Shown here in pieces: positions 1-64,000 of a stretch of DNA of 64,000 bases. Position numbers and translations under genes: made by a program. This DNA comes from Bacteroidota bacterium. Its GTDB lineage: Bacteria; Bacteroidota; Bacteroidia; Chitinophagales; Saprospiraceae. The DNA lies in assembly GCA_016124585.1 (NCBI GenBank), contig WGNL01000023.1, positions 206,108 through 270,107 of the forward strand. The letters are read 5' to 3'. Position 1 is the stretch's first letter; the number at the start of each line of letters is the position of its first letter. The notes beneath the pieces are model-generated. The model was not told the origin of the DNA. It did not search any database and saw nothing but the letters and a program-made list of their open reading frames with translations.

Positions 1-162
1 GCCACCGAGCAGCCGGAGTTTGAGCTGTTCGCCGAGTCGGAGAGACGTTTTTTCCTGAAAGTGGTGGATGCGCAGGTGGATTTCCTGCCTGCCGTGGATG
101 GCGTGGTGAAGGAACTGGTGCTGCACCAAGGGGGGCAGGATATGACGGGAACGAGAAAGTAA
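1..162 (+). CDS. C-terminal fragment of a protein with a DUF3471-like tail (often on serine hydrolases/beta-lactamase-like proteins), truncated by window edge
   Basis: Frame 1 reads ATEQPEFELFAESERRFFLKVVDAQVDFLPAVDGVVKELVLHQGGQDMTGTRK*; the FFLKVVDAQ...LVLHQGGQ pattern is typical of these tails. Confidence 0.6.
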   Translation, partial: ATEQPEFELFAESERRFFLKVVDAQVDFLPAVDGVVKELVLHQGGQDMTGTRK

Positions 163-181
163 CACGGACTGCCAGTCCGTG
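163..181. terminator. Short perfect hairpin after the first CDS
   Basis: CACGGACTGCCAGTCCGTG directly after the stop; no strong T tract. Confidence 0.35.
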
Positions 182-242
182 AAAACATCTAAGTGTCGGT
201 TTGGAACTGAACCAAGCCGACCCTTTCAAGAATAGAAAACCG

Positions 243-1751
243 TTATAGCAATTTCCGTAGCTCCTTTTTCAAAATTTCCATTTTTTCAAGAGTCTTTTTA
301 GTCTCGATTGGATATTCTTTCAGAACACGGTCCATCATGACTTCCAAACGTTCCAATCCGTAAGGATGGCTGATTGACTGGGTCAATTCGTCGGGGATAA
401 CCCTTTCATTAACCAACGCATTGTACCTCCAAGCAAGCAAAACTATGTCCCATATACGGATGGAATCCTGAAAACGGCTATCTGCAATGATACGCTTGAT
501 AAGCACGGTGTCTTTGGCATCTTCCAAGGCATATATAAAATTGCTGGTATTCTCTGATTCCACTTTATTGAGACTATAACTGCCGTAGAACCAATCCAAT
601 ATAGTATCCACTTCTCGTTGCCCGCAACGGTGCCATAACTCGGCGTATAGTGCAGCCCTATTGTCCTTATAATCTTCCTTTTGCAGTTGAAGGCAATCCT
701 TTAAGTATTGTGATGCATTGGCGGTATCCAGCCTTGCACAGGCAATATGCCAATAAATAAAATCCAGCGCCATGTGGGAAGTATCCCTCCCACTTGTAGA
801 AAAATCCGCCCGCTCCAATAAATAACCAATATCATTCTTGTCAAACACGACGGGCGCATGCTTTAGAATCCATTGGCACATGCTGTAATATCCATAAGGG
901 GAATGCTCGCTTTCTCTTATCATGTATAGGTCGGGGTCTTTGGTAGGCGGCGTACCCTCCAGAATTTCCTTTACGTGCTGTTTGCCCAAGAACCGAAGTG
1001 CCTCCAACCGCTCTGTTTCATTGAAAAGGTATTTATCATGAACGGGAATATACAACTTATAGATAGCAGCGTCTATTTTATTGGGCAAATTATTGATACG
1101 GGCTTTGAGTGCCATGACCATGCTATCGCTTTGCCAATCATTGGAATTATTGGCATGACCCAATGCTTTTATGCTCATCAACATAAAAAAGCCCAAGGTA
1201 TAGTCAAGGTTTTGTCGCTCCCTTAGAAATTGTGGTAACTCATCTTCAAAATAGAGATACCCGGTCTTGACCATATAATCTTCAAGCACTTTCCTAGCTA
1301 TATCAGCTATCAGCATATCTCTTTTAGATAAATTATAGGCATCACCAGAAATTCCCGATATAATACTTAAATCAGGCACTTTATATGGCCTTGACTTCAA
1401 AAAAACAGCCGAGTCACCGAGAAAATCCGCATAGCGAAGCAGTGCCTTTTGGTCTTCCAATTGATACATGGCCAGTAGTGCAAGCCCCCTCACTTTGGGG
1501 CTTTTATTCTTTAAAAAAACCTCAATCTCCGTCATGGTCAGCGTCTTGGAAAAACTGGTGAAGCGCTCCATTGGAGTAGGCATACTAGGTTTGGTGATAT
1601 AATAGGGTGTTCTGCTGCTATACATGAATTGGGACAAGCTCACAAAATCAATGGAATCGGCAAACACCTGCATTTGCTGTGCCTTTGAGGTTTGAGCGAT
1701 GCCTTGGATTGCGATAGCGCTAATTAATAAAAGCGTGACGGCTGGTTTCAT
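243..1751 (-). CDS. Hypothetical secreted protein, possible HEAT-like helical repeats
   Basis: 502 aa ORF with N-terminal signal peptide MKPAVTLLLISAIAIQGIAQ. Confidence 0.75.
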   Translation of the reverse strand: MKPAVTLLLISAIAIQGIAQTSKAQQMQVFADSIDFVSLSQFMYSSRTPYYITKPSMPTPMERFTSFSKTLTMTEIEVFLKNKSPKVRGLALLAMYQLEDQKALLRYADFLGDSAVFLKSRPYKVPDLSIISGISGDAYNLSKRDMLIADIARKVLEDYMVKTGYLYFEDELPQFLRERQNLDYTLGFFMLMSIKALGHANNSNDWQSDSMVMALKARINNLPNKIDAAIYKLYIPVHDKYLFNETERLEALRFLGKQHVKEILEGTPPTKDPDLYMIRESEHSPYGYYSMCQWILKHAPVVFDKNDIGYLLERADFSTSGRDTSHMALDFIYWHIACARLDTANASQYLKDCLQLQKEDYKDNRAALYAELWHRCGQREVDTILDWFYGSYSLNKVESENTSNFIYALEDAKDTVLIKRIIADSRFQDSIRIWDIVLLAWRYNALVNERVIPDELTQSISHPYGLERLEVMMDRVLKEYPIETKKTLEKMEILKKELRKLL

Positions 1752-1929
1752 ATTGATTGATTTCTGATTTTACCTTTTTGAAGGTGGGGGAAAAATGCAG
1801 CGACGTTGCATCCCCCCTTAAAACTCTTTCCCACCTCATCATGTTAATCCAACGCTTCCGAAAAATCGGTGTACCTACCGACAATCAGGAGCGGCTGTTA
1901 TTTTAAAAACTACTAAAAAAGATTGAGAA

Positions 1930-3012
1930 ATGAGTCAGACATTGTTTACACCCCTTCACAAGAACGGAGCGGAATTTAGCAACCGCATCGTGATGGCACC
2001 GATGACCCGCTGCCGGGCCATTGGCAACGTGCCGAACGACCTCATGGCCACCTACTACGCCCAACGTGCCACCGCCGGGCTTATCATCACCGAAGGCACC
2101 TCACCCTCCCCGAATGGCTTGGGCTATGCCCGCATCCCCGGTATTTTCAACCAAGCACAGGTGGAAGGCTGGAAGAAAACGACCGAGGCCGTACATGCCA
2201 CGGGCGGCAAAATCTTCTTGCAAATCATGCACACAGGCCGGGTGTCCCACTCCGCCAATATGCCCGAAGGCTCGAAAATCGTGGCCCCATCCGCCATCTC
2301 CGCCGACGGCAATATGTGGACGGACTCGCAGGGGATGCAGAAGACCGAAATGCCCGAAGCCATGACCACCGACGAGGTAAAGGCAACCGTACAGGAATAC
2401 ATCCAAGCCGCCAAGAACGCCATCGAGGCGGGCTTCGACGGGGTGGAAATCCACGCTGCCAACGGCTACCTGCCCAACCAGTTCCTGAACCCCAACTCTA
2501 ATACCCGCACTGACGAATACGGCGGCAGCACCGAGAACCGCAGCCGCTTTGTGCTGGAAATCGCTCAGGGTATTGTGGATGCCATCGGCAAGGAAAAAAC
2601 GGGCATCCGCTTTTCGCCCTACAACCCCTTCAATGCGATGGGACAGTTTGACGAGACTTTTGAGACCTACGACTACCTCGCCCAGGAGATGAACAAGCTC
2701 GGCATCCTTTACGTCCACCTGCTGGACGGCGCTGCCCGTGCCGCTGGGAAGGAAGGGCTGGAACTGCTCGCCAAAATACGGGAGACATACCACGGCATCC
2801 TCATCGTGAATGCGGGCTACGACAAGGAGCGTGCCGCCCATGCCCTCGACGTGGAAAAAGCGGACATGGTGTCCTTCGGCTCGAAATTCATTTCGAACCC
2901 CGACCTGCCCTACCGCTTCGAACACAACCTGGAACTGGTCACACCCGACCAGAATACGTTCTACACCCCCGATGCGGTGGGCTATACGGATTATGGGTTT
3001 AGTGAAAACTGA
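1930..3012 (+). CDS. Old yellow enzyme family alkene reductase (NemA-like)
   Basis: LFTPLHKNGAEFSNRIVMAPMTRCRA, GFDGVEIHAANGYLPNQFLNPNSNTRTDEYGGSTENRSRF are OYE signatures. Confidence 0.95.
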   Translation: MSQTLFTPLHKNGAEFSNRIVMAPMTRCRAIGNVPNDLMATYYAQRATAGLIITEGTSPSPNGLGYARIPGIFNQAQVEGWKKTTEAVHATGGKIFLQIMHTGRVSHSANMPEGSKIVAPSAISADGNMWTDSQGMQKTEMPEAMTTDEVKATVQEYIQAAKNAIEAGFDGVEIHAANGYLPNQFLNPNSNTRTDEYGGSTENRSRFVLEIAQGIVDAIGKEKTGIRFSPYNPFNAMGQFDETFETYDYLAQEMNKLGILYVHLLDGAARAAGKEGLELLAKIRETYHGILIVNAGYDKERAAHALDVEKADMVSFGSKFISNPDLPYRFEHNLELVTPDQNTFYTPDAVGYTDYGFSEN

Positions 3013-3126
3013 TATAGTGGTCGCCCAATTTATTGGGCAGACCCAGCATTATAAAACAATAGGCCTGCCCAATAAATTGGGCGGCCACAAAGCCGCCACG
3101 GATTATATGTTTAGTGAAAACTGATA
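2986..3126. repeat. Duplicated 29-bp 3' end of the OYE gene flanking a long hairpin element
   Basis: ACGGATTATGGGTTTAGTGAAAACTGATA (2986-3014) and ACGGATTATATGTTTAGTGAAAACTGATA (3098-3126), with 27-bp inverted arms at 3017-3043 and 3062-3088 between them. Confidence 0.85.
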
Positions 3127-3146
3127 AACATTGGAACAATATGATG

Positions 3147-3178
3147 GAAGGGCTTCCGTGAGGAGGCCCTTTTTTTGT
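3147..3178 (+). terminator. Rho-independent terminator candidate
   Basis: AGGGCTTCC-GTGA-GGAGGCCCT stem followed by TTTTTTT. Confidence 0.7.
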
Positions 3179-3362
3179 TGGGGAAAAGTTTCACCTGTGA
3201 AGGTTAAATGAAAACTTTGTCCGACTCAACCTTAAAAAATACTATGCAATGTTTTCACGGAAGAAGAATAACATGAAAAAATAAAGTGAAAGCAATAAAT
3301 TAGCGTCAAAATAATCGGATATCATTTCATATCCCATTCGTCAATACAATATAAACAACACG

Positions 3363-4463
3363 ATGAACCCGAAAGCAGACGTCCTTATAGTTACCGTCAC
3401 ACCCATCGAAAGCAGGTCAGTCATCAAAGCTTTTAAGGAGGCTACGGGCAATGCCCCGAAGATGGAGCACATCAAAGACCGCACCTACCACAACCTCGGC
3501 AGCATCAACGGCGCAAGTATTTACATGGCTATTTCACAAATGGGCGCTGGTGGCGTGGGCGGCTCGCAGGAAACCGTCCGAAAAGGCATTGAAGCCCTGA
3601 ACCCCGCTGCGGTTATCATGGTCGGCATTGCCTTTGGCGTCAATCCGACCAAACAAAGAATCGGTGATATTCTGGTGTCCCACCAACTGCGGCCTTATGA
3701 ACTCCAGCGCTATGGGAAAGACGAAATCATTCTTCGGGGCGACAAACCCCCGGCATCGGCTTGGCTTTACAACCTGCTCCAAAGCATCGCACTGTATTGG
3801 GATGAAAGCAACGGTAGGGTAAAACCCGGCGTGATACTCACTGGCGAAAAACTGGTGGACAATGTGGACTACCGTGACCAACTGGTTAGTCTGGAAAAAG
3901 AAGCCATTGGCGGGGAAATGGAAGGTGCCGGGCTTTATGTCGCCTGCCATGATTACAAAAAAGACTGGATTCTCGTAAAAGCCATTTGCGACTGGGCAGA
4001 TGGTGAAAAAGACAATCCTCATAAAGACGAGCACCAGGAAATAGCCGCCCACAATGCCGCTAGTTTCGTCGTCTTTGCCTTGCAGCAGGTTCAGATTACA
4101 CAAAACGCCCCCCAACCAGAAGCAGATAAACCTAAAGAAACGCCTTTAACAAAGCCCGAAGAAAAGCCGTCCTTTCATACCCTATTAGCACAAGGTAGGA
4201 CGGGCCAAGTCATCGAGCAGTTGCTGGCCCTCACAGCATTGGACAAGTATTTAAACAACGAAGTCATTCTGTTATCATCCCGCTATGCTGCCTATCAAAG
4301 GAAACTCAATAACGGTACTGTCAGCAGCAGCTCACTTAGCATAGATTTGAACAGGATTAACCAAGCATTGATTGCCATAATTGACAAGCTGCCGCCAAAC
4401 CTCGCTGCTGCCGCCAACAAGGTTTACAATATCAACCATATAGATAATGCCAATTTCTCCTAG
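3363..4463 (+). CDS. Phosphorylase/MTA-SAH nucleosidase-like (PNP_UDP) protein with C-terminal effector-associated-domain-like region and terminal short motif
   Basis: N-terminal PNP fold signatures (GIAFGVN, GGEMEGAGLYVAC, KAICDWAD); C-term LLAQGRTGQVIEQLLALT...EVILLSSRYAAYQRKLNNGTVSSSSLSIDLNRINQALIAIIDKL resembles EADs; ends NKVYNINHIDNANFS. Confidence 0.85.
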   Translation: MNPKADVLIVTVTPIESRSVIKAFKEATGNAPKMEHIKDRTYHNLGSINGASIYMAISQMGAGGVGGSQETVRKGIEALNPAAVIMVGIAFGVNPTKQRIGDILVSHQLRPYELQRYGKDEIILRGDKPPASAWLYNLLQSIALYWDESNGRVKPGVILTGEKLVDNVDYRDQLVSLEKEAIGGEMEGAGLYVACHDYKKDWILVKAICDWADGEKDNPHKDEHQEIAAHNAASFVVFALQQVQITQNAPQPEADKPKETPLTKPEEKPSFHTLLAQGRTGQVIEQLLALTALDKYLNNEVILLSSRYAAYQRKLNNGTVSSSSLSIDLNRINQALIAIIDKLPPNLAAAANKVYNINHIDNANFS

Positions 4464-4466
4464 TTT

Positions 4467-6473
4467 ATGAACCAGCATGCTGATAAGTTGTACAAAATTG
4501 AAACAATAGGCAACGCCACTTTCATCAATTACCCGGATGGCCGCAAGATTCCACGCTATTTGACAAAGCTCCCGTTCAAATCCGACTACTTCATCGGCAG
4601 GGAAGCTGATATGCAAGCCATTGAAAGGAAATACCAAGAAGAGCAGCGGCTGCTGGTGCTGGTAAATGGCGACGGCGGCATAGGCAAGACCACCCTTGCC
4701 GCCAAGTATTGGTATGCCTACGAAGTCCGCTACACGCATTTTGCCTGGCTGTATATAGACACCAGCATTGCCAATGCCCTGATAAGCCTTGCACCGGAAT
4801 TGGGTGTGAGATTCGACGCCATGGACGACCAAGCAACCCAATTAAACAAGACCTGCCATGCCCTCACCAACCTTGCCATGCCCTGTTTGCTCATCTTGGA
4901 CAATGCCAATGAGGATGTGGACTTGAAATCGCATTTCGGCCACCTGCATGCCTTGGGCAAATGCCATATCATCCTCACCTCTAGGGTCAAGAAACTGGAT
5001 ACCGTCCCTGTCATAGAAGTGAAGCCGCTAAGCCCAGATGAAGTGGCCACCCTTTTCAAAAATTATTATGAAAAACTACAAGACGCCGAACTGCCCTTGC
5101 TCCATGAGATACTGAAGGCCGTAGATTACAATACACTCGTTGCTGAAATTTTAGCCAAAAACCTGGCCGTCCTTAACGAATTTGACACGGCTTACACTTT
5201 GGAAAAACTCTTGGCCGATTTAAGGTCAAAAGGCCTGCTGGCCATTGAAAGCGAGAAAGTCGGCGTTGTATATCAGAGCCATACCCTGCTGGAAGCCACC
5301 CCCAACGACATCATCTCGGCCATGTACGACTTATCCAAGCTGGCCGAACTTGAAATACGATTGCTCAGCAATTTTGCCGTGCTGCCCGCCGAGAAAATAC
5401 CCCACGATTTGTTCAAGCAATTATTAAAACCCGAAGACGAAAAAGCCTTCAAGCAAGCCCTCAGCCAACTGGTGAACAAAGGCTGGCTCGAACACCACCG
5501 TACCGACAACAGCTTCAAGATAAGCCCTGTGATACAGGAAGTGACCAAGGCCAAGAACGCCGAGCGGCTGCTGTCCGACTGCCGGATTTTGATAAACGTG
5601 CTGATAAATGGGCTTGACAACGAAAACCGCCACACCGACAATTACCGCCAAGCCACCGTGCTGGCCCGCTTGGGCGAGGCAGTGGTGCAGGCCATGCCCA
5701 CGCCCGATTTTGATGTGGCCAATTTATGCCAAAACATTGGCAACTATCATAAAGACACGGGCAATATCAATTCGATGATGCAGGCATATCAGCGAATGGT
5801 GGACTTGCAGACCGCCCTGCTGGCTGCCGAACCGGATAATGCTGATTTCAAAAACGGCCTCGCCGTCTCTTACTCCAAACTCGGCGAAACCCACACCGCA
5901 CTCGGCAACTTGGACAAGGCTCTCGGTTTTTATGAAAAGGACGCCGAATTGTCAAAGGAACTCCACGATGCCTTCCCAAACAATGTCGGGTTCAAAAACG
6001 GCCTAGCCGTCTCTTACTCCAATCTCGGCAACACCCACACCGCCCTTGGCAACTTGGACAAGGCACTCGGTTTTTATGAAGAACTCAACCGATTGGAAAA
6101 GGAACTCCACGATGCCTTCCCGAACAATGTCGAATTCAAAAACGGCCTCGCCGTCTCTTACTTCAATCTCGGCAACACCCACACCGCCCTAGGCAACTTA
6201 GACAAGGCACTCGGTTTTTATGAAGACTACAACCGATTGGAAAAGGAACTCCACGATGCCTTCCCGAACAATGTCGGGTTCAAAAACGGCCTTGCTGTCT
6301 CGTATGCAAAATTGGGCGAATACAGCCGTGACCATCTGAAGGATAAGGCCAAAGCCAAGGCCTATTTTCAGCAGGCAGCAGCTTTATGGGAGGAACTGGT
6401 GCGGGATGCACCGGGATATGTGGAGTTCAAGCGAAATTTGGAGATAGTGCAGCGGGCTTTGGCGGGGCTGTGA
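4467..6473 (+). CDS. STAND NTPase, NB-ARC/NLR-like, with C-terminal TPR repeats
   Basis: Walker A VNGDGGIGKTTLA, Walker B CLLILDNA, HIILTSR sensor; FIGRE before P-loop; C-terminal TPR repeats; starts 3 nt after the upstream stop. Confidence 0.9.
   Translation: MNQHADKLYKIETIGNATFINYPDGRKIPRYLTKLPFKSDYFIGREADMQAIERKYQEEQRLLVLVNGDGGIGKTTLAAKYWYAYEVRYTHFAWLYIDTSIANALISLAPELGVRFDAMDDQATQLNKTCHALTNLAMPCLLILDNANEDVDLKSHFGHLHALGKCHIILTSRVKKLDTVPVIEVKPLSPDEVATLFKNYYEKLQDAELPLLHEILKAVDYNTLVAEILAKNLAVLNEFDTAYTLEKLLADLRSKGLLAIESEKVGVVYQSHTLLEATPNDIISAMYDLSKLAELEIRLLSNFAVLPAEKIPHDLFKQLLKPEDEKAFKQALSQLVNKGWLEHHRTDNSFKISPVIQEVTKAKNAERLLSDCRILINVLINGLDNENRHTDNYRQATVLARLGEAVVQAMPTPDFDVANLCQNIGNYHKDTGNINSMMQAYQRMVDLQTALLAAEPDNADFKNGLAVSYSKLGETHTALGNLDKALGFYEKDAELSKELHDAFPNNVGFKNGLAVSYSNLGNTHTALGNLDKALGFYEELNRLEKELHDAFPNNVEFKNGLAVSYFNLGNTHTALGNLDKALGFYEDYNRLEKELHDAFPNNVGFKNGLAVSYAKLGEYSRDHLKDKAKAKAYFQQAAALWEELVRDAPGYVEFKRNLEIVQRALAGL
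5847..6278 (+). repeat. Three near-identical 144-bp (48-aa) TPR-type coding repeats plus a partial fourth
   Basis: FKNGLAVSYxxLGxTHTALGNLDKALGFYExxxxLxKELHDAFPNNV starts at 5847, 5991, 6135 and 6279. Confidence 0.9.
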
Positions 6474-6642
6474 GTGGTCTGAATCACGGATGAAGCGGAT
6501 TCAAGGATTACGCTGAAGGGCGCTGCCTTACAGCCGCACTCGTCTTAGTGTCCCATTTTTTTCAAAGCAAACCCAGCATTTCCCAATTTAGGTTCCCCTT
6601 TAGGGCAATGTTATTAACTTTAGATAATGCTTCCGCCAAGGA

Positions 6643-6680
6643 CATCCCCCTAGCCCCCTTCAAAGGGGGTTAGGGGGATG
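6643..6680. repeat. REP-like palindrome
   Basis: CATCCCCCTAGCCCCCTTCAAAGGGGGTTAGGGGGATG, near-perfect inverted repeat. Confidence 0.8.
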
Positions 6681-6750
6681 TTGGTCAGGGCAGGCTTTTT
6701 AAATCTCTCTTAAGTTAAAGTCATCCCCCTTTAGAGGTCAGGGGTAAATG

Positions 6751-6888
6751 CCCCGCTTTGAGCCGCTCCTTTACCGCTTTTGTCATCGCCGTAGGCGACC
6801 TGCAACGTCATGCAATACGCCACAACGGGACGCCGCACATGTCGCCGCTGGTGGTCTGCGACCATGACAAAAGCGGCGCACAGCGGGG
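6751..6888. other. Nested inverted-repeat region, possible structured RNA/DNA element
   Basis: CCGCTTTTGTCAT (6774-6786) / ATGACAAAAGCGG (6864-6876), with outer CCCCGCT / AGCGGGG and inner GGCGAC / GTCGCC. Confidence 0.5.
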
Positions 6889-7067
6889 TGAGCTAACTCG
6901 TCTAAATCACGGATGAAACAGATTACAAGATTCCGCCGAACGTGCCACCCCCCATCCGTGCAATCCCCAAATCCGCCAAATCCATGATTCAGAAAATTCC
7001 CCCCAAAAACCACAAAACTTGCCAAGATTCACTCCCCTGCCCCTCCGACTGGCTCCCCTTCGCTCAA

Positions 7068-7320
7068 TATTCAAGTGCCGTGCACCAATATTGGGACGGC
7101 GTGCGCCAATATTGGAAAGGCGTGAGCTAAGATTGGAACGGCGTCGGCTCCGACCAGCGAGGAATTTGCCAATCTTGGCGTTCCGAACGCTAAGATTGGC
7201 ACGGCGTGCGCTCCGACCAGCGCCCCGTCGGCAAAGATTCAAACGGCGTCGGCTCTGATTGGCTTGCCGTGCGCTGGGCGGGGCACGGCGAAGGCTTCGA
7301 CTGGCTCCCCTTTCGCTAAA
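7068..7320. repeat. Cluster of degenerate ~21-bp repeats (AATATTGG-ACGGCGTGCG-like)
   Basis: Repeated CAATATTGGGACGGCGTGCG / CAATATTGGAAAGGCGTGAG / TAAGATTGGAACGGCGTCGG / TAAGATTGGCACGGCGTGCG / AAAGATTCAAACGGCGTCGG. Confidence 0.75.
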
Positions 7321-7559
7321 TTTCAAAGAATCTGACCCATTTCAGAAAATTCTGACCCTTTTTGAAAAAATATTGGCCATTTCAGAAAAAAGCGGCAGTT
7401 GGAGAAAATCTGGCACAATTCATGGTGAATTATTTTAATATAAAAATGAGATTAGGGCGTTCATATTTTCTAATCAACCAGTGAGTCCAACAATGCGATG
7501 ACGCTTTTCTGAAGAAGCCGCCAACGCTTGTCAAGCCCCCTGCTTAATCTATCCAAACT

Positions 7560-8756
7560 ATGGCCACCAAAGCCAACAAAGAAGCCACCCCTGCAGTAGC
7601 TGAAGCCGCTTTCACTGCGATCACCACACCTCTTCCCAAGCTTCAATCCACCTCAGAAGAAGGCTTGAAACTACCCTGCGCCAGAGAGTATTTCTACAAG
7701 ATGGCGCTCAATGCTTGGGGCTATTGCCTTGCTGACCGCCTGCTGTTCATGGAGGTGAGCGAGCGCTACACGGAGGCATTTATCCAAGGCCAAGTGGATT
7801 TCATCAACACCGTGAAGAATCTGCCTGACCTCAGTGTGCTACAGGCAGCAGCTACCGAGGCCAACGAAGGGCTGGCGGCATGGCGGCAGCAAGTGGGTAG
7901 TCTCTCCAAGCGGCTGGACAATGCCATTGGCTACGCCTTCAAGAACCCCGATACGGCTGACGCTGAGCGCCAGTTAGCAGGCCTCAACGAATTTGGCACA
8001 CCGAGCGCCGAGCCTTGGGCACAGGTGGACAAATTCCTCACCAAGGCCAATAATTACCTTACGACCAAAATGACGGTGCTGGTGGACGCCAAGGCTGCCA
8101 CGGCAAACCTTCAGACCAAGTTCACGGATGTGACCACTGGTTTTTCAGCGGCTTGGGCGGATTTTATCTTCAAAGAAAAGAAGGTGGTGGATGGCACCAA
8201 GGTGACCAAAAACGGCCTCATCGATATATTGGCCGAACTCAACCCGATGCTCAACGACGGGAAATTGATATACGAATTCGACGCCACCAACCGCAAGAAA
8301 TTCACCATCAAGGATTTGGTGCGGGAAGTGCGTGGCACACATCCGGCGGGGCTGGCGGGCTACGTCTTCAACGAGCAAGGACGGGGCGTCGAGGGCGTAC
8401 TTGTAGCCGCAATAGGCCAAACCGACAAGTTCGCCATTACCGACAAGAAAGGCTATTACAAAATCAACCTCGCTGCTGGCGAAGCCACATTCCTTTACTC
8501 AATGGAAGGCATGGAACCACAGTCCTTTTCCCGCACGCTGACGGCGGGCGTCACCAGCCGCCAGAATGTGGTGCTGGTGCCTGTGGAAATAGCGCCGGAG
8601 GCTGTCGCCGCTCCTGTGGAGGAAGCCATCGTTGCCGAAACGCCGCAAGCCCCTGCCGCTGTACCGGAGAACACCAAGGAGGACTTGGTCACTGCCGTGG
8701 ACCTATTGAATCAGTCCCCTTCCTCGAACGGGGCGGCGAAAGGTGCAGTGGTTTAA
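7560..8756 (+). CDS. Hypothetical protein with C-terminal carboxypeptidase regulatory-like domain
   Basis: 398 aa; AGYVFNEQGRGVEGVLVAAIGQTDKFAITDKKGYYKINLAAGEATFLYSMEGM resembles CarboxypepD_reg-like; no obvious signal peptide. Confidence 0.75.
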   Translation: MATKANKEATPAVAEAAFTAITTPLPKLQSTSEEGLKLPCAREYFYKMALNAWGYCLADRLLFMEVSERYTEAFIQGQVDFINTVKNLPDLSVLQAAATEANEGLAAWRQQVGSLSKRLDNAIGYAFKNPDTADAERQLAGLNEFGTPSAEPWAQVDKFLTKANNYLTTKMTVLVDAKAATANLQTKFTDVTTGFSAAWADFIFKEKKVVDGTKVTKNGLIDILAELNPMLNDGKLIYEFDATNRKKFTIKDLVREVRGTHPAGLAGYVFNEQGRGVEGVLVAAIGQTDKFAITDKKGYYKINLAAGEATFLYSMEGMEPQSFSRTLTAGVTSRQNVVLVPVEIAPEAVAAPVEEAIVAETPQAPAAVPENTKEDLVTAVDLLNQSPSSNGAAKGAVV

Positions 8757-8962
8757 GAAAGTTTTGTTTGTGTTAAGAATATAGAGAAATTACAGGGGGT
8801 GGCGTTGGCTGCGCCTTATTTTTTTAAATGAATGATGGTAGTGGGTCAAAATGGTTCGTCAAGCTGGCCAAGTTAGGCGGTAACTTGAAGTTCAATGTAT
8901 CGGCTAAAGATATTTGAGTACTTATCTTTGCCCCCTTTAAACCATCATCTTATCAAGCACAA

Positions 8963-9745
8963 ATGGCACAGGAAGAACAAACAAACAGGCGGACAAAACT
9001 GCTATTTTATAAGGTAATTGTGGCAGGTGTCGTAGTTTTGATCAGTATGATATGGTTTAAACACCAAGGTAAAACAAGAGCTGAAGAAGTAAACAAGGAC
9101 CAAGAAATAAAGCTGGACGCAATGATAAAATTGGCCAAAAACCCCAAGCGGTACGATTATTACCAGTTCAAGTTTTGTCCTATTGCGCAGGAAGGCCAAT
9201 ATCCAAGCTGTGATTATCCGTGGGGCAGGGTATTGAGCGATGATGGCTGGCCATTGGTATCCCTGGTTTTAGCGCATCAAACTTCTCAGAGTTATTTATC
9301 GCCAACTGAAATCATCAAGTTGTTTTCAAACAAGGAAGCCCAATACGACACGGTCACATTTCTTGGCTTGGACTTGCTCCGGGCCATCGCCAAGGATTCC
9401 TTTACGGTCAGCTCCCCAGATTCCTCCTTTCGGGTGCTGGAATTGAATAGAATTGAGCGGATAAACGGGCCTTCTTTGCGCATCAAATCCTATTCTGACC
9501 GCAGTTTGACCGTGCAAAATATTGCCGCAAAAGGCACCCTCACCAGCATTGAGAACATTCAAGGCACTGCAACGGTGGAGCAACCTTTTCCTTTTGAAAT
9601 TGGCCAGGATATACTTACTTTCAATATCAATAAAGATGAAAACGGCGAGCTTGAGTTTTTGCTGAAAGGCAAATCGGATGCGACAGATAATTGGACGGCC
9701 AGGATTTTGATTAAAAACCGCAAAGCTTTTGCTTTTGTGGAATGA
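8963..9745 (+). CDS. Hypothetical protein with one N-terminal transmembrane helix
   Basis: 260 aa, LLFYKVIVAGVVVLISMIWF; TATCTTTG promoter-like -7 element at 8923. Confidence 0.7.
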   Translation: MAQEEQTNRRTKLLFYKVIVAGVVVLISMIWFKHQGKTRAEEVNKDQEIKLDAMIKLAKNPKRYDYYQFKFCPIAQEGQYPSCDYPWGRVLSDDGWPLVSLVLAHQTSQSYLSPTEIIKLFSNKEAQYDTVTFLGLDLLRAIAKDSFTVSSPDSSFRVLELNRIERINGPSLRIKSYSDRSLTVQNIAAKGTLTSIENIQGTATVEQPFPFEIGQDILTFNINKDENGELEFLLKGKSDATDNWTARILIKNRKAFAFVE

Positions 9746-9787
9746 AAAATCTAACCGAATTGATTCCTATCGCTGACCAGCCATCAC

Positions 9788-9846
9788 CTACCCCACCAAC
9801 TCCTCCCTCGAAAACGCCACCCCATCCCCGCTGGCCAGTATCTTCA
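9788..9846 (-). pseudogene. Orphan 3'-end fragment of the SNF2 helicase gene (tail copy 1)
   Basis: Minus strand reads KILASGDGVAFSREELVG*, matching EILASGDGMAFSREELTELLG* of the intact gene at 12555. Confidence 0.8.
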
Positions 9847-9902
9847 AGTTTTGGTTGAAGAATGATGACTACTTAGTATCGTTCAAGAAATAACGTCGGC
9901 AT

Positions 9903-9935
9903 AACGTCGGCGAGGTTTGAAACCTCGCCGACGTT
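9903..9935. repeat. Perfect palindrome AACGTCGGCGAGGTTT-G-AAACCTCGCCGACGTT
   Basis: 16-bp perfect arms, 1-nt centre. Confidence 0.9.
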
Positions 9936-10019
9936 CCGGCCTACGATATCAGGAAGTTATTTTCCATCGTTCCTTAGGGTGACATTTTATTCAACAACTG
10001 GCAACATCTCTAGCTATTA

Positions 10020-10052
10020 GACAGGAGGCAATATGATATTACCTCCTGTCTT
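10020..10052. terminator. Terminator hairpin downstream of the lipoprotein gene
   Basis: GACAGGAGG...CCTCCTGTC stem next to the stop of the 10063..10587 CDS. Confidence 0.5.
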
Positions 10053-10062
10053 GTTTCAATTC

Positions 10063-10587
10063 TCAATGTTTGCGATACTTCGCCATCAGCTCCACGGAAA
10101 TGACATTTTGTTTGAGGAAGGCTGTATCGGCACCGTAAGTGCCTTTGGTGGGAAAGTACACCTCCACAACGGGGACGAACCAAGCTGGGTTCCCTTCCCC
10201 AAAGGCTTGTTTCAAGCCTGCGGAACCATTGCCCTTTAAATCGGCTCCACTCTTGGTCATAGGAATTTTTTCCTCGAAGAGGAATGACCAATCAACCCTG
10301 GCCCTGGCATTGATGCCTGTGGTGGTCTCGTCCAGCAAAGCCACTCGGGCATCCAAATTGACATGCTCTTCTGAACAGGCCTCTTCAATGAGCTCGCTCC
10401 ATTGAAATACACGGTCGTTTCCGTCCATGTAGGTATTGTAGACACCAGCAGTGGAATCAACGATGCTAGACCCCAACAGGTAGAGGTCGTAGGTGTCTTT
10501 GGGCCCACAAGGGGAATCGTCTTTGGCACAACTGGAGAATACAGCAACAATAGCGAATGTAACAACTAGGCAAGCAAATTGTCTCAT
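10063..10587 (-). CDS. Hypothetical lipoprotein
   Basis: MRQFACLVVTFAIVAVFSSCAKDD: lipobox-like signal. Confidence 0.7.
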   Translation of the reverse strand: MRQFACLVVTFAIVAVFSSCAKDDSPCGPKDTYDLYLLGSSIVDSTAGVYNTYMDGNDRVFQWSELIEEACSEEHVNLDARVALLDETTTGINARARVDWSFLFEEKIPMTKSGADLKGNGSAGLKQAFGEGNPAWFVPVVEVYFPTKGTYGADTAFLKQNVISVELMAKYRKH

Positions 10588-10691
10588 GGCAGAAGATTTT
10601 AGAAGGTGGAGATAAGAAGGATAAATTCTGACTTAAAGCTATTGCTAATCACCAATATTTACAACCTACTTTTAAAATAACAACACAAAGG

Positions 10692-10760
10692 CTAAGCCAG
10701 CAATTCTGACAGTTCTTCCTTCGAAAACGCCATCCCTTCGCCGCTGGCGAGTATCTCCTT
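10692..10760 (-). pseudogene. Orphan 3'-end fragment of a SNF2 helicase gene (tail copy 2)
   Basis: Minus strand reads KEILASGEGMAFSKEELSELLA*, matching the C-terminus of the gene at 12555. Confidence 0.8.
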
Positions 10761-10820
10761 GCTATTGTTGGATTGGGAGCTGAACTTGAAAGAGGCTGGC
10801 TAGAAGTGAAAGGTTTGATA

Positions 10821-12485
10821 TTAGTTTGAACCATCAACCAATCTTTGAATTTGCTCTTTGAACCATGTAGTTTTAGTCAAATCCGACGGGGGTATGTTTT
10901 GCCTTTGTGGTAGCTGAGTGGCATTGTTTTTCATTGGAAAAACCTTATAAAATGTTTCAAAGTCATCACTGCGAAGGTACTCCCATATTACTGTAGCGTG
11001 TTGTTGGTTATCGCCAGTATTTTTAAACCAGCGCTGCCGCACATCTTTTGCCTTTTCTTGCTCACCATAAAATGGGTATGACATTCTATTGGGAGCAAGC
11101 CCTGTTACCATATTGCCAACTACAGCATTCTTCTCCACTGTTAATTGCGCTTTATAATGCTTAAGGTCAAAAGGCAAATCTTTTTGGGAATAATATTCAG
11201 CTAAATTATCAGGATGATATAGGTAATTTTCAATACTATAATAGCGCAATATTTTTAAATTAGGATAGGTCGTTTCAATATCCACCACCTCTTCATCAGT
11301 TAGAAAATCTCTATCCACAATGCCTTTAAATTCGGAGGCCCTGGCTTTATGATAAACAGCCGCCTTATTGTTTTCTGGTACAAATATGGTGTTTGACAAT
11401 GCAACGTTATTGTAATATTGATCGTCTTTGTTCTCCACAAAAATGATATTCATGCCCTGAAACAAACGGGCCAGCATATCCTTGCCTACGGCGATTTCAT
11501 ACACTTCCATCCGGTCTTTTGGTTCTGGAACGATGACTTGTGGTATATCAAAATTCAGGTCATCAAAATCAAGGATAACGGCATAGTCTGACTGGCGTGC
11601 ATAGTCAATAAAACCAAGGGAATGTGAGGCCGTCCAAAGCTGTGCATCGTCGGGCACCCAGTTTTCAGTTATTTCTTTGAGCAGGTTAAACTGCAAAGCA
11701 GTGTTCAGATGGGCATCCATTTCGTCAATGAAATAGATACTATCCTTGATTTGCTCCTTTCTAACGAGGAAATTTAATAAGATGATGACGACCTGTTTCT
11801 CGCCGTGACTGAGCAGGTCATAATTAATATGTGAACCGCCTTTTTTGAAAATGAGCTTGATGGGTTGGCCGGGCAGGGCATCCTCGAATTGCACCAATTG
11901 CAGGGCGGTTTCTTCCGATTGAGGGAAGATATTTTTCAATGCAGTGTTAAATGGTACGATATGCTCTTGGAATATCTTTACGGTATCGGCACTTTGCCCT
12001 TTAAATGCTGGTTCACGGAGGGCTTTGTTTATGTCGAAGGTGTATTTAATTACATCAGCGTTGAAACGGGTATCGTAGTCAATATAGGATTTTGGAGCAT
12101 CAATATCTTCCTTAATAGTAGATTCATTATAACTGATTTCTTGAATTTTTGGAACAATACGCAGGCTACTCCTTCCTATAAAGGCGCTATGTCCCATATC
12201 GAATGTTCCTCCATCATTATTAAAACGCCTTGCGAATCTACCTTCATCACAAAGTATTTCAAATTCAACCCGAGCATTTTTATTCTTAGAATAATAATTA
12301 TTAGGCTCCGTTGTTCTATTATGTCCGTATTGCTTATTGATATAGTCAAAAGCATCAAACACACTCGTCTTCCCACTCCCATTCGCCCCAATCAACAACA
12401 CCAGCTTGGCAGAGACGGGAATACCATCCAACGTCAAATCAGTAAACCGTTTGAAATTTTTTAGCTGCAATTTTTGAATCCTCAT
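10821..12485 (-). CDS. AAA ATPase with C-terminal TOPRIM/DUF4435-like region (OLD/PARIS-like candidate)
   Basis: LQLKNFKRF, GANGSGKTSVFDAF Walker A, LLSHGEKQVVIILLNFLV signature, IYFIDEMDAHL Walker B; then IIFVENKDDQYY, GIVDRDFLTDEE, YYSIENYLYHPDNL. Confidence 0.8.
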   Translation of the reverse strand: MRIQKLQLKNFKRFTDLTLDGIPVSAKLVLLIGANGSGKTSVFDAFDYINKQYGHNRTTEPNNYYSKNKNARVEFEILCDEGRFARRFNNDGGTFDMGHSAFIGRSSLRIVPKIQEISYNESTIKEDIDAPKSYIDYDTRFNADVIKYTFDINKALREPAFKGQSADTVKIFQEHIVPFNTALKNIFPQSEETALQLVQFEDALPGQPIKLIFKKGGSHINYDLLSHGEKQVVIILLNFLVRKEQIKDSIYFIDEMDAHLNTALQFNLLKEITENWVPDDAQLWTASHSLGFIDYARQSDYAVILDFDDLNFDIPQVIVPEPKDRMEVYEIAVGKDMLARLFQGMNIIFVENKDDQYYNNVALSNTIFVPENNKAAVYHKARASEFKGIVDRDFLTDEEVVDIETTYPNLKILRYYSIENYLYHPDNLAEYYSQKDLPFDLKHYKAQLTVEKNAVVGNMVTGLAPNRMSYPFYGEQEKAKDVRQRWFKNTGDNQQHATVIWEYLRSDDFETFYKVFPMKNNATQLPQRQNIPPSDLTKTTWFKEQIQRLVDGSN

Positions 12486-12554
12486 AATGGACTTCTTTTG
12501 AATTTCTGCAAAACAAACGAAAAGGCAAATATCGCTTAATTCCTAAACAATCCC

Positions 12555-15509
12555 CTACCCCAACAACTCCGTCAACTCCTCCCTAGAAAACGCCATCCCG
12601 TCCCCGCTGGCCAGTATCTCCCCCGCCAGCGCAGCCTTCTTCTCCTGCATTTTCAAAATCTTCTCCTCGATGGTATCCTTCGCAATAAACTTCACCGCCA
12701 CCACCTTCTCCGTCTGTCCAATGCGGTGCGCCCTAGCAATGGCCTGGTCTTCCACGAAGGGGTTCCACCACGGGTCAAGGACGAAGACATAGTCCGCAGC
12801 CGTGAGGTTCAGCCCCACCCCACCCGCCTTGGTGGTGATGAGAAAGGCCTGCACGGTGGGGTCGGTCGTGAAGCGGTCAACCGCTTGCTTTCTGAAAGTC
12901 TGCGGACTCTCCCCTGTGAGCCATGCGTACGGGTAGCCTTCCTTTTCAAAATGCTCCCGAAACAGCCGCAAGTATTTTTCGAACGAACTGAAAAACAGCA
13001 CTTTATGCCCCGCCCGCCGGATGGTGTCATAGTATTCGAGGATGTCGTTGAATTTGCCGGAATCAGAGTTCGACAGTTCGACAGTTGAGGCCATGGAAGC
13101 AGCCCCAGACTGCACACTGCCAACTGTCGAACTGCCAACTAAAGCGGGATGATTTGCCAATTGCCGAAGCCGCATCAGCGCAGCCAGCACGGCAATCCGG
13201 TTTTGCGGCTCGGCGGGGTCGAGCTTCAGGATTTGGTTTCGCACGGCGCTCTTCTCCTTTTCATAGAGTTTGCGCTGCTCATCAGTCATTTCGGTATAAA
13301 AAACCAGTTCAGTCAGCGGCGGCAGGTCTGGGGCGACTTCCTCTTTGGTTCTTCGCAACAAGTACGGCTGTACGAGCCGCCGCAGTTCGGCCTTTTTCAC
13401 CTCGTCCTGCCGTTTTTCGATGGGGGCGATGAAATGCTTTTTGAAATAGCCAAAGCTGCCCAACATGCTCGGGTTCAGGAACTGCATCTGCGCCCAAAGG
13501 TCACTTAGCGAGTTCTCGATGGGCGTGCCGCTGAGGCTGATTTTGTGCTTCGCAACGAGTTCGCCCACTGCCTTAAACACGGCGCTTTCGGGGTTCTTGA
13601 TGTACTGGCTTTCATCCAAAACGACGTACTCCCATTCGATTTTGCGGAGCAAATCCATGTCCAGTCGGGCGGTCTGGTAGGTCGTCAGCACGAGGTCGTA
13701 GCGGGCGAGGATGCGGGCATCTTTCGTGCGCCCCGACCCGATATGCTTACAAATGCTGATGCCTGGGGCAAACTTTTTCACCTCCCGCTCCCAGTTGAAG
13801 ACGAGAGAAGAGGGCAACACGATTAGGCATTGTAGTGGTACAAATTCTTCTGCTTCATCGAAAAGCGTCGTTGTGGTTGGCTTCGCAATGGATGGTTTTC
13901 GGTGTTCCTTCGCATGGAGCAAAACAGCCAGCGTTTGAAGCGTTTTCCCCAGTCCCATGTCATCGGCGAGGCAGGCACCTAGATTTTCTTGGTAGTGATT
14001 GGCGAGCCAAGTTGCACCTTCCAACTGGTAAGGACGGAGATCGGCTTTGAGCAGACTTGGCACTTCAAAAGCAGGCTGCTCTTCAATTTCCAATTTTTCA
14101 ATTTCCCAATTTCCCATCCCCTCCAAGAGCGGACGTTGCGATTTCGCCAAACGCAGTTTATCGCCATCCAATTGGCCGAGGTGGGCCAGTCCGTGAAACC
14201 TCGTCATCCACTCTTGCGGGATGATAAAAAACGAGCCATCTGGCAGCTCAAACCACGGATTCTCGGTGCGAATGTGGTTTATTAGCCTCGCAAACGGGAA
14301 CTCGTACTCCCCCACCCTCACCGTGATGCGCAGATCGAACCAGTCGTTTTCCTGCACCACTTCCTGTGTCCATTCCGCCGGGGCAAGGCTGATTTTTTTA
14401 TCTTCGAAAACAGGTGCATCCAGCGTGAAACCAGCTTCATTTAAAGCAGCGCTATTACCTCGCAACCATTCAATCATTTCGGTAAAATGATTCGTGCTTT
14501 CGTTATTTCTTCTTTGCCAAAGACTGCCCTCCGTTAGTTCCAAATCAAATTTGGCGAGCTTGTCGAGGTAAGCCTGCTCCGCATCCGGCTGCCTTTTCAC
14601 CTGCATCACCCGGATTTCGCCTGCTTCGTCAAAGTGCAGCGCCGTACGCATTTGCCTTGGGTCGTTTTGGGAAAATTGGGTGCCGAGGTAGCGGAACTGC
14701 ACGGCTAGCAACCACTCTTCCTTGAATAGGTGCTTCGTCAAACTCAGGTCGCAACCCTCTATTTTTCGGGTGCTGGTGATTTCAAAACCCTCTGCTTCTA
14801 TCTCCGCCCGTTCCGCCGCTTTCAGGATGAATTTTTGGAAATACTCCTTCACCATGTGGTTCGGCACAGGCTGTTCATCTTTTTGAAAAAAGGGCTTGAG
14901 CATGTTCCCGTTCAGGCCGGGCAGGAGGTAGAGCATATCCCCGACGAGTATCCAGCCGGGGTGGTTCGTGAGCACGATGGGCTGCTTCCAGCGGATGAGC
15001 CAGCGCTCTTCCCCGGTTGTGAAATTGAGGCGGTAAATGATTTTGTCCTTCGTTTTCCGGAAAATCAGGTGCGGGATGATTTCAGCATCGGGGTAACGCA
15101 CAAGCACGTCCTTCATCATCACTTTCTTGGCCGCCATGAAGGTGAGCGGCAGTCGGTGCTCCACCATTTTACGAAGAAAAATATCCATTTGACGGTGGAC
15201 GAAGCGCTCCGCCAAGGGTTTGATGTCAGCGTTTTGCAACAGCTCGTCGAGAGGCTTCGACTTTCCTTTCGGTGGGTTGAACTTAGCTTCCAGCGCCCGT
15301 TCCGTCAGGCTTTCGATGAGGTCGAAGAGTTGCGACAGTAGTGGCGTCAGTTCAATCCCGTAGCTGCCGATGGTGATGGGGGAAGCCGTCTGTAGCAGGA
15401 AATTCAGCGTGCCGTCAGCGTCCGTGCCGACGATATTCGCCCCGGGGAGGTACCAGCCGCCGGGCAGGTAGCGGCGCAGGTCGAAGACGACGGTGGCGGG
15501 TTTGGACAT
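12555..15509 (-). CDS. SNF2-family DEAD/DEAH-box helicase
   Basis: ACLADDMGLGKTLQTLAVL, DESQYIKNP, LLRRTKEEVAPDLPPL, ITTKAGGVGLNLTAADYVFVLDPWWNPFVEDQAIARAHRIGQ. Confidence 0.95.
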   Translation of the reverse strand: MSKPATVVFDLRRYLPGGWYLPGANIVGTDADGTLNFLLQTASPITIGSYGIELTPLLSQLFDLIESLTERALEAKFNPPKGKSKPLDELLQNADIKPLAERFVHRQMDIFLRKMVEHRLPLTFMAAKKVMMKDVLVRYPDAEIIPHLIFRKTKDKIIYRLNFTTGEERWLIRWKQPIVLTNHPGWILVGDMLYLLPGLNGNMLKPFFQKDEQPVPNHMVKEYFQKFILKAAERAEIEAEGFEITSTRKIEGCDLSLTKHLFKEEWLLAVQFRYLGTQFSQNDPRQMRTALHFDEAGEIRVMQVKRQPDAEQAYLDKLAKFDLELTEGSLWQRRNNESTNHFTEMIEWLRGNSAALNEAGFTLDAPVFEDKKISLAPAEWTQEVVQENDWFDLRITVRVGEYEFPFARLINHIRTENPWFELPDGSFFIIPQEWMTRFHGLAHLGQLDGDKLRLAKSQRPLLEGMGNWEIEKLEIEEQPAFEVPSLLKADLRPYQLEGATWLANHYQENLGACLADDMGLGKTLQTLAVLLHAKEHRKPSIAKPTTTTLFDEAEEFVPLQCLIVLPSSLVFNWEREVKKFAPGISICKHIGSGRTKDARILARYDLVLTTYQTARLDMDLLRKIEWEYVVLDESQYIKNPESAVFKAVGELVAKHKISLSGTPIENSLSDLWAQMQFLNPSMLGSFGYFKKHFIAPIEKRQDEVKKAELRRLVQPYLLRRTKEEVAPDLPPLTELVFYTEMTDEQRKLYEKEKSAVRNQILKLDPAEPQNRIAVLAALMRLRQLANHPALVGSSTVGSVQSGAASMASTVELSNSDSGKFNDILEYYDTIRRAGHKVLFFSSFEKYLRLFREHFEKEGYPYAWLTGESPQTFRKQAVDRFTTDPTVQAFLITTKAGGVGLNLTAADYVFVLDPWWNPFVEDQAIARAHRIGQTEKVVAVKFIAKDTIEEKILKMQEKKAALAGEILASGDGMAFSREELTELLG

Positions 15510-15539
15510 GGATTTTTCGGGCGAAGGTAGGATTTATAC

Positions 15540-15642
15540 CATAGGGCTTCGCCCTATGTTGAGAAATTCCGCCCTTTCAGGGCTATTTGTCTAAGCAAAG
15601 CCCTGAAAGGGCGACATAACCCAATATAGGGCAACGCCCTAT
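15540..15642. repeat. Composite of three palindromes (REP/MITE-like)
   Basis: CATAGGGCTTCGCCCTATG; GCCCTTTCAGGGCT...AGCCCTGAAAGGGC; ATAGGGCAACGCCCTAT. Confidence 0.85.
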
Positions 15643-15762
15643 GAAAAAAATGCCCAGCAGTTATCACTGCCAGGCACCACACGTTTGAATACTCGATTTG
15701 GGTTGGATTTATAGCTGCGAACAACTCGATGCGCTCCGCTCAAAACTCGCAGCCATTTACCC

Positions 15763-17712
15763 TCAATACCTCACGCCTTTCTCTTCCAAACGCGTTATCT
15801 TGATTTCTGTCCGACGATTTTCCTCGTGCGTGGCATCGTCGCATTCCACGCCGTTTCCGCACTCGTTCAGGAGTTTTGTTTCACCGTAGCCCTTCGCTGT
15901 CAGGCGTTTGCGGCTGATACCTTTTGATACAATGTATTTCACGGCGGCATCGGCCCGCTCTTGCGACAGCCGCTCGTTGTAGCTGTCCGAGCCACGGGCG
16001 TCGGTGTGCGACCCCAGCTCTATTTCGAGGCTTGGGTATTTTTTCATCAATTCTACCACATGGTCGAGGTCCACGGCGGCATCTGGGCGGATATTGAACT
16101 TGTCGTAATCGTAGTGGATATTCTCCAATTTGATGACCGTCCCGACTTCCAGTTCCGGCGTCTCCAACGGAGCGGGTTCTGGAGCGAGGTACAAGTTCTG
16201 GGTCGTCTCCCCATCACTGCAATTTATCTCGCCCATTTTCCACAGGTTTTCGTGCTTCGCAAAACCGGATTTTTGCGCCAGCACCTCGTAATCACAGCGG
16301 CAATCCAACTGGAAATTGAACTTGCCATTGGCGTCCGTATTGAACTCCTGCACTTGGTTCGTGCATTTGTTCAACACCTTCACCGTCGAGCCGGGAAGCG
16401 CTGCGTCGGTCATCCGGTTGCGCACCACGCCCGTGAAATTCGTGGATTTCGGTGCATCAATCGGCACGAGATATTCCGGCCCGGCCAGCATCTCCGTGGA
16501 CGTCACCAACAACCGCACCGACTGGTAGCCCGGCTTGCTCACTTCCACGTAGTAGTTTTCACCACGCACCACGGGCACTTTCACCTCGCAACTCACGTTT
16601 GGCGTAGGTTCCTTCATCGTGAAACGCTCGGTGTACAGCACAACGTAGTTTTGCGCCGACTGGTAGTTGTTGTCAACAGCGCCCCAAGTCGCCCCATCCG
16701 CTTGCCGGATTTTCAAATCTGCATCTGAAATCCGAGCACCCGTGGCTTTGTCCACCACACAAATGCTCGCAATCTGAGGCCGAACGCCGTTGAAATCCCA
16801 GCGGTAAATATCGTCCTGTCCCTTGCCGCCGGGGCGGTTCGAGGTAAGGTAGCCCTTGAACTCGTTTTTATCCGAAGTAAAAGCAAAATCATCGCTGCTG
16901 GAATTGATCGGCTCCGGCAAACGCAGCGGCTGGCTGGCTTCCATGCCCGTCATCAGCACGGAAAAAATATCCAGACCGCCCATGCCCGGCCTACCATCAG
17001 AAGAAAAATAGAGGTAGTTCGTGGCCGTTACGAAGGGGAAAATCTCATCGCCCATCGAGTTGACATTTGGGCCGAGATTGATGGGCTGGCCCCAGTTTTC
17101 ACCGTCTTTTTTTGAAACATAAATATCCATGCCGCCATAGCCGCCGGGGCGGTTGGAGCTGAAAAACAGCAGGCTGCCGTCAGCAGACAGTGCCGGGTGG
17201 CAACTGGAGTAGTTGTCGTCATTGAAGGACAATTCCTTCACATCCACCCAAGCGCCTTTTGAAGAAGTGGCCGAGTAGATTTTCATGTCAATCAGGCCAT
17301 TGGCCGTCTTCCCTTTTTTGTTGTTTTTGGAAAAAAGCATCGTTTGGCCGTCCGGCGTGAAAGTCGGTGCCCCATCGTGGTATTTACCATTGATGTCTCC
17401 CCTCACCATGTCCGGATAGAAGAAGCGGCTTTCGACATCTTCTTTCGCAAAATATAGATCAGAATAGCTACCCGACACGAGGTCTTGGTCGCAAACGAAG
17501 ATGCCTTTGCCGCCCCTCGCCGAAGTGAACATCACGCCTGCCTTGTAAGGTACGGCGCAGTAATCAAGGTAGGGCGTATTGAGGTCTTCGGCATTGGTCA
17601 CCATGTAGCTGCCACTTGGCGGTGCTTGAAAACTGACATTCATTGCCTGCTGTGCCCCCACCCCACAGGCAGGAAGCAAGAGCGAAAAAAGGATTTTAGC
17701 TGATATTCTCAT
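15763..17712 (-). CDS. OmpA-family protein with PD40 beta-propeller-like repeats and carboxypeptidase regulatory-like domain
   Basis: C-term NIHYDYDKFNIRPDAAVDLDHVVELMKKYPSLEIELGSHTDARGSDSYNERLSQERADAAVKYIVSKGI; GGYGGMDIYVSKK repeats. Confidence 0.92.
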   Translation of the reverse strand: MRISAKILFSLLLPACGVGAQQAMNVSFQAPPSGSYMVTNAEDLNTPYLDYCAVPYKAGVMFTSARGGKGIFVCDQDLVSGSYSDLYFAKEDVESRFFYPDMVRGDINGKYHDGAPTFTPDGQTMLFSKNNKKGKTANGLIDMKIYSATSSKGAWVDVKELSFNDDNYSSCHPALSADGSLLFFSSNRPGGYGGMDIYVSKKDGENWGQPINLGPNVNSMGDEIFPFVTATNYLYFSSDGRPGMGGLDIFSVLMTGMEASQPLRLPEPINSSSDDFAFTSDKNEFKGYLTSNRPGGKGQDDIYRWDFNGVRPQIASICVVDKATGARISDADLKIRQADGATWGAVDNNYQSAQNYVVLYTERFTMKEPTPNVSCEVKVPVVRGENYYVEVSKPGYQSVRLLVTSTEMLAGPEYLVPIDAPKSTNFTGVVRNRMTDAALPGSTVKVLNKCTNQVQEFNTDANGKFNFQLDCRCDYEVLAQKSGFAKHENLWKMGEINCSDGETTQNLYLAPEPAPLETPELEVGTVIKLENIHYDYDKFNIRPDAAVDLDHVVELMKKYPSLEIELGSHTDARGSDSYNERLSQERADAAVKYIVSKGISRKRLTAKGYGETKLLNECGNGVECDDATHEENRRTEIKITRLEEKGVRY

Positions 17713-17716
17713 TGTA

Positions 17717-17812
17717 TGGATTGTTGAATTGTTGGATTGCTGAATTGTTATATTGTGTTCATGTTATATCGTCATGAATAACAATTAAACAATATAACAA
17801 TCAAGCAATTCT
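17717..17812. repeat. Intercistronic AT-rich inverted repeat
   Basis: TTGTTATATTG / CAATATAACAA arms between the OmpA-like and PorP/SprF-like genes. Confidence 0.65.
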
Positions 17813-17814
17813 AG

Positions 17815-18726
17815 TCAGAAAAACCGCAAGTGACTCACGTCGCAAGACTTGCACTTAAAAGTGTAGCCCAGCATCACCTCCCAGCTCCCGTTGGTCACTT
17901 TGTTCAGTTCGGATTGGGTGAAATCCAGCCCAACGCCGAGGCGCATGCCGTTGCTGAACTCCATTCCTGCTAGTGCATCGAAGGAATCGGCCAGGCGGTA
18001 GGTACCACCAATCCAGAAAGTTTTCATCAATACTAAATTGGCGTTCAAGTCCACATCAAGCGGTGCGGCGGGATTGTAGCTCACGAGGATGGATGGAACC
18101 AGTTCCACATTCCGGGAAATAGTAGCACTGAAACCTCCCATCACGTAGGCAGTGCGGTTATAGTCCTTCTTACCACTGCGGTCTTGGTATAAATTGTTTT
18201 TTAACAACCGCGGCACTGACACGCCGAAGTAGTATTTTTTGCCTAAAAAATAAGCGCCCGTTCCGAAGTTTGTTCCGAAATCCATTTCGTCGCCCTGCGG
18301 GATTTCTGGGTCGTCCGGGTCGATGGCCTGTGAATCCGACCACCTGATCCGCAACTGTTCCAACCTGCCCGATACTCCAAGGCTCAAGGTGTTGTGATCA
18401 CCCAATTTGATACGGTAGGCATAGCTCAGGTCAACGGCATTGGTGTTCACCTTGCCGATTTCATCGGATGTGATGCCGATGCCCAGGCCGTTGCGTTTGC
18501 CAGCAAACGGGGTGTGGGCATTCACGTAAATGGTGCGGGGCGCCCCCTCAATGCCTGACCATTGGTTCCGGTAAAGTGCCAGTGCATCGAAAGCACCTTT
18601 GGCACCCGTATAGCCGGGGTTGTAGGACAATTTGCTGAAGGTGAAATGCGTGTACTGCACGTCACTCTGTGCCGCCGCTCCCACTGCCAGCACACTGAAA
18701 ATGAAAAAATGGATTAGCTTTCTCAT
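17815..18726 (-). CDS. PorP/SprF family type IX secretion system membrane protein
   Basis: AQSDVQYTHFTFSKLSYNPGYTGAKGAFDALALYRNQWSGIEGAPRTIYVNAHTPF is the PorP/SprF signature. Confidence 0.95.
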   Translation of the reverse strand: MRKLIHFFIFSVLAVGAAAQSDVQYTHFTFSKLSYNPGYTGAKGAFDALALYRNQWSGIEGAPRTIYVNAHTPFAGKRNGLGIGITSDEIGKVNTNAVDLSYAYRIKLGDHNTLSLGVSGRLEQLRIRWSDSQAIDPDDPEIPQGDEMDFGTNFGTGAYFLGKKYYFGVSVPRLLKNNLYQDRSGKKDYNRTAYVMGGFSATISRNVELVPSILVSYNPAAPLDVDLNANLVLMKTFWIGGTYRLADSFDALAGMEFSNGMRLGVGLDFTQSELNKVTNGSWEVMLGYTFKCKSCDVSHLRFF

Positions 18727-18736
18727 TGTATTTTTT

Positions 18737-18828
18737 TTGATTGTTGGATTGTTATATTGCTTTATTGTTGAATTGTTATATTGTTAAGTGTCACAAATAA
18801 CAATTCAACAATATAACAATACAGCAAT
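18737..18828. repeat. Second intercistronic AT-rich inverted repeat, same sequence family
   Basis: ATTGTTATATTG...ATTGTTGAATTGTT complementary to AACAATTCAACAATATAACAAT. Confidence 0.65.
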
Positions 18829-18829
18829 C

Positions 18830-21800
18830 CTACCTGGTTATCGTGAAATACCCTTGCATCACCTCGCTGCTTGACTTGTCGAGTTGGATGAGGTAGAAGT
18901 AGGTGCCTGGCGGTAGCAAGCTGCCTTTGTAGCTGCTGTCCCAGTCGTTTTTGTAGCCATCCTGCTCGAAGACCTTGTCACCCCATCGGTTGAATATCCG
19001 CACGTTGTTGTTGGTGTAGGTCGTCTCCAAGCATGGCACGGTGAAATGATCGTTGCGCCCATCCCCATTCGGCGTGATGATGTTAGGAGCAAAACAAGGT
19101 TGGTTCGCGTTCGTGCCCAGTACATTAAAGCGTACCGTGGCACGGTCACAATCGTCAGGGCAGTCTGTGTTGCATATTTCGTAAACAAGGGCATCCTGTC
19201 CAAAGAAATTCTCCCGAGGAGTGTACTCCAACTGGCCGTTCACAATTTTGGCTGTACCGTTCGTTGGTTTCTCCACGATGTGGATATCCCAATTCTGCAC
19301 GTTGCCAGTCTGGTCGTTGAACACGAGCACACCTTGCGTTAGGGTTTCATTGAAACTCACATCGAAAATATCGTCTGCTGCCGCAATGCCTGTGAACACA
19401 TGAACCGCAGCAACTGGTGCTTGGAAGCTACAACCATCGATGGTTACGGTAGCCGTGTATTCACCAGCCTGCCCGGTCGTTGCTGAAGGCAAAACCGGGT
19501 TCGCCGAATTGGCCGTGAAGCCTTGCGGGCCAGTCCACTCGTAAATTGCCCCAGCAACAGACGTCACGTTCAGTTGAACGAGGTCGCCCCGACAAGCTGG
19601 GCTCGATGCATCTGTAGAGGATTCTGTGAGAAGTGTCGGAGCCTGCACCAATGACACTACCTCCAAGTTGGAAAGTGGTGTAGAGCAATTGCCGTTGTTC
19701 GCCACCACGGAGTAGGTGCCGACATAAGCATTGGACATGTTGTTGATGAAAAAAGTCGGCACGTTGGTCGTAGCTAGCAACATCGGTCCTGTTCCAAAAT
19801 CCAAAAACCATTGGTACTGCATGTTGGTGAACGGCGCACTGCTACTGTTCAGCGTCAGCGTTTGGCCTTCGCAAAGTGCTTCATCGGAAACACCGAGTTG
19901 GAGCGCCGTGCCTGTGAGGTTGCTCACCGTCACCTGCGCCACGTTGGAAGGTTGCGTCGAGCAATTGCCGGAGGCGACCACTACCGTGTATTCACCTGCG
20001 TTGGCCGAGGTCGCATTATTTACGAAGTAGGTCGGCACGTTCGTTGTCGCCAAAAGTACTGGGCCAGTTCCACCATCGAAGTACCAAAGATAGCTGGCGT
20101 TGGAACCAGCGAACGTAGAACTGTTCAGCGTCAGCGTCTGTCCCTCGCAAAGCTGTGTGGAAGAAACCGCCAGCGTTGGTGTACCGTTCAGTGCGTTGGT
20201 CACATCAACTGATTGGGCATTGGAAGGCTGCGTTGTGCAATTGCCGGAGGCAACCACTACCGTGTAAGCTCCTTCGTTGCTAGCTGTCAGGTTTGGAACA
20301 AAAAACGTCGGCAAGTTTGTCGTAGCTAACAGCGAAGTTGTCGTTCCATTATCAAAATACCATTGGTACAAGATATTCGTCCCGGGATAAACTGAGCTAT
20401 TCAGCGTTAAGGTTTCGCCTTCGCAAATTTGCGGAGCAGAAACAGTCAGCGTCGGTACGCCGCTCAAGCTGTTGGTCACATTCACGTCTTGGGCGTTGGA
20501 CGGCTGTGTGGCACAGTTGCCAACGCTGGCAGTCACGGTGTAGATGCCTATGTTCGAAACAGTCATGTTTTGCACAAAGAAAGTAGGAAGGTTCGTCGTA
20601 CCGAGCAGCGTCGTGGTGGTGCCGTTATCGAAATACCAGTTGTACGAAACATTGTTACTTGGGAAAATGGAACTGTTCAGTTCCAAGGTTTCACCTTCGC
20701 AAAGCACATCGTCCACGACAGTCAGTGACAGTGCTGGGCCAATATTGTTCGTCACGCTAACGCTCTGGCCGTTGGAGGCGGGTGTGATGCAGTTACCATT
20801 GCCAGCCACCACTGTGTAGATGCCTGAACTGTTGCCACTGAGGTTGTTCAGTTGCAAGTTAGGTGCAGTCGTTGTTCCCAAAGAAACTTGACTGCCGCTA
20901 CCCGAACCTGTTGGGCTAAAAAACCACTCGTACTGCACGTTACTGCCGGGCAGAACCGTGGTACTGAGTGTCAGGCTTTCACCCTCACAAAGCACGTTAG
21001 CAGATACGCTGAGGGTAGGTGCCGAACCCATTTGGTCGAAGACCACTACGTTCTGGCTGTTCGAGGGTTGTGAAACACAACCCGACAAACTGGCTTGAAC
21101 CGTGTATAGGCCGCTGTTGGCAACGGAAGTATTGGCAATCGAGAAACTTGGTGTCAGCGAGGTGCCAAGGGAAACTGGGCCATTGCCGCCATTGTAAAAC
21201 CACTCGTAAGTGGCGCCGCTGATATCCGTGCTTGACAATTGCAGGGTCTCACCTTCACAAAGATTGCCAGCATTGGCGCTGATCACTGGTGTTTGCGCCA
21301 GCACCGTGCCTACTGTTACTGTTTCAGTCGCCGATGGCGGAGAAGTACAGCCGCCTACCAGCACAGATACGCTGTAATCGCCTGAGTTGGCAGTGGTTGC
21401 ATTCGCAATACTGAGGCTTGGGGTATTCGTAATTTCAATCGGATTGGCGTTGAAGTACCAGTAGTATTTTCCACCACTACCTACCGACGCCGTACTGAGT
21501 TCGATGGACTGTGTCTGGCAAAGCACTGCATTGGCCACTATCAAATCGGGCGTTTGCGAAGCAGCCGTGTTGACCACTACGTCTTCCATGTTGGAGCTTT
21601 GAGGTGGACAACCAGTCGTGCCAGCCACCACTAGGTAAGTTCCAGTATTTGAACCATTGACATTGTTCAATTCAAAACTTGGTGTCAGGGTAGTTGCCAA
21701 GGTCACTGCGCCAGTTCCATCGTTGAACATCCATTGGTAGGTCACGTCCAAGCCGGGGTAGGCGGTCGCATTGAGTTGCAGTTGCTCGCCTTGGCATGGA

Positions 21801-24800
21801 GTATCTGCACTGGCAGCCAGCACAGGTGCTTGGCTAAGTTGGCCACCGACGACCACGGGTTCTGCATTGGAAGGCGGCGAGGTACAGCCTCCTACCGAAG
21901 CCACCACCGTATAGTTGCCCGTATTGCTAGGGGTAACGCTCATGATGGTGTATGATGGAACCGTGCTGGTACCGATTGGGTAGGCAGTTACACCATTATT
22001 GTAAAACCAAGTGTAGGTCGCATTCATCGGAATGCCCGTTGCTGAAAGACCTAAAATTTCGCCTTCGCAAAGCGCATCCTGTGAGACGATAAGTCCTGGG
22101 GCAAAGTTGGCCACGTCGCTCACCTGTACGTTGACAACAGTTGATGGATCAGACTCGCAGTCCCCCTTCACCACTTTGACGGAATAGCTGCCCGTGTTCG
22201 TTGTGTTCACGTTCGAGAGCAGGAAGCTCGGAGTGCTGGTGGTGGTCAGCAGGGAGTTTCCGAAAAACCATTGGTACTCAACGTTTGAACCAGCTTGAGC
22301 GGCAGTGGTCAACATGACATCGTTGCCGTTGCAAGGTTGGGTATCACTGACGTTCAAAGTTGGGGTAGCTGGTGTGGTTGTCACCGCAATGTTTGCCGTA
22401 GCAGGCTGCGATGGACAGTCGTGCTCCGTGTAAACTATCAATTTGTAATCGCCGGAATCAGCAACCGTCAAGTTGTTCAGTGCAACTGGGAACGGGCCTT
22501 GCGGCGAAGCCGTACCATTGAAACTGAAGCCATTCGGGCCTGTCCAATTATAGCTCACAGTGCCAGAAAGTTGAACATTGTTCTCGGCGGAAAGATTGAC
22601 TGTTTCACCTTCGCAAACTGTCGTTGCACTACTCAAATTGGTAATAATCGCTACAGTGGTACCAGCATGGCAAGTATATTCCTGCCAGTTCGGTGTACCA
22701 TTGGAATTGCTGTCTGGACAAGGCGTTCCGGCAGGACACTCTTCCATGTCCGTTAGGCCATCGTCATCCGAATCCAAATCGTCAACATCTGGTATCCCAT
22801 CGCCATCGGTGTCAGGGCATGGGTTGGAAGTACCACATTCGTAGGCATCTTCAAGGCCATCGTTGTCCCGGTCAATGTCTCTGAAATCGGGAATACCATC
22901 GTTATCCCCATCAGTGCAAGGGCCGTCGAATGGGCATTCGTCCACGTCAACAATACCGTCATTATCGGAGTCTTTGTCCCGGAAGTCAGGTTCATCCACC
23001 CCATCGGTATTAGTTGGGTTAGATGTCGGTGTCAAATTCGGTGCGCTAGCCTGCCCTTGGGCATTTACCGCTGGTGTGCCGCTCCCAACAATGCCATCAT
23101 GGTCGGGGTCAGGAATACTAGCTTCCGTCACATCCCAAATTCCGTCGCCATCGGTATCGAGGTCACGGTAGTCGGGCAGAACATCATTATCGGTGTTCAA
23201 AGGTTCGGAAGTTGTTGACAAAGCCAGACCGTTGAGGTCAGTCGTTGCACGGCCAGTCAGGTCAACGGTAGGGTTTCCAGAACCGATGATACCGTCATTG
23301 TCCGGGTCAGGCTGCGTAGCTTCTGCTACATCGTTGATGCCGTCATTGTCGGAATCAAGGTCACGGTAATCGCGCACACCGTCACCATCGGTATCGGTTG
23401 GCGCTGAGGTTGGTGTTGAGTTCAATACCATCGGAACGCCTTTGCTGTTGACGACGGGATTTCCAGCACCGACCATCCCGTTATTATCGGGGTCGAGGTT
23501 GCTTGCTTCCGCAACGTCGTTGATGCCGTCGTTGTCCGTGTCGAGATCAAGATAATCTGGGCGAAAGTCGCCATCTGTGTTCAACGGCGAAGAGGTAGTA
23601 GCAAGGGCTTGGCCGTTTGCGCCAGCAGTCGCTTTCCCATTTGTGTCCACAACGGGGGCACCCATGCCAATGATGGCATCGTTGTCTGGGTCAGGTTTTC
23701 CAGCCTCCTCCACATCGTGGATGCCATCGTTGTCAGAATCAAGGTCATGCCAGTTACGAACCCCGTCGTTGTCGCGATCGGGCGGCAGCACGATGGGGTG
23801 GCCAGTTACCACAGGATCTATTAAAGTTGAAAGGCCAGTGGTGCCCACCACGGCAGGGCTGAGTGCACCTCCTCCAATTCGGCCATCGTTATTGGTATCA
23901 AATGCGCCTAGTCCAGCCTCGGCAACGTCGTTGATGCCGTCGTTGTCGGAGTCAAGGTCGTCGTGGTCAGGCACACCATCTCCATCCCATTCGCTACGAC
24001 TGTATGTTTCCACCGCAGCCAGATCGTCAGGGTCAGAAGCGATTGGATTGTAAAGTCCGTTCATCCCGAAAATAGCAGGCGCACCATCAATCCTGCCATC
24101 GCCATTGGCATCGGGCTGGTTGTGGCCAGCTTCCACGAGGTCGGTAATGCCATCGTTGTCGGAGTCAAGGTCGAGGTGGTCGGGAATCCCGTCACCATCA
24201 ATGTCATATTCAGCGTTGATTTTATCGCAGACACCATCGTTATCGGCATCCACACAGTTGTTCGGCACAGCAGGGTCATTGGCATCCCGATAGTTTTGGA
24301 TGCCATCCCCGTCCTCATCAGCGCTCGGGTCACGACCACCGGGCAAGCAGGCAAAGCCACCTGTTGGGTTACAAAATTCTTTTGCATCAGGTATCCCATC
24401 GTTGTCGTCGTCAATATCTTGGTTATCGCGAATGCCGTCGCCATCCGAATCTGGAATGGCCATCACGAGGCAATTGTCGGTGATATCCACGGTAAAGTTT
24501 CCAAATGCAGCGCCGTTGTAAATGACGAAGGCCCAGTTGTCGAAGATTTTATTATCACCAAAATTGTTTTGATAAACAAAGGGAACATTGGTTGGGCCAG
24601 GTTGACCGTTCGGGTTGCTCCCACTTACGGGGCCACCCACGTTGGTGTGGTTGTAGAAAAACTGATCAAATGACGATGCCTTGACATCGCTGATCAATTT
24701 CAAACTGACACCATTTGGATTGTTCTCCACATCGAAAAGGAAAACATGCGTTTCGCCGTCGCGCAGTTCCACCTTATAATTTAAGGTGAAATTTGAGGTG

Positions 24801-26059
24801 ACTGGAATGACTTGACCGAGGCCATCGCTGCCATCCCAAAAGATGGAATCTATGCCAATACTGATCGGCTTTGTGAGGGTTAAATCCACCGAATCCTTAA
24901 AATCGCCGTCGTTGTTGAGGTCCAAGGAAAGATAAATAACGCCGCTTTGGGTGGATTCAAACGTAATCCATGCGCCTTGTCCAACCTCCATCGCACCAGG
25001 CAAGCAAGCCTGTCCAGAAGTGTCGGTAGGGTTTAGCCCAAAACCTGAAAGTTCCGGTTCAACGGAAGATGGCATATTAAACAGCCAAGTCGTATGCGTA
25101 TTGTTTCTAAAAATATCAGTCACCTTAGCCGTTGCAGGCATGGTAGGATCTGGTACGTTGAAGAAAACTTTGTTGTTGACGATGTTGCCTGCTTGGTAAT
25201 CTTCCGCCTGAGGCTCATAGTAATAATTTGACCCGTCCACCCAGTTCAAGGGGTTAGACGAGCGGGAAACATCCATCCTGTAAAAGGAATTGTAGGTGGG
25301 ATCTGCATTGCCATTCACGATTCCTCTTGAACTGGAGGTGACCGAAAATCGGTACGGATCTGTGTCCATAAACTTAAGTTCATAGAGGAACCCACCTTTT
25401 GTCAGCACATAAAAAATGGGCGAAGTCATATACCCATTCTGGCTAATAACCGATACATACTCGTTGGAATAAACTCGCCCGGAAAGCATCGAACCGCCAG
25501 CATTGGCTGCGCCACCTGTAGAAACGGTGATATCCCAAGCCGTGATGACGGTTGGGGTCGTGGGCTGGTTTGTCGCCCGATTCCACGGATCACTGTTCAG
25601 TAGGTTTTGAAAACTGGCCGCTTGGTACACCGGAAAAGCCATGCGCACCGTCCAGATGCCATCCTGACCGGTAGGCACGTTGACAATGCCAGGTGTGTAA
25701 CCTGCACCACCCGTTGGACCTGCCAATTCCTCCACATTGTTATGGATAATAGCCGTGTTGCCACCACCAGTCCCGTCAAACGTTGCGACCAGCACGCCAT
25801 CGGGGCTGTACACTTTGATGTAGCCGCCGGCAATGCCGACGTGACTTGCCCCAACATTGATGGTTTCACCCACATTGGCATACACTTTCAACTGTTGTTC
25901 GTTGCGGTTGTCAAGAAACAGACGGTAGCCGCCGTAGCCGACAAAATCTTTGGACCCTTCTGCCCAAAGTGCCGTGGCCGACAAAACCACAACAGCCATT
26001 GCGAGCAGCTTTCTCGCCAAGGCTTTTTTCTCCATGAGATAATCAAACATGTGTTTCAT
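18830..26059 (-). CDS. Giant cell-surface protein: TSP type-3-like Ca-binding repeats, many Ig-like repeats, gliding-motility/CHU_C-type T9SS C-terminal domain
   Basis: DSDNDGINDVAEA repeats; ~10 copies of QLCEGQTLTLNSS...TQPSNAQ modules; C-term PNIITPNGDGRNDHFTVPCLE...NRWGDKVFEQDGYKNDWDSSYKGSLLPPGTYFYLIQL. Confidence 0.93.
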   Translation of the reverse strand: MKHMFDYLMEKKALARKLLAMAVVVLSATALWAEGSKDFVGYGGYRLFLDNRNEQQLKVYANVGETINVGASHVGIAGGYIKVYSPDGVLVATFDGTGGGNTAIIHNNVEELAGPTGGAGYTPGIVNVPTGQDGIWTVRMAFPVYQAASFQNLLNSDPWNRATNQPTTPTVITAWDITVSTGGAANAGGSMLSGRVYSNEYVSVISQNGYMTSPIFYVLTKGGFLYELKFMDTDPYRFSVTSSSRGIVNGNADPTYNSFYRMDVSRSSNPLNWVDGSNYYYEPQAEDYQAGNIVNNKVFFNVPDPTMPATAKVTDIFRNNTHTTWLFNMPSSVEPELSGFGLNPTDTSGQACLPGAMEVGQGAWITFESTQSGVIYLSLDLNNDGDFKDSVDLTLTKPISIGIDSIFWDGSDGLGQVIPVTSNFTLNYKVELRDGETHVFLFDVENNPNGVSLKLISDVKASSFDQFFYNHTNVGGPVSGSNPNGQPGPTNVPFVYQNNFGDNKIFDNWAFVIYNGAAFGNFTVDITDNCLVMAIPDSDGDGIRDNQDIDDDNDGIPDAKEFCNPTGGFACLPGGRDPSADEDGDGIQNYRDANDPAVPNNCVDADNDGVCDKINAEYDIDGDGIPDHLDLDSDNDGITDLVEAGHNQPDANGDGRIDGAPAIFGMNGLYNPIASDPDDLAAVETYSRSEWDGDGVPDHDDLDSDNDGINDVAEAGLGAFDTNNDGRIGGGALSPAVVGTTGLSTLIDPVVTGHPIVLPPDRDNDGVRNWHDLDSDNDGIHDVEEAGKPDPDNDAIIGMGAPVVDTNGKATAGANGQALATTSSPLNTDGDFRPDYLDLDTDNDGINDVAEASNLDPDNNGMVGAGNPVVNSKGVPMVLNSTPTSAPTDTDGDGVRDYRDLDSDNDGINDVAEATQPDPDNDGIIGSGNPTVDLTGRATTDLNGLALSTTSEPLNTDNDVLPDYRDLDTDGDGIWDVTEASIPDPDHDGIVGSGTPAVNAQGQASAPNLTPTSNPTNTDGVDEPDFRDKDSDNDGIVDVDECPFDGPCTDGDNDGIPDFRDIDRDNDGLEDAYECGTSNPCPDTDGDGIPDVDDLDSDDDGLTDMEECPAGTPCPDSNSNGTPNWQEYTCHAGTTVAIITNLSSATTVCEGETVNLSAENNVQLSGTVSYNWTGPNGFSFNGTASPQGPFPVALNNLTVADSGDYKLIVYTEHDCPSQPATANIAVTTTPATPTLNVSDTQPCNGNDVMLTTAAQAGSNVEYQWFFGNSLLTTTSTPSFLLSNVNTTNTGSYSVKVVKGDCESDPSTVVNVQVSDVANFAPGLIVSQDALCEGEILGLSATGIPMNATYTWFYNNGVTAYPIGTSTVPSYTIMSVTPSNTGNYTVVASVGGCTSPPSNAEPVVVGGQLSQAPVLAASADTPCQGEQLQLNATAYPGLDVTYQWMFNDGTGAVTLATTLTPSFELNNVNGSNTGTYLVVAGTTGCPPQSSNMEDVVVNTAASQTPDLIVANAVLCQTQSIELSTASVGSGGKYYWYFNANPIEITNTPSLSIANATTANSGDYSVSVLVGGCTSPPSATETVTVGTVLAQTPVISANAGNLCEGETLQLSSTDISGATYEWFYNGGNGPVSLGTSLTPSFSIANTSVANSGLYTVQASLSGCVSQPSNSQNVVVFDQMGSAPTLSVSANVLCEGESLTLSTTVLPGSNVQYEWFFSPTGSGSGSQVSLGTTTAPNLQLNNLSGNSSGIYTVVAGNGNCITPASNGQSVSVTNNIGPALSLTVVDDVLCEGETLELNSSIFPSNNVSYNWYFDNGTTTTLLGTTNLPTFFVQNMTVSNIGIYTVTASVGNCATQPSNAQDVNVTNSLSGVPTLTVSAPQICEGETLTLNSSVYPGTNILYQWYFDNGTTTSLLATTNLPTFFVPNLTASNEGAYTVVVASGNCTTQPSNAQSVDVTNALNGTPTLAVSSTQLCEGQTLTLNSSTFAGSNASYLWYFDGGTGPVLLATTNVPTYFVNNATSANAGEYTVVVASGNCSTQPSNVAQVTVSNLTGTALQLGVSDEALCEGQTLTLNSSSAPFTNMQYQWFLDFGTGPMLLATTNVPTFFINNMSNAYVGTYSVVANNGNCSTPLSNLEVVSLVQAPTLLTESSTDASSPACRGDLVQLNVTSVAGAIYEWTGPQGFTANSANPVLPSATTGQAGEYTATVTIDGCSFQAPVAAVHVFTGIAAADDIFDVSFNETLTQGVLVFNDQTGNVQNWDIHIVEKPTNGTAKIVNGQLEYTPRENFFGQDALVYEICNTDCPDDCDRATVRFNVLGTNANQPCFAPNIITPNGDGRNDHFTVPCLETTYTNNNVRIFNRWGDKVFEQDGYKNDWDSSYKGSLLPPGTYFYLIQLDKSSSEVMQGYFTITR

Positions 26060-26463
26060 ATTGAACTCGGTTAAGTGAAAACATAGTAATCCTATTCGCC
26101 AGTAGGCACGTTCGTGGCCTTTGCGTTGTATAGCTTAATATCCTTGGCAAAAACTTCAGGAGGGAAAGCCCTGTCTGATTTCAGCAGCGAGGCAGATGCA
26201 GTTTTCTCATGTTGTTCCGCAAGTGCGGCATCAGCTGCTTTTTGTGTAGGAAGAAGGCAATTCTGTGGTATCTATCCAAAAAGGAGTACACCACGGGTAA
26301 TTTTTATTTATCATACAAAAATTCATGCCAATATTTTTAATATGAGCTGTTTTTACTGACATTCTAGCAACGGAAAAAAAATGTTGGGACACGAAATGAA
26401 AGTACCATCTGTACAAAATCTGGCAACATCCTAGCTTTGTGCTTCATCAATACCATCAAAATC

Positions 26464-27024
26464 ATGCAAGACCTTACCCGCTGCCCATGGTGCCTCAGCC
26501 ACGACATTTACATGGACTACCACGACAACGAATGGGGCATACCCTGCCATGACGACCAACAACTATTCGAAATGCTCTGCCTCGAAGGCGCTCAGGCTGG
26601 CCTCAGTTGGATTACGGTTTTGAAAAAAAGGGATTCGTACCGCCTTGCCTTCGACGGTTTTGATGCGGAGAAAATAGCCCAGTACGATGAAGCCAGGCGG
26701 GAAACATTGATGAACAATCCAGGTATCGTGCGCAACCGCTTAAAGGTGAACGCCTTTATCGAAAACGCAAAAGCCTACCTAAAGGTCAAGGAAGAATTTG
26801 GCAGTTTCGATAAGTATATCTGGCAGTTCGTGGGGCATCAGCCCATCGTAAACCACTGGGAGCGGCTTGGCCAGATTGCCCCAACCACCTCGGAGAGCGA
26901 CGCCATGTCGAAGGATTTGAAAAAGCAGGGATTCAAGTTTGTGGGAAGCACGATTTGTTATGCCTTCATGCAGGCTACTGGTATGGTAGATGACCATTTG
27001 GTGGGGTGCTGGAAGCGGAAATAA
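26464..27024 (+). CDS. tag: DNA-3-methyladenine glycosylase I (start moved from TTG 26437 to ATG 26464)
   Basis: RCPWC...YHDNEWGIPCHDDQQLFEMLCLEGAQAGLSWITVLKKR...FVGSTICYAFMQATGMVDDH. Confidence 0.95.
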   Translation: MQDLTRCPWCLSHDIYMDYHDNEWGIPCHDDQQLFEMLCLEGAQAGLSWITVLKKRDSYRLAFDGFDAEKIAQYDEARRETLMNNPGIVRNRLKVNAFIENAKAYLKVKEEFGSFDKYIWQFVGHQPIVNHWERLGQIAPTTSESDAMSKDLKKQGFKFVGSTICYAFMQATGMVDDHLVGCWKRK

Positions 27025-27029
27025 GCAAC

Positions 27030-27063
27030 AAGCCCCGTGGAAAACATTTCCCACGGGGCTTGT
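27030..27063. terminator. Bidirectional terminator between convergent genes
   Basis: CAAGCCCCGTGGAAAACATTTCCCACGGGGCTTG. Confidence 0.8.
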
Positions 27064-27067
27064 AAAT

Positions 27068-30000
27068 TTACAGCTTCCCAACCATCAACTTCAGCGCTTT
27101 GGCTCTGCGCCCAGCCGCCTGAATCCACACCACATACCAGCCTTCAGGTACGTCTGCCAAGTCAATGCGCACAGGTTCCAGAGGCGCCGAATCCACTTCC
27201 ATTTCCTTCACTAACCGACCCATCCGGTCCACCAGCAGCAGCCGGACGATGCGACCTTCCACTGCCCGCAGATTTACATCCACATACCCGTTGGCGGGGT
27301 TCGGGAAGAGCTTGAAATCATCTAAGTCATCCCAAAATTCCAGCATCTGCACGTTGGAGAAGGCAACGGAACCGTTGTCCCGCAGTTGAACAATACGGTA
27401 AAAATTCCAACCTGGAAGCGGTCGTTGGTCTGTGAAGTGATAAGTCGTGAAATTATCGGATTGCTCATCGTTTGGTTGCTCCGCAATGGAAGTCCAGACA
27501 AAACCATCCGCCGAGCGCTCAATGCCGTAATTGACAGCATGTTCGCCACTGTTCGTGCTCCAGCGGAGTTTTGCAGTGGCACCGTCCTGTTTTACAAACA
27601 AAGAAAACACCTCGCCGGGCGCACCAATCACAGGGCTTGGCGGCGGATTCAGCGTCCAAAGTGCCTCATCGTCCTCGACAGGTGTACCCGTTGTGTTGTT
27701 TCCGGGGGTGCTGTCCACGTCGGCGGGACTGGCCGTTTTCACCTGCACGAAATAGGGCAAAGGGGTTGTATTTTGCAGACAAAACAGCACGAGGGTCATG
27801 GTTTTGCTCGTTCCGGCGGCCAAACTGCCCACCGTCCACTCGCCCGTCACGAGGTCGTAGCTCGTTCCGCTCGGTGGTGTGTTCGCAGTGTGGGCTAAGC
27901 CTTGCGGGATTGGCACCGCCAATTTCACCCCACTGGCCGCCGCCGTGCCGTTATTTGTCACGGTGATGGTGAAGGTTACATCGTTCCAAATCAGCAGGTT
28001 AGGGCTGCTGGCCGTCAAGGTTACTTCAAGGTCGGGTGCACTGCCACCGGGCGCTGTCACGCCAAAACTACGGGTCACGTCAGGGGCAGGGTTGTAGCTG
28101 GCATTGCCCGCTTGGCTGGCTTTGATGGTCACAGTGCCCGTAGCTCCCGTCAATGTCACCGTATTGCCTGACAACGTCGCTGGGCCGCTCACCAGACTGA
28201 AAGTCACGGGCAAGCCGCTCGAAGCCGTCGCTGAAATGGTGAACGGCACATCCGTCGTCAATTTATTTGGAATCGAGTTGAACGTAATCGTCTGGTTTTG
28301 CAAACCAGGCGCACTCACTGTGAAACTCCGCTCAACAGGTGTGGCAGCATTCCAACTGGTGTTCCCCGCTTGGGTAGCTCGCACCGTGACTGTACCTGTC
28401 GTTCCGCCTAGGGTGATGGTATTTCCAGAAATCGTGGCGGGCCCACTCACAATGCTGAGGCTGACGGGGAGGCCGCTCGTTGTGCTCGCCGTAACGGTGA
28501 AGGGCGCATCGGTTGTCACCTTGTTTGGAATGGCATTGAACGTAATCGTCTGATTCTGAGGCCCTGAGCCGGGGGCACCTGCGGTAATGGCCGCTTCGTC
28601 GTCCTCGTTCGGAGTGGGCGCTGTGCCGTTGCCGGGAGTGCTGTCGTTGTCGGTCGGTGTGGCAGCGCTCACTTGGGCGTAGGCGGTCAATGGTGCATTC
28701 TGCAAAATGAAGAAATTGCAAGTAATCGTGGCAGTCTCTCCGGGGTCCATCGTACCCACCGTCCAAATTTGATCGGTGAAAAGTCCAAAGCTGCCCTTTG
28801 AAACCACCACCTCGTTTCCACCCACATAAACGACACTTGAAGGTTTCGGGAAAGCCACCGTCACCCCGCTGGCCGCCGCCGTTCCTGCATTCGTGAGGGT
28901 AGCGGTGAAACCGATATTCCCCCACTGGGTCACATTCTGCGCCGAGGAGGTCATGGTCAGTTCCAAATCAACGCCGCTGCCACCACCGGGCAGATTGACC
29001 GTGAAAGTCCGGTCAACGTTTGGGGCGGGATTGTAGCTGCTGTTGCCAGCTTGCGAAGCACGAATCGTTACCGAACCGGGTTGCCCCGTAAGGGTTACGG
29101 TCGTTCCGCTCAACGTGGCTGGCCCGCTGATCAGCGTGAAGGTGACTGGCAAGCCACTCGACGCCGTTGCTGAAATGGTGAACGGCACATCGGTCGTGAG
29201 TTTATTTGAAATATTGTTGAACAAAATGGTCTGACTTTGCAGCCCCGGTTGCCCCACGGTGAAGCTCCGGTCAACGGGCGTAGCAGCGTTCCAACTGCTG
29301 TTGCCCAATTGCGAAGCACGAACCACTACCGTTCCGGGCGTTCCACCCAGCGTTACCGTGTTGCCGCTCACGGTGGCCGGGCCACTCACGATGGAATAGG
29401 TCACAGACAGTCCGCTCGACGCCGTGGCACTGAGGGCAAACGGTGCATCAGTTGTCACTTTGTTCGGAATGGTTGGGAAGGTAATCGTCTGATTTTGAGG
29501 GCCTTGGCCAGCACCTAGCGCTACCTCTGCCACCTCATCGTCCTCGTTGGCAACGCCGGGGGTGCCATTACCGGGGGTGCTGTCGGTGTCTGTCTGGTCA
29601 CAGGCGCTTACCTCCGCCCAGCCAGTGAACGGTGGCGCAGCTAGCAGGTACCAACCCACCGTCAGCGTGGCGGAGCCACCAGCAGCGAGATTCCCCACAT
29701 ACCAGACTTTTGTTCCAAAATAGTCGAATGTGCCTTGCGAAGCAACTGCTTCACTGCCTCCGACATAGACTGTGTTGGAGGGTAGCGGTGCAAAGACCCG
29801 CACATTCGTGGCCTGCGCCGAGCCGCTGTTGGTGACGGTGAAGGTGTAAAAAATGGAATTGTAAATGCTGGCCGTCGTTGGGCTGATCGTGGCGCTGAGG
29901 GACAAATCCACATTGCCTCCCCCACCCGCTTGGGTGACGGTGAAACTACGCTCGACAGGAGTGGCCGCTGACCAGCTTGTGTTACCGGATTGCGAAGCAC

Positions 30001-32956
30001 GGATCGTCACCGTTCCTGCTTGTCCAGTCAAGGTAACGGTGCTGCCGCTCACGGTGGCCGGGCCGCTGATGATCGAGTAAGTCACTGGCAAACCACTGCT
30101 GGCCGAGGCACTCAAGGTGAAAGCTGGGTCGTTAGTGAGTTTGTTTGGGATGGTCGGAAAAGTGATGGTCTGTGATTGCGGAGCAGCCGAATATGGTGAA
30201 AGCCGCATTCCGGGGATGGGTCGTTCAAGGGTACCCCCAGGCAATTGCCAGCCGACGGCGAAGTTGTCACCGCCCGTGCCTTCCTTCATCAAGGCTTCGA
30301 TGTAGTATTGCTGACCTGCGGTCAAGGTGAGGAGTGCCGATTGTTGCGAAGTGAATTTCGTCCACTCCTGCGAAGATGTCCAACTTGTGACATTGGCAAT
30401 AAGCGACTTGTTGGCGGGACTGCTGTCGGTCGATAGCCAGAGTTCGCCGTTGTCGTCACTGGCTATCCAAAAACGATACTGCCCCGTGACCGGCGGACAA
30501 ATATAGCCGCGTACTCGAACGCCGTAGTTGTCGAAGGCATCCACTGGGATTTCAAAAATGTTCAGCGAACCAGTTGCGTTAGGTGTGGCAGTCAATGGGA
30601 TTTGTGAAACTGCCGTGCCTGTAATGCCGGTCCACCTCTCAAATGAAATAGTACCTGTGCCGCCACAGGTACTTGGTGGGGCAACGTTTACCCAAAAACT
30701 CTGCGATACATTGACTGCCGGGCCAACCGTACCGTTACCGGGCTGTGTAGCGGCTATGGTGACTTTGCCGGGTACACCAAGTAATGTGACCTGATTCCCA
30801 AGAACTTGTGCCGGGCCTTCCGTAACGTAGAAAGCAATAGGTAGCCCACTTGTAGTTGTGGCGGTCAAGTTGAACGGTGCATCACCCACCAATTTATCCG
30901 AGATCGCGGAGAAGCTGATGGTCTGGTTCGTTCCAGTACAGGCCGGAAAAATGTCCTTTTCATAAAAATCAGCCGCCCCTGTTGGATCACTAACTTTTAG
31001 TTTTATACGATACCAATAACTGGCTTCGTAGCATTCGATGGGTGTGAGGTTGACAGTTGCTGTGGGCGTGGTGAAAGTCTGTACGGGGTGTGAGTGCGCG
31101 TTGTGGTATAAAATCACTTCCCAAAAATAGCTCAGTTGAGAAGCCGAATGATTAGCATCAGTGACCGTGGCACTCAAGTTAACGGGTGTAGTCGTGCTTG
31201 GATTGAAAGTGTTGAGCGCATCAACGCTTGTAGAGACAATGTCCGGTACTGCGTTGTTCAGTGAAACATTGACGGTGGCTGTGGCAGTGAGGCTCGTGTT
31301 ATCGGTAACCGTCAGGGTTGTAGTGTACCCGATGGGGGAAGTGCCAGGGCTGTAAGTCTTAACAGGATTGGCCTCGGTGCTGGTGGTTCCGTCACCAAAA
31401 TTCCAGAGGTAGGCCAACGTGCCACCATCTTGATCATAGGTATTGAAACTGGAAAATTGGACGGTGAGCGGGGAAGTACCCACGTTGGGCGTAGCCGAAG
31501 CAAATGCCACTGGCGCATGGTTGGTGGTGCCTGTAAAGCTGACCCTCCGAATCTGGTCAGGGTAACGAACATACCAGATACCACCCTGTGTCGGGTGGGT
31601 GTTCACGAAGACGCAAGCTCCTGCCACATTCACGAAAGTGCGCACTTCGATGGGATTATAATTGGCATCAAATCTGAAGTTTCGAATCCAACCAGCGCCA
31701 TAGTCGGCATGGAAATAAGTGTCGTGCCACTCAGGCGGAAATTCATGTCCATGATACCAAACGCCTCCCGTACTGGCATTTCCAGTAAAGGAAGTGCCGG
31801 GAAGCTGCGCCGAGCCGACATTGTAAATCGTGCCGTTGATGAGCCCACGGGCACTGCCTGTACGCCAATCCACCTTTGGGCGGTCATGCACTGCCGGAGC
31901 ATAGGTCGAATTGTTGTAACCAGGCTGGGTGGTCATGCCCTCGTATTTCGGCCAACCGAAGTTCATGCCAGGGGCGTTTACTACGTCCATTTCTTCCCGT
32001 GTGGACCAGCCCACATCCCCCACTAGGAACACACCAGGGTTACCATCAGCAGGATTATGGCTCCCTGTCTCTGGGACATATGTAAAACGGTAGGGATTTC
32101 GCAGGCCGCGTGCCCAGACGCGGGAGGCGACAGACTTTGGTTGCGATGCATTCCAATAGGGATTGCTGGGGTAGCCCTCCCCGGTTTGGGGGTTTAACCG
32201 CAAAATTTTACCAGAATAAGAAGTCAGCGTCTGGCAGCGATAAGCACCGATATTTTGAGCGGAAGTGATGATGCCATCGGTGAGGGCCTGGGCGTAGTAG
32301 GTCTCGGCGAGACTGCCTTGGTCAACGGTGTTGTAGCTGGCCCCGTCACCCATGCTGGCAAGCAGCGAGCCATCCTGCCCAAAGACAAGGGAACCCGTGC
32401 CGTGGCTTTCGTGGAGGATGGGCGGGCCATCGTTCACCGAATTGCCTAGCAAAACAAAGCGGCTGCCAGGCACAACGCTAGCGAACGTGCTGATGTCCAC
32501 TTGGTAGCGGGTAATGCGCCCGATGGTAGCATTGTAGTATTCATTGGTCGTAGAGCTGTACTGACCAGTGCCATATTTTAACAAATAATGTCGATCCACA
32601 ACGTACTGGAGATAGATGTAGCCGTTGCTGAGGAAATTAGGATCGAGGGCGAAGCCGAGCAGTCCAAAGTCGCGCCAAGCACCGACTTCCTCGGAAATGT
32701 CAAGGAGCGGAGTAGGTTGTTTCACCCCGTTCACAACAACCCAGACTTTGCCGACGGTTTCCCAAACGTACATACGTCCGTTATTGTCCCAAGTGAAGCC
32801 GGCGACTTGATTGAAACCACCAAGGTAAAGGTTGTCAGAGAAGCCTGTAGGCTGGGCGCGGAGATTGCCCTTTACGAAGAAAAGCAAAATACTTAAAAAA
32901 ATAAGGACAAGTGGCCAATAACTGCCACGGGTTGAAACGGGTGTTGCTCGGTTCAT
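27068..32956 (-). CDS. PQQ-dependent sugar dehydrogenase-like secreted protein with PKD, PA14, Ig-like and DUF11 repeats and T9SS type A C-terminus
   Basis: FDLGLLGFALDPNF-like RDFGLLGFALDPNFLSNGYIYLQYV, GKILRLNPQTGEG, RVWARGLRNPYRF; PKD NVGTSPLTVQFSSFNTYDQDGGTLAYLWNFGDG; DUF11 SATISPTTASIYNSIFYTFTVTNSG; C-term FKLFPNPANGYVDVNL. Confidence 0.93.
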   Translation of the reverse strand: MNRATPVSTRGSYWPLVLIFLSILLFFVKGNLRAQPTGFSDNLYLGGFNQVAGFTWDNNGRMYVWETVGKVWVVVNGVKQPTPLLDISEEVGAWRDFGLLGFALDPNFLSNGYIYLQYVVDRHYLLKYGTGQYSSTTNEYYNATIGRITRYQVDISTFASVVPGSRFVLLGNSVNDGPPILHESHGTGSLVFGQDGSLLASMGDGASYNTVDQGSLAETYYAQALTDGIITSAQNIGAYRCQTLTSYSGKILRLNPQTGEGYPSNPYWNASQPKSVASRVWARGLRNPYRFTYVPETGSHNPADGNPGVFLVGDVGWSTREEMDVVNAPGMNFGWPKYEGMTTQPGYNNSTYAPAVHDRPKVDWRTGSARGLINGTIYNVGSAQLPGTSFTGNASTGGVWYHGHEFPPEWHDTYFHADYGAGWIRNFRFDANYNPIEVRTFVNVAGACVFVNTHPTQGGIWYVRYPDQIRRVSFTGTTNHAPVAFASATPNVGTSPLTVQFSSFNTYDQDGGTLAYLWNFGDGTTSTEANPVKTYSPGTSPIGYTTTLTVTDNTSLTATATVNVSLNNAVPDIVSTSVDALNTFNPSTTTPVNLSATVTDANHSASQLSYFWEVILYHNAHSHPVQTFTTPTATVNLTPIECYEASYWYRIKLKVSDPTGAADFYEKDIFPACTGTNQTISFSAISDKLVGDAPFNLTATTTSGLPIAFYVTEGPAQVLGNQVTLLGVPGKVTIAATQPGNGTVGPAVNVSQSFWVNVAPPSTCGGTGTISFERWTGITGTAVSQIPLTATPNATGSLNIFEIPVDAFDNYGVRVRGYICPPVTGQYRFWIASDDNGELWLSTDSSPANKSLIANVTSWTSSQEWTKFTSQQSALLTLTAGQQYYIEALMKEGTGGDNFAVGWQLPGGTLERPIPGMRLSPYSAAPQSQTITFPTIPNKLTNDPAFTLSASASSGLPVTYSIISGPATVSGSTVTLTGQAGTVTIRASQSGNTSWSAATPVERSFTVTQAGGGGNVDLSLSATISPTTASIYNSIFYTFTVTNSGSAQATNVRVFAPLPSNTVYVGGSEAVASQGTFDYFGTKVWYVGNLAAGGSATLTVGWYLLAAPPFTGWAEVSACDQTDTDSTPGNGTPGVANEDDEVAEVALGAGQGPQNQTITFPTIPNKVTTDAPFALSATASSGLSVTYSIVSGPATVSGNTVTLGGTPGTVVVRASQLGNSSWNAATPVDRSFTVGQPGLQSQTILFNNISNKLTTDVPFTISATASSGLPVTFTLISGPATLSGTTVTLTGQPGSVTIRASQAGNSSYNPAPNVDRTFTVNLPGGGSGVDLELTMTSSAQNVTQWGNIGFTATLTNAGTAAASGVTVAFPKPSSVVYVGGNEVVVSKGSFGLFTDQIWTVGTMDPGETATITCNFFILQNAPLTAYAQVSAATPTDNDSTPGNGTAPTPNEDDEAAITAGAPGSGPQNQTITFNAIPNKVTTDAPFTVTASTTSGLPVSLSIVSGPATISGNTITLGGTTGTVTVRATQAGNTSWNAATPVERSFTVSAPGLQNQTITFNSIPNKLTTDVPFTISATASSGLPVTFSLVSGPATLSGNTVTLTGATGTVTIKASQAGNASYNPAPDVTRSFGVTAPGGSAPDLEVTLTASSPNLLIWNDVTFTITVTNNGTAAASGVKLAVPIPQGLAHTANTPPSGTSYDLVTGEWTVGSLAAGTSKTMTLVLFCLQNTTPLPYFVQVKTASPADVDSTPGNNTTGTPVEDDEALWTLNPPPSPVIGAPGEVFSLFVKQDGATAKLRWSTNSGEHAVNYGIERSADGFVWTSIAEQPNDEQSDNFTTYHFTDQRPLPGWNFYRIVQLRDNGSVAFSNVQMLEFWDDLDDFKLFPNPANGYVDVNLRAVEGRIVRLLLVDRMGRLVKEMEVDSAPLEPVRIDLADVPEGWYVVWIQAAGRRAKALKLMVGKL

Positions 32957-33158
32957 ACTTTTTGGATTTTAGTGTTTGTTTAAATAGTGTTTGCGTGGCA
33001 GTTGCCAGCGGTACGGGGGGAATCCAGACTTAATATTTGAAAGGGAGGATGAGTGAGGAGAATTCCTATGTTTCAGGAAGATTTGCGAAGGTAATTCAGT
33101 TTTGTTGAAATTTAGGTATTTAATACGACATTTAACAGAAATGCATATCTACTAAAAA

Positions 33159-33188
33159 GAAGGGGCAGCCCGATTGGGCAGCCCCTTC
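33159..33188 (-). terminator. Hairpin downstream of hsp20 gene
   Basis: GAAGGGGCAGCCCGATTGGGCAGCCCCTTC. Confidence 0.65.
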
Positions 33189-33214
33189 AAGTTCTGCGAA
33201 ATGGTTAGCGAATT

Positions 33215-33670
33215 TTAGGCTACGAAAACATCCCTAGCTGGCGTCTGTGCCCTAGGTAGTTTTGGCAAGCTTACTACCAGCACGCCATCGGTGTAGGTGG
33301 CAGCGATGCCATTGGCATCAATTTTTTCGTTGAGCTGAAATTGCCGCTCGAAAGCCACCGTCTTGAACTCCCGACGGGTCCAGTTGGCTGATTTTGTGAG
33401 GTCGCTTTCCTCCTGCTTTTGGGCAGAGATAGTGAGGATATCACCTTGCACACTGATTTGAAAATCTTGCTTTGAGCGGCCTGGAGCGGCGAGGTGAAGT
33501 TCGTAGCGGTCTTCCAACTCCTGAACATTCACTGGAGGTTGGAACCAACCACCGCGAGCCCAGCCACTCTGTGGACCACCAAAACCTTGGCCCCAACGGC
33601 CATGACCACCCCAACCTTTGCCGGCATGACCGTAGCCGCCGCGCATTCCATGATGATTACTGTAACACAT
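33215..33670 (-). CDS. Hsp20/alpha-crystallin family protein with Gly-rich N-terminus (start at MCYSNHHG)
   Basis: PPVNVQELEDRYELHLAAPGRSKQDFQISVQGDILTISAQKQEE...REFKTVAFERQFQLNEKIDANGIAATYTDGVLVVSLPK. Confidence 0.93.
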   Translation of the reverse strand: MCYSNHHGMRGGYGHAGKGWGGHGRWGQGFGGPQSGWARGGWFQPPVNVQELEDRYELHLAAPGRSKQDFQISVQGDILTISAQKQEESDLTKSANWTRREFKTVAFERQFQLNEKIDANGIAATYTDGVLVVSLPKLPRAQTPARDVFVA

Positions 33671-33771
33671 GATTTGATTTGATTTAGTGGAACCAGGCGA
33701 TGAAAATTGGAGGTTTTTCTGTAAAAAAGCGCCGCTGATTTTCAAGTCGCCAAGCACCTGTTTTTAAAAAA

Positions 33772-34038
33772 TTAGATGACTTCGATTATCCTTGTCTGTT
33801 GTATCCAGTCGAAAGCAGGCTCACTACGCCTTGCGTCAATTGGAATGGGCTGCCGCTGCCGCATGGAGGCTACGTGCATCGGATTTTGGTGGTAGCCCCG
33901 GCCTATCAATCGGCGAATGGCCATGAAGACGCCACCGAAGATAACCAAGCCTAGCACTGCCGTTACCAACAGTTTGAATAGGAAAAACAAAGCCACTATG
34001 CCCACGAGCGGGGCAATGAAAAATGGGAACCGTCGCAT
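33772..34038 (-). CDS. Small membrane protein (start at MRRFPFF)
   Basis: MRRFPFFIAPLVGIVALFFLFKLLVTAVLGLVIFGGVFMAIRRLIG. Confidence 0.65.
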   Translation of the reverse strand: MRRFPFFIAPLVGIVALFFLFKLLVTAVLGLVIFGGVFMAIRRLIGRGYHQNPMHVASMRQRQPIPIDARRSEPAFDWIQQTRIIEVI

Positions 34039-34203
34039 GATTTGGAATTTTATGAAATGAAATAAATCGGGTGAAATTCTTGCGGCTGTTTTAATTTGTA
34101 TGCCGCACAAAAAGGAAGACGAACAGACTGATTTTTTACTTTAAATGAATTTATTTTTTTTGAAAAAATATTTTAAGCACTTGATTATCAGTTAATTATT
34201 GTA

Positions 34204-34947
34204 TCAATTTTCCAATAACCAGCGATGCAGTTTCGCGTATTCGCTTCTCCAAAAAACCTCGTTGTGCTTACCTCGTCCGCGGATAACTACGCGCAGTTGC
34301 CCTTCCGAAACCCCGCCATTGCGAAGTAACCAATACAGCCGCTGCAAAGCTGGTTCCATGCCTCGACTTTCTGTTTTGCTGCCCGCCACGTATATTTTTA
34401 GCCTCGGGTCAATTTCTTTTTCAGCCAAATTGAAAAGCTGCGGATTGAACCAAAGGGAAGGAGACATCGCTCCCACCTTGCCGAATACTTCGCCAAACTG
34501 AAACCCTGCATACAGTGCCAGCAGGCCGCCCATCGAACTGCCCACAATGGCAGTTGCTTCGCGCTGCGGTAGCGTCCGATAATTAGCATCCAGTTCTGGT
34601 TTGAGTTCCTGCATGATGAAGCGGAGGTGCGCGGCACCTCCCCCACCCTGCCGCCCGCGCTTAAAAGGCGCGTACTCGTTAATACGTCCCACGCCTGCAT
34701 TGTCAATACCCACGACGATGGCCTGAAGTTTTTTTGGCAGCTTCATCATGGTTTCAGGAATTTTCCAATGTCGGCCACCAAAAGCCGTTTTTGGATCAAA
34801 AAGGTTTTGACCATCCAAGGCATAAATGACGGGGTAGCGGCGCGACGATTGATGATAATCTTTGGGAAGCAAAAGGCGCACCGTGCGTGGTGCGCCCTTG
34901 GGCGTAGTTTTTATCTGAAAAAAGTGGAGCTGGGGGTCATTTTTCAT
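34204..34947 (-). CDS. Alpha/beta hydrolase, enterochelin-esterase-like
   Basis: RTVRLLLPKDYHQSSRRYPVIYALDGQNLFD, AIVGSSMGGLLALYAGFQFGEVFGKVGAMSPSLWF. Confidence 0.9.
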   Translation of the reverse strand: MKNDPQLHFFQIKTTPKGAPRTVRLLLPKDYHQSSRRYPVIYALDGQNLFDPKTAFGGRHWKIPETMMKLPKKLQAIVVGIDNAGVGRINEYAPFKRGRQGGGGAAHLRFIMQELKPELDANYRTLPQREATAIVGSSMGGLLALYAGFQFGEVFGKVGAMSPSLWFNPQLFNLAEKEIDPRLKIYVAGSKTESRGMEPALQRLYWLLRNGGVSEGQLRVVIRGRGKHNEVFWRSEYAKLHRWLLEN

Positions 34948-35270
34948 TCCTCACGCTTTTTGCAGCGCTCGCGCCACTTAGCCTTGAATTGAGCTCGCTC
35001 CTCCTCGCTCATGTTCATCCATTTCTCCCGCCAGTGCATGCCACCACCGGGCCGAGGTCCTGGTTTTCCATGAAAACCACTGAACAAGATTTTAGAAAGC
35101 ACCAACAGCCCTACCGCCTGCCAATAAGTCAACGCCGACACACCAGCCACGACGTTCGGCAAAATGGCGTTCCAAAGCAGCATGACGACCCACCCTATCA
35201 GCAGCAAAAAAGCAGCGATGCCAAAAGGTATGAGGAAAAATTTTTTACGACTTCTATGCTTGTTGAACAT
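34944..35270 (-). CDS. Hypothetical membrane protein
   Basis: FFLIPFGIAAFLLLIGWVVMLLWNAILP; overlaps downstream start by 4 nt (ATGA). Confidence 0.7.
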   Translation of the reverse strand: MFNKHRSRKKFFLIPFGIAAFLLLIGWVVMLLWNAILPNVVAGVSALTYWQAVGLLVLSKILFSGFHGKPGPRPGGGMHWREKWMNMSEEERAQFKAKWRERCKKREE

Positions 35271-35273
35271 GGC

Positions 35274-35837
35274 TCAATAATTTATGAATTCTTGGTAAAA
35301 GGTTTCGAGGCGGCTGCGCAGGTGCTGAACGGCATAGCGCTTTCGCGATATTAGGGTCTTGATGTTTTCGCCAGTGCGGTCGGCTATCTGCTGGAAAGTC
35401 TGGTCTTCCAGTTCGTTCCAGACAAAGACGTTTCGTTGGTTTTCAGGCAGTTCATCAAGGGCAGCGAAAAGGGTCTCCCAAAACAACTGCCGCAGGTACT
35501 CGTCCTCTGGCGTAGCAAAATCTGCCAGCAGTAAGTCCCCGAAGTTCAATTCGCCGTCCTCGTTTTCATAAGCAAGGTCTTCAAGGTGGTCCGGCTGGCG
35601 CTTACGGGAGCGGTCGGTCAGTTTATTGCGGGTCACCCGGAAGAGCCAAGCGCCGATGTTTTCGATGGACTCCAAATCTACAAGCTGGCTGAGTTGAAAC
35701 CAAACATCCTGCAGCACGTCCTCGGCATCAGCATCGCTGCCCACCCGAGGCCTGATGAAGCCAAAGAGCCGCTTGCCGTATTCCCGGACGGTCTGGACGA
35801 TGGTTTGCCGTTGAGCCATTGTGGTGATTTCGGTCAC
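35274..35837 (-). CDS. ECF RNA polymerase sigma factor
   Basis: DAEDVLQDVWFQLSQL, IGAWLFRVTRNKLTDRSRK, ELPENQRNVFVWNELEDQTFQQIADRTGENIKTLISRKRYAVQHLR. Confidence 0.93.
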   Translation of the reverse strand: MTEITTMAQRQTIVQTVREYGKRLFGFIRPRVGSDADAEDVLQDVWFQLSQLVDLESIENIGAWLFRVTRNKLTDRSRKRQPDHLEDLAYENEDGELNFGDLLLADFATPEDEYLRQLFWETLFAALDELPENQRNVFVWNELEDQTFQQIADRTGENIKTLISRKRYAVQHLRSRLETFYQEFINY

Positions 35838-36295
35838 GAAGTTCTAGCTTTTGGGGCAGGCAGACGAATGAGTTTGTGTTTTACTTTAAATGTTTTGAAA
35901 AAAATGGGAACAAGAGACATGAAATTCAGCGGAACGGCCAGCCTAACAAAATGGAACACTTATTGCCTTGGCGAAAATCTCCTTCTTCTGGTAAAATAGC
36001 TGCTGACAACTACGGCAAGAATTACCACCCATTTCAAATTTTAACTTTTGGGGCACGAACAAACTCAACGCAAGTCACATTTCGAGTTTGTTCAAATCCT
36101 AAAGCAGCCGGAACCCTTCCAGTCAGTGCCTAAATTCCTGCTTTAAAAATCCTTATTACCCTCTTGGTTATGCGCTTTTTCGCTGTTCCCCACAGCAATC
36201 ATCTGGCAGTTTTTGCCTTTGGCAAAAGCGTGTCCAGTGCTGGGGATGCATTGCCATTTTCAACGACTCATTCACTTTTTAAATAACTATTGCAC

Positions 36296-39097
36296 ATGAA
36301 AAACATTCTTCCAGTTTTGCTACTGCTCTTTTCAATCATGGGTTTTGCGCAGCAACAGCCCAATGCACTGGCTTTGAAAATCAGGGAGCAAAAGACTCAA
36401 AAATCGGATTTTAAAAAACCATCGCTCTTCCAGTTTGCTGGGCAGAGCAAAGCAGCCAACCAGTTTGACGACTACGTTTCCAATGGCCAACTGCTCAAAC
36501 TTGACCTAACACAGCTAAAATCGGTGTACCAATCGGCACCAGCTACGATGGAAATGGAACTACCCAATGGAGGCGAAGCGGCTATCATTTTGGAATTGGT
36601 GAAAACCAAACTGCTCACTGATGATTTCACTCTGGTAACCAGCATTTCCAACGGTCAACCAGTTGATTACCAGCCAGGCGTGTACTATCGTGGCATTGTG
36701 AAGGGTGATGAAAACTCCTTGGCTGCCATTAGTATTTTCGAAGACGAAATCATTGGGGTGGTCAGTACGAAAAAAGCAGGCAATATGGTGCTGGGCCGAA
36801 CGGACGGAACCGCTAAGTCCGCCAATTACATTTTTTACAAGGATGAAGACCTGCTCCTTGACCACAGTTTCGAATGTGGGTCGGAGGAGACACCAGTTGC
36901 CGAAGGCAAAGAAAGCGCTGAAAATACAGGGGGTGAAAAAGTGGAGAAATGCGTCCGGGCTTACCTTGAAGCTGACTACGACCTTGTCAGTGAAAAAGGA
37001 GGAGCAACGGCTGCCGCCAATTTTGTCACTGGTTTGTTCAACGTTGTGGCGGGCATTTATCAAAACGAAGCCATCACTGTGAACATTTCACAAATTTTTA
37101 CTTGGACCACCGCAGATCCCTATGCTACCAGTTCCACTTCTGCGGCCCTGACTTCGTTCCGGAGCTACCGGACGACCTACAACGGTGATGTGGCTTCCCT
37201 CATTTCGAGGGGTGCCCCCACCGGTGGTGGGATCGCATGGGTGGGCGCACTATGCACATCCTATGCCTATTCGTACTGCTATATTTACAGCTCTTACAAC
37301 CAATTTCCGACTTACTCTTGGTCGGTCAACGTGATAGCCCACGAGATGGGGCACAACCTCGGCTCGCCGCATACCCACGCCTGCGCTTGGAACGGCAACA
37401 ACACCGCCATCGATGGCTGCGGACCAGCAGTCGGCGCTAACGAGGGCTGCTCAGGACCAATTCCATCGGCCGGCACCATGATGAGCTACTGTCATCTCGT
37501 GAATGGTGTTGGCATCAATTTTAACCTCGGATTCGGCCCACAGCCCGGCGACAAGATCCGGAGTAAAATCACCGCCGCCAATTGTCTAACCACCTGTGCT
37601 TCAGCCTGCCTCACCGTTAGCACGAACGGTACGAACCTGAGTTGCGCAAGCGGAAACAACGGCACGGCAACTGCCACAGCAACAGGGAGCAATGGGCCAT
37701 TTACCTATGCCTGGTCGAATGGCGGCAATACGCAGACCATCAGCAATTTAGCGGCAGGAACTTACACCGTGACTGTGTCGGCAGGCAGCAACTGTACTGG
37801 CACAGCCACTCGCATAGTAACTGCACCATCGGCCATCAGCACCAGTGCTTCCGTCACCAACACCACGAACGGCCAGAACAACGGCGCTATCAACCTGTCT
37901 GTGAGCGGAGGCACGCCTGGCTACGCATATTTGTGGTCAAATGGGGCTACGACACAAGACCTCGCCAACATTGCCGCTGGCACCTACACCGTCACCGTGA
38001 CGGACGCCAACGGCTGTACCGCAACTCGATCCGCCACGGTGGGAACTTCCAATAGTAATCCCATCACGTTGAGTTTTGCGGTGACCAATGCCAACAGTGG
38101 TCAAAATGACGGCGCCATCAACCTGACCGTGAGCGGTGGCACGGCACCGTTCAGTTATTTGTGGTCAAACGGGGCTACGACACAAGACCTCGTCAACATT
38201 GCCGCTGGCACCTACACCGTCACGGTGACATGCCCAACAGGTACCAAAACCGGAAGTGCAACGGTCGGCACCAACGCCCCGAATGGGTGTACCTCTGTTA
38301 ACTTACCAGATGCAGAGAGTTTCGAGGGTAACCTCGGAAATTGGTCTCAAGCCACCAATGACCAGATGGACTGGACGATTGGCTCAGGCACTACCCCCAC
38401 CAACAATACGGGGCCGAATGGTGCTTCGAACGGCACTTACTATGTTTACACAGAGGCTACAGGTTATACCAATAAAATCGCCTTTTTGCTCAGCCCATGT
38501 TACAATATCGCAGGGATTAATACTTTTCAAGTAGTCTTCAACTACAATATGTATGGCTCGCAGATGGGCAATTTGTATTTTCAATTTAGCATGAACAATG
38601 GTTCAACTTGGAGTACGATTTGGACGAAGAAAAAAAACCAAGGCACCGGCTGGAAGTCATTGACGATGAACTTTACCAACAATGGTGCGAGCAGTATCCG
38701 ATTCCGTTTTTATGGCAAAACTGGCAACGACCGTAGTGACATGGCTGTGGACAATTTCTCCATCGTTCAAACAGGTAACCTAACCAATGGTGAAACTGCT
38801 GATGCGAGCATTGTCCTAGATCCTTTGGTAGAAGTTTCTGAAAATGGAACTCTCCAGCTAAGTCCAAATCCTGTTGCAGATGAATTGAGTTTGACCTTCT
38901 ACTCTGAGCAGAATCAAAGTGGCAAAATCACGATCAGCGACCAAATGGGACATACATTGAAGACGGAACAAGTGGAAGTTCTTGAAGGCAATAATCACCT
39001 CAATTTTGATGTGGCGAACCTTCCTGTTGGCTTGTACTTCCTCACTGTGGAAGATGGACAAAACCAAAGGGTAGAGCGTTTTGTTGTGTTCCACTGA
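36296..39097 (+). CDS. Reprolysin-like zinc metalloprotease with SprB-like repeats and T9SS type A C-terminus
   Basis: VIAHEMGHNLGSPHTHAC zinc motif; FTYAWSNGGNTQTISNLAAGTYTVTV repeats; LSPNPVADELSLTF...LPVGLYFLTVEDGQNQRVERFVV. Confidence 0.92.
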   Translation: MKNILPVLLLLFSIMGFAQQQPNALALKIREQKTQKSDFKKPSLFQFAGQSKAANQFDDYVSNGQLLKLDLTQLKSVYQSAPATMEMELPNGGEAAIILELVKTKLLTDDFTLVTSISNGQPVDYQPGVYYRGIVKGDENSLAAISIFEDEIIGVVSTKKAGNMVLGRTDGTAKSANYIFYKDEDLLLDHSFECGSEETPVAEGKESAENTGGEKVEKCVRAYLEADYDLVSEKGGATAAANFVTGLFNVVAGIYQNEAITVNISQIFTWTTADPYATSSTSAALTSFRSYRTTYNGDVASLISRGAPTGGGIAWVGALCTSYAYSYCYIYSSYNQFPTYSWSVNVIAHEMGHNLGSPHTHACAWNGNNTAIDGCGPAVGANEGCSGPIPSAGTMMSYCHLVNGVGINFNLGFGPQPGDKIRSKITAANCLTTCASACLTVSTNGTNLSCASGNNGTATATATGSNGPFTYAWSNGGNTQTISNLAAGTYTVTVSAGSNCTGTATRIVTAPSAISTSASVTNTTNGQNNGAINLSVSGGTPGYAYLWSNGATTQDLANIAAGTYTVTVTDANGCTATRSATVGTSNSNPITLSFAVTNANSGQNDGAINLTVSGGTAPFSYLWSNGATTQDLVNIAAGTYTVTVTCPTGTKTGSATVGTNAPNGCTSVNLPDAESFEGNLGNWSQATNDQMDWTIGSGTTPTNNTGPNGASNGTYYVYTEATGYTNKIAFLLSPCYNIAGINTFQVVFNYNMYGSQMGNLYFQFSMNNGSTWSTIWTKKKNQGTGWKSLTMNFTNNGASSIRFRFYGKTGNDRSDMAVDNFSIVQTGNLTNGETADASIVLDPLVEVSENGTLQLSPNPVADELSLTFYSEQNQSGKITISDQMGHTLKTEQVEVLEGNNHLNFDVANLPVGLYFLTVEDGQNQRVERFVVFH

Positions 39098-39139
39098 AAG
39101 TAATTACTAATAAATTCAACTGTTTAAATTCTGATAGTC

Positions 39140-39176
39140 GGCGGTGCGCCAGTTGGTGCACCGCCGTATTTTTTTT
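39140..39176 (+). terminator. Rho-independent terminator
   Basis: GGCGGTGC-GCCAGTTG-GTGCACCGCC-TATTTTTTTT. Confidence 0.75.
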
Positions 39177-39211
39177 GCACTTGAACCAGCTTTTTTGATG
39201 AAATTTACCCC

Positions 39212-39994
39212 ATGAAAACAACCTCACCAACCATCGGTATTGTGCTTTCTGGCGGCGGCGTACGCGGTGTCTCCCACCTCGGCTTGTTGCAGGTTTTAGA
39301 AGAAATCGGCATTGAGCCAGTGGCATTTTCCGGTACCAGTGCTGGTGCGCTGGTTGGTTCGTTGCGGGCGGCAGGCCATTCCATCGGAACCATTTTGGAT
39401 TTTTTTAAGCACACGTCTATTTTCAAGATGAGCAATTTTAGCAGGCGAAAGCCTGGCTTCATCGACTCGGACAAGTTCATCCCGATTTTAAAGGAACTGC
39501 TCCCCGATGACGATTTTGATGCGCTGCAAAAAAAGCTCTACGTGACGGCAACCGACATGGTACGGGGCAGGCAACGGACTTTCTCACAAGGACCATTAAT
39601 ACTCCCAGTGCTGGCATCGGCAGCGTTTCCGGTAGTGTTCACACCTGTAGAAATAGAAGGTCATTTGTACACCGATGGTGGGGCGTTAAACAATTTCCCA
39701 GTAGAGCCGCTGACGGGCGATTGCGAGCTGATCATCGGCTCCAATGTACACCCATTCAAAGAGATGCAACTCAGTGACATCAAGAATACCTTGTCGGTGA
39801 TGGAGCGACTGTTTCACCTGAGCATTCATCACCATTCCGTGCAGAAATATCATTTGTGCAACGTGGTGATTGCCCCACAAGAATTGGCGGCATTCAACAC
39901 ATTTGACCGCTCACATTTTGATGAAATGTTTGAAATTGGGTACAAGGCCGCCCATGAAAAAAGAGCAGAATTGGAAGCGTTGGTTAACGGGTAA
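39212..39994 (+). CDS. Patatin-like phospholipase
   Basis: GIVLSGGGVRGVSHLGLLQVLEEIGIEPVAFSGTSAGALVGSL (GxSxG) and YTDGGALNNFPVEPL (DGG). Confidence 0.95.
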   Translation: MKTTSPTIGIVLSGGGVRGVSHLGLLQVLEEIGIEPVAFSGTSAGALVGSLRAAGHSIGTILDFFKHTSIFKMSNFSRRKPGFIDSDKFIPILKELLPDDDFDALQKKLYVTATDMVRGRQRTFSQGPLILPVLASAAFPVVFTPVEIEGHLYTDGGALNNFPVEPLTGDCELIIGSNVHPFKEMQLSDIKNTLSVMERLFHLSIHHHSVQKYHLCNVVIAPQELAAFNTFDRSHFDEMFEIGYKAAHEKRAELEALVNG

Positions 39995-40081
39995 TGAACA
40001 ATTTCTCCGGCAGGGTTTTCGCAGCATTAATTGCCCGTAACATGGCCAACGGATAGTCCAGTATTTAAAATCCACACCGAT

Positions 40082-43000
40082 ATGCGCATCATTTTACCAT
40101 TACTTTTGTTCGCAAACCTCCATCTCCAAGCCCAATCTTTCGGGAACGGATTCCATTTTTTCATGCCGCCAGGCGATAGTACAGCGCAGCGATTCCTCCC
40201 CGAATTTGCGAAGCACCCCATCACCGATTTTGTGGGCATCAATCCGGACGGGCATTTCGAAGCAGGTGGAGAACATCTGAGGTTTTGGGGGGTAAACTTG
40301 TCGAGAGGTGGCTGTTTTCCGAAGAAAAGCAAAGCACCGTGGATAGCAGCCCGGATGCGTAAAATGGGTATCAACCTCGTCCGCTTTACGGAGATGGACA
40401 ACCGTTGGGGCGGCGACAATGCCTCCATTTTTTACGAAAATCCAACCACTACGCAGGTACTCAATTTTTTCACCTTGGACAAGCTGCATTATTTCCTGGC
40501 TCAATTGAAACAGCAGGGAATTTATGCCAATATCAACCTTCATGTGTCGAGGGAGTTCCTCGTTGGCGATGGAGTGCTTGATGCCGACAGTATTCAGGAC
40601 GCTGGGAAAGCTGTCACCATTTTCGACCGCCAATTAATTGCGTTACAAAAACAGTACGCCGAGCAGTTGCTCACACCTGTCAATCCATACACTGGGCTTT
40701 CGATGGCCAATGACCCTGTGGTGGCAATGGTAGAAATCACCAACGAAAACAGCCTCTACAGCTACTGGCGGGGTGACCGTTTACAACATTTCAGCCACGA
40801 CCCCGGTCAACTCATGCAGCGACATTGCGACACCCTCGACCTGCGCTGGAACCAATTTTTGCAAAGTAAATATGCCAACCAAGCTGCCCTCACTGCTGCT
40901 TGGAATGCGACGGCGAGCAATCCTGGAGCTAATCAACAATTGCTTGACAGCAATTTTGAAAACGGAAACCCAAACAGTGAATGGACGCTTGAACTGCATG
41001 ATGCCGCGGCGGCCACCCTGGATGTTGTCCAGACCAACCCTTTCGAGGGACAGGATTGTGCCCGAGTGAGTGTGACGAATGTAACTGGAACGGGCTGGCA
41101 CATCCAGTTTAAACAAGAAAACTTGAGCGTTCAGGCGGGAAAAACTTACACCGTGCATTTCGCAGCAAGGGCCGACCAACCTGCTGCAATCTATGCGTAC
41201 ACCATGCGCAATCTGGATCCTTGGACTTGGTACGGCAGCACTTTGGCTAACTTAACGACTCAGTGGCAAGAATTCAGCTATACTTTCGTCGCACCAGAAG
41301 ACAACTCGGATTTCGTTCGCTTTGCCTTCAGCTTTGAGAACCAACTCGGCAATTTTTATTTCGATAAAATGAGTCTGTCCGATGCTGGGGCAGCGGGTAT
41401 TTTGCCTGGAGAGAACTTAGCTAGTGGCAATATCCGGCGCCTCAATTACAGTGATCGAATCAATTACACTCAGGCACGAGTGGCCGACATGACTGCGTTT
41501 TATCTTCAGCTTCAACGAAACTATTTTAACGAAATAAAGAATTACTTAAAAAACGAAATATACATTAAGGCAAATGTCGCAGGCTCGAATTCGTTGGGCG
41601 GCCCTTCCGATGTTTTCACTCACCAAGACATGGATTACGTGGACAACCATAGTCTTTGGGATTACCCCATGTGGAGTTACGACGGCAATACCTGGAATTG
41701 GGAGGTGATGAACACCCCCATGGTTAAAAGCGATTGGTGGACGACACCCAACCAAATCTTCAGTGGCTTGGCATTGAAGGGGAAACCTTATACCCTTAGC
41801 CAATATTATCAAGCGTATCCAAATATTTACCAAGTAGAAATGATGCCTTGGATGACGGCTTATGGGTCGTTTCACAATGTGGACGCCATCGTTTTTTATC
41901 AGTACAATGATGATTTTGATACTTGGGAAAAGGATATGCAGGAGGGCTTCTACAACATGCACCGCAACGCTACACAAATGGCGCTCTCCCCCATGTATGC
42001 TTATGCCTACCGTCACGGGCTCATTGCGTCAGCCAACCAAACGCTGGAAATCGGATACTCAGAAGACTATCTAGTGAAACAAGTCCCACTTTCCGACAAT
42101 GCTGGCCGCTGGGGTATGCACTTGCCATACAACAGCCGATTGGCATTGACCACGGACATCCGCACGGCAGGTTTCGATGGCACGGACGCACCGGATTTCA
42201 GCCAACTTCCAGCTGGGCCTGGCCTACAAGCCACTACCAACACTGGGGAAACAAGTATTGACGCAGAGAAAGGCGTTTTGGCAACCATTGCACCAAAATT
42301 TATCGGATTGACGGGGTTTTTGAATGAAAATCTGCCACATGAAGCCGGACCGCTTCGGTTGCTCGATGCCAACGATTTTGCTGTTGTCACTTGGCTGTCG
42401 CTGACAGATGCCCCACTTGAGGAATCTGACGAAAGTGTGCTTACCGTTTCGTCCAGGGTTCAAAACATGAACATGGTTTGGAATGGAAACAGCGTGAATA
42501 ACGGCTGGGGGCAACCGCCAACGGAGGTACTTCCCATCGAACTGAAGCTTGAGTTGGCTCATGAAACCGCTAATTTTCTAAAAGTTTACAAGCTCTCACC
42601 AACTGGTGCCGAGCTTGAAGATGATACTATCTGGTATTTTTCACCATCGCACCAGTTTAGCTTTAAACTTGACCAACACGACAGCCAGACACTTTGGTAC
42701 GGATTGGAGTTCTCTGTTATCAATCCAAATGTAGAACGAGTGGCATTTAACAAACTTCAGCTTTCACCGAACCCGGCCAGTGAACATAGTTTCGTGGACA
42801 TTTTGATGGAGAAACCGAGTCCATTAACCATTCGCCTGCTGGATGTGAACGGCATTTTTGTAAAAACCATTTATCAAAAAGACGACCCTGTACTAACTGT
42901 CCGGGAGCATATTGAAACTGACAATTTGCCAAGCGGTGTCTATTTTGTGGAGTGCCGGGCTAACGGATGGGTACAGGTGGAAAAGTTATTGGTAGATTGA
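40082..43000 (+). CDS. Secreted GH-A clan (GH5-like) glycoside hydrolase with inserted CBM-like domain and T9SS C-terminus
   Basis: LRFWGVNLSRGG, MGINLVRFTEMD, VAMVEITNENSLYSYW; CBM4_9-like segment LLDSNFENGNPNSEWTLELHDA...; LSPNPASEHSFVDILM C-term. Confidence 0.78.
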   Translation: MRIILPLLLFANLHLQAQSFGNGFHFFMPPGDSTAQRFLPEFAKHPITDFVGINPDGHFEAGGEHLRFWGVNLSRGGCFPKKSKAPWIAARMRKMGINLVRFTEMDNRWGGDNASIFYENPTTTQVLNFFTLDKLHYFLAQLKQQGIYANINLHVSREFLVGDGVLDADSIQDAGKAVTIFDRQLIALQKQYAEQLLTPVNPYTGLSMANDPVVAMVEITNENSLYSYWRGDRLQHFSHDPGQLMQRHCDTLDLRWNQFLQSKYANQAALTAAWNATASNPGANQQLLDSNFENGNPNSEWTLELHDAAAATLDVVQTNPFEGQDCARVSVTNVTGTGWHIQFKQENLSVQAGKTYTVHFAARADQPAAIYAYTMRNLDPWTWYGSTLANLTTQWQEFSYTFVAPEDNSDFVRFAFSFENQLGNFYFDKMSLSDAGAAGILPGENLASGNIRRLNYSDRINYTQARVADMTAFYLQLQRNYFNEIKNYLKNEIYIKANVAGSNSLGGPSDVFTHQDMDYVDNHSLWDYPMWSYDGNTWNWEVMNTPMVKSDWWTTPNQIFSGLALKGKPYTLSQYYQAYPNIYQVEMMPWMTAYGSFHNVDAIVFYQYNDDFDTWEKDMQEGFYNMHRNATQMALSPMYAYAYRHGLIASANQTLEIGYSEDYLVKQVPLSDNAGRWGMHLPYNSRLALTTDIRTAGFDGTDAPDFSQLPAGPGLQATTNTGETSIDAEKGVLATIAPKFIGLTGFLNENLPHEAGPLRLLDANDFAVVTWLSLTDAPLEESDESVLTVSSRVQNMNMVWNGNSVNNGWGQPPTEVLPIELKLELAHETANFLKVYKLSPTGAELEDDTIWYFSPSHQFSFKLDQHDSQTLWYGLEFSVINPNVERVAFNKLQLSPNPASEHSFVDILMEKPSPLTIRLLDVNGIFVKTIYQKDDPVLTVREHIETDNLPSGVYFVECRANGWVQVEKLLVD

Positions 43001-43049
43001 TCGAAAAGATTGCCAAACCGGCGGGTGGCTTATTCCACTCCAACAATTT

Positions 43050-43748
43050 TTATATCCAAGCGGGCCATTCACCAAGATTAGGTAACGGTGCCGATACCTC
43101 CAATCGTTCTCCCGTTTTTGGGTGGTCAAAAACAAGGCGATTGGAATGCAGATGTATCATTGAAATATCAGATTTTATGGGTTTCCCGCCGTATTTATCA
43201 TCGCCAAGCACCGGGCAACCAATGGCAGACAGCTGCACCCTGATTTGATGGTAGCGTCCAGTGAGCAGCTCAATTTCCGCAAGGCATTTATCTCCTTTTT
43301 TTTGCAAAATCTTGTAGCGGAGTCGGCATTCTTGCGAAGCTTTGGTATGTGGGTTGACCACGATAGCTCGCTTCTGTAAGGCATCTTTTTTTAGCCAATG
43401 CACCAGCTCACCCTCTTCAGCCGATGGACATTTTTCCAGAATAGCCAGATAAAATTTACCGACTGTCCTTGCCTCAAACTGCGCAGCCAACGACTTTACA
43501 GTGGCTGGAGTTTTCGCAATCAGAAGCACTCCGCTCACCGCCCGGTCAAGGCGATGCGTCAGCCCAACTACGAGTTGTTTTTTCCAAGGAAAAGTCTTTC
43601 TGAAATATTCAGCCACTTCCCGTTCCACGCTTGGGTTGCGAAACTTGTCTTTGTCAGACTGTAAGCCAGAAGGTTTGTTGATAGCAAGGAAATAATTGTC
43701 TTCGAAAAGGATTGGTAGCATAAGTATTATTGAAGCACAAAAAAACAT
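43050..43748 (-). CDS. RluA-family RNA pseudouridine synthase
   Basis: ILFEDNYFLAINKPSGLQSD, VGLTHRLDRAVSGVLLIAKT, LLTGRYHQIRVQLSAIGCPVLGDDKYGG. Confidence 0.95.
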   Translation of the reverse strand: MFFCASIILMLPILFEDNYFLAINKPSGLQSDKDKFRNPSVEREVAEYFRKTFPWKKQLVVGLTHRLDRAVSGVLLIAKTPATVKSLAAQFEARTVGKFYLAILEKCPSAEEGELVHWLKKDALQKRAIVVNPHTKASQECRLRYKILQKKGDKCLAEIELLTGRYHQIRVQLSAIGCPVLGDDKYGGKPIKSDISMIHLHSNRLVFDHPKTGERLEVSAPLPNLGEWPAWI

Positions 43749-43754
43749 TCCGTA

Positions 43755-45263
43755 TTACTGCGCCCTGAACCACTGTTCGCAGTATGCTTGCACGCTATTT
43801 TCGAGCAGTTGCTTATAGTTAGAGGCAGTTTTGAAATTCTCAAAAGCATCCTGCCGTTCCTTGCGGATTCGCTTATAGACTTCAGGATGGGCTTTTTTGA
43901 AAACTTCAAAACTGAAAACGGCCTTTTCTTTTAAAGGTGGTGCGGCTTGCTTATTAGTTGGTGTAAAAAGATCAGCCTCCTCCCCTACCCTACTCATTCG
44001 GCTAGCTTGGTTAGCAGTTTTTTTCTGGATGGAAAATGCAGGTTCCATCGTTTTCCCAATGGATTTCTCCTCCTCCAGCAATTTTCGGAAATCGGCAGCG
44101 GTGATGTTTTTTGCACGTTCGCGATTGGCGCGTTCGTCGTCTTTTAAGCTTTTTTTTCTTGAAACCACCTGCTCGAGCAACTGGGCATAGAGATTGGGCT
44201 CTTCGAATCGGCGATTCGTCACCCAAGTAGCATAGGCTTTTACTTTTTCTTTTGCCCCTTTCACAACGGTCTTTTTTTCAAAAAAAGCGAGCATGTACAA
44301 AACGAAAAAGTCCTCGTAACCAGCTAATTCGCTTCCTTTAACAATTGGCAACACTTCATCCAGCGCGAAAACCATGCTAACACCATACTCAGTCAAGGTA
44401 TTGAAGGCGCGACGTTGTGCCTCTGTGAGCGACTCAATGCGCGATTGTAGGTCGTTGGTAGGCTTTGCCGTCCTCTTTTTTACATTCTCAACCGGTACTT
44501 CATCTGTTGAAGCAGATTCTGGGTTAAAATCGGTTTTTTCATTGATGATGATTCGTAGGTCCGTGATATTCCGGCCTTTTTTGATGAAATCATAGTCAAC
44601 GCGCAAATGTGTTTTTTCGTTGATTTCCTCTCTCGCCACATCCAATACCTTCCGCCGGAAATTGCGGAAATCAGGGTATTTATCTGAAATACCGAGGCGC
44701 GATTTAAACTCTTTGATGCTGGCTGCGAAAACATTGCGCCCATGACGGATATTCTCAAAGTAATATGCCTTACACATCTGATAAATACGGATGCTAAATC
44801 CACTCTTCATCTTAGCCACCTCTAGGAATTCAAATCTGGTGAAGCGTTCCTTAAGACCCAGCAAAAATGGTTTCATCTGTGGTGAAAATCCAAATTCAAC
44901 GCAAAGAACACCATGCTCATCGTACTTCGGAACGGCACCTGCCACCCAATTAATATGGCCACGAAGACGGTGTCCATCCACGGTAAAATCTGTGGGAAAG
45001 GTGATTTTTTTATCTGTAATACTATCAAGTAGATCGTCGAGACGCTCGTAAAAAGAGCCATGTTTCTTAGTTTCATCCGATTTTAGAATGTACTCTATTT
45101 CGGAAACAGGTACAAGATAGGTCTCAAAATCGCTGTCCTCTGGACGCAGCAAAGTAGCCATGTACAAGATGAGCTTCTGTTCGCGGGGTGTCAGTTTATA
45201 TCTCGCATGCTGAATAAACTGGTTGGCAATTGCCGCTACCTTTTTTGTCTTTTCTATTTGCAT
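43755..45263 (-). CDS. Plasmid-type replication initiator (Rep_3 superfamily-like)
   Basis: ANQFIQHARYKLTPREQKLILYMATLL, YLVPVSEIEYIL, FTRFEFLEVAKMKSGFSIRIYQMCKAY, FKSRLGISDKYPDFRNFRRKVLDVAREEINEKT. Confidence 0.88.
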   Translation of the reverse strand: MQIEKTKKVAAIANQFIQHARYKLTPREQKLILYMATLLRPEDSDFETYLVPVSEIEYILKSDETKKHGSFYERLDDLLDSITDKKITFPTDFTVDGHRLRGHINWVAGAVPKYDEHGVLCVEFGFSPQMKPFLLGLKERFTRFEFLEVAKMKSGFSIRIYQMCKAYYFENIRHGRNVFAASIKEFKSRLGISDKYPDFRNFRRKVLDVAREEINEKTHLRVDYDFIKKGRNITDLRIIINEKTDFNPESASTDEVPVENVKKRTAKPTNDLQSRIESLTEAQRRAFNTLTEYGVSMVFALDEVLPIVKGSELAGYEDFFVLYMLAFFEKKTVVKGAKEKVKAYATWVTNRRFEEPNLYAQLLEQVVSRKKSLKDDERANRERAKNITAADFRKLLEEEKSIGKTMEPAFSIQKKTANQASRMSRVGEEADLFTPTNKQAAPPLKEKAVFSFEVFKKAHPEVYKRIRKERQDAFENFKTASNYKQLLENSVQAYCEQWFRAQ

Positions 45264-45300
45264 CAAAGGATGGATTTGGCAGCAAAGTATTTCCTCGCGT

Positions 45301-45968
45301 GTACACATCAAGGTGTTGGGGTACACTTTTTTTCAACATTTCCCACATGGGGTACACGGCAACGAAAAAAAAACCTCATCCCATCAAAAAACCTACCCAC
45401 AGTGCGTACACAGGAGGTGCGCTTTAGTAAATTTCATGTGCAGTTTTATGAGAATATGCTAAGAAAAGAGACTGAAAACCAATCCACAGCAGGAACACAC
45501 CAAAACACCTGCAAATACAGGGCTTCCCAAACAAGGTACACATAACTGAAACATTCAAAATAAAATATCGTAAAAGAACGCCCACTTCAAGTACACACTT
45601 GCCCACTTGGGGTACACATTAATTCCATGAATTTCGCAAAAAATTGATTTACAAGCACTTATCATTGCGATTAGGACTAGTTTCGAAATGAACTTTTCCC
45701 ACAAAAAGGACACGCCGGCTTGATTTAAAACAGGTTTGTGCTAAAAGCTTTTCTTTGATACCAACATGGGCTTAGAATGGCCCACATCAAGTACACGACC
45801 CACTAATTGTACTCATTTTCCCCACGTTTCTTACGCGATACTCCCCCATTAAGTGCACTTTATCCCCACCCTGTGGACGCGGGATACCCACTCAATTGAC
45901 ACTTATCACCCACAACACGTAGCAATACAGCCCCAATTATGGACACGCATTCTCCACATCAAGTACAC
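45301..45968. repeat. Iteron array, consensus CCCAC-N6-GTACAC
   Basis: Sites at 45342, 45396, 45581, 45602, 45781 and an 8-unit run with exact 22-bp spacing starting at 45799, 45821, 45843, 45865, 45887, 45909, 45931, 45953. Confidence 0.9.
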
Positions 45969-46164
45969 GTCAAATATTTCAATAGCCTGATAATCAACAA
46001 CTTAGGGCAGACCAAACTAATAAAACTTAAATAGCAAATAAAAACTATAAATTTATAATAAGTAAGAAATTTAGTGTTTTATTTTTAAATCTAGCTGTTT
46101 TATGTCTTTAAAACTCAGGGGATACAGTTCTGAATCTAATAGCTTGACGTGTACCTGATGTGGA
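45960..46164. other. Candidate replication origin core: AT-rich stretch between inverted iterons
   Basis: TCCACATCAAGTACACGTCAA at 45953 versus inverted TTGACGTGTACCTGATGTGGA at 46144-46164; ~46018-46105 very AT-rich. Confidence 0.65.
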
Positions 46165-46300
46165 TGGATTTTTCAGTAAGACTTTAATCAGATGTGGTTT
46201 AATTCCTCGGGGTTCTACCCGAAAGAAACTGGAATCAGATTTGATGCTAGGGGCATTGCCCCTAGGGTAGTATATTATTGTAAAATCAAACTTACATTCG

Positions 46301-46340
46301 TTAAATAACGAATTCGTTATTTATTTTTATCGTTATTTGC
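46301..46340. promoter_or_regulatory. Phased octad array upstream of parA
   Basis: CGTTAAAT/AACGAATT/CGTTATTT/ATTTTTAT/CGTTATTT in exact 8-bp register. Confidence 0.8.
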
Positions 46341-46391
46341 TTTTCAGTTTATTGCCTAAGCCTTAGCTTTGCACCCAAGGCACTAATTTTG

Positions 46392-46415
46392 CGTTAAATC
46401 GTTATTTCGTTAAAT
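46392..46415. promoter_or_regulatory. Triple octad immediately upstream of parA
   Basis: CGTTAAAT-CGTTATTT-CGTTAAAT, ending ~22 nt before the ATG; TAGCTTTG -7-like element at 46366. Confidence 0.8.
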
Positions 46416-46437
46416 ATAGAATGTTAAAACTAAAAAC

Positions 46438-47076
46438 ATGGCACTGATAATTGGAGTTGTTTCGCAAAAGGGAGGAGTAGGGAAATCGACTGTTGCGCGA
46501 CTTGTTGCGTGCAATTACGCGGCTAACGAATGGGTAGTAAAAATTGCTGACATGGACTTGTCGCAAGGGACAGCGACAAATTGGAATCGGCGGCGGCTCC
46601 AAAACGAAATAACACCAAAAGTTGCTGTTGAACAGTTTGTCAACGTATCTGACGCTATCAAGCATGGCGATCATTACGATCTGATTGTTTTTGACGGGGC
46701 GCCCCACTCTACCAGCAAGACACTTGATATTGCTAAGGCTAGTAACCTCGTGGTATTGCCAACGGGTGTTTCTCTTGACGACTTAGAACCTACAATTAAA
46801 CTTGCTCACGAACTGAAAAAGAATGGCATCAATGCCAGCAAAATATCAATCGCACTATCTCGAATTGGAAATAGCGAAGCTGAATTGACAGAGGGTATGG
46901 AGTATGTGAGAGCTAGTGGTTATCACCTACTCGATGGCGTGCTTTTTGAGAAAACAGCAGTTCGACGTGCCAGTGATGAGGGTAAATGCGCCACTGAGAC
47001 TGGGTTCAAGACCATAAATGAGAAGGCGGATGTGCTATTGCAAGCTATTGTGAATCGAGTGGAATTGGTTAAATGA
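46438..47076 (+). CDS. parA: ParA-family partition ATPase
   Basis: IIGVVSQKGGVGKSTVARLVACNYA deviant Walker A; DLIVFDGAPHSTSKTLDIA; ends with plasmid ParA-like C-term. Confidence 0.93.
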   Translation: MALIIGVVSQKGGVGKSTVARLVACNYAANEWVVKIADMDLSQGTATNWNRRRLQNEITPKVAVEQFVNVSDAIKHGDHYDLIVFDGAPHSTSKTLDIAKASNLVVLPTGVSLDDLEPTIKLAHELKKNGINASKISIALSRIGNSEAELTEGMEYVRASGYHLLDGVLFEKTAVRRASDEGKCATETGFKTINEKADVLLQAIVNRVELVK

Positions 47077-47110
47077 TTCACGAGGATATAACTAATTAAG
47101 TTACATTTTT

Positions 47111-47134
47111 CGTTAAATCATTATTTCGTTATTA
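47111..47134. promoter_or_regulatory. Octad array
   Basis: CGTTAAAT-CATTATTT-CGTTATTA. Confidence 0.7.
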
Positions 47135-47209
47135 AATTCCAGCAAATCATAAATCATTTTCCATCTTTTGGCTTTCCATCATTGAATTTTGATAATAAAA
47201 GCTAGAATT

Positions 47210-47233
47210 CGTTAAAGCGTTATTTCGTTACTT
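47210..47233. promoter_or_regulatory. Octad array upstream of small RHH-like gene
   Basis: CGTTAAAG-CGTTATTT-CGTTACTT. Confidence 0.75.
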
Positions 47234-47289
47234 TGTGCAGTGTTTACCCAAGAGAATCACCAATATTATCATCAATTAGAAAAGCGATC

Positions 47290-47514
47290 ATGGCAAAAAT
47301 TAGCAAACCAACCACCAACCGAAAAGGGGCACCACCACCAGAATTCGAAGCACCTACCAACCTGACCCGCAGTTCCGACCAAGATTTACGACCACTTAAT
47401 TTCAAAGTGCCAGCAGCATTCAAGCGTGAATTCAAGGCTTATGCCAACGAAATGGATATGAGCATGGTCAGTTTACTCATGACCTGTTTTGAGCAGTATA
47501 AAAATTCAAGATAA
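47290..47514 (+). CDS. Small ribbon-helix-helix-like protein, candidate centromere-binding partner of ParA
   Basis: 74 aa; basic disordered N-term then LRPLNFKVPAAFKREFKAYANEMDMSMVSLLMTCFEQYKNSR (beta-strand, helix, helix); directly downstream of parA. Confidence 0.7.
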   Translation: MAKISKPTTNRKGAPPPEFEAPTNLTRSSDQDLRPLNFKVPAAFKREFKAYANEMDMSMVSLLMTCFEQYKNSR

Positions 47515-47544
47515 CGAAATCGTTATTTAAAGAAAGAACGATTT
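47513..47544. promoter_or_regulatory. Octad array overlapping the RHH gene stop
   Basis: AACGAAAT-CGTTATTT-(8)-AACGATTT. Confidence 0.65.
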
Positions 47545-47806
47545 CTGTTTTTCTTTAAATCTTTAGGAATTTTGATAGACTTCTGCTAAAACGATAAAAA
47601 ATTCAAACAGCACAAAGTGGCCTGTTTGCCTTCCAGTCGTTTTCCGGCGATATGCTGGCGTGAATGAATGCAACCTAGCCCGAAGTGGGCTTTGGTTCTA
47701 TACTGCGCTTATATTTGCTTAAAATCAGTCAAATCTTTTTTAGAAATCAATAGAATTTCTGAAGAAAGATTTAACGATTTCTTTTTTTCTTTCTTTCGTT
47801 ATCAAA

Positions 47807-47858
47807 TTATCTTTTCTGGTATCTTTAAAATTAAATTAATTTCGTTAATTCGTCATCT
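47807..47858. promoter_or_regulatory. Degenerate octads upstream of VOC gene
   Basis: CGTTATCA at 47807, CGTTAATT-CGTCATCT at 47843-47858. Confidence 0.55.
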
Positions 47859-47871
47859 TTTTAAATATTTT

Positions 47872-48273
47872 ATGATGATAAAAAATTCGAACCAATTCCT
47901 CGGTCTCCGCACAGTCATCTACGTGAACTCCGATCTACAAGCTGCCCGTGATTGGTATGCCGATATATTGGGCTTCCCGCCTTATTTCGATGAACCGTTT
48001 TACGTCGGTTTTAACGTGGGCGGTTACGAGTTGGGCATCATGCCGGCAGAAGGTGTGAATCAGCCAGGAGGGAGAGGCGTGCTTGCTTATTGGGGCGTTG
48101 AAAACGCTGAAACCTCCTTCGAACGCCTCATTACCAAAGGAGCTACCGAGAGGGAGCCAGTCACGGAAGTAGGCGGGGGCATTAAAGTGGCTACTGTGAT
48201 TGATCCGTTTGGAAATGTGCTGGGTATAATAGAGAATCCACATTTTATGCTTGGAAGTCAAGCTGCTGAATGA
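47872..48273 (+). CDS. VOC/glyoxalase family protein
   Basis: LRTVIYVNSDLQAARDWYADILGFPPYFDEPFYVGFNVGGYELGI...VIDPFGNVLGIIENP. Confidence 0.92.
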   Translation: MMIKNSNQFLGLRTVIYVNSDLQAARDWYADILGFPPYFDEPFYVGFNVGGYELGIMPAEGVNQPGGRGVLAYWGVENAETSFERLITKGATEREPVTEVGGGIKVATVIDPFGNVLGIIENPHFMLGSQAAE

Positions 48274-48285
48274 TATCAGCACCTA

Positions 48286-48317
48286 CGTTAATTAACGATT
48301 TCGTTATTTCGTATTCT
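48286..48317. promoter_or_regulatory. Octad array
   Basis: CGTTAATT-AACGATTT-CGTTATTT-CGTATTCT in register. Confidence 0.75.
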
Positions 48318-48512
48318 TGGCTAACTTTTGATGCCCACCTTTTTTTATCAGCGACCAACCAAATCTCTATACCATGACATCGCTTAAGAAACTGTAAAAC
48401 ACAAATTCAGCAATCAAAAGAAAATCAAACAGGGCTTGCATACGTGATTGGGAAGCGCAATCTGCGTGCGATTAAAATGATACTTATTTTGCAACAAAAT
48501 CTAGCTAATATT

Positions 48513-48537
48513 GGCTCTAAACTAGAGCCCTTTTTTC
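48513..48537 (+). terminator. Rho-independent terminator
   Basis: GGCTCTA-AAC-TAGAGCC-CTTTTTTC. Confidence 0.7.
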
Positions 48538-48682
48538 ATCATTGAAAATCTCACTGTTAAGTATTCTATTATATAATTTTTTGATTGGATTAAAAGTATG
48601 AGCACAAAATGAGCAGTACAAATGCTAGTCAAGTGGTAGAAATAAAATAAATGCCACTTTCCTGATGTAGAATTTAATAATT

Positions 48683-48698
48683 CGTTATTTCGTTAATC
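48683..48698. promoter_or_regulatory. Octad pair just upstream of WG-repeat gene
   Basis: CGTTATTT-CGTTAATC, 16 nt before ATG 48715. Confidence 0.7.
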
Positions 48699-48714
48699 GT
48701 TCAAGAGTGTAGCT

Positions 48715-51522
48715 ATGAAAACTCTAAAAATTATCACGTTGTTGACTTTGGTACTCAGCCCTAGTGCTGTATTTGCTCAAAAAAGTTTAAAGCTCTTTTG
48801 GCGGAAAGTCCTTCCTGATATTTGGGTTAAGTACGAATCATTGAAGCCTATAAATGAAAAGCATGCAAAGGTCTTAAAAGAAGAAAGATGGGGAGTAATT
48901 GATAATCGAGGCAGAGTTATAGTCCCAGTTCAGTACAAGCGACTCGATATTTACCCTTACTGGACGGATGCAAACCCATTGTATTACCGGGTCTCTTTTG
49001 ATGGCAAGCTGTTTGGGTTGTTAAATTCAAAAGGTAAATTGATTGTGCCGGCAGTGTACAGCCAATTAGAGTTGTTGGAAAATGAGCACATTAGGGCGTG
49101 CAATTACAATGGAAAATGTCGTGAGTTTAATTCAAAAGGAAAGGATATTACCCCGCCTGTTCTCATAAAGTACCAATGCCAAGTGCAACAAAAGAACGGA
49201 TTGACGTCGGCTTCACCTGACGGTAAGTTGTATGGATTAACAGATGAACAAGGAAATTGGCTGTTAAAACCCCAGTTTAGCTCATTGATATGTAGCGAAT
49301 GTGGAAGTTATTGGGTTGTTTTTGATGAAACAGGCGGATACCGAGTTGTTTTGCCAAAAAATCCAAGCTGGAAAAGCCCGGTTTTTGAAGGTGTTGGATG
49401 TTTTGGAGATGGGTTTTCAGGCACTTTTGGCAATGATGAATGGAAACTATTTGATAAGATGGGCAACGAATTGAGTCCAATGCCCTCAGACTATTACCAC
49501 CCATCCCTCGAATATCCTTTCTCGAATGCAAGTCTGGCAACCTTTAAAGAAAAAAATTTAAAAGGGCTAATTTCAAGTAGGGGAGATGTAGTTCTGCCAC
49601 CTATTTACGGGGACATTTCGACTACTCGCCTTGCAGGCAGTCGGTTTTATGTCACTCGACAGACAGATGGGAGGGAAGGTGTTTTTCATTCGGGCAAATG
49701 GTTGCTTCCATGTAAATACGACCGGGTTACTTATAGCTTTACTTATCCTCTGTTCGCCGCCATGTTAGGAGATTCAACATGGATAGTGGATACATTAGGT
49801 AGAACAGTAACCATTTTGCCCTTCAAAGTACAAAATCCTCAAAGCAAATATTTTGTTGATGACATTGGTAAAAAGTACTTCTGGTCTCCTGATTATGGCT
49901 TATCCAAACTCCCATCCAACGTCGAATCTATAACGAGTAGCAACCCTAACTTAGTCATTAAGTCAACGGTAGGGCTTTTCAGCATTCTAGATGCTAGAGG
50001 ACGTGAAATCCTTCAAGATTTTGATGATATTAGGATGTCCTGGTCAAGTGAGGGTGCTCCATACTATTACTTGCTCTGTAAAAAAGGGTTGTGGGGCATG
50101 GTTGACCACACGCTCCAATATGGATTTGAGCCACAGTATGATGAACTACGTTCAATAAGTGATGGCAATTTCATCGCAAAAAAAAGACAACTGTATGGAC
50201 TCATTGATTATAAAGGAAATCAGGTTTTGGAGTTTAAGTACAAGGATTCCAACGCCCTAGCTGATAATTGGAACCTTAAAAAAAATAGCGCACAGGGATT
50301 GTTTCATTCAGTACCCCTACATCAAGCAAAGGGTTTTATGTTTGATAAAATTCACAAGATAAAATCTCCTTTTCTTGTTAAGAAAACAGAAGGTCTTTAT
50401 GGCCTTTATGACAGTAGGGGACGGTTGTTAAACAATGAGACCTTTTCAAAGCCTCCATATTTCTTCGATGAAGGGGGTTTCAGTTTCGGGGAGGAAAGCC
50501 AGTTAGCATTCTATTCATCCAATGGAAAGAGGCTAACAGCACATGCATTTTCAGACATTCAGTACGTGGATAGCTACCATCGAGGAAACTTTTTCATCCA
50601 AGCTATGCTAGCTAATGGTGAATATATCTATTTGAACAAAGCTGGCAAAGAAATGCTTAGAACCGATGAATTGATAATCAGAAGCTTAGGGTCTTTTATT
50701 TCTAGGAAAGGTGACTATTGGCAGTTTATTGATGGAAATGGCAATCAATTATCAAATCTTCAATTGCGTTCTATATTGAATTTTTCTTCAAATGATGGTT
50801 GGGGTAGATACTATGTAGGCCAAGATAGCTTAGGCAAATGGCATGTCGTTGATTTGAGCGGTACATCAATCCACCAATTTGATGCGGAAAAAATAGGGTA
50901 CATCGGAGAAAACTATAATATCAACCATCTTTATTTCACAAGAAATGGCAAGCGCTACATGCTCAAGGCTCCCGGATGGATAGAAAAAGAACTCAAATAC
51001 GACAATGGTGAGGAGGGTTTAGTAAAACTAAATGGGAAATATGGCTTTGTAGATTATGCTGGAAAAGAACTAATCCCATGTTCGTACGATGCAATCGTAA
51101 AGCCAGGCGAAATTGGATGTGAATCATCATGCTTGCTTGCGGCCAAGAAGGGAGACCTGTTTGATGTCTTTAATCGCTATACAGGTGAGAGGCTACTACA
51201 TGACGTTTATGCTATTAGAAAATCGGAATCACCTACCTTCGTTTTTTATCGTAAGAATGGCTTTTTGGGTATTTTAAATCCCGAATCAGGAGAAGTCAGA
51301 GAGGCAATTTATAGCAATCTTTACTTTCAACCAGTACATAATGTTATTTTTTATGTCATAAGCTATCAAGAAGGTAAGGGCCTTCTCAACACGTATATGG
51401 AACAAGTCTTGCAACCTGAGTATTCGTCCATACAACCTGATAAAAACGGAAATCTTATTTTGAAAAACATTGACGGGAAACAATGGGTTTTTGATGGGAA
51501 AACAATGATGACTGATAAATAA
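48715..51522 (+). CDS. Secreted WG-repeat protein
   Basis: Signal peptide; repeated WGVIDNRGRVIVPVQYKRL / YGLIDYKGNQVLEFKY / YGFVDYAGKELIPCSYDAI. Confidence 0.9.
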   Translation: MKTLKIITLLTLVLSPSAVFAQKSLKLFWRKVLPDIWVKYESLKPINEKHAKVLKEERWGVIDNRGRVIVPVQYKRLDIYPYWTDANPLYYRVSFDGKLFGLLNSKGKLIVPAVYSQLELLENEHIRACNYNGKCREFNSKGKDITPPVLIKYQCQVQQKNGLTSASPDGKLYGLTDEQGNWLLKPQFSSLICSECGSYWVVFDETGGYRVVLPKNPSWKSPVFEGVGCFGDGFSGTFGNDEWKLFDKMGNELSPMPSDYYHPSLEYPFSNASLATFKEKNLKGLISSRGDVVLPPIYGDISTTRLAGSRFYVTRQTDGREGVFHSGKWLLPCKYDRVTYSFTYPLFAAMLGDSTWIVDTLGRTVTILPFKVQNPQSKYFVDDIGKKYFWSPDYGLSKLPSNVESITSSNPNLVIKSTVGLFSILDARGREILQDFDDIRMSWSSEGAPYYYLLCKKGLWGMVDHTLQYGFEPQYDELRSISDGNFIAKKRQLYGLIDYKGNQVLEFKYKDSNALADNWNLKKNSAQGLFHSVPLHQAKGFMFDKIHKIKSPFLVKKTEGLYGLYDSRGRLLNNETFSKPPYFFDEGGFSFGEESQLAFYSSNGKRLTAHAFSDIQYVDSYHRGNFFIQAMLANGEYIYLNKAGKEMLRTDELIIRSLGSFISRKGDYWQFIDGNGNQLSNLQLRSILNFSSNDGWGRYYVGQDSLGKWHVVDLSGTSIHQFDAEKIGYIGENYNINHLYFTRNGKRYMLKAPGWIEKELKYDNGEEGLVKLNGKYGFVDYAGKELIPCSYDAIVKPGEIGCESSCLLAAKKGDLFDVFNRYTGERLLHDVYAIRKSESPTFVFYRKNGFLGILNPESGEVREAIYSNLYFQPVHNVIFYVISYQEGKGLLNTYMEQVLQPEYSSIQPDKNGNLILKNIDGKQWVFDGKTMMTDK

Positions 51523-51596
51523 TCCGTTTGAACTTATCATAATGATAAGAAGGTCCAAATTGCAACCTGGAAAAGTTGTTAAAGAAAAAAAGATTT

Positions 51597-51604
51597 CGTT
51601 AAAT
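51597..51604. promoter_or_regulatory. Single octad
   Basis: CGTTAAAT between WG-repeat and GH18 genes. Confidence 0.4.
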
Positions 51605-52798
51605 CTTTACGAACGAAATGGTTGATACAATATATTTAGAAGTAAGTCTCAAAGCATAAACCCCCGCTGACCATCCCTCCAAATCTATTATAGTGCCTGA
51701 TTCTATTTCTCCTGACCACTTTATTCTTCCTTGAAAATCAATCACCTGTACTTGACAGCTTGTCTTTGGTAATTTTTCAATATTCAAAAAATCCCTAGCT
51801 GGATTAGGATAGAGTAGGGGAGCCACATTAACTGCTGCTACCTCATTGCCTGCGCTCACCGGATTTACAACCTCATCAATCGCCTTCAACAACGAAAGGC
51901 TGGCAAATGGCCCACTTGCATCCTGCCCCAGTTCCCAAATCATCACTCCACCAGTTTCAGCTTGTGCTAACTGCGTCTTCGCTTTGATGGTTGGAATGCC
52001 ATTGTAATACAATTGGCCAACTTGGTCTAATTGGGCGTTAAAGGGGTTGAAGGACACGATTTCACCAAAATACTTGGCATCCACGGGCGTAGTAGAAAAA
52101 TCATAACCATAAAATGGGACACCAAGTGTTTGCCTATCACCTGGCAGCCCTTGGTTGTTCCAGTAGGTTAGACAACTCACAGCCCAGGAATATGGGGAGT
52201 GCTGGCCAGGGTTGCTAGGATCCCAAGGCCCAGTCAGGTCGTAGATCATGAGGTTGACCCAGTCGAAGGCGGCAAGGGCTGGAGCAGTGATTTGCGGGTA
52301 GCGGTAGCCGCCGGGCAAGGCAGCGGTCAGTGGCAAGCCTTCGGCATCTAGGGCAGCACTCAGCGCCAACACGAACGGGCTGTACAAATCGTTCACATGC
52401 TGCCATTCGAGGTCAATGTCCACACCATCAAACCCATTCGCTTGCACGTATGCTAATATTTTCCCAACAAACTCATCTAGGTGGGCTGGCTGCATCCAAT
52501 AGTCCCAATTGGTTTGCCATTCGGGCGTTAGGTAACCACCTGCGAGCGATACGAAAACTTCAACATCATGCTGGTGTGCCACGTCAATGACCTGCGCAAA
52601 ATCAGCACCATCGAAACTAAAATTTCCATTGATATCGGGATTGGCGAAAGCAAGATTGACATGCGTGAGTCGATCCCATTCGATTTGGGTAGGTGCTGTG
52701 TCGAAATTCCAGTAGGCCAGGTAGCCAACTACTTTGAAGTCTTGGGAAAAGGCTAAAGTTGTGACGAATAAAAAAGCAGCGAATAAAGTTGTTTTCAT
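51599..52798 (-). CDS. GH18 chitinase-like protein with T9SS type A C-terminus (start at MKTTLFAAF)
   Basis: KVVGYLAYWNFD, FDGVDIDLEW (DxxDxDxE), LYPNPARDFLNIEKLP. Confidence 0.92.
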   Translation of the reverse strand: MKTTLFAAFLFVTTLAFSQDFKVVGYLAYWNFDTAPTQIEWDRLTHVNLAFANPDINGNFSFDGADFAQVIDVAHQHDVEVFVSLAGGYLTPEWQTNWDYWMQPAHLDEFVGKILAYVQANGFDGVDIDLEWQHVNDLYSPFVLALSAALDAEGLPLTAALPGGYRYPQITAPALAAFDWVNLMIYDLTGPWDPSNPGQHSPYSWAVSCLTYWNNQGLPGDRQTLGVPFYGYDFSTTPVDAKYFGEIVSFNPFNAQLDQVGQLYYNGIPTIKAKTQLAQAETGGVMIWELGQDASGPFASLSLLKAIDEVVNPVSAGNEVAAVNVAPLLYPNPARDFLNIEKLPKTSCQVQVIDFQGRIKWSGEIESGTIIDLEGWSAGVYALRLTSKYIVSTISFVKI

Positions 52799-52923
52799 GG
52801 ACAGGCCAGTTTTACTGATGAAACAAAGGCTAAATGTAGCGCAAAGGCATACCATTTCCAGCATCTCATTGTTTCACCAGCAAATTTGCTGCCTTTATTC
52901 TTTGCATAAAGAATTATATAAAA

Positions 52924-52939
52924 CGTTATTTCGTTAATT
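52924..52939. promoter_or_regulatory. Octad pair overlapping the MFS stop codon
   Basis: CGTTATTT-CGTTAATT; minus strand supplies ...ELTK* of the MFS gene. Confidence 0.6.
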
Positions 52940-54251
52940 CTTTTACAGTTTCAAAACTGGCAAGCGAACCTGGGTCTGCAACAGCTGCCGCTTTTTGCTT
53001 GCGAAGCTGTACTGCTTTGTTTACGAAGTAAAATTGGACCACAACAATAACCATTGCGCCAGCGACTACAACACCGAGGGTAGGGTAGTGCTCAATAAAT
53101 CCAGTATCTGTTTTATCCACAATCATACCTGCCAACGCCGTAGCCAAGCCACCAGCGAACTGTGCCACAGACGAATTGATACCCATAAAAGCGCCACGGT
53201 CGGCTGGGTCTGGAATTGCCGTGGTCAGGGCAGAGGCAGAAATAATACGGGACGTTACACCGATAAAAAGAATCACATTCACCACAATGAGCAACCAAAG
53301 TGGGGTAGGGCCAAAATTGGTGTAAATCAATACCATGATAATCGTAAGCAGTGACCCACCAGCAAAAACCTTATAAGAACCCGTCAAGTCCGCCAGCTTG
53401 CCAATCAGTGGCCCGGCTGCCATAGAAAACAGGCCCGTGACGAAGTAAATGATAGGTAATTGTTTTAGCGTAATGCCCAAGTTCCCTACGGCGAATGCCG
53501 CTCCAAAAGGCATAAGCATGAAACCCCCAGTAGCCAGTAGGGTAGTGGCGACGAAAACTTGGAGATAACGTTTATCCGATACCGTTTTAACCATGTGGCT
53601 AAATGCTGAAGTTTTCTTTTGCAAGGATAAATGCGCATCAACGGGCTTCATGTTCACCGAAATTGCCACCAAAATTAGAATGGCAAGGCCGACTATCAAC
53701 AAGAATGGTGAATGCCAGCCAAGTTTTTCAGCCAAAAAAAGGCCAATGGGTAGCCCAAGTATCTGACTGGCAGAAAAGGCCATCTGTACGAATCCCATCA
53801 CCCGGCCGCGGACTTGGAACGGGAACAAATCGGTGATGATGGCTGCCCCAACAGAACCAATGACCCCACCGAATATACCCGTTACGATGCGGGCTCCAAG
53901 CAGGAAATGGTAGCTCGGTGCAATGCCGCAGAGCAGGGTTCCGATGATGAAGCCGGTGTAAAAGAATAGGAGCATTTTCTTTCTATCGAATCGGTCGGCG
54001 AAGCCGGAAGCCAGTAGCCCCGATGCCCCTGCACTGAATGCGTAAGCTGAAACAGCCCAGCCAAATTGCTGGGTACTGATGTCCATTTCATCAAGGAGAA
54101 TGGCGCTAAGTGGGCTCATCACCATGAAGTCGAGCACGATGGTGAACTGGGTGACAGCAAGGATGAAAATGACGAATTTTTCGTACGGTGAGAAGGTACG
54201 CTGAATTGGGTTGGCCACGTTGGATGATTTTAATAAAAAAATGCCGCCCAC
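52926..54251 (-). CDS. MFS transporter
   Basis: TM-rich; FADRFDRKKMLLFFYTGFIIGTLLCGIAPSYHFLLGARIVTGIFGG. Confidence 0.93.
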   Translation of the reverse strand: MGGIFLLKSSNVANPIQRTFSPYEKFVIFILAVTQFTIVLDFMVMSPLSAILLDEMDISTQQFGWAVSAYAFSAGASGLLASGFADRFDRKKMLLFFYTGFIIGTLLCGIAPSYHFLLGARIVTGIFGGVIGSVGAAIITDLFPFQVRGRVMGFVQMAFSASQILGLPIGLFLAEKLGWHSPFLLIVGLAILILVAISVNMKPVDAHLSLQKKTSAFSHMVKTVSDKRYLQVFVATTLLATGGFMLMPFGAAFAVGNLGITLKQLPIIYFVTGLFSMAAGPLIGKLADLTGSYKVFAGGSLLTIIMVLIYTNFGPTPLWLLIVVNVILFIGVTSRIISASALTTAIPDPADRGAFMGINSSVAQFAGGLATALAGMIVDKTDTGFIEHYPTLGVVVAGAMVIVVVQFYFVNKAVQLRKQKAAAVADPGSLASFETVKELTK

Positions 54252-54317
54252 TTTCTTTTTGGGCGACAGATTCTGTAAAGCGAATAAAGTTGGATTTAGT
54301 TCGGTGAGTCGTGTGAT

Positions 54318-56726
54318 TTAAAACTCGACCATCATCCCCACACTCGGTAATGGAGTTCCATCATCAAAAATAATGGGTTTGAGTTTGTACCGCTGCTCCG
54401 AAGCAGGTGCATCAGGGTTTTCAATTATGCCACCGCCGATGGGTTTGTTGTTTTCATCCAGTGGCCTGTCAAGTATTAAACCAGATATAGCAACTGAACT
54501 GCCTGTTAAGTTTTGTATGTCAAAATAGAGGTTGAGACTCCAGCGGTCGAAGAACCATTTTTTGTCAATGCGCAAGTCGATGGTGTTGCTTGACTCATTG
54601 CGCAGGGTGTTCAGGCGGGAATAATCTGGGAGGCCGGATAAGCGCACGTCCCAATTTGATACCAATGCCGAAGCATCGGCAAAGGGAGTAGACGGAAGCC
54701 CACTTTGGTAGCGCCATTTGACGCCAACTTCCCAGTTTTTCCCAAATTTTTTTCCAACAACCAGGTTCAAAATATGGCGCGCATCCCACGATGAAGGCAC
54801 GTATCTGTAATTTTTATCCTCAAACTCACTCTTTCCCAATGTGTAGCTGGCAATGCCATAAAAACCTTTAAAAAGCCTTTGTTGAATCAAAAACTCTATC
54901 CCATAGGAACGACCAGCACTGCGCGAGACAGCAGGTTCGTTGCCGATGATTCCATAATCTCCGCCAAGATTGGCCAATGAAATGCTATCTCGCAGTAGGA
55001 AAGGGTAATCGGCGTATTTTTTATAATAGCCTTCTATGGATATTTTTCCGTTAGTTTTGGTAGTGTAGGCAAAACCGACCACAGCATGGTCAGCACGTAT
55101 GTAGCTTATTTTATTTTGTTTGTTAACCAATACGCCATCTTCCTTGTACCCAAGTACCGTGTAAGGCGGCAACTGATAATAACGCCCCGTATTAGCATTG
55201 AATGAAAACTGCTTCGTAATGGAATAGGAAAGAGAAAACCTCGGTGAAAACTGATCGAGAGGATTGCTCATCTTGTCGGAATAGGAATTGGCATCCAAGC
55301 GTGCACCCAGCGAAAGCATGAGGCGGTCGCCAAAAAAACCGTGACTCACTTGCCCAAACCCGTTGTATTTACTCATGTCAAAGGCTGCATTGTAGTCCAC
55401 AGTTTGTGCTCCAGCACTGGTGAAAATGCGATTGAAAGTGCGGTTATTGTATTGTACAAATTCGTAGCCAATGCCATAATTTATTTTCCAGTCTCCATAT
55501 CGGCTAGTGTTTTCGATGCGTAGTTTGTTCTCAATTTCCTGCGATTTATATCGAAGTATGAGGTTTTCTTCACTGCTTTTGTCATTATTAAAATATTTAT
55601 AAGATTCATTGTTGAGCTTGTTTCGACTGACCACAAAAGTCCAGTAACCTTGGTCGGCGTAATGCTTATAAACCAAGCCATTTGTATAGTTCCATTGTGA
55701 ATTGTAAGGAACGCCGTCAAGTATGAACTGGTCTTCTTCCGTGTCATTGGCTTTAAGGTTCAGTGTGAAATCGTCAATAGCGCCAAGGCCCACGAAATAG
55801 AGCTCATTTTTCTGATTAAACTTATGCTTCACTTTCAACTGAGCATCATTGTAGGTAGGTAAAAACGGAAGCTTAAGCATTTTTGTCAGCAACTGCAAGT
55901 AGGAGCGGCGGGCCGAAAACAAGAAAGTCGTTTTATCACCAATAGGCCCTTCGAGAGTCATGCCAGCGTCGGTAGCTCCAAGCAAGAAAGATGCCCCAAT
56001 TTTGTCACTGCGGCCGTCTGGCTGACGGAAATTAAAGGCAGAACTGAGTGTATTGCCTCGGTTGGCAGGGAAGGCACCACTGTAAAAATCCACTTCGCTG
56101 ATGAAATTGACGTTAATCATACCGACTGGCCCACCACTACTGCCTTGCGTAGCAAAATGGTTGATATTGGGAACTTCCACATCGTCAAGGAAAAATCTGT
56201 TTTCATTAGGTGCGCCACCACGGATGATAAGGTCGTTGCGGAAGCTGGAAGTGCTCGTGACACCGGGTAAAGTTTGCACCACCTTTGAAATATCGCGGTT
56301 GGCGCCAGGGTTGCGCTGAATCTCCGCCACGCCAATTGTACGTAAGCTGAGGGGGCTTTCTTCAGGTTTTTTGAACGGCGATGCCTTCACCACCACTTCC
56401 TGCAAATCAGCGCTTTGTTCTTCCAGTTTGAAATTTACTACGGCTGGTTTGGCATTCGTAACTTGAATCTCAGACTGAGTCAAGTCCTTGAACCCAACAC
56501 AGCTTACTTGCACATTGTAAAGACCTGGAGCAAGGCCCGTGATTTCGTATTTTCCGTTTTCATCAGTTGTGGTGCCAGCATCTGTGCCCATTGCCACAAC
56601 GTTAACGTAGATGACAGGCTCGTTTGTGATGGCGTTCGTAATTGTGCCCCTTATGCTGCCCGTTTGGGCAAAAAGCGGGATCAGGGTCAGCAGGCTGACC
56701 AGTGAGGTGAACAGCGTTTTTTTCAT
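54318..56726 (-). CDS. TonB-dependent receptor with CarboxypepD_reg-like N-terminal domain
   Basis: GSIRGTITNAITNEPVIYVNVVAMGTDAGTTTDENGKYEITGL; VVQTLPGVTSTSSFRNDLIIRGGAPNENRFFLDDVEVPNINHFATQGSSGGPVGMIN. Confidence 0.95.
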   Translation of the reverse strand: MKKTLFTSLVSLLTLIPLFAQTGSIRGTITNAITNEPVIYVNVVAMGTDAGTTTDENGKYEITGLAPGLYNVQVSCVGFKDLTQSEIQVTNAKPAVVNFKLEEQSADLQEVVVKASPFKKPEESPLSLRTIGVAEIQRNPGANRDISKVVQTLPGVTSTSSFRNDLIIRGGAPNENRFFLDDVEVPNINHFATQGSSGGPVGMINVNFISEVDFYSGAFPANRGNTLSSAFNFRQPDGRSDKIGASFLLGATDAGMTLEGPIGDKTTFLFSARRSYLQLLTKMLKLPFLPTYNDAQLKVKHKFNQKNELYFVGLGAIDDFTLNLKANDTEEDQFILDGVPYNSQWNYTNGLVYKHYADQGYWTFVVSRNKLNNESYKYFNNDKSSEENLILRYKSQEIENKLRIENTSRYGDWKINYGIGYEFVQYNNRTFNRIFTSAGAQTVDYNAAFDMSKYNGFGQVSHGFFGDRLMLSLGARLDANSYSDKMSNPLDQFSPRFSLSYSITKQFSFNANTGRYYQLPPYTVLGYKEDGVLVNKQNKISYIRADHAVVGFAYTTKTNGKISIEGYYKKYADYPFLLRDSISLANLGGDYGIIGNEPAVSRSAGRSYGIEFLIQQRLFKGFYGIASYTLGKSEFEDKNYRYVPSSWDARHILNLVVGKKFGKNWEVGVKWRYQSGLPSTPFADASALVSNWDVRLSGLPDYSRLNTLRNESSNTIDLRIDKKWFFDRWSLNLYFDIQNLTGSSVAISGLILDRPLDENNKPIGGGIIENPDAPASEQRYKLKPIIFDDGTPLPSVGMMVEF

Positions 56727-56805
56727 AAAAAAGTTTGTATAAAAAGAGCCGCCTAGGATCGCGGCCTTGTCGGGTGATAAAAAATTTAAATCAATTGGTA
56801 TAAAC

Positions 56806-57057
56806 TCAATCCTCCAATTCTACGATGTTTAAGCCCCAGTCCTCCACAATCTTCACCAAAAACTTGCTTTGGAGGCACTCGCCGCATACTCTAAGCACTT
56901 TGTCGCAATCCTCCAGATCAACTGAGCAGCGCTGTACTCCTGGCACAGACGACAATGCCGTGCAAAGTGCCCTTGCCTCAGGCGAGGTGTGGATATTCGT
57001 TTTGAAAACAAGCACTTCAGGCTTGTGAATGTTGGTGGAAGTTTGTTTTGAAAACAT
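56806..57057 (-). CDS. Small protein, ferredoxin/HMA-like fold predicted, no canonical CxxC at HMA position
   Basis: VLVFKTNIHTSPEARALCTALSSVPGVQRCSVDLEDCDKVLRVCGE pattern. Confidence 0.55.
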   Translation of the reverse strand: MFSKQTSTNIHKPEVLVFKTNIHTSPEARALCTALSSVPGVQRCSVDLEDCDKVLRVCGECLQSKFLVKIVEDWGLNIVELED

Positions 57058-57211
57058 CGAAATCGAATTAAGTGGTGCAAATCTAAGACGGATTTGATAT
57101 AAAAATCAAATTTTCGATGTAATTATTTTAATTTTGCATCGAATCCGTAATAACTTGTTTAGAGAAGTTAAACTGCATGACGATTTAGCACCCAGCATTA
57201 CTTTAAATGAC

Positions 57212-57856
57212 ATGAATAAAACTGTAGAATTGGTCAACGAATGGGGAAATTTCGAGGAAACCCACCCCAATACGAGCATCGAGGATTTTTGCCGGTACTA
57301 CCTCACCAAGCAACGTGACAGCCGCGATACAGGCACTACTTTTCATGGGCAAGGCATTCCGCCCACGCCAAAATCATTTCTCATCAAACTCTTGGGTTAC
57401 ATCGTGCGCTTGTTCGAGACCTATATGAAAAGTGCTATCAGCGATATTCCAGACATTCGTCAACCTGAAGATTTCTACTTCCTGAATGCCATATTCAACC
57501 GTGGCGAATGTCGAAAATCGGATGTCATCAACGGTTTTTTACTCGGAATGAGCACTGGTATTGACGTACTGAACCGCCTGCTTGCCAACGGCCTCATTGC
57601 CGAGCGCAGCGACCCCGAAGACAAGCGTGCGAAGCTTGTCAGCATCACATCGAAAGGCAAGGAAGTGTTGTACCAATGCTACGGCCGTGCGCAAAGGACG
57701 GCAGAGTTCCTTTTCGCCGACATCAGCGATGACGATGCGAAACTGATCACGCAATTGGTCAAAAACGTCGAGCAAAAGCATACGCCACTGGTGTTTGAAT
57801 TGAAAGACAAATCGTTGGAAGAACTGCATGAATTGGTAATGGGTAAAAAACTATAG
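57212..57856 (+). CDS. MarR-like winged-helix regulator (ATG 57212 preferred over TTG 57134)
   Basis: FNRGECRKSDVINGFLLGMSTGIDVLNRLLANGLIAERSDPEDKRAKLVSITSKGKEVL. Confidence 0.85.
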   Translation: MNKTVELVNEWGNFEETHPNTSIEDFCRYYLTKQRDSRDTGTTFHGQGIPPTPKSFLIKLLGYIVRLFETYMKSAISDIPDIRQPEDFYFLNAIFNRGECRKSDVINGFLLGMSTGIDVLNRLLANGLIAERSDPEDKRAKLVSITSKGKEVLYQCYGRAQRTAEFLFADISDDDAKLITQLVKNVEQKHTPLVFELKDKSLEELHELVMGKKL

Positions 57857-57935
57857 CTGCCCTCAATCCCATTGAAAGAATAGAATCGGCGGCACGGTGG
57901 CCGCCAATCCATTTTACAGTCGGGTATTCTAATCC

Positions 57936-58433
57936 TTAAAAACTTTGTTCGTCGGCGCTTGGCCCGTAGCTGCCGGGGATAGGGATATTCAACAAACGGA
58001 GGTACACACCCAACTGCGCCCTGTGGTGGATGATCTGGCTGATGGCCATGCGCACCACGCCCCAGCGGTCAGCATCCCAGAGGATATTTTCCCCATGGCG
58101 AAGTGTCCATCGCTCGCCGAGCTTGTCGGTATTTTCTTCAGTCAAGTAAGTTTTGGCCTCTGCCAAATTTTTTTCGAAAATGGCCAAAAGCTCATCGGCA
58201 TTGTTGGCTGGTGTGGGAGTGTAAGGCACAGTAGCGAAGTCCAAACCATCCTTGGTGAAGGCGGATACTATCCAGCCTGGCAGTTCAGCAATATGGACAG
58301 CGAGGTTGCGCATGAGCATGCTTTTGGTGTGAGGTGCCCAATCCATTTTGTCAGTGGGAACGAGCGCCAGCATTTTGCGGGTTGCAATGGTCTCTTCTTC
58401 TAACTCTCTGATAAACAACGAAATAATAGTCAT
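57936..58433 (-). CDS. DinB-family protein
   Basis: ETIATRKMLALVPTDKMDWAPHTKSMLMRNLAVHIAELPGW...RMAISQIIHHRAQLGVYLRLLNIPIPGSYGPSADE. Confidence 0.92.
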   Translation of the reverse strand: MTIISLFIRELEEETIATRKMLALVPTDKMDWAPHTKSMLMRNLAVHIAELPGWIVSAFTKDGLDFATVPYTPTPANNADELLAIFEKNLAEAKTYLTEENTDKLGERWTLRHGENILWDADRWGVVRMAISQIIHHRAQLGVYLRLLNIPIPGSYGPSADEQSF

Positions 58434-58478
58434 GATGATTTAAGTTTTGATGAATAATGAGACAAAGATGGCAGCAGC

Positions 58479-58500
58479 GACTGACAACTGTATGTCAGTG
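58479..58500. promoter_or_regulatory. Operator-like palindrome upstream of dinB-family gene
   Basis: GACTGACA-ACTGTA-TGTCAGTG. Confidence 0.65.
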
Positions 58501-58532
58501 GTTTTTACTATTTTAAAAATTTTGTTTAAAAT

Positions 58533-59003
58533 TTATTTTTTCTCAATAACGGCCTTCATCGCCTCCAACCATTCTTTCATGTCTTTTGCCAAATCTCTGT
58601 TCATTTTACCTTTGAAAAGTCGAACCAACCACCCTTCCATGCTCTCTTCGACACTGATAAATGTGCTGCCAGCCTGTTCTGTCAAGTACCAATTATGGAT
58701 TGCAGTAGCACCAATAGCGGAACCGCTCCAGCCAAAGGCAACATTTGGTGAGACTGTCTGTAACGTCGATTTTATCTTCATGCCGTTAATGGCCCATGTG
58801 AAACAACTGCCCACCGTTAGAGGGCTTTCAAGTTTTGCAGCCGAGATTTTCGGATGCCAATTTGGCCAATTGTCGATGTCTGTGAGTACGGCCCATACCA
58901 GCGCCGGACTTGCTTGAATGATGATATTTGCGGACTGGACAACAGGGGCAGCTTTATTGATTTTCATAAAATTTGATTTTGTGGCTTTGCCAATTTCTGG
59001 CAA
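58533..59003 (-). CDS. SRPBCC/START-like protein
   Basis: SANIIIQASPALVWAVLTDIDNWPNWHPKISAAKLE. Confidence 0.9.
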   Translation of the reverse strand: MPEIGKATKSNFMKINKAAPVVQSANIIIQASPALVWAVLTDIDNWPNWHPKISAAKLESPLTVGSCFTWAINGMKIKSTLQTVSPNVAFGWSGSAIGATAIHNWYLTEQAGSTFISVEESMEGWLVRLFKGKMNRDLAKDMKEWLEAMKAVIEKK

Positions 59004-59093
59004 GATGCCGTGATGAAGGATGGAACTTGATGGTACATGTCATTCGAAATAGAATGATGTTGCAAAGTTTCATCTTGCCCATTCCAATACACT

Positions 59094-59107
59094 TGACATA
59101 AATCAAG
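59094..59107. promoter_or_regulatory. FNR/CRP-like box
   Basis: TTGAC-ATAA-ATCAA, 5-4-5 geometry, upstream of SRPBCC gene. Confidence 0.45.
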
Positions 59108-59687
59108 AAATCAACCGCTGTTGTTTTTTTCGGATTCTACTGAAGGTTTCGGCTGTCATGCCGAGCATGGAGGCGAGGTACTGTAGAGGTACTTGGTTGA
59201 ATAGTTCAGGATTTTGAGAGAAAAACAGGGTGTAGCGCTCCTCGCTGGATAGTGAAAGGTGGGCGGCAACCCGGTCTTCGAGTACGGCAAAACACTTGGC
59301 AATGAAGCGTTTCTCCAGTTCCAGCCACTTTGGCACGACCTGTCCGATGCGCTGATAGTTGTCTTTCGTAATGACGAGCAACTCGCAGTCCGTGAGTGCT
59401 TGAAGGTTCCAACGGGAAGGCTGTTGGAATAAAAAACTGGCAATATCTACCACGAAATAACCCGGCGTGGCAATCCATTTCGTTACTTCCCTCCCTTTGT
59501 GATCAATGAAATATTCGCGGATGATACCAGATTGGAGGAAGCCCATCGAGTCGGCAAACTGTTCGGTTTTCAAAAAGAAGCCCTCTTTTTTGAGTTGCTT
59601 TTTCTGAAAGAAAGAACCAATTTCCTCCACTGTTGCTGGGGGAATGCCTAGCCAGTTTTGGAGGGTATTTTTGAATTCGTTTTGCAT
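59103..59687 (-). CDS. Crp/Fnr-family regulator
   Basis: cNMP-binding-like N-term; VPLQYLASMLGMTAETFSRIRKKQQ HTH. Confidence 0.9.
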   Translation of the reverse strand: MQNEFKNTLQNWLGIPPATVEEIGSFFQKKQLKKEGFFLKTEQFADSMGFLQSGIIREYFIDHKGREVTKWIATPGYFVVDIASFLFQQPSRWNLQALTDCELLVITKDNYQRIGQVVPKWLELEKRFIAKCFAVLEDRVAAHLSLSSEERYTLFFSQNPELFNQVPLQYLASMLGMTAETFSRIRKKQQRLIS

Positions 59688-59729
59688 TTTGATGGGGTAG
59701 TGAATTTTATGAAAAAATGCGCAATCTGC

Positions 59730-60326
59730 TTAAGCTTTCAGTGCACGCTCGATGTTCCGCTCCGGCACAATCCACGCGATTGCAACAGCAAAAAACAAAA
59801 AGAAAGAAATGACTGGCTGCCAAAAGGCGATGGGAATGGCAGCAATATAGGCCACCTGAGAGATAATACCTTTCATCTTCGATTTTTCGAGTGCGTCCCT
59901 CAGTTTTGAGTCGTTTTGTTGGCTTTTCAAAATGCAGGATTGCAGAAAGTAAAAAGTCAGGGCATTGAGTTCCAGCACGATGGCATATACCACCACGGCA
60001 TTTGTTTCGAAATGGTTTTCACCCATCCAAGCTGAGGCAAATGGCACAAGCGAGAGGCAAAACAGCAGTGCCATGTTCGCCCAAATGATGCCGGGGTTTA
60101 CCCGATGGACAGTGTGAAGCAGGTGGTGGTGGTTGCCCCAATAAATACCCACGTAAATAAAGCTGAGTACATAGCTGAAAAATACCGGCCAAAGTTTGAG
60201 CAGTTCCGCCCACTCGGTGCTATGCGGCACCTTGATTTCCAAGACCATGATGGTAATGATGATAGCGAGTACGCCATCGCTGAAGGCTTCGAGTCTGTTC
60301 TTTTCCATTCGGAGAGTTTTGGGCAA
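59730..60326 (-). CDS. TMEM175/DUF1211-like membrane protein
   Basis: NRLEAFSDGVLAIIITIMVLEIKVP; multiple TM helices. Confidence 0.9.
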   Translation of the reverse strand: MPKTLRMEKNRLEAFSDGVLAIIITIMVLEIKVPHSTEWAELLKLWPVFFSYVLSFIYVGIYWGNHHHLLHTVHRVNPGIIWANMALLFCLSLVPFASAWMGENHFETNAVVVYAIVLELNALTFYFLQSCILKSQQNDSKLRDALEKSKMKGIISQVAYIAAIPIAFWQPVISFFLFFAVAIAWIVPERNIERALKA

Positions 60327-60366
60327 AGAAAACCGCTTTTCCGATAATTTGGTAAGATTTTGAAAA

Positions 60367-61086
60367 TCAAGCTGGGCGCGGATACTGGGCTACCAATTCA
60401 TCCAAATCTTTCAGATAATCATTTAGTGAGATGTGTTTTTGGATCCGGAACGGTTGCAGGGTCAGCGACAGTGACTGGATACGGCTCGTGCGGAAATCAC
60501 GGTACTCTTGTCGCAGGTGGCACCAGGCAATCAGGTGCCAGTTGAGGGAGTAAAAAGTGAGGCCAATGGGCTCCACCTCACGGGTGCTGGCTTCCTCCTT
60601 GTTGTTGAGATATTCAATGCGCAATATTCTTTGTTCGATGATGGCTTTTTGGATGGTTGTCAAGTAATCGGTTGATGGCAACATATGCGCGAAACCATTG
60701 GGGATGTAGTGGGCAACCTGCGACTGGATTTGTTCCAAATTCCGTCGTTGCACATGCCCCAGCACTTGTTTTATTTTTGAAATCGCTGTTCCGTAATGCG
60801 CCTGGATGGACTTGTCGGCGAAACGTATTACCAGTGGCTCAATGATTGCCAGCGCATTGGCCTCCTCCGCCGTCAGGGAGACGGGTGGCAGAAAGTACCC
60901 TCCAACGATGTAGTAGCCCTGACCAGCTTCGAAGCCCACTGGCACACCAATCTCGTTCATGGCGCGCAAGTCGCGGTACACTGTTCGCACGCTCATGTTG
61001 AAATGCTCGGCAAGCTGCTCGGCAGTCTGGTATTTTTTTGCTTGCAAATGGGCGATGATGCCCATGAGTCTGTCGGTACGGTTCAT
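60367..61086 (-). CDS. YafY-type HTH and WYL-domain regulator
   Basis: MNRTDRLMGIIAHLQAKKYQTAEQLAEHFNMSVRTVYRDLRAMNEIGVPVGFEAGQGYYI; REVEPIGLTFYSLNWHLIAWCHLRQEYRDFRTSRI. Confidence 0.95.
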   Translation of the reverse strand: MNRTDRLMGIIAHLQAKKYQTAEQLAEHFNMSVRTVYRDLRAMNEIGVPVGFEAGQGYYIVGGYFLPPVSLTAEEANALAIIEPLVIRFADKSIQAHYGTAISKIKQVLGHVQRRNLEQIQSQVAHYIPNGFAHMLPSTDYLTTIQKAIIEQRILRIEYLNNKEEASTREVEPIGLTFYSLNWHLIAWCHLRQEYRDFRTSRIQSLSLTLQPFRIQKHISLNDYLKDLDELVAQYPRPA

Positions 61087-61141
61087 TTTTTTGATTTATA
61101 AGATATCATCGGGTTGACCGGGTATCGGGGTAAATATCGGG

Positions 61142-61173
61142 TAGCCCACTGACATCAGACTGTCAGTGGGCTA
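61142..61173. promoter_or_regulatory. Operator-like palindrome upstream of the WYL regulator
   Basis: TAGCCCACTGACA-TCAGAC-TGTCAGTGGGCTA. Confidence 0.7.
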
Positions 61174-61206
61174 GTGTTTTTTCAAAAAAAATGAGGTTTA
61201 AGACAT

Positions 61207-61245
61207 AAAAAAAGCCTTGTCCCATTGGCGAGACAAGGCTTTTTT
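61207..61245. terminator. Bidirectional terminator
   Basis: AAAAAAGCCTTGTC-CCATTGGCGA-GACAAGGCTTTTTT. Confidence 0.85.
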
Positions 61246-61261
61246 CAAAAAACAAGCAAGC

Positions 61262-61915
61262 TTAAAAATCAGTATTCATGTTTCCGTTTGTTTCGATTTT
61301 ACCATTTTTCTCAGAGATGGTTCCTTTGAAAAAGAAGGTGAAATCTGACTTCAAAGCCTTGCCCCAGTATTTTTCGATGCCAGTTTTGTACTTGTTAAAA
61401 AGGGTTTCAGAGGCATTTTCTCCATCAATGTTCAAGCCTTTTTCATCAAAAATGATTCGGGCTTTGCCGTTCAGGGTAGAAATGAGTCCATCACTTTTTA
61501 GCTCTTTGAAAAACCAGGTCATCATCGCTTGGTGCAGCTCTCCCATTTTTTCACCATACTGGCCCATCTCGTCACCGAGCTTTCCCATCTCGTCACCTAG
61601 TTTGTTCATCTTGTCGCCCAGTTCATTCATTTTCTTTTCGGCAGAAGGAGCGTTGCCTTCGTTTTTTTCCAGCTCTTCGCCGTATTTCTCCATTTCCTTT
61701 CCGTAGCCCTCCATGACTTCACCCAGGCTTTCCATCTCATGTCCCAATTTTTCCATTTTGTCGTTGAGCACGGCCAATGTCATGTCATCGTGTACGGCAA
61801 TTTGGGAGGAGGCCAAAAACGGCCATGCAAGCAATGCTATCAGGCAAGTGAAAATCGTTTTTTTCATGTCACCAAAAGTTTTAAGATTAGAAGATGATAT
61901 TGAGTTCACCTTCAT
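61262..61915 (-). CDS. Secreted hypothetical protein with heptad-like coiled-coil region
   Basis: MNELGDKMNKLGDEMGKLGDEMGQYGEKMGEL; signal peptide TIFTCLIALLAWPFLASSQ. Confidence 0.75.
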   Translation of the reverse strand: MKVNSISSSNLKTFGDMKKTIFTCLIALLAWPFLASSQIAVHDDMTLAVLNDKMEKLGHEMESLGEVMEGYGKEMEKYGEELEKNEGNAPSAEKKMNELGDKMNKLGDEMGKLGDEMGQYGEKMGELHQAMMTWFFKELKSDGLISTLNGKARIIFDEKGLNIDGENASETLFNKYKTGIEKYWGKALKSDFTFFFKGTISEKNGKIETNGNMNTDF

Positions 61916-61955
61916 AGACTATTTGGTGCTTGTTTGGTTGCCTCAAAAGACTGGT

Positions 61956-62594
61956 TCATTCTTCGTGCAGGTCATAAATTTTACTGATTCTTTTCACCTC
62001 TGCATCCATGTCCAAGTTCAGGTCTTTTAGCAGTCCGTTGTGCAGGTCGTACACCCAGCCATGCACAGTCGGTGCACCTTCTTTATAATAGCGTTTTTGG
62101 ACGGCCGCCAGTTTCACCACATTGATGCACTGTTCCAGGACGTTGAGTTCCACCAGACGATTGTAGCGTTGGTCAATGTCGGAAATATCGTCCAGTTCTG
62201 TTTGATGTAGACGGTACACATCGCGGATATTGCGCAGCCAAGGGTTCAGGATGCCAAAGTCTTTTGGTTGCATGGCCGCCTTCACGCCCCCACAGCCGTA
62301 ATGCCCACAGACGATGATGTGCTTCACGCCGAGGTGAACTACGGCATAGTTCAGCACAGACTGCACGTTCAGGTCGGTGTTCACAACGAGGTTGGCGATA
62401 TTGCGGTGGACGAATACCTCGCCCGGTTCCAGGCCCATGATTTCGTTGGCAGGCACGCGGCTGTCAGCGCAGCCGATATAGAGGAAATCTGGCCGTTGAT
62501 CTTTGGCCAGTTTTTCAAAAAAATTGGCGTCTTGTGCCAGTTTGGAGGCCACCCATTTTTTGTTGTTTTCGAATACTTGTTGGTAGATTTCCAT
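61956..62594 (-). CDS. can: Beta-carbonic anhydrase
   Basis: YIGCADSRVPANEIMGLEPGEVFVHRNIANLV; IIVCGHYGCGGVKAAM. Confidence 0.96.
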   Translation of the reverse strand: MEIYQQVFENNKKWVASKLAQDANFFEKLAKDQRPDFLYIGCADSRVPANEIMGLEPGEVFVHRNIANLVVNTDLNVQSVLNYAVVHLGVKHIIVCGHYGCGGVKAAMQPKDFGILNPWLRNIRDVYRLHQTELDDISDIDQRYNRLVELNVLEQCINVVKLAAVQKRYYKEGAPTVHGWVYDLHNGLLKDLNLDMDAEVKRISKIYDLHEE

Positions 62595-62668
62595 TGCTGA
62601 TTTTTAGATTGATTTAAGTGAATGACGAGCTGTTTCCGATTCAGAAATTTTATTGAGCTGAATGAGGC

Positions 62669-63199
62669 TCACTTGCAATCTACTTTGCTGAATGGTTGCC
62701 AGCTCAGTTTTGCCCCTTTCTTTATCCTGAGCACGCCACCTTCCCCTTCTTCTAGTTCGCCCGACGCCTCCGCCATGAGGTCTCCCGTCAATTTCATGAC
62801 TTTTTCCTCCTGTTGGTTAGAGCCTTCGATGGTGTAGTCATAAAGCAGGGTGAGCATGTCGCCTTGCTGGCGGCCTTTGAGTGTGCCATAAGCGCCATCT
62901 TTTTCCCAAGGCGTCCAGTTGTAGGTGCCTGATACCGAGCCATCAACGTTGATTTTTAGGTTGACGGAGGTAGTGTCCTTGCCATCCACCAACAGGTAGC
63001 AGAGGTCTTTTTCGCCGTTGCCTTCTGTTTCTGAACTTGTGGTAGGAGTGGTGGAGGTGGCTGCTTCCTCCGAAGCCTCATTTGTGGAAGCATTTTTACA
63101 AGCAGCAAAGAACAACAGTAAAATGGAGATTGAAAGTAAGTTTCTCATGAAAATCTTTTTTGAAAATGGTTTATAAACAAGCGGTGAAGCTATTAGCAA
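62669..63199 (-). CDS. Hypothetical lipoprotein
   Basis: MRNLLSISILLLFFAACKNAS lipobox. Confidence 0.75.
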   Translation of the reverse strand: MLIASPLVYKPFSKKIFMRNLLSISILLLFFAACKNASTNEASEEAATSTTPTTSSETEGNGEKDLCYLLVDGKDTTSVNLKINVDGSVSGTYNWTPWEKDGAYGTLKGRQQGDMLTLLYDYTIEGSNQQEEKVMKLTGDLMAEASGELEEGEGGVLRIKKGAKLSWQPFSKVDCK

Positions 63200-63464
63200 T
63201 GGGCAAAGTTAAAAAGGTGAATCAAGTTTTCGCCATGCACTTTAGTGGCCTTGTAAAGGTCAAATTGCATGTCTGTCAATTTTACACCAAGTTAACTCCA
63301 TGTTACCTGTAATTACAATTTCATCAAATTGGCTTAACATCCACTTAAACCCATCATTTCACCTTTGCGCATCTTTTTGAGGGGAGGTTTTTCATTGCAC
63401 CATAGTTGCACAATTTGCCTTGCCACTCCTACTGCTTATAAACTCATCATCAATTTTCCTATTT

Positions 63465-64000
63465 ATGAAAAAGATTTTACTACTGATTACTGCACTCATC
63501 ATTTCGGTGATGGGACTGACAGCACAGGTGGTTGTCAATTCTGACATCACAACGAACACCACATGGACAAGCAACAATATTTATTTGTTGCAAAACGGCT
63601 GCCTCTATGTTACCAACAACGCTACCCTGACTATTGAGCCTGGCACCATTATTAAAGGTGACGCTGCGGCACTCATCGTGCTCCGTGGTTCTAAAATCAT
63701 TGCCGATGGTACGGCTGAGCAGCCTATCGTTTTCACCTCTGCCAAGCCAGCTGGCCAACGTGCACCTGGTGACTGGGGTGGTTTGGCACTTTTGGGCAAA
63801 GCACCTATCAACGTTCCTGGTGGCGAGGCGACCATGGAAGGTGGTTGCGACCTGTCAGTTTACGGTGGCACTGACCCTAACGACAACTCAGGCGTACTGC
63901 GCTACGTCCGCATCGAATTTGCAGGTATCCCATTCCAACCGAACAACGAGTTGAACTCCCTCACGCTTGGTGGCGTAGGAAGCGGAACAACGATTGAGCA
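63465..64000 (+). CDS. Secreted protein, N-terminal part (truncated by window end)
   Basis: MKKILLLITALIISVMGLTAQVVVNSDITTNTTWTSNNIYLLQNGCLYVTNNATLTIEPGTIIKGDAAALIVLRGSKIIADGTAEQPIVFTS; open to window end. Confidence 0.85.
   Translation, partial: MKKILLLITALIISVMGLTAQVVVNSDITTNTTWTSNNIYLLQNGCLYVTNNATLTIEPGTIIKGDAAALIVLRGSKIIADGTAEQPIVFTSAKPAGQRAPGDWGGLALLGKAPINVPGGEATMEGGCDLSVYGGTDPNDNSGVLRYVRIEFAGIPFQPNNELNSLTLGGVGSGTTIE

Follow-up and report, generated by a model that had tools for sequence, protein, structure and literature searches.

A putative RHH-type partition locus on a Rep3 replicon of a Saprospiraceae bacterium, with candidate operator and centromere octads in the gaps around parA

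The window analysed here, a 64,000-nt stretch of contig WGNL01000023.1 of a Bacteroidota bacterium (Saprospiraceae), possesses a set of plasmid-type replication and partition genes. They encode a Rep3-family replication initiator (Pfam Rep3_N, 1.5e-26; Rep3_C, 1.2e-19), the genome encoding six such proteins, the window copy included; a 212-aa deviant-Walker ATPase of the ParA type (Pfam CbiA, 4.7e-12; phrog_164 ParA-like, 1.5e-31), whose ATPase domain begins at residue 4 with no N-terminal HTH extension; and a 74-aa protein with a predicted ribbon-helix-helix (RHH) fold. Around and downstream of the latter two genes lie arrays of the 8-bp word CGTTAWWT, hereafter octads. The features, in window coordinates, are as follows.

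43755..45326, minus strand: Rep3-family replication initiator
45581..46165, unstranded: thinly spread CAAGTACAC-type repeats (4 detected, of which one is inverted) in the rep-parA interval, putatively iterons of Rep3
46299..46338, plus strand: octad array I, the CGTTAAATAACG palindrome and two octads in register; the block is retained in most congeners
46364..46371, plus strand: TAGCTTTG, resembling a Bacteroidota -7 element (TAnnTTTG) and separating array I from array II, putatively of a promoter
46392..46415, plus strand: octad array II, a perfect tandem of three octads, 22 bp 5' of the parA start
46438..47076, plus strand: parA
47111..47134, plus strand: octad array within the parA-RHH gap
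47210..47233, plus strand: octad array 5' of the RHH gene
47290..47514, plus strand: gene of the 74-aa RHH protein, putative centromere-binding protein and repressor
47512..47528, unstranded: two divergent octads that overlap the stop codon of the RHH gene
47769..47776, minus strand: lone octad 5' of the VOC gene
47843..47858, plus strand: octad and degenerate octad preceding the VOC gene
48286..48317, plus strand: octad array immediately 3' of the VOC stop codon
48683..48698, plus strand: octad pair preceding the WG-repeat gene
51597..51604, plus strand: lone octad in a convergent gap, including the GH18 stop codon
52924..52939, plus strand: perfect octad pair over the MFS stop codon, encoding the last residues L-T-K-stop

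A separate DnaA and one HTH-ParB are encoded on other contigs of the genome; together with the six Rep3 genes, this indicates that the window locus probably belongs to a secondary replicon, 270 kb or more in size. The window contig is not circular (no end overlap was found for contig C43). It carries no tRNA genes in 270 kb, nor do two congener contigs in about 240 kb, versus five in 400 kb of control contigs, and its GC content is 0.476 versus 0.44-0.454. A core-gene motif scan was too insensitive to tell the replicon from the chromosome (2 matches in 400 kb of control contigs), and the cumulative GC skew around the locus displayed no clear switch.

The small protein had been called RHH-like in the first-pass annotation, and its predicted structure agrees. 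The AlphaFold2 model contains two helices with high pLDDT (residues 42-54 and 59-73) and a disordered N-terminal tail; the absence of a beta strand from a single-chain model is expected, because the ribbon is intermolecular. The best Foldseek matches are CopG, PutA, ParG (1p94) and Arc, and the top of the list is near-uniformly RHH, with E-values that are weak, as is usual for 40 residues. The strand reads PLNFKV, with N37 and K39 invariant across the genus. Pfam, NCBIfam and PDB sequence searches with the protein gave no useful match, and a search of IMG/VR retrieved two distant relatives only. The protein does match the profile phrog_6024 (1.1e-15, residues 1-72), a family annotated as "unknown function", to which the homologues from Saprospira grandis and Tunicatimonas also belong; the data presented here suggest a function of phrog_6024 in partition.

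Octads are present at every place where they had been reported at first reading, with minor coordinate corrections. The array placed at 46301 is real and truly starts at 46299, whereas in the block 47513-47544 octads occupy 47512-47528 and the remainder is something else. The pairs at 47843 and 48683 have degenerate second octads, and besides the single octad at 51597 there is another at 47769. The statement that octads fill every intergenic gap near parA is true downstream of parA; on the Rep3 side there are none, the CAAGTACAC-type repeats of that interval being unrelated to octads. The array at 52924-52939, first linked to regulation of the MFS gene, covers the stop codon of that gene (54251 to 52926, minus strand) and not its promoter. 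In all, three genes of the window (RHH, GH18 and MFS) have their stop codons within octads, and at the last two (51597-51604 and 52924-52939) the octads serve also as coding sequence.

Exact tandem octads are confined to this locus. The exact pair CGTTAWWTCGTTAWWT, that is (CGTTAWWT)2, has three matches in the window versus none expected from dinucleotide shuffles; genome-wide it has three matches in 6.63 Mb, all at the parA-RHH locus, where four of its five one-mismatch matches in the whole 6.63-Mb genome also lie. The single word CGTTAWWT occurs at 19 sites in 6.6 kb, about 47 times the density of the remaining ~263 kb of the contig, which hold 16. The genome-wide pair count, which had been proposed as a check for local enrichment, thus excludes a uniform density.

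The octads keep an 8-bp register. In an unbiased test of all 5-mers over 20 kb, CGTTA came first for recurrence at lags of 8, 16 and 24 (12 times), and it recurred at no other lag from 5 to 40. With the octad centre set between CG and TT, which keeps inverted octads in the same register, 105 of 114 distances between sites at most 60 bp apart in the window and ten congener loci are multiples of 8. Overlap by itself favours one class, that of the 12-bp palindrome CGTTAWWTAACG; when this class is left out, multiples of 8 account for 60/66 same-strand and 13/16 opposite-strand distances.

Octads also avoid coding DNA. From -300 to +10 kb of parA in the window and the congener loci, 175 sites fall in 22.9 kb outside coding bodies versus 19 in 65.2 kb inside them, a 26-fold avoidance on crude gene calls. 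On long contigs the in-register pairs end about 7-9 kb downstream of parA, and beyond Rep3 there are just background singles. The 33 distal arrays comprise 13 in convergent gaps, 14 in co-directional and 3 in divergent ones, and 3 in called ORFs; many of them touch a stop codon.

Within the genus, octads and the RHH protein are inherited together. Of 13 sampled congeneric genomes, 11 encode a single orthologue of the protein; the sampled other genera of the family encode none. Exact tandem octad pairs occur in the same 11 genomes, with about 3-7 octads per kb around each orthologue, and the genomes G002 and G008 are without ParA, RHH and tandem octads alike. A few exact pairs on further congener contigs (G001:C109, G009:C48 and G009:C102) are possibly continuations of the octad domain past assembly breaks. 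Of the 10 congener loci with a parA gene, 9 have Rep3 in synteny with it, and most loci share the syntenic set of pseudouridine synthase, Rep3, parA and rhh, some contigs being too short for all four. The pseudouridine synthase gene (43050-43748 in the window) adjoins the Rep3 gene across the genus and is unusual in a plasmid backbone.

An alignment of 11 loci shows that the two octad blocks upstream of parA are conserved and bracket a TAnnnTTG element, which resembles the Bacteroidota -7 box and presumably marks a promoter. Such an arrangement, with arrays on both sides of a conserved -7-like element, is that of autoregulated RHH par operons and favours the operator part of the original proposal. 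Elsewhere in the focal genus the lengths and texts of the arrays vary from gap to gap; the octad word and its 8-bp register are retained. Neighbouring genes differ between congeners, yet octads persist in whichever gaps exist.

The 55-kb plasmid NC_016936 of S. grandis provides an independent replicate. Its ParA (~60% identity) and RHH protein (39%) adjoin an initiator of its own, and 11 arrays of 5-9 octads, in which CTTTAWWT is mixed with CGTTAWWT, are distributed around the whole circle. All 11 lie in gaps, although gaps account for 18% of the plasmid, and all 85 distances between CTTTAWWT sites at most 60 bp apart are multiples of 8; of eight permuted control words, seven gave no in-register pairs and one gave 7. 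The same plasmid encodes the greater part of de novo purine synthesis, along with guaA/guaB, pyrF and a paa operon, and therefore looks like a chromid.

Homologous ParA-RHH pairs in cyanobacteria (Nostocales and others), Aeromonas, Halomonas and P. cerasi have octads of the CGTTAWWT/K type or CG[TC]TAWWT upstream of parA. In cyanobacteria the octads recur directly 3' of rhh and are not dispersed, staying at the par operon. Tunicatimonas has octads of the CTTTRAWW type. E. coli and Salmonella plasmids of ~45-47 kb carry distant ParA-RHH homologues with AT-only ATTATATA-type octads, lacking CG, upstream of parA. The ParA neighbour in Azotobacter salinestris is another RHH protein with 11-bp repeats and was left out of the count. 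Our search of a collection of open-access papers returned none naming such octads.

Several known systems resemble the one described here. Dimers of the RHH repressor MetJ stack every 8 bp on met boxes; unlike the octad system, MetJ is a metabolic repressor without a ParA. The enterococcal pairs RepB/RepC of pAD1 and PrgP/PrgO of pCF10 combine a ParA with a small protein acting on 8-bp iterons, TAGTARRR. Their octad differs and the sequence link is weak (the S. grandis RHH protein matches PrgO with an E-value of 0.014), and dispersal is not known for these plasmids. ParF-ParG of TP228 also consists of a ParA and a small RHH protein with a flexible N-terminus, and ParG is among the fold matches, although the PDB search detected no sequence relation to it; the organisation of the ParG site differs from octad arrays. 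The delta/omega system of pSM19035 likewise has a short ParA, a small RHH binder and contiguous short repeats in direct or inverted orientation. One omega dimer binds each 7-bp repeat, cooperatively with direct or inverted neighbours, and the repeats serve as parS and as operators of promoters alike, RHH par proteins being repressors of promoters (PMC9499535). Like the candidate sites here, the parS sites lie over par gene promoters and there are several per plasmid (PMC9499535). Unlike pSM19035, with its 7-bp WATCACW heptads, the present locus uses the 8-bp CGTTAWWT, and its arrays also occupy convergent gaps and stop codons, reaching 7-9 kb. Searches of Pfam and PDB profiles gave no omega match for the 74-aa protein.

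Taken together, the locus is in all probability an RHH-type (type Ib-like) ParABS system of a Rep3 replicon, with the octads acting as operator and dispersed centromere. The features of this type present at the locus are a short ParA, an adjacent small RHH protein with a disordered tail and repeats upstream of parA. That the octads are binding sites of the 74-aa protein, as first proposed, is well supported by comparison: the protein has a predicted RHH fold, it is inherited with the octads, and nearly the same octads accompany its homologues in other phyla.

The first-pass annotation had further linked the octads to regulation of the VOC, WG-repeat, GH18 and MFS genes, and a dedicated regulon, with the RHH protein mainly a transcription factor and the distal octads its operators, is the least improbable of the alternatives. 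RHH par proteins do repress promoters (PMC9499535), the start codons of VOC and WG have arrays ~20-30 bp 5' of them, and some congener arrays are 16-26 bp before starts. However, octads in congeners are independent of the genes downstream of them, the array of the MFS gene is at its 3' end, and the high share of convergent gaps, the few divergent ones and the many stop codons touched do not resemble operator placement; the S. grandis plasmid, too, has 3 of its 11 arrays in convergent gaps, close to the fraction of gap DNA that is convergent. Since the arrays are near par and mostly outside reading frames whatever their neighbours, they fit centromere sites rather than a regulon of the named genes, and we regard the latter as unlikely. 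Local effects on VOC and WG may nevertheless occur, given the position of these arrays relative to the start codons.

We find it harder still to believe that the distal arrays are functionless selfish or duplicated repeats, similar to MITEs, which spread from the par operator into gaps. Near-identical stretches are common to the S. grandis arrays, which therefore arose at least partly by copying. In the focal genus, however, it is the octad word and register that are retained between gaps and not the array text, and the coverage is limited to the parA side, over ~10 kb, and is kept across species. Least credible are sites of replication control (Rep3-bound iterons, or handcuffing or incompatibility sites): octads adjoin the Rep3 gene and short repeats are typical of such replicons, but a different repeat type occupies the rep-parA interval, octads accompany parA-rhh also where a plasmid has RepL or lacks a nearby Rep gene (Tunicatimonas, Halomonas), and the other five Rep3 genes of the genome are without CGTTAWWT arrays.

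For the operator and centromere reading we propose the following mechanism. Each RHH dimer would bind one CGTTAWWT octad, and adjacent dimers would stack at 8-bp intervals, whichever way the octads point. On arrays I and II the protein would act as repressor of parA-rhh and as core centromere, and by occupying some eight additional short arrays within 7-9 kb it would make the ParA-activating partition complex larger. RHH centromere proteins bind statically, whereas CTP-clamp HTH-ParBs spread over 15-20 kb (PMC13245405). Because an RHH protein cannot slide like the latter, the scattered arrays may act as "hard-wired spreading", making the replicon a multivalent cargo. The main weakness is that most distal arrays in the window have 1-3 octads, whereas full activation of ParA by omega needs at least four contiguous repeats (PMC9499535); the distal arrays may therefore be weak accessory sites. 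The S. grandis arrays, with 5-9 octads, reach that number. Against a dispersed role, octads confined to the par operon suffice for the cyanobacterial relatives.

The genome with the window contains five further Rep3 replicons (contigs C1, C15, C7, C3 and C2). Those on C15, C7 and C2 possess ParA-RHH pairs with words of their own, ACTTA, ACTGA and GCATA, at 8-bp spacing; C3 has no repeats of this kind, and C1, considered as a further octad-bearing replicon, was rejected, as its repeats run AAAGATTTTTACTTT at 11/22-bp spacing and are of a different, 11-bp type. Several orthogonal partition codes apparently coexist in one cell. Across the wider family, RHH strands with N-x-K/R pair with CG-containing octads, and those with N-x-S, V-x-T or F-x-N with CT or AT words. 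This pairing, exploratory in that it covers few independent lineages and some loci were found with a pattern including NFKV, suggests that residue 39 may read the G of the octad.

A broader view, to which we would give even chances, is that the locus represents a class of RHH-ParABS systems whose centromere extends over many gaps (7-9 kb here, the whole 55-kb plasmid in S. grandis). In such a class hard-wired sites would replace the sliding and spreading of CTP clamps, and coexisting replicons would stay distinct because the RHH strand of each reads a different 8-bp word (e.g., K39 and the G of CGTTA). Scattered RHH arrays would then offer a natural test of whether big replicons need a large partition complex, and of whether DNA can encode spreading. 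The locus also provides a likely function for phrog_6024, and the octad words with their RHH strands may help in decoding RHH specificity and plasmid incompatibility.
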